A DNA stretch of 36,532 nucleotides from Planctomycetota bacterium (lineage in GTDB: Bacteria; Planctomycetota; Phycisphaerae; SM23-33): positions 1 to 36,532 of the forward strand of contig JAJRYB010000027.1 of the NCBI GenBank assembly GCA_024275995.1, read 5' to 3'. The stretch's first letter is position 1, and every line of letters begins with the position of its first letter. The notes below the pieces were generated by a model. The model was not told the origin of the DNA. It ran no database searches and was given only the letters and a program-made list of their open reading frames with translations. This document shows, one piece after another, positions 1 to 36,532 of the stretch. Position numbers and translations under genes: made by a program.

Positions 1-327
1 GAGTTGTGCTCGACGGCGTTGGCGCCGGGCGTGGCGATTCCGCACCCGCGCCACCCGCTGCCCTACGATATCGCGCGGAGTTTCGCCGTAGTCGGCCTGA
101 CACCCAGCGGCGTGCCCTACGGTGCCGAAGACGGAACGCTTACACGCCTGTTTTTCCTCATCTGCTGCAAGGACGATCGAACCCACCTGCACGTGCTTGC
201 CAGGCTCGGTCGAATGCTCCAGGAACAATCGTCGATCGACGAGCTTATCGCGTCCCGGTCGTCCGGCGAACTCATGGAGAGACTTGAACGCATCGAGAAT
301 TCCGTTGAACACCACGAGGAGCAGTAG
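1..327 (+). CDS. PTS EIIA-like (fructose/nitrogen type) domain protein, 5' partial
   Basis: The frame is open from the first base, so the gene starts upstream of the window. The visible 108 residues match the second half of a PTS EIIA domain of the Fru/PtsN type. They hold the phosphohistidine loop GVAIPHPR, then a GxxYGAEDG segment, the strand LFFLICC, and the conserved THLHVLARLGRML helix. In the family the IPH histidine receives phosphate from HPr or NPr. In planctomycetes such domains often act as regulators rather than sugar transporters, sometimes fused to a DNA-binding domain; whether one lies upstream cannot be seen here. The gene ends 23 bases before the DUF58 gene on the same strand and may share its transcript. 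The family is fairly certain, the role is not. Confidence 0.75.
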   Translation, partial: ELCSTALAPGVAIPHPRHPLPYDIARSFAVVGLTPSGVPYGAEDGTLTRLFFLICCKDDRTHLHVLARLGRMLQEQSSIDELIASRSSGELMERLERIENSVEHHEEQ

Positions 328-350
328 CGATTACGAGAGGTGCCGATAGA

Positions 351-1247
351 GTGCCCGAGCGTCGTTCCTACGATTTTTTCGACGAGCAGTTGCAGTCGCG
401 TCTGGAGAGGTTGCACCTTCTCGCGAAGCGTTCCGCAGCGCATCGGCGAAGCGGCGCCCGGCGATCGCGCCGAATAGGCGACGGCTTGGAGTTCGCCGAT
501 CATCGCGGATACGCGCCGGGAGACGATATCCGCTTTATCGACTGGGCGTACTACGCGCGCATGGAAAAGCTGCTGCTGCGATTGGTCCACGAGCATAGCG
601 AATCGGAGGTACTGATCCTCGTAGACAGCTCGGCATCGATGGGCGCCGGCGCCGCGAAGTTCAATTACTGCCGTCGCGCCGCGGCGGCGCTGGCGTACGT
701 GGCGATGGGAAGCCTCGAACGGGTCTCGCTGCGCGCGTTCAGTTCGCAGCCGGGCCGCTCCGTGCGCGCCGGAAGACGGCGCGAGGAAATATTCGACGTA
801 CTGGAGTTCCTCGACGCCCTGACGTCAGGCGGAAAAACCGACCTGCGCGCCTGCGCCGCCCGGATCGCCCGCTCGGTCGATACGTCCGCGACGGTGCTGC
901 TGCTCAGCGACCTTCTGGATTGCGGCGACGATATCCCGGACGCGATGGCGATGCTCCGGGCGAAACAGTGTTCCGTCACCGTGCTGCACGTTTATTCGCC
1001 GGCGGACGCCGAACCCGCGATGGACGGGGCGGTCCTGCTGGAGCAGTCCGAGACGGCCGAGCGAATGAGCGTTAACGTTACGAAACAATTGCGGGAAAGC
1101 TATCGGAAATGCTGGACGGTGTTCCAAAAGGCGTGCGAGAAGGCCTGCCTCGCCCACGGCGCGGCGTACATCGCGGCGCCGACGGACCTTCCGTTTGAGC
1201 AACTCGTTCTTCGCAGCCTGCAACAGGCGGGTGTGCTGGCGTCATGA
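351..1247 (+). CDS. DUF58 domain-containing protein (vWA-like)
   Basis: A 298-residue protein with the DUF58 signature. Around residues 45-70 is GLEFADHRGYAPGDDIRFID followed by W, then a strand and the metal-site-like LVDSSASMG near residue 90, as in von Willebrand A folds. The GTG start has GAGAGG ten bases upstream. DUF58 proteins usually sit beside MoxR AAA ATPases and vWA membrane proteins and are thought to help in assembly or maturation of envelope complexes. No MoxR gene is visible here, though it could lie upstream of the window. The stop overlaps the next start by ATGA, so translation is probably coupled to the YfhO-like gene. Family assignment is strong; the client is unknown. Confidence 0.88.
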   Translation: MPERRSYDFFDEQLQSRLERLHLLAKRSAAHRRSGARRSRRIGDGLEFADHRGYAPGDDIRFIDWAYYARMEKLLLRLVHEHSESEVLILVDSSASMGAGAAKFNYCRRAAAALAYVAMGSLERVSLRAFSSQPGRSVRAGRRREEIFDVLEFLDALTSGGKTDLRACAARIARSVDTSATVLLLSDLLDCGDDIPDAMAMLRAKQCSVTVLHVYSPADAEPAMDGAVLLEQSETAERMSVNVTKQLRESYRKCWTVFQKACEKACLAHGAAYIAAPTDLPFEQLVLRSLQQAGVLAS

Positions 1248-3865
1248 ATCGCATCCTGAGAATCATTCCCCTTCTGCTGATCGTCCTTGCCCCGGCGTTC
1301 ATGCTTTCATCGGTCTGGTCCAACCCTGTTTCCGCGGGCGAAGACGACGTTGTCTACTATTACCCGCTTCGCGTGATGGTCTCTCGGGCGATTCGTGAAG
1401 GTCGCTGGCCCATGGACAATCCCTACGAGGCGACCGGGACGGCGCTAATGGCCGATCCGCAATCAGCCGTGATGCACCCGGCGACGTGGCTGTTCGCCCT
1501 CTGCTCGCCGAAGCTCGCCTACAGCCTGTCGGTATTCCTTGCGTTTTCCGCAGCCGGCGCGGGAGCGTACCTGTACCTGCGAAGGATCGGGCTGATAGTT
1601 TCCGCCTCGGTGTTCGGCGCAATGGCGTTCATGTTCTGCGGTTTCATGGTAGGCCATCGCGTGCACCTGTCGATGATCCAGACCGCCGCGATGCTCCCGT
1701 GGGGACTGTGGTGCATCGAGCTTGCGCGAAAAAAACCGCTTTCGGCGCTGCTTGCCGCTACGCCGGTCGTGTTCCTGGCGCTGACGGCGGGGCACTGGCC
1801 CACGTTCATCCACGTCTCGCTTATATGGGGCTCGTACTTCCTGTTCCGCGGACGTCCCATACTGCGTGCGACGATGGTAGCGGGCGGCGCAGTCGCCCTG
1901 GCGCTCATCGCGGCAGCGCCGCAAATCGCCGCGACGAGCGAGCTGCTATCGCTCACGACGCGCCAGCGAATAGGAATCGCCACCGCTGGCGAAAACAGCT
2001 TCCTGCCGGTCTCGGCCGTCCACGCCGTGTTCCCCATGCTCATGGGTTCCAGGACGCCGAACTTCTTTCCGCAAAAGTGGTGGGGTCCGTGGCATTTATG
2101 CGAGATGCTCGGATACGTCGGTCTGCTGACGCTGGTTCTTGCATTCGGCGCGGCGTGGCGACTTTATCGGCGACCGGAAAGTGCATCCGGGCGAGCGGCG
2201 GGGGGCGTTGTACGCTGCTGGACGTGGATCGCCGTCGCCGCGGGCGTGTTCATGCTCGGATACTACCTGCCGACGTATCGCATGGTGCACGCGATACCCG
2301 TACTCGGCGTTCTCCGATGCCCGGCGAGGATGGTTCTCGCCGTAGAAATGGCGCTGGCGTCGCTGGCTGCGATTGCGATTCATGCGATCGCAACGGCTGG
2401 TTCCCGCGCGGAAGGACCAGCCGAGCGCCTTGCGCGGACCGTTCGGCGCGGGTTGAGAATTTATCTACCGACGATTATGGCGCTCGTGATGCTCGCGTTT
2501 TTAGCTGCGGCGCTGTTGGTAATGCCCGCATGGTCCGAGCGCATGCCCTGGCCGATGAACGGTGGAGCGAAGGACATACTCGAGGCGCTCCATCCCTCCA
2601 ATCCCGCTGTGTGGGTCCAATGGGCGATTCTCGCGGCGAGCGTTCTTGTCGCGGGTTTCTGGATGCGCGCCCCGTCGAGGCGCGCGCTGGTGCTGGTCCC
2701 GCTGCTCATGGCGGATTTGTTTTTCCTGACGGCTTTCGTCGACGTTCCGGGCGACGGCGCCACGCCGCCGGACCCGCAGGTTTCCCCCGCGGCGCGGTGG
2801 CTTGCGGAAAATGCCCCGAAAGGGTCGTACCGCGTGTGGGGCCTGGGCGAAAACTACCATTATCGCCCGGCCGAGCTGCTTCTACCCAAAACAGGCGCCG
2901 TTTTCGGCGTAGCGAGCATAGCTAACTATGGCCCGTTCCAATCGCCGGAACACGCGCGGCGTCTGGGCTTTCGGATATTCGGCTTCACCCGTAACTGGCG
3001 GTCCCTGCTGGGCGAAAATCGCCTGCTGAGCCTTTGCAACGTCCGCTACATCCTCTGCGAGGCGTCCAGCGAATACGAGCGGGTGCTGCAATCTGTCCGA
3101 ATGGGCGATTCCCAGGTAGCCCGGCTGGACGGTCCGGAGCTCCTGGCCGGCAAATGGCGTCTGAACGGCGCCTCTCTGCGAGGCAAGACGCTGCGCCTGG
3201 AAGCGCCGTGGTTGTGGTCGCGATCCTCCGCCGAGCGGGTTGCGACCATTCAGCCCGAAACGGTTTACCGGCTGTCGCTGGAAGCTCGCGGACCTCTCGG
3301 AGGGGCGGCGGGTTATCTGCGGGCTGAGATTGTAGAGCGCCTCGTGGAAGCGCCGGATTTCGACCGCGATCCCCAGGCGATGATGGTCTACCCGGAGCAG
3401 ATCGACACGCAGTGGCGACGGTTCGACTGGATTTTCGAAACGCCCGGCGAAGTGCCCGCGACGGTGACACTTCGGGTGTACGCGGGCATGGGTGAGCGCC
3501 CCGTCGAGGTTCGCCGCGTCTCGCTGCGCCAAAGCAACTGGCCGCAACCTGTCCCGATAGAAGACGCGCCCGGAGGTGTCAGCCTGCTGGAAGGCGAGAA
3601 CGTCTACTGGCAGGTGGCGGAACTTGACGCACTCGATTCGTCCGATCGGCCGATCGTTATCTACGAGAACGTTCTTGCCGTCGAAAATTCGGCGCCTGCG
3701 GGTATGGCGATTCGTTCCACGACGGACGCGTCGCACTGGTTGAAATGGGCTACGATTCCCGCCGCGGGGTTGTATCTCGCCGCGGTCTTCTTTGCCCTGC
3801 GCCGCCGGGGACGGACCATTACCCGCCACCGCAGCACGTCGAAATCCAATCGCTACGGCGTATAG
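1244..3865 (+). CDS. YfhO-like multi-spanning membrane protein (GT-C-like)
   Basis: An 873-residue protein that opens with a membrane helix (about 5-25) and then the loop GEDDVVYYYPLRVMVSRAIR, the acidic first loop typical of YfhO and GT-C glycosyltransferase-like proteins. It continues with many hydrophobic helices up to about residue 500, a soluble domain of about 300 residues, and a last helix near residue 840 followed by a basic tail. YfhO homologues in Firmicutes are linked to lipid-linked sugar transfer onto cell-wall polymers; the substrate here is unknown. The soluble part includes a beta-sandwich-like stretch near residues 640-770. The start overlaps the DUF58 stop by four bases. The fold call is good, the reaction is inference. 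Confidence 0.75.
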   Translation: MNRILRIIPLLLIVLAPAFMLSSVWSNPVSAGEDDVVYYYPLRVMVSRAIREGRWPMDNPYEATGTALMADPQSAVMHPATWLFALCSPKLAYSLSVFLAFSAAGAGAYLYLRRIGLIVSASVFGAMAFMFCGFMVGHRVHLSMIQTAAMLPWGLWCIELARKKPLSALLAATPVVFLALTAGHWPTFIHVSLIWGSYFLFRGRPILRATMVAGGAVALALIAAAPQIAATSELLSLTTRQRIGIATAGENSFLPVSAVHAVFPMLMGSRTPNFFPQKWWGPWHLCEMLGYVGLLTLVLAFGAAWRLYRRPESASGRAAGGVVRCWTWIAVAAGVFMLGYYLPTYRMVHAIPVLGVLRCPARMVLAVEMALASLAAIAIHAIATAGSRAEGPAERLARTVRRGLRIYLPTIMALVMLAFLAAALLVMPAWSERMPWPMNGGAKDILEALHPSNPAVWVQWAILAASVLVAGFWMRAPSRRALVLVPLLMADLFFLTAFVDVPGDGATPPDPQVSPAARWLAENAPKGSYRVWGLGENYHYRPAELLLPKTGAVFGVASIANYGPFQSPEHARRLGFRIFGFTRNWRSLLGENRLLSLCNVRYILCEASSEYERVLQSVRMGDSQVARLDGPELLAGKWRLNGASLRGKTLRLEAPWLWSRSSAERVATIQPETVYRLSLEARGPLGGAAGYLRAEIVERLVEAPDFDRDPQAMMVYPEQIDTQWRRFDWIFETPGEVPATVTLRVYAGMGERPVEVRRVSLRQSNWPQPVPIEDAPGGVSLLEGENVYWQVAELDALDSSDRPIVIYENVLAVENSAPAGMAIRSTTDASHWLKWATIPAAGLYLAAVFFALRRRGRTITRHRSTSKSNRYGV

Positions 3866-3883
3866 ATCGAAAGAATCAGACCG

Positions 3884-3913
3884 TTGAAGGTCGCCGCCGC
3901 CTTCTGGTACAAT
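3884..3913 (+). promoter_or_regulatory. Candidate sigma70-type promoter for hsp20-lon
   Basis: TTGAAG (3884-3889), an 18-base spacer and TACAAT (3908-3913) lie about 115 bases before the hsp20 start. No CIRCE inverted repeat was seen, so classic HrcA control is not supported. Confidence 0.45.
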
Positions 3914-3917
3914 GGAT

Positions 3918-4031
3918 ATGGTGAAAGTCGTATCGCATATCGAGCATTTCCATCAACGCCTTTCGTCCACAGTGTGCTGGCCGGATGGCGCCGTGGTTCG
4001 CGCGGAATTTCCACAAGGGGATAAGGCATGA
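3918..4031 (+). CDS. Possible 37-residue leader peptide before hsp20
   Basis: This short frame starts with ATG (another in-frame ATG lies at 3912 and a GTG at 3921) and reads MVKVVSHIEHFHQRL onward. It ends with TGA overlapping the hsp20 ATG as ATGA. It has no Shine-Dalgarno sequence. Its start sits 4-8 bases after the predicted -10 box, so it could only be read as a leaderless message. The ATGA junction suggests possible coupling to hsp20, but hsp20 also has its own ribosome site (AAGGGG at 4014-4019). No similarity is recognised and the frame may be fortuitous. Confidence 0.2.
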   Translation: MVKVVSHIEHFHQRLSSTVCWPDGAVVRAEFPQGDKA

Positions 4032-4447
4032 GCCGAATAGCGAATCCCAGTATGGCTGACAAGTTCGAATTCGTTCCCGAAGACATGAATCGCTGGATGG
4101 ACAAGGTCCTTGATCCGGGCTACCACCGGTATCGTCCGGCGGACATATGGCGGCCGGCGGTCAACCTGTACGCCGACCAGACGCACTACTGCATTGTGGT
4201 TGACCTTGCGGGAGTGCGCGCCGATGAGATAGACCTTCGCGTCGAGGACGGCGTGATGATCCTGTCCGGACAGCGGGAGGCCCCCGGAATGCCGGATCGA
4301 TCGAGAGAAAAGTGCGTGCACCTGATGGAGATCGATCACGGCCCGTTCTGCAGGAGGGTGCGACTGCCGGCGGACGTGAATGTCGATTCGATCGAGGCTT
4401 CGTACCGTAGCGGTTTTCTCCGCATCCGAATACCTAAAAAAACCTGA
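4028..4447 (+). CDS. Hsp20/alpha-crystallin family small heat shock protein
   Basis: A 139-residue ATP-independent chaperone that binds unfolding proteins. The alpha-crystallin domain begins near residue 37 (WRPAVNLYADQTHYCIVVDL). It continues through AGVRADEIDLRVEDGVMILS and the C-terminal strand GFLRIRIPKK, whose R-I-R-I segment supplies the IxI motif used for oligomer assembly. Length is normal for the family. The ribosome site is AAGGGG eight bases before the ATG. The stop codon is followed six bases later by lon, so a chaperone and a protease are made from one message, a common logic for a stress operon. Confidence 0.92.
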   Translation: MSRIANPSMADKFEFVPEDMNRWMDKVLDPGYHRYRPADIWRPAVNLYADQTHYCIVVDLAGVRADEIDLRVEDGVMILSGQREAPGMPDRSREKCVHLMEIDHGPFCRRVRLPADVNVDSIEASYRSGFLRIRIPKKT

Positions 4448-4453
4448 CGAACA

Positions 4454-6880
4454 GTGTCTGAAAAAGAACCCAGAAAACCGGCGATCAGCGGCGAGGATGA
4501 GGACGAGGTCATTGTCCGCACCGTCGGAAAGAACGCCACCCGTCCACGGAAGGGCCAGGACGATTCCGGCGTTCCCTCCGAGGCGCCCATTCTTCCGATC
4601 CGGAACATGGTTATCTTTCCGGGTACCGTCGTTCCGTTGGCTATCGGTCGGGAAAAATCACGCCGCCTGATCAGCGACGTGCTCCCCAGCGAGCGCGTCA
4701 TTATTACCGTCAGCCAGAAAGACCCGGACGTCGACGATCCTGCGCCTTGCGATCTTTACGACGTTGGAACGGCCGTGATGATCCTGAAGGTCCTGAGCCT
4801 CGAAGAGGGCAGCCAGAGCATTATCGTTCACGGGCTTACGCGCATCCGGATTACCGAATGGCTCGCGGAGAAGCCGTACCTCCACGGCCGAATTGAGGTG
4901 CTCCACGACAAACTTGAACGCACGAAGGAGACCGACGCCCTCGTGATGAACGCCCGCAACCTGGGTCGGCGGGTGATCGAACTTTCGCCCAACCTGCCCG
5001 ACGAGGCGATAGTCGTGCTGAATAATATCGATCAGCCCGGCGCCCTGAGCGATTTCCTGGCGTCGAACCTCCAGCTGGAGATCGGAAGCCGCCAGAAGTT
5101 TCTTAACGAACTGAACGTCAACGAACGCCTGCGCATGGTTGGCGTGGAGCTTCATCGCCAACTCGAAGTGCTGGAGATTTCCGATAGAATCCAGAACCAG
5201 GTCAAGGCGAACATTGGAAAGTCGCAGCGGGAGTATTTCCTCCAGGAGCAGCTCAAGGCGATCCAGGAGGAACTCGGACAGGTGGACGATAAAACCGCGG
5301 AGATCAACGAGTTGAAGGAGACGATCTCCAGGGCGCGCATGCCCGAAGTTGTTCTGAAAGAGGCGACGCGCGAGCTGAATCGCCTGGAAAGACTTCCGAC
5401 GGCATCGCCGGAGTACAACGTCATCCGCACGTACCTGGAACTGATGTGCGAGTTGCCGTGGCAGGTGTCAACGGAAGACAAGCTGGACGTGACGCGCGCC
5501 CGGAAGGTGCTGAACAGGGACCACTATGACCTGGACAAGGTCAAGCGGCGAATCCTGGAGTACCTTGCCGTGCGGAAGCTTTCGCCCCAGTCGCGCGGTC
5601 CTATCCTGTGTTTCGTCGGACCGCCGGGCGTGGGCAAGACCTCGCTGGGACAATCTATCGCACGGGCGATGGGTCGCAAGTTCATCCGCATGAGCCTGGG
5701 TGGAATGCGCGACGAAGCGGAGCTGCGCGGGCACCGAAGGACATACATCGGAGCCATGCCCGGAAGGATTATCCAGGAGATTCGCAAGTCCGGCGTCAAC
5801 AACCCGGTGTTCATGCTCGACGAACTGGACAAGGTTGGCGCGGACTTCCGCGGCGATCCGACCTCGGCGCTGCTGGAGGTGCTGGACCCGGCGCAGAACA
5901 GCACGTTCCAGGACCATTATCTCAACGTGCCTTTCGATCTCTCGAAGGTCATGTTCATCGCGACGGCGAATTACATGGCCCCGGTTCCACCGGCGCTTCA
6001 GGATCGGATGGAGGTTATCGAGCTTCCCGGATATACGCGGCTGGACAAGCTTCAAATCGCCCGGAAGTATCTCGTGCCGCGTCAGCTCAAGGAGAACGGG
6101 TTGAACCGTTCCCAGGCCAAGTGGACTTCGCAGGCGATCAGCAAGATCATCGACGATTACACGCGGGAGGCGGGCGTGAGGAACCTGGAGCGCCAGATCG
6201 GCGCGGTATGTCGTGCTCTGGCGGCGATGATCGCAGAGGGAAAGGCGCGCTGCCGAACTATTACGCCGCGCTTCGTAACCAAGATGCTGGGCCCGCGGCA
6301 ATTCGAGAGTGAACTGGCGGCGCGAACGAGCACTCCCGGCGTTGCGACCGGTCTGGCGTACACGCCGAGCGGCGGGGAGATCATATTCGTCGAGGCTGCG
6401 GGATATCCCGGCCGGGGACGCCTGACGCTTACCGGGCAGATAGGCGACGTGATGAAAGAGTCCGCGCAGGCGGCGATGAGTCTGCTGAAGAGCCGTTTCG
6501 GACGATATGGCCTGGACCCCGAGCGGATCGCCAGGACAGACATTCACATTCACGTGCCCGCCGGGGCCGTGCCGAAGGACGGGCCCAGCGCCGGCGTTGC
6601 GATTTACACCGCCCTGGTGAGCCTGCTGACAGGAAAGGCCGTCCGCCACGACGTGGCGATGACCGGCGAGATAACTCTTCGTGGACTGGTGCTTCCGATC
6701 GGGGGGATAAAGGAAAAATCGCTGGCTGCACAACGGGCGGGGATCCGAAAGATCGTTCTTCCCTGGCGCAATCGCAAAGATCTTCTGGACGTTCCTGCCG
6801 ATGCGAAAAAAGCGATGGAATTCGTTTTTGCAAAAAAGGTTGACGATGTTTTGAAGGTTGCGCTCGACGGGCGTATTTAG
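4454..6880 (+). CDS. lon: ATP-dependent endopeptidase La (Lon protease)
   Basis: A full-length 808-residue cytosolic Lon. The N-terminal substrate-binding domain starts around residue 48 (PILPIRNMVIFPGTVVPL), followed by the coiled linker (YFLQEQLKAIQEELG). The AAA+ module has Walker A GPPGVGKT at 389-396 and Walker B VFMLDELDK near 453. The C-terminal serine-lysine protease domain has the nucleophile S712 in PKDGPSAG and the lysine K755 in GGIKEK, with the standard 43-residue spacing. Lon degrades misfolded and selected regulatory proteins. The GTG start is favoured because the frame opens right after hsp20 and the conserved N-domain follows. The charged first 45 residues are an extension and probably disordered. 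It is probably transcribed with hsp20. Confidence 0.97.
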   Translation: MSEKEPRKPAISGEDEDEVIVRTVGKNATRPRKGQDDSGVPSEAPILPIRNMVIFPGTVVPLAIGREKSRRLISDVLPSERVIITVSQKDPDVDDPAPCDLYDVGTAVMILKVLSLEEGSQSIIVHGLTRIRITEWLAEKPYLHGRIEVLHDKLERTKETDALVMNARNLGRRVIELSPNLPDEAIVVLNNIDQPGALSDFLASNLQLEIGSRQKFLNELNVNERLRMVGVELHRQLEVLEISDRIQNQVKANIGKSQREYFLQEQLKAIQEELGQVDDKTAEINELKETISRARMPEVVLKEATRELNRLERLPTASPEYNVIRTYLELMCELPWQVSTEDKLDVTRARKVLNRDHYDLDKVKRRILEYLAVRKLSPQSRGPILCFVGPPGVGKTSLGQSIARAMGRKFIRMSLGGMRDEAELRGHRRTYIGAMPGRIIQEIRKSGVNNPVFMLDELDKVGADFRGDPTSALLEVLDPAQNSTFQDHYLNVPFDLSKVMFIATANYMAPVPPALQDRMEVIELPGYTRLDKLQIARKYLVPRQLKENGLNRSQAKWTSQAISKIIDDYTREAGVRNLERQIGAVCRALAAMIAEGKARCRTITPRFVTKMLGPRQFESELAARTSTPGVATGLAYTPSGGEIIFVEAAGYPGRGRLTLTGQIGDVMKESAQAAMSLLKSRFGRYGLDPERIARTDIHIHVPAGAVPKDGPSAGVAIYTALVSLLTGKAVRHDVAMTGEITLRGLVLPIGGIKEKSLAAQRAGIRKIVLPWRNRKDLLDVPADAKKAMEFVFAKKVDDVLKVALDGRI

Positions 6881-7013
6881 CAAATGTGACGGCGCCAGGC
6901 TGAAATTGGTTTTGTAGTAGCATTATTTCTTTGTCAGAATGTAGTTGCACCGGCCGATGCCGGACATATCCTTACAACCGGACTATTATTCATTGAATCG
7001 AGGAGATCTGGTA

Positions 7014-7502
7014 ATGCGGAAACTGAAAAATGCGATCCTGGGGCCACGCTGGTTGAACGTCGGCGGCGGTGGCGGCGGCGCGGACAAGACCGAGATTCTG
7101 GTAGTGATTGTTCTCGTGCTTATTATCGGAACCGCCTTGGCACTGACTTTCTGGAACATGTTTGACGGCGGGTCGAGTACTCCAGCCGGACCGAGTGAAC
7201 TGCACTTCCAATGCCTCGATGAGGAGTGCGGGCACGAGTGGGTGATCAAGGTCGAAGACTTGCGCAACGATTCTCGTCCTGAGTTAGAGGACCCGATGTT
7301 CATGCGCCGGAAGTGTCCCAAATGCGGCCAGATGACAGGCTGTCTGCAAATGCAGTGCCCAAACCCCGATTGCAAAAAATGGTTCGTCGCCGAAAGCTCC
7401 AGGGACCCGGAGCGAGCGATGCAGGAAAATATCAAGGACATCTGCCCCTACTGCGGCACCGATATCCAGCAATGGTGGAGGGAACACCGCAAGAAAAGGT
7501 GA
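7014..7502 (+). CDS. Single-pass membrane protein with two zinc-ribbon-like modules
   Basis: A 162-residue protein not recognised as a named family. The ATG at 7014 is chosen over an upstream TTG because GAGGAG lies eight bases before it. A basic N-terminus and a poly-glycine run (17-22) precede one membrane helix (about 28-47). The outer or soluble part carries cysteines in zinc-ribbon-like spacing: C67/C72, C101/C104, C110/C115/C120 and C144/C147. The ICPYCGTD stretch near the end is a typical knuckle. With Lon upstream and no obvious terminator between them, a role in quality control is possible, but nothing in the sequence proves it. Metal binding is inferred from the cysteines only. Confidence 0.7.
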   Translation: MRKLKNAILGPRWLNVGGGGGGADKTEILVVIVLVLIIGTALALTFWNMFDGGSSTPAGPSELHFQCLDEECGHEWVIKVEDLRNDSRPELEDPMFMRRKCPKCGQMTGCLQMQCPNPDCKKWFVAESSRDPERAMQENIKDICPYCGTDIQQWWREHRKKR

Positions 7503-7520
7503 TAAGAGGATAAGGTAGGT

Positions 7521-7578
7521 AACAGGGGACGTTCCCCGCGTAATATGATTTCGACAGAGCAGGGCGTTCCCCTGTTTT
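7521..7578 (+). repeat. REPIN-like doublet: two REP units in inverted orientation
   Basis: AACAGGGGACGTTCCCC (7521-7537) faces a second unit at 7561-7578 reading AGGGCGTTCCCCTGTTTT. The outer nine bases (AACAGGGGA / TCCCCTGTT) pair perfectly, giving a hairpin of the kind moved by RAYT transposases. It lies between the zinc-ribbon gene and the RAYT remnant. Confidence 0.65.
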
Positions 7579-7617
7579 CTGATTGGTAAGGCTATCGCTT
7601 TGTTTTACTGCTCGCTC

Positions 7618-7857
7618 ATGTCACGTTTTGCTCGCGTAGTCATGCCGGGCAGTCCGCATCACGTTACGCAGCGTGGAAATCGCCGCGGGGACGTTTTCTT
7701 CAGGCCTGACGACGGGGTGAACTTCCTCGATCGCCTTGAGGCACTTGTCGGACGAGTGCTGCGGGCCAGGAAACTCGGCCGACCGAGAAAACACACAGGC
7801 CCTAACGGTGAAAGAGTAATGAACAATGGCAAACAAGGGCAAGCAAACTGCAAATAG
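7618..7857 (+). pseudogene. Internally deleted RAYT (REP-associated Y1 transposase)
   Basis: The 79-residue frame begins with MSRFARVVMPGSPHHVTQRG, the characteristic first strand and HUH-side region of IS200-like REP-associated tyrosine transposases. It jumps after about residue 30 to FLDRLEALVGRVLRARKLGRP, which matches the C-terminal tail of the same family. The whole middle is missing, including the second half of the HUH core and the catalytic tyrosine helix; intact members have roughly 200 or more residues. The product cannot be catalytically active. It is flanked by perfect 17-base inverted repeats (7521-7537 and 7857-7873), so it is the relic of a mobile unit. Family recognition is strong, the exact deletion point is an estimate. 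Confidence 0.8.
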
Positions 7858-8971
7858 GGGAACGTCCCCTGTTTTGCAAGGCGTTACCTTCGACGATAAA
7901 ATCATAAGAGACTGCAAGAGCGGCGATAACTGGTGCATGACATGGGCGGCAGACGATCATCAATACGTTTTCATGGATGATGGTTTCGGCTGGAATGAAG
8001 AGAGAGAGTTCAACAATCGAATCTACAGGATTGTCGATACTCCGAACGGGGACGTTCCTTTCACCGCTGAAGATTTGCCCGGCTATCCGGACTACCTTGT
8101 CAGGCGAACCGGGACAGATTACGGCGGCCCCTGGTACGGATACGGGATCGTCTCCGTGGATGGCGTGCTGTACGCCTTCATCTCCCTTGCTTCGGGAGTC
8201 CGCTTCAATCTTCCTTTTGTCGGCTGCAAGCTCATTTATTCGGGAGACCTGGGCGATTCCTGGAGGCGTTTCGATGGCCTCGGTTTCGGCGAAGACCCCC
8301 GCACTCGTGATGCCGGAACGCTCTTTTTCGCTTACGAAGACAAGGAATGGCCCTTTACCTGCGTCGAAATCGTCCAGTGCGGCAAGGACAATCAACTCGC
8401 GAAGGACGAGTATGTTTACCTTTACTCCCCAAACGGGGTGAAGATGCACGAACTCAACCTCGCCAGAGTAAGAAAGGACCGGATACTCGATAAATCCGCA
8501 TACGAATACTTCGTAAAACATACCGATGACGGCGGCGCTGAATGGACGGACCGAATATCGGATCGCGGCTGCGTGCATACCTTTCCGGAAGGATGGGGCC
8601 TTTACTCCTGGCTGCCATCGGTCGTTTACAATAAACCACTGGACCTGTACATCATGGCCACCGGCGGGACGCAGAGGCCCGGTACGGGCGATCCGAACAA
8701 CCCGTTTATGCATTTCGATACGGGGAGCCTCGGGTTCTACCGGTCCGAAACCCCTTGGGGGCCTTGGACGGAATTCTACTACACGGAACAATGGTACGCC
8801 GACAGCGAACGCAACCGTCTGTATCAACCCAAACTTTCACCCAAGTGGATAAGCGATGACGGTACTGAAATGGTGCTCATCTTTTCCGATGCCCAGGCCG
8901 ACGACGCGGGGCGGTCTCACTCCACGAATTACCGCTGGAACCATCGCAAGATAACGCTGATTCTGGAGTAA
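7826..8971 (+). CDS. DUF4185-like beta-propeller protein with mobile-element-derived N-terminus
   Basis: A 381-residue protein whose body (from about residue 20) begins VTFDDKIIRDCKSGDNWCMT followed by WAADDHQYVFMDDG. This is the style of DUF4185 and related beta-propeller, glycosidase-like folds, which are usually secreted. Further blades can be followed at YGIVSVDGVLYAF, KLIYSGDLGDSWRRF and SWLPSVVYNKPLDLYIMATG. No signal peptide exists. The first 16 or so residues are encoded by the tail of the RAYT remnant and its REP unit, so the native start and any signal sequence have been lost or replaced. The gene may therefore be a 5'-truncated pseudogene or a cytoplasmic product. No GH catalytic residues were assigned. 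Family call is moderate. Confidence 0.6.
   Translation: MANKGKQTANRGTSPVLQGVTFDDKIIRDCKSGDNWCMTWAADDHQYVFMDDGFGWNEEREFNNRIYRIVDTPNGDVPFTAEDLPGYPDYLVRRTGTDYGGPWYGYGIVSVDGVLYAFISLASGVRFNLPFVGCKLIYSGDLGDSWRRFDGLGFGEDPRTRDAGTLFFAYEDKEWPFTCVEIVQCGKDNQLAKDEYVYLYSPNGVKMHELNLARVRKDRILDKSAYEYFVKHTDDGGAEWTDRISDRGCVHTFPEGWGLYSWLPSVVYNKPLDLYIMATGGTQRPGTGDPNNPFMHFDTGSLGFYRSETPWGPWTEFYYTEQWYADSERNRLYQPKLSPKWISDDGTEMVLIFSDAQADDAGRSHSTNYRWNHRKITLILE
7857..7873 (+). repeat. Right inverted REP unit of the RAYT remnant
   Basis: GGGGAACGTCCCCTGTT is the exact reverse complement of 7521-7537. It lies inside the first codons of the following DUF4185 gene and touches the RAYT stop codon. Confidence 0.8.
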
Positions 8972-9084
8972 GCGACAACATCTACATGCCGGGCTTTCCC
9001 GTTTCAACCCTGCAGGTTGAAAAGCTGATAATGGCAACGGCCTGGAATCTCTGTCGAGTTATGCAAAAACAAAAAGTTGCTGCT

Positions 9085-10113
9085 CTATGGCAGCTTTTTG
9101 CGAATGGCTTCGGCGGCGGCTGCGGGATCCTTCGCGGAGCAGACGGCTGAACATACCGCAACCCGTTTCGCCCCGGCATCCACCAGTTGCTGCACGTTTT
9201 CGGCGTTGATACCTCCGATCGGAACAATCGGAAGTTCAAACTGCTCGCTTGCTTCGCGGAGCAGGTCGGCTCCGGCGATTGGCCCGGCGTCCTTCGTTGT
9301 CGTTTCGAACATGGGCCCGACCGAAACATAGTCCGCGCCTTCGTTGAGAGCAGCCTTCGCCTGCTCGATCGAATGCGAACTGCGTCCGATGATCGCGCCC
9401 GGCCGCAACAGCCGACGCGCCTCGGCGATAGGCAGGTCGAACTGTCCCAGGTGGACCCCGTCGGCGCCGATCAACGCCGCGATATCGGGACGGTCGTTCA
9501 CGATGAGCATCTTGCCCGTCTCGTCCGTCAGTTCGCGCATCTCCGCCGTAAGGGCGAGGCGCTCGGCGTCCGAGGCTTCTTTTTCCCGAAGTTGAATCGC
9601 GTCGGCGCCTCCGGCGATTGCCGCCCGTGCGACTTCGCGAACGGAACCACGGCAGAAATTGCGTGAGATCAGCACGTACAGTTTTACCTCTGCGAATCTC
9701 GCGCCCACCTTCAAACGCCCGATAAGCCGTTGTTCGAGCGTGTATGCGTTGTACCGCATTCGTTCGATCTTCAGCGTCACGGAAGGTTCGATCACCTTCA
9801 CGTATTCCTCGATACTTCGCAGGGCGTCGCTCAAACGCTTGCATGCCGCTGTAGCAACGTCCTCGAGATTATCGCGGCGTTGTTCGGTGGGGCTGGTGAT
9901 CTCCGTGCCGATGTCTCCGGGCGTATCGCGGCTGGTGATGAACTGGTCCGACGGCATCGTGCGGAGGACCTCCACCAGGTCGCTGCGAAGGTTCTTTGCG
10001 AAGGCGGTGATGGCCGGATCGTTCAGCGCTAACCGCCCGCAGTCCTCGGCTACCCGAAGCGCCTCGCGGGCACGGTTGAAGTTCGCGTCCAGGATTCGAT
10101 AAATCTCGCGCAT
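9085..10113 (-). CDS. thiE: Thiamine-phosphate synthase, two-domain form
   Basis: A 342-residue cytosolic enzyme. Residues about 145-342 are a full ThiE barrel joining HMP-pyrophosphate and thiazole phosphate: AIQLREK, VNDRPDIAALIGADGVHLGQ, IGRSSHS, DYVSVGPMFETTTKDAG and PIVPIGGI are the conserved phosphate- and substrate-binding segments. Residues 1-140 form an extra helical domain (REIYRILDANFNRAREALRV) found in the long ThiE proteins of cyanobacteria and planctomycetes. A ribosome site AGAGG lies six bases before the ATG. The gene follows glyA on the same strand after 163 bases of repeat-like DNA, so co-transcription is possible but not shown. No TPP riboswitch was seen in that gap. Confidence 0.93.
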   Translation of the reverse strand: MREIYRILDANFNRAREALRVAEDCGRLALNDPAITAFAKNLRSDLVEVLRTMPSDQFITSRDTPGDIGTEITSPTEQRRDNLEDVATAACKRLSDALRSIEEYVKVIEPSVTLKIERMRYNAYTLEQRLIGRLKVGARFAEVKLYVLISRNFCRGSVREVARAAIAGGADAIQLREKEASDAERLALTAEMRELTDETGKMLIVNDRPDIAALIGADGVHLGQFDLPIAEARRLLRPGAIIGRSSHSIEQAKAALNEGADYVSVGPMFETTTKDAGPIAGADLLREASEQFELPIVPIGGINAENVQQLVDAGAKRVAVCSAVCSAKDPAAAAEAIRKKLP

Positions 10114-10140
10114 GGTGCACCTCTAATCCGCCCTTAGGGG

Positions 10141-10270
10141 CGGAATTTCGAAATCCGAATTTCGAATAACGAAACGAATCTGCCTTACAAGGGCCGTTGT
10201 TTGGTGATTGGTAATTGGGATTTGGATATTGTTTGTCATTTGATCTTTGGTGCTTGTGATTTGGTCGACA
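10141..10270. repeat. AT-rich simple repeat-like intergenic block between glyA and thiE
   Basis: Two low-complexity parts. The first, near 10143-10178, repeats AATTTCGAA and CGAAACGAA-like words. The second, about 10195-10265, is built from variants of TTGGTGATTGG and TTTGGATATTG words. The composition differs sharply from the GC-rich surroundings. No conserved gene is present on either strand. Confidence 0.5.
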
Positions 10271-10276
10271 TGTTCA

Positions 10277-11545
10277 TCAATCTTTGTCAGAAGCCGCCTG
10301 ATTTTTATTCGGGATCGGATATTGACGGCAGAGTTGCTCGACCGCTCCGCGAACCTTCGCGAGCGTTTCCGCGTCACCATTACTGCAAAGGACTTGGTCG
10401 ATCCATCCGGCGATCAGGCGCATCTGCTCGTCGCCCATTCCCCTGGTTGTGACGGCGGGCGTTCCGAAACGCACGCCCGTCCAGCGCGACACCTGCGGCG
10501 GATCGAACGGAATGGGGTTGGCGTTAGTTATCAGGGCGGCGCCGTCCAGCCAGCTCGCCGCCGAGTGCGAGGTCAACTTCTCGTTGCGAGAGTGCAGGTC
10601 CAGGAGCATCAGGTGGTTGTCCGTCCCGCCGGAGACCAATCGCCATCCCTTTTCAATGAGCGATTCGGCGAGGGTTTTGGCGTTGGACACTATCCGGCGA
10701 GCGTAGTCCTTGAACTGAGGCTGCATCGCTTCGTGGAAAGCCACCGCCTTTGCCGCCGCGACGTGCATCAGCGGTCCGCCCTGCAGGCCCGGGAACACCG
10801 CCCGGTCGATCGCCCTGGCGTACTCCTTCCTGCAGAGGATAATACCTCCGCGGGGTCCGCGAAGGGTCTTGTGGTTCGTCGTCGTTACGAACGTGCTGTG
10901 TGGGATGGGGCAGGGGTGCACGCCTCCGACCACCAGCCCGGCGATGTGGGCGATGTCGCTCAGCAGCGGACAGCCGACTTCCTCGGCGATCTTCCCGAAG
11001 GCTTCGAAGTCGATCGTTCGCGGATAGGACGACGCCCCGGCAATGAGCATGTCCGGCCTCTCCGCCAGTGCCTGCTCGCGAACGTGATCCATGTCCAGCA
11101 TTTCGGTGTCCTTCTCGACGCCGTAGCTGGCGACCTTGTACAGCATGCCCGAAATGTTGGCGTCTTTTCCGTGCGAGAGATGCCCGCCGTGGGCGAGTTC
11201 CATGCCCATGATCTTCGCGCCGGGTTTGAGCACCGCGAAGTAAACCGCCAGGTTCGCACTGGTTCCGCTGTGCGGTTGGACGTTCGCATGTTCGGCGCCG
11301 AACAGCTCCTTGGCGCGATCGATGCAAAGTTGCTCCACGTCGTCGGCGTTCTCGCAGCCGCGATAGCACCGCTTCTTCGGATAACCCTCGGCGTACTTGT
11401 CTGTCAGGATACTTCCCAGCGCCTCCAGCACCGCCGGGGAAACATGATTCTCCGAAGCGATCAACTCCAGAGTGTTGTTCTGGCGGGACTGTTCGTTTTT
11501 GATGATCTGTGCGATGCGGGGGTCGACATCTTCCAATTGGCTCAT
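10277..11545 (-). CDS. glyA: Serine hydroxymethyltransferase
   Basis: A 422-residue PLP enzyme that interconverts serine and glycine and charges tetrahydrofolate with a one-carbon unit. Recognised by LELIASENHVSPAVLEALGS, the YAEGYPKKRCYRGCENAD stretch, PHSGTSANLAVYFAVL, and the PLP-lysine segment TTTNHKTLRGPRGG with the lysine at about K226. The C-terminal domain is complete (VRFGTPAVTTRGMGDEQM). The ATG is preceded eight bases upstream by AGGAG. The length is usual. It lies upstream of thiE on the same strand, linking one-carbon and cofactor metabolism, although the spacing between them is large. Confidence 0.97.
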   Translation of the reverse strand: MSQLEDVDPRIAQIIKNEQSRQNNTLELIASENHVSPAVLEALGSILTDKYAEGYPKKRCYRGCENADDVEQLCIDRAKELFGAEHANVQPHSGTSANLAVYFAVLKPGAKIMGMELAHGGHLSHGKDANISGMLYKVASYGVEKDTEMLDMDHVREQALAERPDMLIAGASSYPRTIDFEAFGKIAEEVGCPLLSDIAHIAGLVVGGVHPCPIPHSTFVTTTNHKTLRGPRGGIILCRKEYARAIDRAVFPGLQGGPLMHVAAAKAVAFHEAMQPQFKDYARRIVSNAKTLAESLIEKGWRLVSGGTDNHLMLLDLHSRNEKLTSHSAASWLDGAALITNANPIPFDPPQVSRWTGVRFGTPAVTTRGMGDEQMRLIAGWIDQVLCSNGDAETLAKVRGAVEQLCRQYPIPNKNQAASDKD

Positions 11546-11662
11546 GCAGCGGGCTCCTGGCGAAATCTTCCGGTGAAATCTTTTATCGAAAAATCCTCGG
11601 AGAGGGTACTGTACCGGCCGGCCGGTTCGGAATCAAATCGCAAAGCCCCGAAGCTGTTCCAT

Positions 11663-13354
11663 CTACTTGTCGAATTTCTCGGCGCAGGTCGCGTAGACGA
11701 CGAAAAATTGCCCCGACGCCTGAAGCGGTTCCACCGTGCGTTTGACCCGGCCGTATCCACCGGACGGACGATATTTCGCGGACGAGCGTTTCACGACGCC
11801 CTCAATCACCGATAGCGGAATGAAGCTGTCGTCTCCACCGTCGTCCGACTGGGCATCCGTTTTGCCCGCCAGGAAGCCCGCCAGGACGCCGTCCGGCGTA
11901 ACGAGAGGAGACGCCGCCTCGCCGGCTGCCAGTCGCATCGACACCGCGAGCATCCCGTCTTTGCCAACCTCGGTAATCGTCCCGGGAATTTTTCGCACGC
12001 CGCGCCCCATTTCCTCGAACAATCCCAGCCCGCACGTCACGACCGTCTGCCCTTTCTCGAAGGTGGGCGCATCTTCGTCTTTACCGCCGACCTTCACGGG
12101 CGTAAACGTGTAATCGGCGACGTTTACGATCACCACGGGCGGTTTCTTTTTCCCCCGACCGTAATACCTCGAACGCCTCACGTCGCCGCGAACGAGCGTT
12201 CCGTCGTCCACGCGGATGAATACTTCCAGGGCGTTGGCGACTGCCTCGGCGTCCACCAGCAGGCTGGAAGGTCCGACGGGAACGCCGACGGCCTGTCGAA
12301 ACACAAGCCGATGGTAGGGCAGGCGCGGAAGCTCGTGATCGCGCGTGCGAACGACTTTTCCGGGCAGCAGCCAGGTGGTCTTCGTCGTGGAGTACGCCCG
12401 GCGCGACGAGCTGTCCGTGTATTGCGAGAGCTGCCGGGTGAGTTTCTGGAAGCTCGGCCGCTGCATGTATGCGCCGGGGACTTTTTTTATCGCCTCCCGC
12501 GCCAATCGCACCGCTTCGACGGTGTCAGGCTGGAGAGTGAGCACCGTCGAGAACGCCTCCAGCGAATCCAGTTCGCGTTTCAGTTGCGTCATCGCCAGCG
12601 CCCTGCCCTGGTGGAACGCCGCGATGCGCGGCGCCAGGCGGACGCATTTGCGGAACTGCGCCTCGGCGAGGGAAAAGTTTTTCGCTTCGTAAGCAGCCAC
12701 GCCGACCATGAAGGTTCGCAGGAGCGGGTCGGCGATGGTCCGGGCGGCCTGCTGGAGCTTGACGTTCGACGTGGCGATTTTGCGGTTCCGCTCCGCCTTT
12801 TCCCGCCGGTTCTTCGGCCTGCGGCTTGTCGCGTCGCGATAGAGCTTCAGGGCTTCGCCTGCGAGCGATTCGAACGTCTCCTGCCGGCGGATGAACTCTG
12901 TCGGCGCCAGCCATTGGTTGACTCCGACGTTCCGTTTACCGTCGTGTGCGAGCGCGCGCCATCGCTTGATGGATTCGCTCAACTCGAAGGCGGCAGTACC
13001 GGCAGGCATGCTTTTCAGGTTCCGCATGAACAGGAAAATGACCGGTTCGGGCAGCATCGCACGCTCGATCGAGAACGTCCTGCCGCCCACCGGCAGAACG
13101 GAAGACGATCCACCCTGCGTCCGGGCAGGCTGCGTCGGCGTTTTGGGCGGTGAGGGCAGCGCCTTTTTCTCGATGTGAACGACTTGATCCTGGGAGAAGG
13201 TCAGCGTGCCCATCGCCATCTTTACGATGACCTTTCCCTCGCGACGCGTGACGGCGCCCTCGTACTTCCTGCCGTTCTTGAGGTACACGACGTCCGCCTG
13301 CGCCGACGACGCAAGAAACATGCAGCACGTCAGCAGCAGGGTTGTCTTGCGCAT
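11663..13354 (-). CDS. Secreted TPR protein with degenerate trypsin-like domain
   Basis: A 563-residue protein. The start at 13354 is preferred (GGGAG eight bases upstream) because it gives a clean signal peptide (MRKTTLLLTCCMFLASSAQA); another in-frame ATG lies at 13369. Mature part: a small beta domain DVVYLKNGRKYEGAVTRREG, then a low-complexity proline/threonine linker. A helical TPR-like region follows (NFSLAEAQFRKCVRLAPR, then ELDSLEAFSTVLTLQPDT). The C-terminal half recalls an S1 protease fold: VGPSSLLVDAEAVANALEVF, then GEAASPLVTPDGVLAGFLAG near the end. At the position of the usual GDSGGP motif it has GEAASP, so the serine nucleophile appears lost. It is probably a periplasmic scaffold or binding protein. 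The protease resemblance is inference. Confidence 0.6.
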   Translation of the reverse strand: MRKTTLLLTCCMFLASSAQADVVYLKNGRKYEGAVTRREGKVIVKMAMGTLTFSQDQVVHIEKKALPSPPKTPTQPARTQGGSSSVLPVGGRTFSIERAMLPEPVIFLFMRNLKSMPAGTAAFELSESIKRWRALAHDGKRNVGVNQWLAPTEFIRRQETFESLAGEALKLYRDATSRRPKNRREKAERNRKIATSNVKLQQAARTIADPLLRTFMVGVAAYEAKNFSLAEAQFRKCVRLAPRIAAFHQGRALAMTQLKRELDSLEAFSTVLTLQPDTVEAVRLAREAIKKVPGAYMQRPSFQKLTRQLSQYTDSSSRRAYSTTKTTWLLPGKVVRTRDHELPRLPYHRLVFRQAVGVPVGPSSLLVDAEAVANALEVFIRVDDGTLVRGDVRRSRYYGRGKKKPPVVIVNVADYTFTPVKVGGKDEDAPTFEKGQTVVTCGLGLFEEMGRGVRKIPGTITEVGKDGMLAVSMRLAAGEAASPLVTPDGVLAGFLAGKTDAQSDDGGDDSFIPLSVIEGVVKRSSAKYRPSGGYGRVKRTVEPLQASGQFFVVYATCAEKFDK

Positions 13355-13540
13355 TTCGCTTGCTCCCATATTTCCTTCCGATAAGTTTAACGCGGAAGTT
13401 TCTCCGGCGTTACGCAAATGTATCGCACCGCGGGTGCGACGGAAACGTTTTTCCGCGCGAACGAATCGTTCCGCCCTGTCGTTCAGATAGTGCCGCCGCG
13501 ACGTCGCGCCCGCAATATCAATGCCGGACGGACCGCCGCC

Positions 13541-13549
13541 TGATAGAAT
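13541..13549 (+). promoter_or_regulatory. Candidate extended -10 promoter for the DsbD gene
   Basis: TGaTAGAAT matches an extended -10 element 40 bases before the preferred ATG at 13589. No convincing -35 box is visible. Confidence 0.35.
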
Positions 13550-13588
13550 GTCGGCGTCTTGCGGCTGGGATATGGATGGAGAATAAGG

Positions 13589-15508
13589 ATGCCTGCCATG
13601 CGATCGTGCCTTATTGCGTTGATGGTAACGACGGCTGCGATGACGCCGCTGATTGCCCAGGAGTTGCTTCCCGGCGATCTGCTGAACGGGCAATCCGTTT
13701 CGCCCGCGGCGAAATATATTTCCGTGAGCGCCGTTTCGTCGCACACGCGCGTATCGCCAGGGCAGAGCTTCCACGTAGCGCTCGTCATGAAGATAGCCGA
13801 CGGGTGGTACTATTACAGTGCCGATCCCGGCGTCTCCGGCGACTTCAAGCCCCAGGCGGGCAGTATCGAATCGTCCGCAGGTGATTGGAAGGTCGCCCCG
13901 GCGCTCTGGCCGGCCGATCAGCGAACGCTGACGGACCTGGGAGACCGGCAGGCGTATTTCAACGTCTACAAGAAGCGGGCTGTGTTTTTCGTTCCGGTAA
14001 CGGTGCCGAAAAACGCCGCAGGCCAAAAGACCATCGAGATAACCCCGGACGGGCAGATTTGCTCCACGACAGGCCAGTGCATACCGCTCAGTGGTTTCGG
14101 TGGGCAGGGCGAACGAGGAGTCCTCACGGCGTTGGTGACGGTGCAGGTTGGCGCCGAACCGATAGGTAATCCCCAATGGAATGAAACATTTACAAAAAAC
14201 CTCGCCGCCGCCATGCCGGTCGAAAAACTCCGCGCCTCGCATGTCGAGGCGCCCAGAGGCCTCTCGGGGATGCTTCCGGCGGCGTCCCAAATGGCGGACC
14301 TGGACTTGTGGGCGGGACTTGGACTGGCGCTGCTGGCGGGGCTTTCGCTGAACATCATGCCATGCGTGCTTCCTATTATCCCGCTGCGAATCTACAGCCT
14401 GGTGAAAATGGCGCACGAATCGCGGCGCAGGTACGTAACACTGGGACTGACGTTCGCCGCCGGGATTGTTCTGTTCTTCGTGGCGCTCGGCGCGGTCAAC
14501 GTGGTGCTCAAGCTGACCGCGAGCGGAACGCTGGACATCAACGAGCATTTCAAATACCCAGCCGTGCGCATCGCCATCGCAATGGTGCTCCTGACGCTTT
14601 CGGCGAACCTGTTCGGCCTGTTCAACGTAACCGTTCCATCGAAGGTTGCGTCTCTCGGGGCAGGCGCGGAAGCCAAAGGGCATCTTTCCGCGCTCGGAAT
14701 GGGGTTCATGATGGCGGTCCTCTCCACGCCGTGCAGCTTCTGGCTGATGGCGATGACGCTGGGATGGGCGCAGTTGCAGTCATTGTGGCTGGGAACGCTG
14801 GCGCTGGTGCTTATCGGCGTTGGGATGGGAGCGCCGCATGCGCTTCTGGCGGCGTTTCCGAGCCTCGTTCGCCACCTGCCCAAACCGGGCAGATGGATGG
14901 AGCTTTTCAAGCAGACGATGGGCTTCCTGCTGCTCCCGGCGGTGCTTTGGCTGCTCAGTACGCTCTACGAGGGGAGCGCCTGGCCGTTCTGGGTCGCAGG
15001 GTTCGGGCTGGTGCTTGTGTTCGGGCTTTGGATGTGGGGTACGTGGGTGCGATACGATGCGCCGCTGAAGAAAAAGTTGATCGTTCGCGGTCTGGCGGTG
15101 GCGATGGTCATATCGGCAGGCGCCTGGATGCTTCCACAGCCGGCGCCTCCGCTCGTGAAGTTCGAACCGTTCGACCTCGGACGAATCGTCCAGGCAAGGA
15201 AAGACGGGCAAATCGTGCTCGTAAAAGTCACGGCTGCGTGGTGCACCTCCTGCAAGGAACTGGACTGGACGGTGTTCAATACTCATGCCGCCGCCGAGGC
15301 GTTCAAGAAGTATAACGTCGCGACGATAACGGCGGACGTAACCAACACGCGCAACGCCGCGAGCAGATGGCTGGCGAAAACGTTCGGCGGGGCGCCGCCG
15401 ATGGCGATCATCTATCCCGCCGACGGGGGCGAACCATTCGTGAAAGTCGGCATGTTCTCGATGGACGATCTGGTGAAGTGGCTGGACCGCGCCGGCCGTG
15501 GACGGTAA
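13589..15508 (+). CDS. dsbD: Thiol:disulfide interchange protein DsbD (three-domain)
   Basis: A 639-residue inner-membrane reductase that moves electrons from cytoplasmic thioredoxin to periplasmic thiols. The ATG at 13589 has GGAG seven bases upstream and gives a signal peptide. All three cysteine pairs are present: the periplasmic alpha domain C158/C164 (CSTTGQC), the membrane CcdA-like domain C259 (NIMPCVLPIIP) and C382 (STPCSFW), and the C-terminal thioredoxin-like domain C552/C555 (AWCTSC). About eight membrane helices lie between residues 235 and 515. The architecture is that of a full DsbD rather than a lone CcdA. A hairpin six bases after the stop may end or stabilise the message. Confidence is high. 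Confidence 0.92.
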   Translation: MPAMRSCLIALMVTTAAMTPLIAQELLPGDLLNGQSVSPAAKYISVSAVSSHTRVSPGQSFHVALVMKIADGWYYYSADPGVSGDFKPQAGSIESSAGDWKVAPALWPADQRTLTDLGDRQAYFNVYKKRAVFFVPVTVPKNAAGQKTIEITPDGQICSTTGQCIPLSGFGGQGERGVLTALVTVQVGAEPIGNPQWNETFTKNLAAAMPVEKLRASHVEAPRGLSGMLPAASQMADLDLWAGLGLALLAGLSLNIMPCVLPIIPLRIYSLVKMAHESRRRYVTLGLTFAAGIVLFFVALGAVNVVLKLTASGTLDINEHFKYPAVRIAIAMVLLTLSANLFGLFNVTVPSKVASLGAGAEAKGHLSALGMGFMMAVLSTPCSFWLMAMTLGWAQLQSLWLGTLALVLIGVGMGAPHALLAAFPSLVRHLPKPGRWMELFKQTMGFLLLPAVLWLLSTLYEGSAWPFWVAGFGLVLVFGLWMWGTWVRYDAPLKKKLIVRGLAVAMVISAGAWMLPQPAPPLVKFEPFDLGRIVQARKDGQIVLVKVTAAWCTSCKELDWTVFNTHAAAEAFKKYNVATITADVTNTRNAASRWLAKTFGGAPPMAIIYPADGGEPFVKVGMFSMDDLVKWLDRAGRGR

Positions 15509-15513
15509 AACAG

Positions 15514-15543
15514 ACAGTCCACGGAAGGCTTTCGGTGGGCTGT
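15514..15543 (+). repeat. 30-base dispersed hairpin, copy 1
   Basis: ACAGTCCAC and GTGGGCTGT pair (one T-G wobble) around a 12-base loop, directly after the dsbD stop. A closely related copy lies at 21720-21749. No T-tract follows, so it is not a standard intrinsic terminator. Confidence 0.6.
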
Positions 15544-15595
15544 AACTGGGCGAAGGAATTTCTCGCATGGCAGAGGTGGACTGACGAGAAGGAGA

Positions 15596-16918
15596 ATGTC
15601 CGTGTGTAAATGCGGTCTTGCGATCCTGATAATATCGACCTGTATTACCGTCTCGACGATCGGTCAAACGCCCGCAACGCAGCCCGTCGGAGCGGACGCA
15701 GTGGAGCTGGCCGGTCAACTCTGGAAAATAATGCGCAGCGCGGACAGCGATTCGCCGGATCTCAAGGCCGCACGCAAGGAACTGCTTGGCCTTATCGCCA
15801 AGGCTCCGCCTGCGCAGAAGACGCTCATCGCCACGCGACTGATGGACCCCTCCGCCGGCGAGAGCATGAACGCCACCGCGCTGGAACTGCTCGGGAGAGA
15901 TCCAATTCCCCTCGAAGACGTCAGGAGCATGCTGTTCAATCAGGACAGATCGTATCGCCGGCGACTGCTTCTCCGGACGTACTATTCCTTCTGCCGAAGC
16001 GATCGCAAGAGTTCCGTCCTGAGCCCGCAGATGATGTTGAAGCTAGCGGACCTGCTGGCCGGGCGCGTCGAAAAGCTCGCCGGGAAGAAACCCCCGTACG
16101 GCGAGCAGCGCCTCCTGGTGCGTTTGTGCGCCTCCATACTGTCGCCTTTCGCCTACGCCGCCCGGGACGAGCGCGAAGTGCGGCGTTTTTTCGGCGCGAT
16201 GCGCGTTTACGCCAAGACGGCTGAGCGGGGCGAGGCCTTCGGCGAGACCGCTCGCGGCTGGCTTACGCTGCATGCGCGGCGCGAGGGGCTTGTAGCAAAC
16301 GCCGAATCGGCGCTGCTTGCACTTGGGCACTGGAACCCCCTGATCCGCTGGAAGGCGTCCGCCTTCCTCGGAAAGCTTTCCACCAGCGATCCGGACGCGA
16401 TCCAGCAGACATGGGCGCTTCTGGACGATCCGCGAGACGAGGTCCGTGCCGCGGCTGCGAGAGTGTTCGTCTTCGCCGGACAGGCCAATCCCGAGAAGGT
16501 CGTTCCGCGCATGGTCCGAATCATCACCGAAGATCGCGGCGTTATCGTCCAGGCCGCCGCTGCCGAGGTGCTCGCCGCTTACGCGCATGGAACGGACGTG
16601 GCGATCCAGCCGCTGCTGGATGCGTTCAAGAACCGTCGGCGACCTGGAGCTAAACGCACCGGAAGCATTCTGCTCGCGCTGTCGCACCTGGCCGTGAGGG
16701 CGACGGATGAGCAGAAAAAACGCATTCTCGACCTGGCGGTAAAATCTCTCCGACGCTCCACGAAGGGCGCCCTGGCTGCTCTGAAAGCGCTTGGTCCTTA
16801 CGCGCAGCGGGCCGTCGGCGCCATCGTCAAATATCGCGACGCCGCCGACAGATTCCAGCGACGCTACATAAACCAGCACGTCCTTCCGGCGATAATGCAG
16901 CGACCGACACGCGAATGA
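15596..16918 (+). CDS. Secreted HEAT-repeat protein
   Basis: A 440-residue protein with an N-terminal hydrophobic export segment (CGLAILIISTCITVSTIGQ) and then alpha-helical repeats. HEAT-like units are clearest at NPLIRWKASAFLGKLSTSD, ALLDDPRDEVRAAAARVFVF and ITEDRGVIVQAAAAEVLAAY. Such arrays form binding surfaces and have no chemistry of their own. The start is uncertain: AAGGAG ends only one base before the ATG at 15596 but seven bases before the in-frame GTG at 15602, which therefore has the better ribosome-site spacing. The gene follows dsbD by 87 bases with a hairpin between. The function is unknown. Confidence 0.7.
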   Translation: MSVCKCGLAILIISTCITVSTIGQTPATQPVGADAVELAGQLWKIMRSADSDSPDLKAARKELLGLIAKAPPAQKTLIATRLMDPSAGESMNATALELLGRDPIPLEDVRSMLFNQDRSYRRRLLLRTYYSFCRSDRKSSVLSPQMMLKLADLLAGRVEKLAGKKPPYGEQRLLVRLCASILSPFAYAARDEREVRRFFGAMRVYAKTAERGEAFGETARGWLTLHARREGLVANAESALLALGHWNPLIRWKASAFLGKLSTSDPDAIQQTWALLDDPRDEVRAAAARVFVFAGQANPEKVVPRMVRIITEDRGVIVQAAAAEVLAAYAHGTDVAIQPLLDAFKNRRRPGAKRTGSILLALSHLAVRATDEQKKRILDLAVKSLRRSTKGALAALKALGPYAQRAVGAIVKYRDAADRFQRRYINQHVLPAIMQRPTRE

Positions 16919-16932
16919 CCGATCCGAGTCCC

Positions 16933-16960
16933 TTGTTACTTCCAGCGATTACGGTAGAAT
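16933..16960 (+). promoter_or_regulatory. Promoter placing lepA on a leaderless transcript
   Basis: TTGTTA (16933-16938), a 16-base spacer and TAGAAT (16955-16960) are followed by only six bases before the lepA ATG. Transcription would begin at or next to the start codon, and no Shine-Dalgarno sequence is present. Confidence 0.6.
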
Positions 16961-16966
16961 CCCTGC

Positions 16967-18775
16967 ATGGATTCGAGTCGGATTCGGAACTTCAGTATCA
17001 TCGCTCACATCGACCACGGTAAAAGCACCCTGGCCGATCGCGTCCTCCTGCGCACCGGAGCTATCACGCGGCGCGAGTTTCACGACCAGATGCTCGACGA
17101 TATGGACCTCGAGCGCGAGCGGGGGATAACCATCAAGTCCTCCGCCGTGACGGTCGAGTTCGCCTACGGCGGCGAAACCTACATGCTCAACATGATCGAC
17201 ACGCCCGGGCACGTGGACTTCCACTACGAGGTCTCCAGGTCGCTCACCGCATGCGAAGGGGCGCTGCTGGTGGTGGATGCCGCACAGGGCGTCGAGGCGC
17301 AGACCGTCGCCAACGTCCACCTCGCCCAGCGGACCGGACTGGTGCTGGTCCCGGTGGTGAACAAGATCGACCTTCCCTCGGCTTCTCCGGAAGACACTGC
17401 GATGGAAATCGAGCATCTGCTCGCCAGCAGCGGCCAGCAGCGTGCGGCTGAGGATTGCATATTCACTTCCGCAAAGAGCGGCGAAGGTGTGGAGGAAATG
17501 CTCCGGGCTATCGTCGAGCAGCTTCCCCCGCCCTCCGGCGACGCAGACGCCCGGGTCAAGGCGCTTATCTTCGACAGCGCGTACGACGATTATCGCGGCG
17601 TCGTGGTCTACGTTCGCCTTGTGGACGGAAAGCTGAACGTCGGCGAAAAAATATGCATGATGGGCACCGGCAGCGTTTACCAGATCAGCGAGATGGGCAA
17701 GTTTCGCCCGCATCCCCAGCGCGTGCAATCCCTCTCGGCCGGCGAGGTCGGGTACATCGTCGCGTCGATCCGCTCCCTGGCGGCCGTGCACGTGGGCGAC
17801 ACGATCACGCTCGTCAATAATCCCGCAGCCGAGGCGCTCGAGGGCTATCGCCCGCCAAAGCAGATGGTCTTCTCGGACTTCTACCCCGGTCCCAATACGC
17901 AGTTCCCCGAACTCCGCGAGGCGCTGGAAAAACTCCTGCTCAACGACGCGTCGCTCACGTTCCAACCCATCAGCTCGGAGGCGATGGGCTTCGGCTTCCG
18001 CTGCGGCTTCCTGGGGATGCTGCACATGGAGATCGTCCAGGAACGCCTGGAACGCGAGCATGGGATCGAGGTCGTCCAGACCGCCCCGACGGTCCCGTAC
18101 GAGGTGCTGCTGAAGGACGGAAGCACCGTCGAGGTAGACTCGGCCGGCGATCTTCCGGAGGCGAACCACCTCGAGGAAATCCGGGAGCCTATCGTGAAGG
18201 TGGACCTGATCGTTCCGTCCGACGCCATCGGAGCGGTGATGCAACTTTCCGAAGACCGTCGGGCGACGTATATCGAGACGGATTATCTCTCGAAGGATCG
18301 GGTGATACTTTCTTACGAGTTCCCGCTGGCGGAGATTATTTACGATTTCTACGACAAGCTCAAAAGCGCCACTCGCGGCTACGGTACGATGGATTACGAG
18401 ATCAGCGGATATCGCGCAAACGACCTGGTGAAGCTGGACGTGCTGGTGAACAATCAGTGCGTCGACGCGCTGTCGATTATCTGCCACCGCTCCAAGGCCG
18501 ACCTGCGCGGACGGGAGATCATCCGCAAGCTCCGCAAGGAGATCAGCCGGCACATGTTCGAGATCCCGCTCCAGGCGGCGATAGGTTCGCGCGTTATCGC
18601 ACGCGAGACCATAAAGGCCCTTCGCAAGAACGTCACTGCCAAGTGCTATGGTGGCGACGTAACGCGGAAACGCAAGCTGCTGGAAAAACAGAAGGCCGGG
18701 AAGAAGCGGATGAAGATGGTCGGGAACGTCGAGATCCCCCAGAAGGCGTTCCTGGCCGTGCTGGAAGGCGATTAG
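16967..18775 (+). CDS. lepA: Elongation factor 4 (LepA) GTPase
   Basis: A complete 602-residue translational GTPase, normal length. G motifs: AHIDHGKSTLADR (G1), the RGITIKSSAVTV region (G2), DTPGHVDFHYEVSRSL (G3), NKIDLPSA (G4) and TSAKSGEG (G5). Domains II, III and V follow. The LepA-specific C-terminal domain ends in KCYGGDVTRKRKLLEKQK, then AGKKRMKMVGNVEIPQKAFL. LepA acts on stalled or immature ribosomes in the cytoplasm. The ATG is fixed by the conserved N-terminus (SRIRNFSIIAHIDHGKST) and by a promoter ending six bases upstream. Neighbouring genes are unrelated, so it is probably a single-gene unit. Confidence 0.97.
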   Translation: MDSSRIRNFSIIAHIDHGKSTLADRVLLRTGAITRREFHDQMLDDMDLERERGITIKSSAVTVEFAYGGETYMLNMIDTPGHVDFHYEVSRSLTACEGALLVVDAAQGVEAQTVANVHLAQRTGLVLVPVVNKIDLPSASPEDTAMEIEHLLASSGQQRAAEDCIFTSAKSGEGVEEMLRAIVEQLPPPSGDADARVKALIFDSAYDDYRGVVVYVRLVDGKLNVGEKICMMGTGSVYQISEMGKFRPHPQRVQSLSAGEVGYIVASIRSLAAVHVGDTITLVNNPAAEALEGYRPPKQMVFSDFYPGPNTQFPELREALEKLLLNDASLTFQPISSEAMGFGFRCGFLGMLHMEIVQERLEREHGIEVVQTAPTVPYEVLLKDGSTVEVDSAGDLPEANHLEEIREPIVKVDLIVPSDAIGAVMQLSEDRRATYIETDYLSKDRVILSYEFPLAEIIYDFYDKLKSATRGYGTMDYEISGYRANDLVKLDVLVNNQCVDALSIICHRSKADLRGREIIRKLRKEISRHMFEIPLQAAIGSRVIARETIKALRKNVTAKCYGGDVTRKRKLLEKQKAGKKRMKMVGNVEIPQKAFLAVLEGD

Positions 18776-18802
18776 CTCCGTCGCGCCCGCCTTCGTTCCC
18801 TG

Positions 18803-19903
18803 TTAACCAGCCCGTTTTACCGGACGGGTTCCGGGTTGTTCGAATCGCCCTTCAATCAGGCTGATTGCCTGCTCTGCGCGATAGCGTCGCAATTTGACGG
18901 GAGTGATATTCACCGTCGTCAGACTCTTGAGAATGTCATTGGCCCGGATGCGCACCTCCTGGGAGGCAGTCTCCCTGGCGACGTTCTGGATGATGGGCTG
19001 GATAGGCCGTCCCATCCGGATCAGTGCCTCCGAGGCGGCATCACGCTTGCGCCAGTTATCGTCGCCCAGTTGCGCTATCAGGCGGGCTAGTTCTTTCTGA
19101 TCTACCGGCCTGGTCTTATCGCTCAGGTGCTTGCGAAGGAACGCCGCGGCCGGCTTACCGGCAGCTACGAACCTCCACTTGGCACGATGCGCCTCCATCG
19201 GATCCTTGCCTCCCAGTTGCTCCCAGAGTTGTTGGAACTGCTTTGGGCCGGCAGGGACCGGGCCGCCGAGGACCTCAACCTTCACGTTATCCAGGCCCCA
19301 TGACTCGTCGTCAACGTCCACGATGTTCCCGGTCGCGGAAAAATCAAACCCGACAGCATCGGCAGTGTGCGGAAAGGTGAACGAGAACTTGTATACCGAA
19401 TCGGCGCGCTTGCCGTTCCAGAGGAACCCCAGCTTGTTGAGGGAGGCCGCTCCGGTCTGGGCCGGGTAGGCGCCCTGCCGTAGATCGTCGGGAAAGGCCT
19501 GCAAACCCACCGCGTTGTCGTAGCTGAAGCTTGTCTCCATGAGTACGGGTCCGCCGGTGACGGTAATCATCCACGGGTCGGGACCCCACTTGGCATGGTA
19601 GCCGTCCCACGATCCGATGACGTAGAGATCGAAGGAAATGCGAACGAACTTGTGGGCGGGAAGTTTCTTGAGCGTCAGGGAAACCTTCGTCTTGGCAAAC
19701 TGGCCCAGGAAGCGGTCTTTACCGCTGGGCGTGACGGAGAGGTTCCTGTTCGACCATTCTGCCCCGGCGGCCTCCGTAAAGTCGTTGAAGTAGACGCTCC
19801 TTGCTACGTGAGCGCCCTTGCCTGCCTGCCCGACCTCCTGAGCAGGCGACAGGGAACAGATCGCCACGACAACCGTCACAGAGATCGCCATACTTAGTCT
19901 CAT
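18803..19903 (-). CDS. Secreted jelly-roll plus HEAT-like repeat protein
   Basis: A 366-residue protein started at 19903, where AAGGAAGG precedes the ATG and a signal peptide follows (MRLSMAISVTVVVAICSLSP). Residues about 35-240 look like a concanavalin/jelly-roll sensor-type domain: VYFNDFTEAAGAEWSN, RFLGQFAKTKVSLTLKKLPA, VRISFDLYVIGSWDGY and SWGLDNVKVEVLG. This pattern is widespread in planctomycete exported proteins. The C-terminal part (ELARLIAQLGDDNWRKRDAA followed by SEALIRMGRPIQPIIQ) is a HEAT-like repeat. It probably binds carbohydrate or protein outside the cytoplasm. The gene converges on lepA with only 27 bases between stops. The function is unknown. Confidence 0.65.
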   Translation of the reverse strand: MRLSMAISVTVVVAICSLSPAQEVGQAGKGAHVARSVYFNDFTEAAGAEWSNRNLSVTPSGKDRFLGQFAKTKVSLTLKKLPAHKFVRISFDLYVIGSWDGYHAKWGPDPWMITVTGGPVLMETSFSYDNAVGLQAFPDDLRQGAYPAQTGAASLNKLGFLWNGKRADSVYKFSFTFPHTADAVGFDFSATGNIVDVDDESWGLDNVKVEVLGGPVPAGPKQFQQLWEQLGGKDPMEAHRAKWRFVAAGKPAAAFLRKHLSDKTRPVDQKELARLIAQLGDDNWRKRDAASEALIRMGRPIQPIIQNVARETASQEVRIRANDILKSLTTVNITPVKLRRYRAEQAISLIEGRFEQPGTRPVKRAG

Positions 19904-19984
19904 TCGACGCCTTCCTTTATCGAGGTCTCTTGTAGAAAGCGGAAAACAGGGGAGCAGGGTGCCGACTTGCAATCTGCCAAAAGC

Positions 19985-20012
19985 ATGATAACACAATCGG
20001 GACGATCAGCAA
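19985..20012 (-). promoter_or_regulatory. Weak candidate promoter for the secreted jelly-roll/HEAT gene
   Basis: On the minus strand TTGCTG (20007-20012), a 16-base spacer and TATCAT (19985-19990) lie about 80 bases before the ATG. The -35 match is poor. Confidence 0.25.
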
Positions 20013-20134
20013 GCTGGAATCGCCGGCGTGGTTTTGGTAGATCCGGGCGCCCTGACTGAACCTCCCGTGGCCGTGACGGAAGGGTATTTTGTTCGCAGCC
20101 AGGGAGCGATGAGCTGCGCCGGGGGCGGTAAGGG

Positions 20135-20170
20135 TAAAATAAAACGGCTGCCTGCGATAACAGGCAGCCG
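20135..20170 (-). terminator. Intrinsic terminator of tRNA-Glu
   Basis: A perfect 10-base stem (CGGCTGCCTG / CAGGCAGCCG, 20145-20154 and 20161-20170) with a six-base loop is followed on the minus strand by TTTTATTTTA. It starts eight bases beyond the tRNA 3' end. Confidence 0.88.
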
Positions 20171-20177
20171 CTCAGGA

Positions 20178-20250
20178 TACCCCCAAGGGGAGTCGAACCC
20201 CTGTCTCCAGGATGAGAACCTGATATCCTAGGCCACTAGACGATGGGGGC
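20178..20250 (-). tRNA. tRNA-Glu (anticodon CTC)
   Basis: A 73-base cloverleaf on the minus strand. The acceptor GCCCCCA pairs with TGGGGGT (G1-U72 wobble). The D-arm GTCTAGTGGCCTAGGAT is close to E. coli tRNA-Glu. The anticodon stem TCAGG/CCTGG encloses loop TTCTCAT with anticodon CTC, and the T-arm is AGGGG-TTCGACT-CCCCT. CCA is not encoded. It decodes GAG. A promoter and a terminator flank it, so it is a single-gene unit. Confidence 0.93.
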
Positions 20251-20306
20251 ACGTGTTACGCAGTTGCGCCCAGCCCGCAAATGCCGCGGGTTTCCTGGAA
20301 CGCGGT

Positions 20307-20335
20307 ATCCTATCGGCGGTGCCTGGGACGGTCAA
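20307..20335 (-). promoter_or_regulatory. Promoter of tRNA-Glu
   Basis: TTGACC (20330-20335), a 17-base spacer and TAGGAT (20307-20312) on the minus strand lie about 57 bases before the tRNA 5' end. Confidence 0.6.
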
Positions 20336-20545
20336 GGCGTTTGTCGCCTGGCGCGAACATTTTGACGCGGAAGGCGCGACCGCGTAAACTTGTCGAGTCT
20401 GAATCAGACCCCACAGGGAGGGCGTCACGTTTTATTGATACTCGTATTGTAAACGTAAATCTTCGGTCTTCGTTCAGGTCTGATTTGACGGCTTTAACCT
20501 GTCTCCGGCAGGTCGCATTGGTAATGCGCAGATTAGTAGAGAGCT

Positions 20546-21682
20546 ATGAATCCTTCGCCTATACGCCTGGATATTTACCGCACGGTGATACCGATGCGGA
20601 ATTTCGAGCACGCAGCCGCGGCGCGAACCGTAGCCGAGGCGATTGTCACGCGCCTGGAGTTTTCCGACGGGACGGTCGGATGGGGCGAGACGCTTCCGCG
20701 GAAGTACGTCACCGGCGAGACTCTCGAGAGTGTCGCCGAAGACATTTCCGAGCGCATCTGGCCGGTCTTTCTCGATCGCATGTCACAGGCGTCCGATCCG
20801 GTGGAGATTCATGATCCGGTCCCTCTTCGAGACGATACAGGCCGATGCATGAACGCAGCCACCTGCGCGATGGAACTGGCGGCGTCCGGGGTTCTGCGAC
20901 CGGAGTGGGGACTGGTCGCACCGGGTAAGATGTGCGCCCGCGTGAGCGGCATTCTCGGTTCGTCCGATCCGGCGGAAACAGCAAGGCGACTGCGCCGGAT
21001 GCGATGGTTCGGCCTGAGGGATTTCAAGCTGAAGCTGGGCTTCGGAGAGCGGACCGACGCGGAGAACCTGCGGATCGTCCACAAGCGCATCGGTGGGGCG
21101 ATTCGAAAGGGCAAGTGCACGTTGCGGGTAGACGTCAACGGCGGGTGGGACGCCGATTCCACGCCGCAGCGTATCGCCAGGCTGAAACCTTACGGCGTGT
21201 GCGTCGTCGAGCAGCCCGTCTTCTGCGAGGCGCGGGAACTGGCGGACCTGGCCTTCAAGTGCGACCTGCCTCTCATGGCGGACGAATCGCTGCTGAACGA
21301 GCGCGACGCCGAGGCGCTTCTCGCCGAACCGCACCGCGTATGGTGGAACATACGCATCAGCAAGAACGGAGGGCCGGGCCGGGCGCTGAAACTCATGCGC
21401 ATCGCAGCGACGGACCACGTCAATTTCACGCTCGGATGTATGGTCGGTGAAAGCTCGATACTCTCGGCAGCACAACGGAGGCTGCTCGAAGAGGGAATTG
21501 CGCCGAGGTTCGTGGAGGGCAACTACGGCAGGTTTCTCCTGGCGGACGATCTGACAAGCCCGTCGATCAGGTTCGCCTACGGCGGGAAAATCAAACCGCT
21601 GGCGGGAAAAGGGCTTGGCGTGAAAGTTCTACCCGAAAAGCTCAAGCTGTACGCTACGCTGATCGCCACGCTCACGGCGTAA
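20546..21682 (+). CDS. Enolase-superfamily enzyme (MLE/dipeptide-epimerase-like)
   Basis: A 378-residue protein with the full catalytic set of the muconate-lactonizing subgroup: K161 and K163 (FKLKLGFG), metal ligands D196 (RVDVNGGWD), E222 (VVEQPV) and D246 (LMADES), and K273 (ISKNGG). The N-terminal capping domain starts at PIRLDIYRTVIPMRNFEHA. Such enzymes abstract a proton next to a carboxylate. Dipeptide epimerase, o-succinylbenzoate synthase and muconate cycloisomerase are all possible, and no neighbouring pathway gene settles which. The ribosome site before ATG 20546 is weak. A hairpin and a T-run follow the gene. Superfamily is certain, the substrate open. Confidence 0.88.
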   Translation: MNPSPIRLDIYRTVIPMRNFEHAAAARTVAEAIVTRLEFSDGTVGWGETLPRKYVTGETLESVAEDISERIWPVFLDRMSQASDPVEIHDPVPLRDDTGRCMNAATCAMELAASGVLRPEWGLVAPGKMCARVSGILGSSDPAETARRLRRMRWFGLRDFKLKLGFGERTDAENLRIVHKRIGGAIRKGKCTLRVDVNGGWDADSTPQRIARLKPYGVCVVEQPVFCEARELADLAFKCDLPLMADESLLNERDAEALLAEPHRVWWNIRISKNGGPGRALKLMRIAATDHVNFTLGCMVGESSILSAAQRRLLEEGIAPRFVEGNYGRFLLADDLTSPSIRFAYGGKIKPLAGKGLGVKVLPEKLKLYATLIATLTA

Positions 21683-21719
21683 CGGCGAGACCTGCGAGAA
21701 TCGAAATGAATGGCCGCTT

Positions 21720-21785
21720 ACAGCCCACGGATGACTATCTGTGGGCTGTGAAGGCTTCAACGCGGCTCCATGGCGGTTTTTTTTT
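21720..21785 (+). terminator. Dispersed hairpin copy 2 and possible terminator after the enolase-like gene
   Basis: ACAGCCCAC and GTGGGCTGT (21720-21728, 21741-21749) form a stem, extended by GAT/ATC inside the 12-base loop. A run of nine T follows at 21777-21785, but 27 bases lie between stem and T-run, so termination is plausible rather than clear. The 30-base hairpin is a relative of the one at 15514-15543. Confidence 0.5.
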
Positions 21786-21948
21786 CGACCGCCGCCCTTT
21801 TTCCCCATCCCTCGGCGCGTTATACTGAAAAGGGAGTTGTGGCATTTTATCCATCGTTTGATTCGATCGTCCGGCTGGCTCCTGTTATGGGCAATAGTTG
21901 AGGTTGAATATGGACGATGGCAAATAGGGCGCTGAAAGGGTCGGCACA

Positions 21949-22905
21949 ATGAAACTTCGCGCATTTACGTTGGGTGAGCCCTTCGACGTTGCTCAGGGCA
22001 AGTTGCCTGTAGTGAGGAAGCGTAAACGCTGTGCGTTTACGCTTATCGAACTATTGGTTGTCATAGCGGTCCTGTCGATACTGATCGCCATGCTCACGCC
22101 GACGCTTCGAGTCGCCAGGGACCTTGCCGGAACGGAGACCTGCAAGTCCAACCTGAAAACCCACAGCGTCGCCGTAGCGCAATTCACGGCCGACTACATG
22201 GGCTATCTTCCGGCAAACAGTTCCAGCAGGCCCAGACATAACCAGAATGTTTCTCCGCAATGGTATCCGGATGGTGCATTCTGGGAGTTCAGTGGCGCTG
22301 GCTCAGGCAGCGACGTCATTAATGGCGAGAGTTGGTGCGAGAAGCACGAGTATCTCGACGGCGTCTTTGTTCCGTCGTTCTGGCCTTACTACGAGGAAAT
22401 TTCCAAAGGCAACGGGTGGATATGCCCGACCCATCCGCGCGCCGGCGAGACCAAGGCTTTTGACAGCATGACAAACTGGGAGCGGGGCACTCACCCCTTT
22501 TATGGCTGGTCCGGATCCAACCGCACCTTCTACCTCATGAATGCGGAGGCCTCATCCAGATGGAAACCCGTGGAACCTTATATGACCCGCCGGAAGCGCC
22601 GCATACAAGCCATTCTTCGGCCTGGCGAATTAATGATGTTTACCGACCGGCGGGACTACCTTGACGATGACGACCAGGACTTCACGACCACGTCGTTTTA
22701 TCGATGGACTGCGACGATAGCCGCTCCGGGCCAGAGCGTGGGCAGTTCGATGGACGACATCGGCCTGCATCACCAGAAGGGTTTTAACGCGAGCTTTGTG
22801 GACGGGCACGTCAAGCGGATAAAAGTTGGGCTTCCCATGGATCAGTACCTCGATTCCCACACGGAAGGCGATCTCCGCTGGGAAAACTTCGTGAACGATC
22901 CGTAA
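21949..22905 (+). CDS. Type II pseudopilin-like protein with H-X9-DG motif
   Basis: A 318-residue protein with the prepilin cleavage/methylation segment CAFTLIELLVVIAVLSILIA, then a large C-terminal domain ending in HHQKGFNASFVDG, the H-X9-DG motif of planctomycete pseudopilin-like proteins. These are processed by a prepilin peptidase and held in the inner membrane. The leader is unusual. ATG 21949, with AAGGG upstream, first gives MKLRAFTL, then about 17 residues encoded by a repeat-like insert (EPFDVAQGKLPVV), then RKRKRCAFTL, so the AFTL motif occurs twice. A GTG at 22012 would give a normal short leader but has no ribosome site. The role of this family is not established. Confidence 0.85.
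   Translation: MKLRAFTLGEPFDVAQGKLPVVRKRKRCAFTLIELLVVIAVLSILIAMLTPTLRVARDLAGTETCKSNLKTHSVAVAQFTADYMGYLPANSSSRPRHNQNVSPQWYPDGAFWEFSGAGSGSDVINGESWCEKHEYLDGVFVPSFWPYYEEISKGNGWICPTHPRAGETKAFDSMTNWERGTHPFYGWSGSNRTFYLMNAEASSRWKPVEPYMTRRKRRIQAILRPGELMMFTDRRDYLDDDDQDFTTTSFYRWTATIAAPGQSVGSSMDDIGLHHQKGFNASFVDGHVKRIKVGLPMDQYLDSHTEGDLRWENFVNDP
21974..22010 (+). repeat. Repeat-like insert encoding EPFDVAQGK in the pseudopilin leader
   Basis: The segment containing GCCCTTCGACGTTGCTCAGG resembles dispersed intergenic repeats recalled from environmental genomes, whose translation reads PFDVAQGK. GCCCT/AGGGC flank it as short inverted arms. Related words GCATTTACGTTG (21961-21972) and GCGTTTACGCTT (22033-22044) lie on either side. 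Confidence 0.45.
22018..22044 (+). repeat. Perfect 12-base inverted repeat in the pseudopilin leader
   Basis: AAGCGTAAACGC and GCGTTTACGCTT are exact reverse complements separated by TGT. The hairpin covers the codons just before the prepilin cleavage region, about 70 bases into the gene. Confidence 0.7.
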
Positions 22906-23413
22906 CATGTCGGGACTGAGCAGGAAAGACGCTTCCTAGCGACTCGTATCACCGCGAGGCGCTGATCTATCCGGCGCAGCTTCAGCGAAGCAGGCGCCGG
23001 CACTACACAACTCTCCACGCGAACGAAGTAACCATGCCCCATATCGCACGATATGGGCTTGGACGGTTCGGATGTAGTTCCTATTGTCTATGATCGTGTC
23101 CATGTTAGCAGTATATGACAATAGAATAGCATTGCAGGCCATCGCTCTCTGAGCGAATGTCGTGTAGCATGCGGCTTGATAAGTTCCCTGCAAGAGGTAA
23201 GTTTTTTCAGTGATTGGTTTCGGCGAGAGGTCAGGGAGGCGATTCATCGTCCAGTGGCGACCGGCCGACCGTTAAGCGGAGGGGAAACGAAATCTTCCCC
23301 GCCCTCGAGAGTTTCTATCCTCCGCTCGCCAGAGCGCTGCGGGAGAGGTACGAGTTGGATTCGGTGTGACCGGGCCGGTTTGTCGCGTTACAGTGGAATA
23401 GAGAACCCTGCAA
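22906..23413. other. 508-base intergenic region before the glycan operon
   Basis: No supported gene on either strand. It holds a perfect palindrome at 23038-23057 and an eight-base inverted pair CTATTGTC/GACAATAG (23081-23088, 23117-23124). A further inverted pair AGCGGAGG/CCTCCGCT (23275-23282, 23319-23326) encloses GGGGAA/TTCCCC. The promoter of the downstream operon probably lies here, but no -35/-10 pair stands out. Confidence 0.5.
23038..23057. promoter_or_regulatory. Candidate operator palindrome of the glycan operon
   Basis: CCCATATCG-CA-CGATATGGG is a perfect palindrome with nine-base arms, about 355 bases before the first gene. Size and symmetry fit a dimeric repressor site; no regulator gene is nearby. 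Confidence 0.4.
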
Positions 23414-24415
23414 ATGAGCAATGCTCACGAAAAAGCAAGGTTGGGTTTCGTCGGGCTCGGCGAGTATGCCGAGACACTGGCCAAGGCCTCCCAGGCGTGC
23501 GAGAATATCGAGATAGCCGCGTGCTTTACGCGCACGCCGGCCAAGCGCCGGCGATTCGCCGAGACGTTTGGCTGTCGCGAGATCGATTCGTTCGAGGCTC
23601 TCTGCGCCGCCGATGACCTCGACGGCGTGGTGCTGGTGACGCCCAACGATGTTCACGCCGACCAGACGATCGCGCTGTCCGAGGCGGGCAAGCACGTCTT
23701 TGTGGAAAAACCCATCTGCAACACGCTGGACGAGGCCGACCGGATGATCGTCGCCTGCGCAAAGGCCGGCGTGGTGCTGGCCGTCGGACACCAGATGCGG
23801 CGGTGCGGGGTCTATCGCAAGTGGAAGGAGATACTGACCAATGGCGAGCTTGGCGAGGTGCTGTTCTTCGAGGCCAACCACTGCGGCGACCTGGTCAGGG
23901 TCTGGCCGGAGGACGATTGGCGTTTCCATGCCCAGCGCGGCAGCGGCCCGTTGATCCACAAGGGCATCCACAAACTGGACCTGCTGAGTTACTTCTTCGG
24001 CGAGGCGGAGTCGGTGATCACCATGGCCCGGCCTCTGGCGTTCAACCCCGAGGTCAACGAGACGACCGTCTCGGCGTTCAGGTTTGCCAACGGCGTCATC
24101 GGCAGCTTCACCTCCGGCTTCCGATACAACCACAACACCATCAGCCTCATCGGCTCGGAACAGTCGGTCTTCTACAGCGGCTATGGCGACGCTTTTACGC
24201 TGAAGAACGAACGCACATGGGAACAGACACAGGTCACGTGTCCCCATGTCGACGAGATTCGCGATGAGATGTGGGAGTTCGCCCAAGCCGTACTGGGGCG
24301 AGTGAGATATGAGGTCGACGGCGCCGAAGCGCGACGGGCGCTGCGTCTCGCTATTGGAGCGCGTAAAGCCGCCAGAACCAATATGCCCTTTAACTTCAAC
24401 AGCAAAAAGCTTTAG
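23414..24415 (+). CDS. Gfo/Idh/MocA family oxidoreductase
   Basis: A 333-residue cytosolic NAD(P)-dependent sugar dehydrogenase-type protein. The Rossmann fold starts at RLGFVGLGEYAE. The conserved VEKPICNTLDEADRM lies near residue 100, and the C-terminal beta-sheet domain carries GPLIHKGIHKLDLLSYFF with the histidine typical of the active site. Family members oxidise or epimerise sugars and sugar acids. As first gene of the glycan operon it probably processes a monosaccharide released by the downstream GH20 or imported by the ABC system. The ribosome site is poor. The GH20 gene starts 14 bases after its stop. Confidence 0.93.
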   Translation: MSNAHEKARLGFVGLGEYAETLAKASQACENIEIAACFTRTPAKRRRFAETFGCREIDSFEALCAADDLDGVVLVTPNDVHADQTIALSEAGKHVFVEKPICNTLDEADRMIVACAKAGVVLAVGHQMRRCGVYRKWKEILTNGELGEVLFFEANHCGDLVRVWPEDDWRFHAQRGSGPLIHKGIHKLDLLSYFFGEAESVITMARPLAFNPEVNETTVSAFRFANGVIGSFTSGFRYNHNTISLIGSEQSVFYSGYGDAFTLKNERTWEQTQVTCPHVDEIRDEMWEFAQAVLGRVRYEVDGAEARRALRLAIGARKAARTNMPFNFNSKKL

Positions 24416-24429
24416 CCAGGAGAGCTTTG

Positions 24430-26493
24430 ATGGACTTGCCCTTTATTCCCAGGCCGCAGCAGTTGGAGCAACGAGACGGCGCTCTGTATCTGGATCGTCC
24501 ACTCGTGGTGGTTCTGTCCGACAGCACGGACGAGGAGGATCGATTCGCCGCCGGTTATCTCTGCGAAATGCTCACCGCCGACCACGGTCTGGACGCCAGC
24601 GTGGACGAGGCCGGACCGGACGCGCTGGTCATCCGCATCGCTCGCGCCGCGGGCAAGGCCGAGGGGTACGTACTTGAAATCACGGACGACGGCGTCGCCA
24701 TTACGGGCAACGACACCGCCGGCGTCTACTACGCCACACAGACCCTGCGCCAGTGCGTCACCACCGGGTCCGTCGGCCTGCAATTGCCCCACCTGCGCAT
24801 CGAGGACGCGCCCGATCTCAAGTACCGGACCGTGCACTATGACACCAAGTATCATCAGGACACCTACGAGTACGTCCAGGGATTCATCCGCGAGCTGGCC
24901 CACTACAAGGCCAATATTCTTATCTGGGAATGGGAAGACAAGCTGGCCTACAAATGTCATCCGCAGCTCGGTGCCCCCGGCGCGTTCACGATCGAGCAGA
25001 TGCAGGATCTGACGCGCTACGCCCGGCAGCACCATATCCAGATCGTGCCGCTCGTGCAGGGCCTCGGGCACGTGGCGTTCATCCTCAAGCATAAGGAGTT
25101 CCGGCACCTCCGCGAGATTCCGGATTCGGACTGGGAGTTCTGCCCCCTCAAAGAAGGGTCCTATGAACTCCTCTTCGAGATTTGGAAAGACGCTATGGAG
25201 GCCACTCCGGGCAGCGATTTTTTCCACATCGGCAGCGACGAGACGTACGAGTTGGGCCTCGGTGAAGGGTGCGGCTGCAAGGCCAAGGCGGAGAAAGACG
25301 GCAAGGAGTCATTGATGAATCTCTTTGTCACCAAATGCGCCGACTTCGTCGCCTCCCGGGGCCGGACGTGCCTTTCCTGGGGCGGGCGGTGGAATCCCCA
25401 GACGCCGACCATCACGCCGCCGCGGGAGATGGTCTGGACCGACGGGCAGGATGTGGAGTATCTCGAACAAGCCGGGGATGCGGGCTATCCCTGCTGGGTT
25501 TACGCGCCCAACACCGGCATTGTGCCTCTTATCGTCGGACTGCTGCCGTGGCACAAACATTCCATGTGGCGGGGCGAAGCTGGAAGCCTGCGTCCCGGCG
25601 GTTTTTTCGAGACGATGGATACCATCTCGCGGGCCTCGCGAAGCGGTGCCGTCGAGGGATCGATCACCACGAGTTGGGATGATTCGGGCCTGCACAACCA
25701 GATGTGGATGCCCCGCTTCGTCTGTGCGGCCGAGTTCTCGTGGAACCATGACCTCACCGACCTGGACGAGTGGATCGACCGTTTTTACGCCAATTACTTC
25801 GGCCCGCGGGTCCGGGACATGCGGGAATGTCAGCAGTTGCTGCAGGACGGGGCCCAGTTCTTCGAAGATACGCTGCAGCGAAGGGTCTGGCACTGGGGCG
25901 ACGTCGGCAAGATGCACCTGCCGGACTTCCCTCGGGATGGCTTGGAGTACAACCCTTTCTGGAAGCGGCGATATGCCGGCCTTCTTCAGCAGGCGCAGAC
26001 CTGGAAGATACGCATGGAACGGGCGCTGACGATTATCGACAAAAACCTCGGCCGGCCCGTCAAGCACGCCCACGACCTGGAGGTCATGGCTTCCTGCGCG
26101 AGGCTGATGCTGCACAACACGAAGCTGTTTCTGTTGCTGGCCGACATGGAGACGCATCTGGACAACGCCTACTATCACACCGGTTACAGTGACAGGCGCG
26201 CGTCGCTGGCGGAGCTTCGTCTCATGGAACGGGAGATCGGCGAGCACCTGGCCGGTAAGGAAAAGGTTTACGCCGACCTGGTGGCCTGCTGGGAGAAGAC
26301 CCGCCTACCGAAGGGCTGTTCGACCGGGGATCACAAGTACTTCTACAAGCGCGAGCGTGCCCGGCACTTTGCCAACCGCACCGCGGACATGCGCTATCTC
26401 CTGGTAGATGAGGATCTGCTCGACCTGGAAGGCTATCTGGAGCGGCTCAAAGTGTACAACGACGCTTATGAGCAGAACGAGGTCGATGCATAG
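24430..26493 (+). CDS. Glycoside hydrolase family 20 beta-N-acetylhexosaminidase
   Basis: A 687-residue enzyme starting at ATG 24430 (AGGAG seven bases upstream) rather than the TTG just before. Residues 1-125 form the GH20b support domain (FIPRPQQLEQRDGALYLDRP). The TIM barrel begins at DLKYRTVHYDTKYHQDTYEY. The catalytic pair of the substrate-assisted mechanism is D270-E271 in HIGSDETYEL. A helical C-terminal region of about 180 residues follows. GH20 enzymes remove terminal N-acetylglucosamine or N-acetylgalactosamine from glycans. No signal peptide is visible, so it probably acts in the cytoplasm on imported oligosaccharides, which suits the ABC importer in the same operon. Confidence 0.9.
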   Translation: MDLPFIPRPQQLEQRDGALYLDRPLVVVLSDSTDEEDRFAAGYLCEMLTADHGLDASVDEAGPDALVIRIARAAGKAEGYVLEITDDGVAITGNDTAGVYYATQTLRQCVTTGSVGLQLPHLRIEDAPDLKYRTVHYDTKYHQDTYEYVQGFIRELAHYKANILIWEWEDKLAYKCHPQLGAPGAFTIEQMQDLTRYARQHHIQIVPLVQGLGHVAFILKHKEFRHLREIPDSDWEFCPLKEGSYELLFEIWKDAMEATPGSDFFHIGSDETYELGLGEGCGCKAKAEKDGKESLMNLFVTKCADFVASRGRTCLSWGGRWNPQTPTITPPREMVWTDGQDVEYLEQAGDAGYPCWVYAPNTGIVPLIVGLLPWHKHSMWRGEAGSLRPGGFFETMDTISRASRSGAVEGSITTSWDDSGLHNQMWMPRFVCAAEFSWNHDLTDLDEWIDRFYANYFGPRVRDMRECQQLLQDGAQFFEDTLQRRVWHWGDVGKMHLPDFPRDGLEYNPFWKRRYAGLLQQAQTWKIRMERALTIIDKNLGRPVKHAHDLEVMASCARLMLHNTKLFLLLADMETHLDNAYYHTGYSDRRASLAELRLMEREIGEHLAGKEKVYADLVACWEKTRLPKGCSTGDHKYFYKRERARHFANRTADMRYLLVDEDLLDLEGYLERLKVYNDAYEQNEVDA

Positions 26494-26599
26494 TCGATTG
26501 AGAGAGAAGATGTCGCCACCGGCCGAGTGGTAACCGGCAGGGCCTGAATGATAGGGACGTAGTGAGATTCAGCATAAGAATATATGCGTCGCATCAGTT

Positions 26600-26953
26600 A
26601 TGGCGCTGCTGCTTTGGGCCACAGATGACACGGTGAAGGCCATGTTCGACGTGGAGAAGCTGGACAAGGACGGTTCGGTTGGCGCCAGGTTCACGGCGGA
26701 CGGCATGACCGTGGAGGTCACCTTCGCCAAGACCGGCGACCTGGGGGCGCATCTGAGGCTCAGCAAAGGCAACACCGTCATTGTCAACCGGGCGCTCGCC
26801 AATACGGTCGAGGACGTCTACGCCAAATGGAAATCGGATCCACGCTTCCGTAACTGGATGACCAATGATGCCATGAAAGCCGTAATCCGAGCCAGGGAAG
26901 TCGATGCCTGGCGGCAGGCAAATCCACAGAAAAACACAGGAGACAATAAGTGA
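26600..26953 (+). CDS. Hypothetical protein, possibly a C-terminal fragment
   Basis: A 117-residue frame of no recognised family. The middle is beta-rich (GARFTADGMTVEVTFAKTGD, then LGAHLRLSKGNTVIVNRALA). The C-terminal third is helical (WKSDPRFRNWMTNDAMKAVI). The look is that of the last domain of a secreted polysaccharide-degrading enzyme, but this is an impression only. There is no ribosome site or signal peptide at the ATG, which suggests that the 5' part was lost. The stop overlaps the next gene's GTG start as GTGA, and that gene's AGGAG site lies inside this frame, so it is still embedded in the operon. Confidence 0.5.
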   Translation: MALLLWATDDTVKAMFDVEKLDKDGSVGARFTADGMTVEVTFAKTGDLGAHLRLSKGNTVIVNRALANTVEDVYAKWKSDPRFRNWMTNDAMKAVIRAREVDAWRQANPQKNTGDNK

Positions 26954-28185
26954 AATCATGGATCTTTTATGGCGTTGCTCTCGTTGCTTGCGCTTGGGTC
27001 GTTGGATCGTCGCCGGCCTATGGGGACAAGCCCAAGGCTTTCCTCGATAATGGCGATGTGAAAAGTGCGGCGCCACCTGTCTCCGTGGTCCCCTCTCCGC
27101 GTATCGACAGCGTGGTCATGGCTGACAGGCAACCCCAGGTTAAAGACCGGGCCACCATCTGGTATGACGATTTTGATCGGCGCGACAAGCCATACATGGA
27201 GTCCAGAGGCGGACGCACGAGCAAAGGCGCTTTCGGCGGCAAGGGCAAGTCTATGGAGTGCGTCTACAAGAAGGGCGCCAAAGGCACGGGCGATCGCAAA
27301 GTGATCTTCGGCGATGCAGGAGCCAGTCGCGGAAAGGCGGTGCGCAAGGGCGAGAAATTCGACGAGGTCTACGCCCGCTGGTACGTGAAGCACTCTTATG
27401 GCTGGACCGGCGGACATCCCGCCAAAATGGCACGGGTCACCAGCCTGGTCGATAGCCGTTGGAGCCAGATGATGATCGCCCACGTCTGGGGGTCCGGCAA
27501 AGACCGGCTTACCCTGGATCCTGTTCGTTGCGTACGGAACGGACGGATCGCCACCAGGCAATACAATGATTGGCGAGGCATGAAGTGGCTCGGGAACAAG
27601 CCCGCTTCCACCTTCCCCATCAGCGCCGGCAAAGAGTCCGGCTACTGGGTCCGTGTGGAGACCCAGGTCAAACTCAACACGCCCGGAAAGGCAGATGGCC
27701 TCAACCGCCTCTGGATCGACGGTCGGCTGGAATGTGAGCGACGCAATCTGGACTTCCGTGGCACCTATGGCAAGCACGGCATCAATGCCTTCTTCCTGGA
27801 GAGCTACTGGAACAAGGGCTCGCCCGTCGATCAGTATCGCTACTACGACAACCTGGTGGTGAGCACCAAGCCGATCGGACCGGTTACGACGCCGGCAAAT
27901 CCCGTGCTCATCCGCAGGGCCTTCCATGGCCCCGGCGCTCTGGCGGATTGGGAGTTGGAGCTCGCCTCAGACTATGAGGGCAGGGACAGAGTCTTTACGG
28001 CCCGGGGGCTCAGGACCGCCCTGCAACTGACCGTCAACGCACGGAGCGGTTCGTTTTCCGGCTCTCTGGCTGAAAAAAAATCGCTCGCCGCTGGCAGGAT
28101 CTATTACTGCCGCGTGCGACAGAAGAATGACAAGGGCGTCTGGAGCAACTGGAGCCGCTGGCACCAGGGATTCCGGGTGCAGTAG
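26950..28185 (+). CDS. Secreted polysaccharide-lyase-like jelly-roll protein
   Basis: A 411-residue protein with a signal peptide (MKSWIFYGVALVACAWVVGS). A GTG start has AGGAG seven bases upstream. Residues about 65-315 resemble the beta-jelly-roll of PL14/PL20-type lyases: IWYDDFDRRDKPYMESRGG, EVYARWYVKHSYGWTGGHPA, GYWVRVETQVKLNTPGKADG and QYRYYDNLVVSTKPIGP. The last 100 residues look like a fibronectin-III-type module ending GVWSNWSRWHQGFRV. The likely role is cleavage or binding of an acidic polysaccharide outside the cytoplasm, feeding the operon's transporter. Lyase residues were not identified with certainty, so a non-catalytic binding protein is also possible. Confidence 0.65.
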   Translation: MKSWIFYGVALVACAWVVGSSPAYGDKPKAFLDNGDVKSAAPPVSVVPSPRIDSVVMADRQPQVKDRATIWYDDFDRRDKPYMESRGGRTSKGAFGGKGKSMECVYKKGAKGTGDRKVIFGDAGASRGKAVRKGEKFDEVYARWYVKHSYGWTGGHPAKMARVTSLVDSRWSQMMIAHVWGSGKDRLTLDPVRCVRNGRIATRQYNDWRGMKWLGNKPASTFPISAGKESGYWVRVETQVKLNTPGKADGLNRLWIDGRLECERRNLDFRGTYGKHGINAFFLESYWNKGSPVDQYRYYDNLVVSTKPIGPVTTPANPVLIRRAFHGPGALADWELELASDYEGRDRVFTARGLRTALQLTVNARSGSFSGSLAEKKSLAAGRIYYCRVRQKNDKGVWSNWSRWHQGFRVQ

Positions 28186-28198
28186 TTGGAGGCGACAC

Positions 28199-28354
28199 AT
28201 GACTGAAAAACTGCATATGGCAGTCGTAGGAGCCGGCGCCCGTGGACTATGGGTTATCGGTCATGAATTAATGCGCCGTGTCGATGATGTGGAGATACGC
28301 GCTCTTGTTGATATCGATATGGATGAGCTTGGCGCCCAGCCGCGCGGCGGCTAA
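28199..28354 (+). pseudogene. Truncated Gfo/Idh/MocA oxidoreductase (N-terminal 51 residues)
   Basis: With GGAGG seven bases before its ATG, the frame reads MTEKLHMAVVGAGARGLWVI, the nucleotide-binding start of a Gfo/Idh/MocA protein. It continues through a second strand ending ALVDIDMDELG and then stops after AQPRGG. Intact members have about 330 or more residues. The catalytic domain is absent, and the next gene starts 17 bases later, so a large deletion has removed most of the gene while keeping the operon intact. It may still be translated but cannot be a dehydrogenase. Confidence 0.75.
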
Positions 28355-28371
28355 GATGGCAAGGAGAAGCC

Positions 28372-29334
28372 ATGAAATTGCAGAGGCTGTTCATACTGGT
28401 GGCGGTGGTTCTGCTGCCGTTGGGCGCCACGCGGGCGGCGAGCGAAGCGCCGGAGACGCTGATCGCCAAGGCCTTGAGAGAGGTGCGGGCGTTTGATTTC
28501 AAGAATGGCTACAGGCTCTATTCCAGGGCGTTGGCGAAGACCGGGAAGGGAAGCGAACTCTGGCAGACGGCTATCTTTGGCAAGGCCGTTTGCGCTCTGC
28601 AGATTTCCCCACCGACTCGGAAGCTTAACGAAGAGGCCTCGCAACTCTTCAGGCGGTTGCTCGCCGCCGCACCCAAGTCGCGTTACGCCACCCGGGCGCA
28701 GATGAATCTCGCCCGTATCGCCGAGATGATCGATTACGGCGGCGACAAACCCGACGTCGAAGAAGCCCGAAAGCTCTACCAAAAAGTCATCGATACCTAT
28801 CCCGACAAGCCCATCGCCGGCGAGGCCACGCTCCGGCTGGCCGCCACCTACATCCGTACCTATAAGAAGAAGCAGGTGCTCAAGGGGATTGATATTCTCA
28901 AGAAATGGCTCGCCGGGCACGCCGACGATTTCCTGGCGACCACGATGTGGCAGTATGCGGCGGAGGCCTACTTGCGCCCATTGAACGATTACGTCAACTC
29001 CCTGGAGTGCTACGCCAAAGCCGAGGCGTTAGGCTTGGCCGAAAAGGGGCGGGAAGGCCGACTCTTCTGGCGAATAGCCCGTATGGCGCACCGCCTGATG
29101 GACAGGTATAAGCAGTCCGGAAAGACCAACCGGGCCGCGATATATCGCGATAAGGCGATTGCCTATTACACCAAGATCATCAAGGTCGCCCCACGTAGCG
29201 GCAAGGCCTACGAGTCACAGATCTATCTCAAGGCCCTCGGTGCACCGGTTCCGAAGATCAGGCTCTCTGAACGACTGGCGGCGATCAGGAAACAACCTGC
29301 TTCAGTCCCGGCCGGCAAAAAGGTCTCTAAATGA
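28372..29334 (+). CDS. Secreted TPR protein of the sugar-uptake operon
   Basis: A 320-residue protein with a signal peptide (about 1-24) and repeated paired helices of TPR type. They are clearest at FDFKNGYRLYSRALAKTG, LFRRLLAAAPKSRYATRAQM, EEARKLYQKVIDTYPDKPIA and AIAYYTKIIKVAPRSGKAYE. AAGGAG lies five bases before the ATG. Its stop overlaps the start of the solute-binding protein (ATGA), so the two are probably made in a fixed ratio and may touch each other in the periplasm. TPR arrays bind proteins; here the binding protein or a surface glycan complex is the natural partner, by inference. No enzyme motif is visible. Confidence 0.75.
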   Translation: MKLQRLFILVAVVLLPLGATRAASEAPETLIAKALREVRAFDFKNGYRLYSRALAKTGKGSELWQTAIFGKAVCALQISPPTRKLNEEASQLFRRLLAAAPKSRYATRAQMNLARIAEMIDYGGDKPDVEEARKLYQKVIDTYPDKPIAGEATLRLAATYIRTYKKKQVLKGIDILKKWLAGHADDFLATTMWQYAAEAYLRPLNDYVNSLECYAKAEALGLAEKGREGRLFWRIARMAHRLMDRYKQSGKTNRAAIYRDKAIAYYTKIIKVAPRSGKAYESQIYLKALGAPVPKIRLSERLAAIRKQPASVPAGKKVSK

Positions 29335-31010
29335 GCATCGATACGAGAGACACAACGCCTCGCAAGGGCTGGCGTAAATGGATCAACATGAACATGGTGG
29401 GCGTGCTGTTCCTGCTGACGGCTGTCGGCGTGAGTCTGTACCGCGTGATGAATATTCGTCCGGAGCAACGGTATCCGGGCAAGAAGATCATCCGCATCGC
29501 CCACTGGCAGTTGGAACTGGGCTATCGCGAGGCGATGCAGGCCGTCATCGACGAGTACGAGAAGATCAACCCGGACGTGAAGGTCATCCAGATGCCCGTC
29601 ACCGGGAAGATTTACGCCCAGTGGCTCAATGTGCACCTGCTGGCGGGAACGGCCCCGGATATCGCGGAGATGGGATCTGCGAAAGCATCTCGGGACACGC
29701 GATATGTCGCCCGCTTCTTTGAGCCGCTCGGCGAGGTGGTCGCCAGGCCCAACCACTACAATGCCCTGAAATACGACACCAGTGGCGACGGGCTTGACCT
29801 CAGCGACGTGCCCTGGCGTGAGACTTTTGCCGACGGTATGCAGAGCGCCTACACGGAAGACCTGCAGGACTACTTCAGCGTCCCGACGTCGATGTTCACT
29901 GCGCGTCTCTTCTACAACAAGGATTTGCTCCGCCGGGCCACCGGGAAGAACGAACCGCCCGGGACGCTGGGCGAATTACTCGATGCCTGCGATAAGATCC
30001 GCCGCCTGGGTAAGCTAAACGGTGAGAACTACATCCCCATTGCCGGCAGCCGGGCTAACATGATCGAATTCGCCAAGGCGCTGGTCCGCTGGTTTACCGC
30101 CGGTCTGGAAGATGAGTTGGACCTGGACCTCAACGGGATAATCAGTCCCTATGAAAGCTATGGCGGCCTGGTGACGGGCAAGTGGTCCAAGGACACACCC
30201 CAGGTCAAAAACTACTTTGAATGTCTTCGCGAAATCTGCAGGCAGTTCCCCGAAGGATTCATGGGCATGGGACGCGAGCAGGCGACATTCCTCTTCACCA
30301 TGGGCAAGGCCGGCATGATCGCCGCGGGCTCCTGGGACGCCGCGAGCTTCTTTAACCTGGCGAAGTTCGATGTCGGTGTGATGGAACTGCCCTTACCCGG
30401 CCCAGGTGAGCGGTGGGCCGACAGCGTTGTGGGGCGGGCCAACGAGGCGACTGTCTCCGGCGGGGCGTCGTATGGTGTCTCTATAGGTTCCAGGCACAAG
30501 GAGACCGCGATTGACTTCCTGCGATTCCTCACGAGCAAGCACGGCAACCAGTTGCTGAACCAAAAAGCCGAATGGGTGCCGGTAACGCTCGGGGCCAGGC
30601 CCTCGGATCGGATGCTTCCCTTTATGCCCGACCCGACGGGTTATTTAACGCACTTGGGCTTTCACCTGGGCGGTTTCACCCAGGCGACCTTCGAGGGTAA
30701 ACTGGCGCTCTACCTCCAGGGCGAGATCGCTGATTACGACACCTTCGCCGACGCCTTCCTCAAGCCCCTGCTGAAACCCTCCGGCGGGGAGAAGGCCTGG
30801 ATCAGGGGATACGACACGAAGCGCCGCTGGTCTCGAAATCAGGACCGTGTAATGAGCGTGCTGATCCTGCGGGGGTTGATGATGCCCGAGTCCGACGACG
30901 TGCCGACCAAGTATCGTCGTATATTAGCCCAACAGTTGCGACTACGAAACGGCCAGACGATCCGTTATGAGTTCGAGCAGGCTTACGGCAGGCCCATGGG
31001 CGAAAACTGA
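29331..31010 (+). CDS. Membrane-anchored ABC transporter solute-binding protein (family 1)
   Basis: A 559-residue carbohydrate-binding protein, longer than the usual 420-450. It has no lipobox. One helix (about 21-41, NMVGVLFLLTAVGVSLYRV) follows a basic cytoplasmic tail, so it is probably tethered as a signal anchor. The bilobed fold begins at IIRIAHWQLELGYREAMQAV. The family-1 signature region is at LLAGTAPDIAEMG, with later lobes at SRANMIEFAKALVRWF and TMGKAGMIAAGSWDA. It presents a saccharide to the two permeases downstream. The start overlaps the TPR gene by four bases. The substrate is probably a glycan fragment produced by the operon's enzymes; this is inferred from context. Confidence 0.85.
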   Translation: MSIDTRDTTPRKGWRKWINMNMVGVLFLLTAVGVSLYRVMNIRPEQRYPGKKIIRIAHWQLELGYREAMQAVIDEYEKINPDVKVIQMPVTGKIYAQWLNVHLLAGTAPDIAEMGSAKASRDTRYVARFFEPLGEVVARPNHYNALKYDTSGDGLDLSDVPWRETFADGMQSAYTEDLQDYFSVPTSMFTARLFYNKDLLRRATGKNEPPGTLGELLDACDKIRRLGKLNGENYIPIAGSRANMIEFAKALVRWFTAGLEDELDLDLNGIISPYESYGGLVTGKWSKDTPQVKNYFECLREICRQFPEGFMGMGREQATFLFTMGKAGMIAAGSWDAASFFNLAKFDVGVMELPLPGPGERWADSVVGRANEATVSGGASYGVSIGSRHKETAIDFLRFLTSKHGNQLLNQKAEWVPVTLGARPSDRMLPFMPDPTGYLTHLGFHLGGFTQATFEGKLALYLQGEIADYDTFADAFLKPLLKPSGGEKAWIRGYDTKRRWSRNQDRVMSVLILRGLMMPESDDVPTKYRRILAQQLRLRNGQTIRYEFEQAYGRPMGEN

Positions 31011-31066
31011 CCGACTGAAAAAAATCGCCACACCGGATTCACCGCATTGTCACAGAGAAAAGATAT

Positions 31067-32416
31067 ATGGCGTCCGAATTGATAGAACACAACAGGCTCA
31101 GGTCCTGGCTGCGTCACAAAGGCCGGATGTACATGGTGCTTTACGCGCTGCTCCTGCCGACCTTTCTCGGAATGGCGTTGTTCAATTACTACCCGAAGTT
31201 CGAGACCATCCAGAAAAGCTTCTACATCTGGGACGGGTCGAGCATTGAGGAATTCAGCGGCCTGAAGAACTACATCGACATCTTCACCGCCGACCCGCAA
31301 TTCCTCAACACCTTCAAACTCGCGGGGATTCTGCTGGTGGCCAACCTCTTCAAGATGTGGCCTTGCATTATCATCGCCATTGTGCTTCATCGCATACGGT
31401 CCGAGCGGTGGCGGTACATCTACCGCGTGCTGTTTGTAATTCCAATGGTCATCCCGTCGCTGGTGTGGCTGCTGATATGGAAGAGTTTTTATGATCCCAC
31501 ATCAGGAATTCTCAACCGCCTTCTTAATACCGTCGGCCTGATGGGTGTGCTCCAATGGCTGGATACGGCCATGCCGCAATTGGCGACGACCCTTTCACCG
31601 GTCAACAATACCGTCGGGAGCATTTTCGGGAATATCTGGGGTATGGGTGCATGGAGCCTTCTGGTGCTGGCGAGTATGGGCGGCGCCGCGGCCATTCGCA
31701 GACGCGTCCCCTGGCTGGTGATTCTATCAGTTGCCTTTCTATGCGCCAACGCCTTCGTCAGCAACGGTGAACAAATCATGCTAAGCATCTTCGGCCTATT
31801 CCATGGCGGCGTCGGCATCGCCGTCGCCCTGGCGATGGGCGTGGTGCTCTCGCGATCCTACGCCGGAGAATCGGCCCTGAAGTGGATCGGAGGATTGGGC
31901 GTGGCGGCCACCGTCATCCTGATCTTCACGACGATGATCTGGACCAGCCCGACCAACGCCTTCAATACCGGCATGCCGGCCTGGCTGGGGCATTCCAAAC
32001 TGGTCATCCCGGCGATTATCTTCTGGGGCTTCCCCTGGGTGGGCACCATCGGCGTGCTGATTTACCTGGCCGGGCTGCAGGGCATCTCAGGCGACGTCTA
32101 CGAGGCCGGCGAACTGGACGGCGTGGGGCCTATTCGAAAAATGTTCTCACTGGAACTGCCGCTGATCATGACGCAGGTCCGCATCAACCTGATCTTCATG
32201 ACCATCGCCACACTGAATCAGTATGGCATGTTCCTGCTGCTGCTGGGGCCCCATGGCGGGCCGGATAACAAGGGCCTCGTGCCGGGCCTGTACATGTATC
32301 GCAAGGCGTTCATCGACCAGCAAATGGGCTACGCCTGTGCGTTGGGTATGGTGATGTTCGCCCTGATCCTGTGCATCACGATCTTCTACCAGAAGTATGT
32401 CAAGGTGGAGAAGTAA
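31067..32416 (+). CDS. MalF-type sugar ABC permease with extra membrane segment
   Basis: A 449-residue inner-membrane permease; usual family length is about 290-310. The N-terminal helices (MYMVLYALLLPTFLGMALFN) and FVIPMVIPSLVWLLIWKSFY are typical, as is the EAA loop YEAGELDGVGPIRKMFSLEL that docks the ATPase. Between about residues 165 and 305 lies an insert of roughly 140 residues. It has three or four additional hydrophobic helices (SLLVLASMGGAAAIRR, WLVILSVAFLCANAFV, GVGIAVALAMGVVLSR and AATVILIFTTMIW), after which the normal sequence resumes with PAWLGHSKLVIPAIIFWGFP. The MalG partner begins three bases after the stop. No ATP-binding gene is nearby. Confidence 0.9.
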   Translation: MASELIEHNRLRSWLRHKGRMYMVLYALLLPTFLGMALFNYYPKFETIQKSFYIWDGSSIEEFSGLKNYIDIFTADPQFLNTFKLAGILLVANLFKMWPCIIIAIVLHRIRSERWRYIYRVLFVIPMVIPSLVWLLIWKSFYDPTSGILNRLLNTVGLMGVLQWLDTAMPQLATTLSPVNNTVGSIFGNIWGMGAWSLLVLASMGGAAAIRRRVPWLVILSVAFLCANAFVSNGEQIMLSIFGLFHGGVGIAVALAMGVVLSRSYAGESALKWIGGLGVAATVILIFTTMIWTSPTNAFNTGMPAWLGHSKLVIPAIIFWGFPWVGTIGVLIYLAGLQGISGDVYEAGELDGVGPIRKMFSLELPLIMTQVRINLIFMTIATLNQYGMFLLLLGPHGGPDNKGLVPGLYMYRKAFIDQQMGYACALGMVMFALILCITIFYQKYVKVEK

Positions 32417-32419
32417 TCC

Positions 32420-33256
32420 ATGCCGCTACGAGTAAGTAAGAAAAAAGAGGCCATCAAGCACGCCATGCTGTGGTTCGTGCTGCTGCTTGCGTTCTTCCCG
32501 CTGCTGCTGATGTTCGTCGTCAGCTTCAAGAACAACGATCAGTTCATGAACAACCCCTGGTGGTTCGACGCCGTCAGCGACTGGCAGTGGGAGAACTGGG
32601 CCAAAGCGTGGGGCATCGTCTCCAACTACATCGCCAACTCGGTGGTCGTGGCGGTTGCGGCGGTTACATTGTGCCTGGTCATGGCCGTGCCGACCGCCTA
32701 CGTGATGGCCCGCTACAAATTCCCCGGTAAGGGCGTGCTGTACTACGCGCTGGTGGGGTCGATGTTCCTGCCAGGCACGGCCGCGACGCTGGTGACGATG
32801 TTCATGCTCATCAGATCGCTCGGCCTGGTGAACAACCTGCTGGCGCTGATTCTCGTGGGCTCTGTGGGCGGGCAGATCGTCTCCGTGTTCATTTTGCGTC
32901 AGTTCATCGAGGACATCCCGAAGGAACTGTTCGAGTCGGCCCGCATCGACGGCGCCGGCCACTTCGGACAGATCCGCAACATCGTGCTTCCGATGAGCGG
33001 CTCGGTGCTGGGCACGCTGGCGATCATGCAGTTCCTGGGAAGTTGGAACAGCCTCATGCTGCCGCTGCTGGTGCTGCGGGATGACGAATTATGGACGATC
33101 CCCGTCGGACTGATGGCCCTCGACGGCGAGTACGTCAAACAATGGGGCGACATGATGGCCGGTTTCTCCATCGCGGCGCTCCCGCTGGTGATCCTGTTCT
33201 TCTTCACCATGCGGTTCTTCGTCAAGGGCCTCACCGCCGGGGCGGTGAAGGGATAA
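32420..33256 (+). CDS. MalG-type carbohydrate ABC permease
   Basis: A 278-residue permease of normal length with six helices. The first is MLWFVLLLAFFPLLLMFVVS. The binding-protein-dependent transport motif is FESARIDGAGHFGQIRNIVL, where the EAA loop contacts the ATPase. The ribosome site lies in the end of the previous gene (GGAGAAG), three bases between stop and start, so the MalF and MalG subunits are coupled. Together with the upstream binding protein it forms the core of a CUT1-type importer whose ATPase must be encoded elsewhere. It is the last gene of the operon, followed by 61 bases and a convergent sulfatase. Confidence 0.93.
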   Translation: MPLRVSKKKEAIKHAMLWFVLLLAFFPLLLMFVVSFKNNDQFMNNPWWFDAVSDWQWENWAKAWGIVSNYIANSVVVAVAAVTLCLVMAVPTAYVMARYKFPGKGVLYYALVGSMFLPGTAATLVTMFMLIRSLGLVNNLLALILVGSVGGQIVSVFILRQFIEDIPKELFESARIDGAGHFGQIRNIVLPMSGSVLGTLAIMQFLGSWNSLMLPLLVLRDDELWTIPVGLMALDGEYVKQWGDMMAGFSIAALPLVILFFFTMRFFVKGLTAGAVKG

Positions 33257-33317
33257 CCGCCACCGGCTGCCAGGCGGCACGAAGAGAAGTCGGAATAACA
33301 GGCCGTTGCATAGCCGG

Positions 33318-34097
33318 TCACGCGTTCGCCACGTCAGGGCCGACTGCGCCGAGGCGAAGACTGCAGTAGTGGCCGGTCCGCAGGGGATGGTCATCGGTCT
33401 GATGAATTTTTCGCCAGAGGCCGGTCATCATGCGTCGAATGCGGTCTGACTGCGAGACGTCGGCTGCAAGGTTGTGCAACTCGTGGGGGTCGTCGTCCAG
33501 ATTGTAGAGATCGTCGAAGTCGAACCCGTTGAATACCAGCTTCCATGGTCCGCTCCAGTATACGCGCTGCGTCACTGCGAAACGCGTGCCCTCGTACTCC
33601 GCATACCCGGTTGTGAAGTCGCCGGCTGCGCCGTTCGGATCGCGCAAGACCTTCGCGAATGATCGTGAATCCGGCGCGTCGATTGGCTCGGCGCCGGTCA
33701 GTTCCAGGATGGTCGGGCAAAGATCGTGCAGGCCGACGCGGGCGTCCGTGCTTACGCCAGAGGCCACGCTACCGCCGCGCACGATCATCGGGATGTTGTA
33801 TATCTCCTCGAATGCGCCGAAGTTGTGGGCGTCCATACCGTGGCCACCCATGTACCTGCCGTGGTCGGACGTGGCGATCACAATCGTGTCATCCAGTTGC
33901 CCGGTATCTTCGAGTTGCTCCAGGAGCAGGCCCAACTGCGCGTCTATCGCCGCCGCCCCGGCCCCACCGGCGGATTGGCCCAAGATTGCCTCCTCCGGGT
34001 GGCCCTCGATCACGTTGCCGGACATCTTCAGGCCGCTGACGCCCTGTTCCAGCCAGATCGCGTGCAACTGCGTCCGCGCGTCGTCTCCTGGCGTCAA
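33318..34097 (-). pseudogene. Sulfatase, C-terminal fragment lacking the formylglycine site
   Basis: About 259 residues of a sulfatase of the alkaline-phosphatase superfamily. They include the metal-binding TIVIATSDHGRYMGGHG, the NIPMIVRGGSV strand, LHDLCPTILELTG, and the C-terminal LYNLDDDPHELHNLA motif. The N-terminal 200 or so residues are missing. These would carry the C/S-x-P-S-R sequence that is converted to formylglycine and is required for activity. The frame stays open upstream to about 34226, but that part reads as unrelated repeat-like sequence (NQTLRGFDAKRSAGARE), so the break lies near 34090. An intact homologue would remove sulfate esters from glycans, fitting the neighbouring operon. 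Confidence 0.8.
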
Positions 34098-34233
34098 TCC
34101 GGCTTCGCTTTCAGCTACGCCGTGACAAAGCGGGCGAGGAGATTCCGCTTCGCGGGCGCCCGCGCTGCGCTTGGCGTCGAACCCCCGGAGCGTCTGGTTT
34201 CGCCATCCGGGGGAGTTCGATAACTCTTACCAA

Positions 34234-34275
34234 TGTCACAGAAGGCCAGGATTTAAACCCTGCCCCTCTGTGACA
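34234..34275. repeat. 42-base near-perfect palindrome
   Basis: The left half starts TGTCACAGAAGG and the right half ends CCCCTCTGTGACA; 18 of 21 base pairs match, with centre TTTAAA. The core CAGGATTTAAACCCTG resembles a degenerate tRNA T-arm. It abuts the 3' end of the tRNA-Gly half. Confidence 0.7.
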
Positions 34276-34316
34276 GCGGGCGAGCGGATTCGAACCGCCG
34301 ACGTCCAGCTTGGGAA
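34275..34316 (-). other. 3' half of tRNA-Gly(CCC): candidate attachment site
   Basis: On the minus strand the sequence runs from the anticodon loop TTCCCAA through GCTGG, a T-arm GGCGG-TTCGAAT-CCGCT, acceptor strand CGCCCGC and discriminator T. This matches tRNA-Gly(CCC) closely. The 5' half is absent: the expected GCGGGCG acceptor strand and D-arm are not found in the next 70 bases. A tRNA 3' half is what remains at one end when a tyrosine integrase inserts an element in a tRNA gene. Confidence 0.75.
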
Positions 34317-34490
34317 GCGAACTCGTCTTGTGTTTATTCTTTTCACGACAAACACTTACGGCATCAACCTGCACTGGGTGACCAACTTGGTGCAGGCCGG
34401 TCATCACGTCGCCCGTGTCGCGCTCTGACATAGGCTTACGGCCGATTCCTGCGGGAAGACGCGCTATGCAAGATTGCCTTTGAAAAACCT

Positions 34491-34536
34491 TTGACTAATA
34501 AACCTTGCGGCCGTATCTTTTATTAGTGACGGCCGC
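34491..34536 (+). promoter_or_regulatory. Fic promoter inside two interleaved inverted repeats
   Basis: TTGACT (34491-34496), 17 bases and TATCTT (34514-34519) form a promoter. It is overlaid by ACTAATAAA (34494-34502) / TTTATTAGT (34519-34527) and by GCGGCCGT (34507-34514) / ACGGCCGC (34529-34536), both perfect, in the order A-B-A'-B'. A protein bound here would block transcription. Confidence 0.7.
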
Positions 34537-34568
34537 TATTAAAGCGGGCTTTCACAGAGGCGAACACT

Positions 34569-35732
34569 ATGAAAGCGACGGGCACCTACATCACGACCTC
34601 GACAGCAGGCGAATCCTTCAAGGCCTTCGTGCCGAATCCTTTGCCGCCAGACCCTCCGATCGCGCTGGCGAGCAAGGACCATGATCTGATCGAGAAGGCC
34701 AATCGAGCTCTCGGCCGGCTCGACGGCGTCACGACGCTGCTGCCGGACGTCTCGTTGTTCCTGTACTTCTACGTTCGCAAGGAGGCCGTGCTGTCCTCGC
34801 AGATCGAGGGCACGCAGTCGTCGTTCTCCGACCTGCTGCTGCACGAGGAGGCCCTCGCCCCCGGCGTGCCGCTGGACGACGTGCAGGAGGTTAGCAACTA
34901 CGTCGCCGCCATGAACCACGGGCTCACTCGGCTTCGGAAGGATGACTTCCCCTTGTCGCTCCGCCTGATTCGCGAGATGCACAAGGTGCTGCTGTCGAAG
35001 GGACGCGGCAGCGACAAGACGCCTGGCGAGTTCCGGCGCAGTCAGAACTGGCTGGGCGGCACCCGGCCGGGTAACGCCAGGTTCGTCCCGCCGCCGCCGG
35101 ACCGCGTGGCCGAGTGCATGAGCAACCTGGAGAAGTTCCTGCACGACCAGCCCAACCGAACGCCAGTGCTGATCAAGGCGGCTCTGGCACACGTGCAGTT
35201 CGAGACGATCCACCCGTTCCTCGACGGTAACGGCCGACTGGGGCGGTTGCTGATCGCGCTGATCCTCTGTGCCGAGGGGGCTCTGGCCCAGCCGCTGCTG
35301 TACCTAAGCCTATTCTTCAAGCAGCATCGCCAGGAGTACTACGACCGCCTCGACGCCGTGCGGCTCAAGGGCGACTGGCTCGGCTGGCTGCAGTTCTTCC
35401 TGGAGGGCGTGGAGCAGACCGCCCAGCAGGCCGCCGACACGGCCGGGCGCATCTTGAAGCTGTTCGATGAGGACCGCCGCAAGATCGAAGACCTGGGCCG
35501 CAAAGCCGGTTCAGTACACCGCGTGCATGACCTGCTCCGGCGGCACCCGATCACGACGATCTCGAACGCAACGAAGCAGCTCAGCATGACTACGCCCACG
35601 GTTGGCAGCGCCATCGAGTCCCTGGAGACCCTCGGCATCGTCCGCGAAATCACAGGCAAGCAACGCGACCGCATCTACGTCTACGACCCGTACGTGAAGA
35701 TTCTCGACGAGGGCACCCAGCCGCTTCCATAG
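34569..35732 (+). CDS. Fic family protein, class II, with C-terminal winged helix
   Basis: A 387-residue protein. The Fic core HPFLDGNGRLGR is at 215-226, whose H215 is the catalytic histidine for transferring AMP (or removing it) on target hydroxyl groups. The inhibitory helix motif S-x-x-x-E-G is in the same chain at S76-E80-G81 (LSSQIEGTQ), which defines class II enzymes that hold themselves inactive. The Fic N-terminal region is intact (LHEEALAPGVPLDDVQEVSN). The last 70 residues (HDLLRRHPITTISNATKQLS and SAIESLETLGIVREITG) form a winged helix, so the protein may bind DNA, probably its own operator. GAGG lies eight bases before the ATG. Similar proteins travel on mobile islands. Confidence 0.93.
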   Translation: MKATGTYITTSTAGESFKAFVPNPLPPDPPIALASKDHDLIEKANRALGRLDGVTTLLPDVSLFLYFYVRKEAVLSSQIEGTQSSFSDLLLHEEALAPGVPLDDVQEVSNYVAAMNHGLTRLRKDDFPLSLRLIREMHKVLLSKGRGSDKTPGEFRRSQNWLGGTRPGNARFVPPPPDRVAECMSNLEKFLHDQPNRTPVLIKAALAHVQFETIHPFLDGNGRLGRLLIALILCAEGALAQPLLYLSLFFKQHRQEYYDRLDAVRLKGDWLGWLQFFLEGVEQTAQQAADTAGRILKLFDEDRRKIEDLGRKAGSVHRVHDLLRRHPITTISNATKQLSMTTPTVGSAIESLETLGIVREITGKQRDRIYVYDPYVKILDEGTQPLP

Positions 35733-35779
35733 ACGTGCATCCAAAGGTGGCAGACGGGGGATCAGTCTATTTCCCGAAT

Positions 35780-35796
35780 ATTGCCTGTCAGGCAAT
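35780..35796. repeat. 17-base perfect palindrome downstream of fic
   Basis: ATTGCCTG-T-CAGGCAAT, 47 bases after the fic stop. There is no T-tract, so it is not a clear terminator. It may belong to the adjacent element end. Confidence 0.45.
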
Positions 35797-36290
35797 TCCC
35801 CGCAAACGGAGTCACCGACGCCGTGAGCGGTGTTTCCGGCGTGTACACACAATCGCCATTCTTGGCCGATGTGCGAAGACAATCGCCACCTTCGAGACTT
35901 CTCTGCCGACAATGGCCAGATGTGCGATATGTTCCCCTGGCCGAGGCCCGGGAAGGCCTGATCGCCGACGATGCGATTGCGCGGGCGATTCTCTGGGGCG
36001 ACCTGCTCGAAAGCCACGCGCGGCGCATCTACTCGGCGGGTATCGATCCGGGTGTCGTCCATGCCCGGGCGCTGGCCAGGCGGATCGTCGCCGACGAGGT
36101 TCCCGACGGCTTCACCGAGCGGGACATCTACCGCAATCACTGGTCGATGCTCAGCGATAAGCACCAGGTGCAACTGGCCGTCGCCGAGCTGGTCGAACTG
36201 GACTGGCTGCGGATCGAGACGCAGCCGACGCAGGGCCGGCCGAAGGTGGTCCACCGCATCAACCCGGCGGCCAGGGCCATGCGCATGTGA
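35781..36290 (+). pseudogene. DUF3987-like mobile-element protein, C-terminal remnant
   Basis: The 169-residue frame has a believable family match only from about residue 55 onward: AIARAILWGDLLESHARRIY, then ALARRIVADEVPDGFTERDI, then a winged-helix-like end AVAELVELDWLRIETQPTQG. This is the tail of DUF3987/YfjI-type primase-associated proteins that sit beside integrases on planctomycete and phage-like islands; intact members have 500 or more residues. The ATPase/primase part is missing. The first 50 codons overlap repeat DNA that may be an IS end. The apparent start (TTG at 35781) has no ribosome site. It is probably not functional. Confidence 0.5.
35839..35936. mobile_element. Possible insertion-sequence end (IS21-like repeats)
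   Basis: On the plus strand ACAATCGCCA occurs twice (near 35849 and 35880), and ATGTGCG occurs twice after a GGCC(G/A) word. GTGTACAC is at 35841-35848. Multiple terminal repeats of this type are usual at IS21-family ends. No transposase gene is present, so this would be a remnant. The assignment is tentative. Confidence 0.3.
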
Positions 36291-36311
36291 ACACGGGGCC
36301 CGGGGCGCGCA

Positions 36312-36375
36312 GTGCCAAAAGTGCCAAAAGGTCGGGTAATCACCTGAATCGGTGGGCTTTTGGCACTTTTGGCAC
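36312..36375. repeat. 19-base perfect inverted repeat built from doubled GTGCCAAAA
   Basis: GTGCCAAAAGTGCCAAAAG (36312-36330) is the exact reverse complement of 36357-36375, with a 26-base loop. Each arm is two tandem nonamers. It lies between the DUF3987 remnant and the integrase start. A further CACCCC/GGGGTG hairpin follows at about 36373-36390. Confidence 0.75.
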
Positions 36376-36506
36376 CCCGGCACTGGGGTGAGCGCATGCG
36401 GTGGATTACTGCCGGAATTCATCTGAAAAGCCCTTGAGCTGTTCGGCGACAGGCCGCTGAGTGTGTTATGGACGGGCATAACGGAAGCCCGGGGAAGGAA
36501 AAACCA

Positions 36507-36532
36507 ATGGCTGCGGTTTACAAGAAGAAGTA
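36507..36532 (+). CDS. Start of a probable integrase, 3' partial
   Basis: Only eight full codons are visible: MAAVYKKK, followed by TA, which would begin a tyrosine or stop codon at the window edge. GGGGAAGGAAA lies upstream as a ribosome site. Tyrosine integrases of planctomycete islands often begin with a short M-A-x-[VI]-Y-K-[KR]-K stretch. The position just after a DUF3987-like gene also fits, as does the tRNA half-site to the left. With so few residues this is inference. Confidence 0.35.

Follow-up and report, generated by a model that had tools for sequence, protein, structure and literature searches.

A putative four-site operator before a SoFic-type fic gene and its covariation with residue 346 of the Fic recognition helix

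Fic proteins that carry a DNA-reading domain

CccR of Yersinia pseudotuberculosis is a class II Fic protein with a C-terminal HTH that represses its own promoter, where its dimer protects AGATAATCAT-N26-ATGATAATCT near its own -35/-10 boxes (PMC9755527). This protein, which is also a secreted effector, is the one precedent for Fic autorepression that was found in the openly licensed literature. CbFic2 of Coxiella burnetii is likewise a class II Fic with a wHTH and binds DNA; it was tested with random DNA only, and its DNA binding is tied to deAMPylation, not to autorepression (PMC10628234). The authors of that study stated in 2023 that DNA binding had not been shown for SoFic (PMC10628234). 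For the E. coli Sofic a downstream antitoxin, AS1, has been reported, and the part of that source considered here makes no mention of an operator (PMC12249575). A further parallel is offered by Phd-Doc and other autorepressing toxin-antitoxin operons, which are repressed by their own product through tandem operators, the arrangement that is proposed here for fic.

The DNA analysed here (the window) comprises 36,532 nt of a Planctomycetota bacterium (GCA_024275995.1, contig JAJRYB010000027.1, positions 1-36,532, forward strand). As with CccR, the Fic protein encoded there is of class II and has a C-terminal winged helix, and the -35/-10 boxes of its gene carry an inverted repeat (Table 1). Pfam recognised the Fic_N (2.1e-27) and Fic (1.8e-21) domains. 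The class II Fic motif HPFx(D/E)GN(G/K)R is present as HPFLDGNGRLGR at residues 215-226, and the class II inhibitory motif (S/T)xxxE(G/N), N-terminal to it, as S76xxxE80G81, both being invariant in A1. The PADLOC SoFic model was matched nearly over its full length (E 2e-126, 420 bits, residues 16-380), and domain order and fold are those of the SoFic family (Shewanella SoFic 3eqx/3zcn). The score of 150.9 bits lies far below the cut-off of 550 of the NCBIfam equivalog ProtAdlyltaseSoFic, and the protein is therefore taken as a SoFic-type relative and not as an orthologue proper. Judged by its sequence, it is a class II Fic and a relative of SoFic. The best PDB fold matches of its AlphaFold2 model were 7cb8 and SoFic 3zec/3zcn/3eqx, with MarR-type proteins among the weaker Foldseek matches. 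The modelled C-terminal winged helix consists of helices 331-338 and 342-354 plus wing strands, and the recognition helix (342-354) has a pLDDT of about 94. Unlike in the Phd-Doc type, the toxin-like enzyme, the inhibitory helix and the DNA reader are united in one polypeptide.

Table 1. Features of the fic locus, in coordinates of the window
Feature	Position	Strand	Remarks
-35 box TTGACT	34491-34496	+	Consensus scan; fused to half-site S1; TTGACTA invariant in 11 homologues
Half-site S1 CTAATAAACC (arm A)	34495-34504	+	Template fit; covariation
Arm B GCGGCCGT	34507-34514		Promoter spacer; judged incidental, not conserved
-10 box TATCTT	34514-34519	+	Consensus scan; overlaps half-site S2; TAT invariant in 11 homologues
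Half-site S2 CTAATAAAAG (arm A')	34517-34526	-	Template fit, covariation; start 22 bp after S1
Arm B' ACGGCCGC	34529-34536		Judged incidental as partner of B; pair not conserved
Half-site S3 CTATTAAAGC	34536-34545	+	41 bp after S1
Half-site S4 CTGTGAAAGC	34548-34557	-	31 bp after S2; weakest copy; abuts ribosome-binding site
fic gene, 387 aa	34569-35732	+	Fic_N domain, Fic domain, C-terminal winged helix; SoFic-type
Recognition-helix codons 342-354 (TPTVGSAIESLET)	35592-35630	+	AlphaFold2 helix; column 346 first

Interleaved repeats at the fic promoter

A consensus scan placed a sigma-70-like promoter with a 17-bp spacer before fic. A sequence-only reading of the window had described a perfect 9-bp AT-rich and a perfect 8-bp GC-rich inverted repeat that are interleaved over both promoter boxes, and all four arms were indeed present and perfect. 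Arm A, ACTAATAAA (34494-34502), pairs with A', TTTATTAGT (34519-34527), and B pairs with B'; together the arms span TTGACT and TATCTT. The same reading held the interleaving to be unusual, and this was borne out. Nowhere else in the window do two perfect inverted repeats with arms of at least 9 and at least 8 bp interleave, and neither 30 shufflings of the whole window nor 4000 of the local 200 bp produced such a pair. The A-B-A'-B' arrangement does exist, and chance and composition do not account for it.

At the core of B lies CGGCCG (34508-34513), a self-palindrome placed exactly on the centre of the A-A' palindrome (34510.5), and B' is a second CGGCCG located 22 bp downstream of the first. 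As both are self-palindromic hexamers, the pairing of B with B' is largely expected; the window contains 36 copies of the hexamer. In the RNA fold the 3' part of B' can also pair otherwise, in a CCGCT-AGCGG hairpin around S3. Upstream of fic in L082 and L002, both CGGCCG copies differ from those of the window by the same C-to-T change (GTGGCCGT, ATGGCCGC), which preserves their likeness as direct repeats in this one comparison.

About 110 fic loci were collected by protein search and the DNA before each fic gene was inspected. Over 11 homologues the A/A' pairs were kept at 94%, and the central A/A' position showed a compensatory change from G-C to U-A among these 11 relatives. B/B' was complete as Watson-Crick pairs in the window only; in the 96%-identical relative L082 it persists only through two G-T pairs, and elsewhere just 2-5 of its 8 positions pair. 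The alignment and these pair counts rule out B/B' as a conserved element. Thus the upstream alignment that the sequence-only reading had called for returned a divided answer: the upstream sequences of the homologues are related in the A type and unrelated in B/B', and the A-B-A'-B' order does not survive as a unit. In close relatives the order is TTGACTAAGAAAG...TATnCTTTCTTAG...GCTAAGAAAGC...CTTTCTTAAGG, that is half-site, inverted half-site, half-site and inverted half-site. Judged from the aligned sequences, A/A' forms the opening half of a regular array of four sites, and A-B-A'-B' is not one device.

The position of the -10 box sets the expected transcription start at about 34526, so that A, B and almost all of A' lie upstream of it. 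The proposal that the repeats allow two exclusive RNA folds is for this reason unlikely. An RNA switch or pseudoknot was rejected, as there was no Rfam match, the mRNA fold was ordinary and lacked A and B, and B/B' was not conserved. More broadly, A-B-A'-B' could be conceived as a single bistable device with exclusive cruciform or RNA folds, or with dimers that compete on A/A' and B/B'. The statistical rarity of the arrangement and the direct repeat kept in L082 by the same C-to-T change in both copies of B speak for such a device, but none of the more distant homologues has B/B', an mRNA could form neither helix with A, B and most of A' lying upstream of the expected start, and the fold of the DNA strand is only modestly stable (z -2.07), so that we regard it as highly improbable.

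A four-site array that co-varies with the Fic recognition helix

The array of the window consists of four 10-bp half-sites in alternating orientation (-> <- -> <-) with start-to-start steps of 22, 19 and 12 bp, and it reaches from the -35 box as far as the ribosome-binding site. The centres of the half-sites fall near whole helical turns (0, 2.1, 3.9 and 5.05) and hence on one face of the helix, and the spacing of the two inverted pairs differs by 10 bp, i.e., one helical turn. Its four-site score of 42 exceeded all 750 null scores (maximum 36). S3 and above all S4 are degenerate in the window, and the half-sites of L082 are uneven. An unguided repeat finder missed the array of the window, scoring the CGGCCG repeats in its place; only a template learned from relatives brought the array out.

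Among 105 homologues, 70% had an upstream repeat score above the 95% limit of shuffles, as against 12.5% of downstream regions. The commonest same-strand offset was 41 bp, found in 33 of 75 non-redundant homologues (shuffles 0.5), and an offset of 31 bp was found in 20 of the 75 (shuffles 1.3). These two peaks, each with a 1-bp shoulder, dominate the histogram and correspond to four 10-bp sites with the steps seen in the window. The computed four-site grammar recurs ahead of fic in many phyla; about half of the 75 homologues fail a strict four-site template at 99%, and in distant homologues the register of the half-sites is one that we infer. Some relatives carry more than four half-sites. Upstream of fic at L034, six perfect copies of TTATTAAAGG alternate in orientation within about 95 bp. 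Among named plasmid homologues, those of rhizobia have AT-rich arrays together with Asn346, and those of Synechocystis, Thermus and Lachnospira showed no clear array.

CccR has a single pair of sites with 10-bp arms and a 26-bp spacer, whereas the window has four half-sites; unlike that spacer, the gap between A and A' is 16 bp, and the second pair is tighter by one helical turn. Of the secretion that marks CccR, the window's Fic gives no hint so far. By analogy, the array is best read as an operator like that of CccR with an architecture that appears to be new. Neither this layout of four sites nor its occurrence in many phyla nor the recognition code described below was found in the openly licensed literature.

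As the half-sites vary by lineage (CTAAGAAA, CTAATAAA, TTATTAAA, TAACGAAA), it was possible to ask which protein reads the array. Out of 379 alignment columns of Fic, residue 346 shared the most mutual information with half-site positions 4-5, followed by residue 342. With core distance partialled out over 58 non-redundant sequences, 346 was first of 329 columns (r 0.37, z 6.5), and it ranked first for positions 4-5, 4 and 5 alike (z 6.5, 6.1 and 4.8). Arg346 occurred with AG in 12 of 14 sequences (2 of 44 for other residues) and Thr346 with TT in 10 of 11 sequences (11 of 47 for other residues); Fisher p-values for these counts take no account of phylogeny and were set aside. On a tree of the catalytic part, several separate lineages repeat the associations between residue 346 and half-site. 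The window and L083, both with Gly346 and AT, fall within a clade of Arg346 and AG, which indicates that Arg346 to Gly and AG to AT changed on about the same branch. Predictions fixed before a second set of loci was collected were correct in 3/3 non-redundant cases for Arg and 3/3 for Thr, and were not confirmed for Ala346 (0/2) or beyond one of two cases for Gly346. A cruder nearest-pair test agrees in direction: the half-sites differ in 8 of the 11 pairs with unlike residues at 346, as against 5 of the 24 pairs with like residues. In this test 346 ranks only 14th of 387. The centre of the half-site co-varies with residue 346 of Fic's own recognition helix, and Gly346 is the predicted specificity residue of the window's Fic, both by sequence and by model.

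The operator might be real and yet be read by another host regulator, with Fic merely lying downstream, and the sites would suit any dimeric repressor. Against this, the perfect A-N16-A' occurs in the genome at the fic promoter only, and the array covaries with a column of the fic recognition helix better than with any other column. It also follows fic across phyla with no other shared gene: the widest neighbour family was present at 15 of 81 loci, all of one alphaproteobacterial group, and a neighbouring regulator gene shared across phyla was therefore rejected. A pattern search of the genome with up to 3 mismatches returned the fic promoter plus background only (real 2, reversed control 3), and a wider regulon in this genome was rejected. 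In the genomes of two relatives, G017 and G037, the sole site match also lies at fic. As no gene travels with fic and the site is private, an outside regulator or regulon is improbable.

The surroundings of fic were also inspected. L011, L017, L019, L022, L027, L030 and other alphaproteobacterial fic loci have a conserved set of open frames next to fic (up to 15 loci), which points to a common mobile or defence island. In the window, the sulfatase gene at 33318-34097 (-) aligns with no more than the C-terminal third of the Sulfatase profile (211-301 of 301) and seems to be cut near 34100, perhaps by an insertion that brought fic. A segment at about 34275-34335 (-) resembles the 3' half of a tRNA (CTTCCCAAG ... 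GGCGGTTCGAATCCGC), with no tRNA call by ARAGORN, and is possibly the attachment-site remnant of a mobile element. Just after fic lies a 169-aa open frame (35781-36290, +) with no Pfam or NCBIfam match, and in the last part of the contig (about 36310-36376) a tandem GTGCCAAAA GTGCCAAAA faces its inverted copy TTTTGGCAC TTTTGGCAC.

Proposed autorepression by a one-polypeptide, toxin-like enzyme

The covariation of the array with the DNA-reading part of Fic would imply that a SoFic-type Fic switches off its own gene. Based on sequence comparison, we consider it probable (roughly 85%) that 34491-34557 is a promoter-operator at which the Fic dimer binds its own array through the C-terminal winged helix and represses its own transcription. 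One dimer would occupy S1/S2, with S1 on the -35 box and S2 on and just past the -10 box, and a second would occupy S3/S4, between the expected start and the ribosome-binding site. Since both promoter boxes and the start region lie within the reach of the four sites, bound Fic would block RNA polymerase, and with centres near whole turns there could be room for the two dimers next to each other on one helical face. Such autorepression may keep a potentially toxic AMP-transferase low and would let its level rise when free dimer falls. Binding, repression, the arrangement of the dimers and this physiological benefit are what we infer from the array.

Autoregulation through the winged helix, as suggested in the sequence-only reading, thus gains support at the level of sequence from the conserved A-type half-sites, their covariation with the Fic recognition helix and the precedent of CccR. 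Its idea of two bound dimers survives in spirit, with the second site placed at S3/S4 (34536-34557) and not at B/B'. Instead of simple repression, the half-sites might serve autoactivation or a 'parked' DNA-bound state that holds Fic as a deAMPylating dimer. DNA binding shifts CbFic2 to such a dimer (PMC10628234) and four sites could hold two dimers; this is nevertheless unlikely, as S1 and S2 lie over the two promoter boxes, which is the placement of a repressor, and CccR represses.

Extending autorepression to the whole family, SoFic-type Fic proteins across many phyla may be one-polypeptide toxin/autorepressors with private four-site operators and a code of Arg346 for AG and Thr346 for TT, in which occupancy of the array would also set the AMPylating or deAMPylating state and loss of operator binding, e.g., after a phage has attacked host DNA or transcription, would release both expression and activity. 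This wider proposal is speculative and, in our estimate, rather doubtful as a whole. SoFic-type proteins have been characterised as anti-phage systems that consist of one protein. Should they prove to be autorepressors with a readable DNA code, experiments could directly address how a widespread abortive-infection enzyme is controlled, the operator of any sequenced homologue could be predicted from its recognition helix, and there would be a concrete reason why SoFic-type enzymes carry a winged helix.
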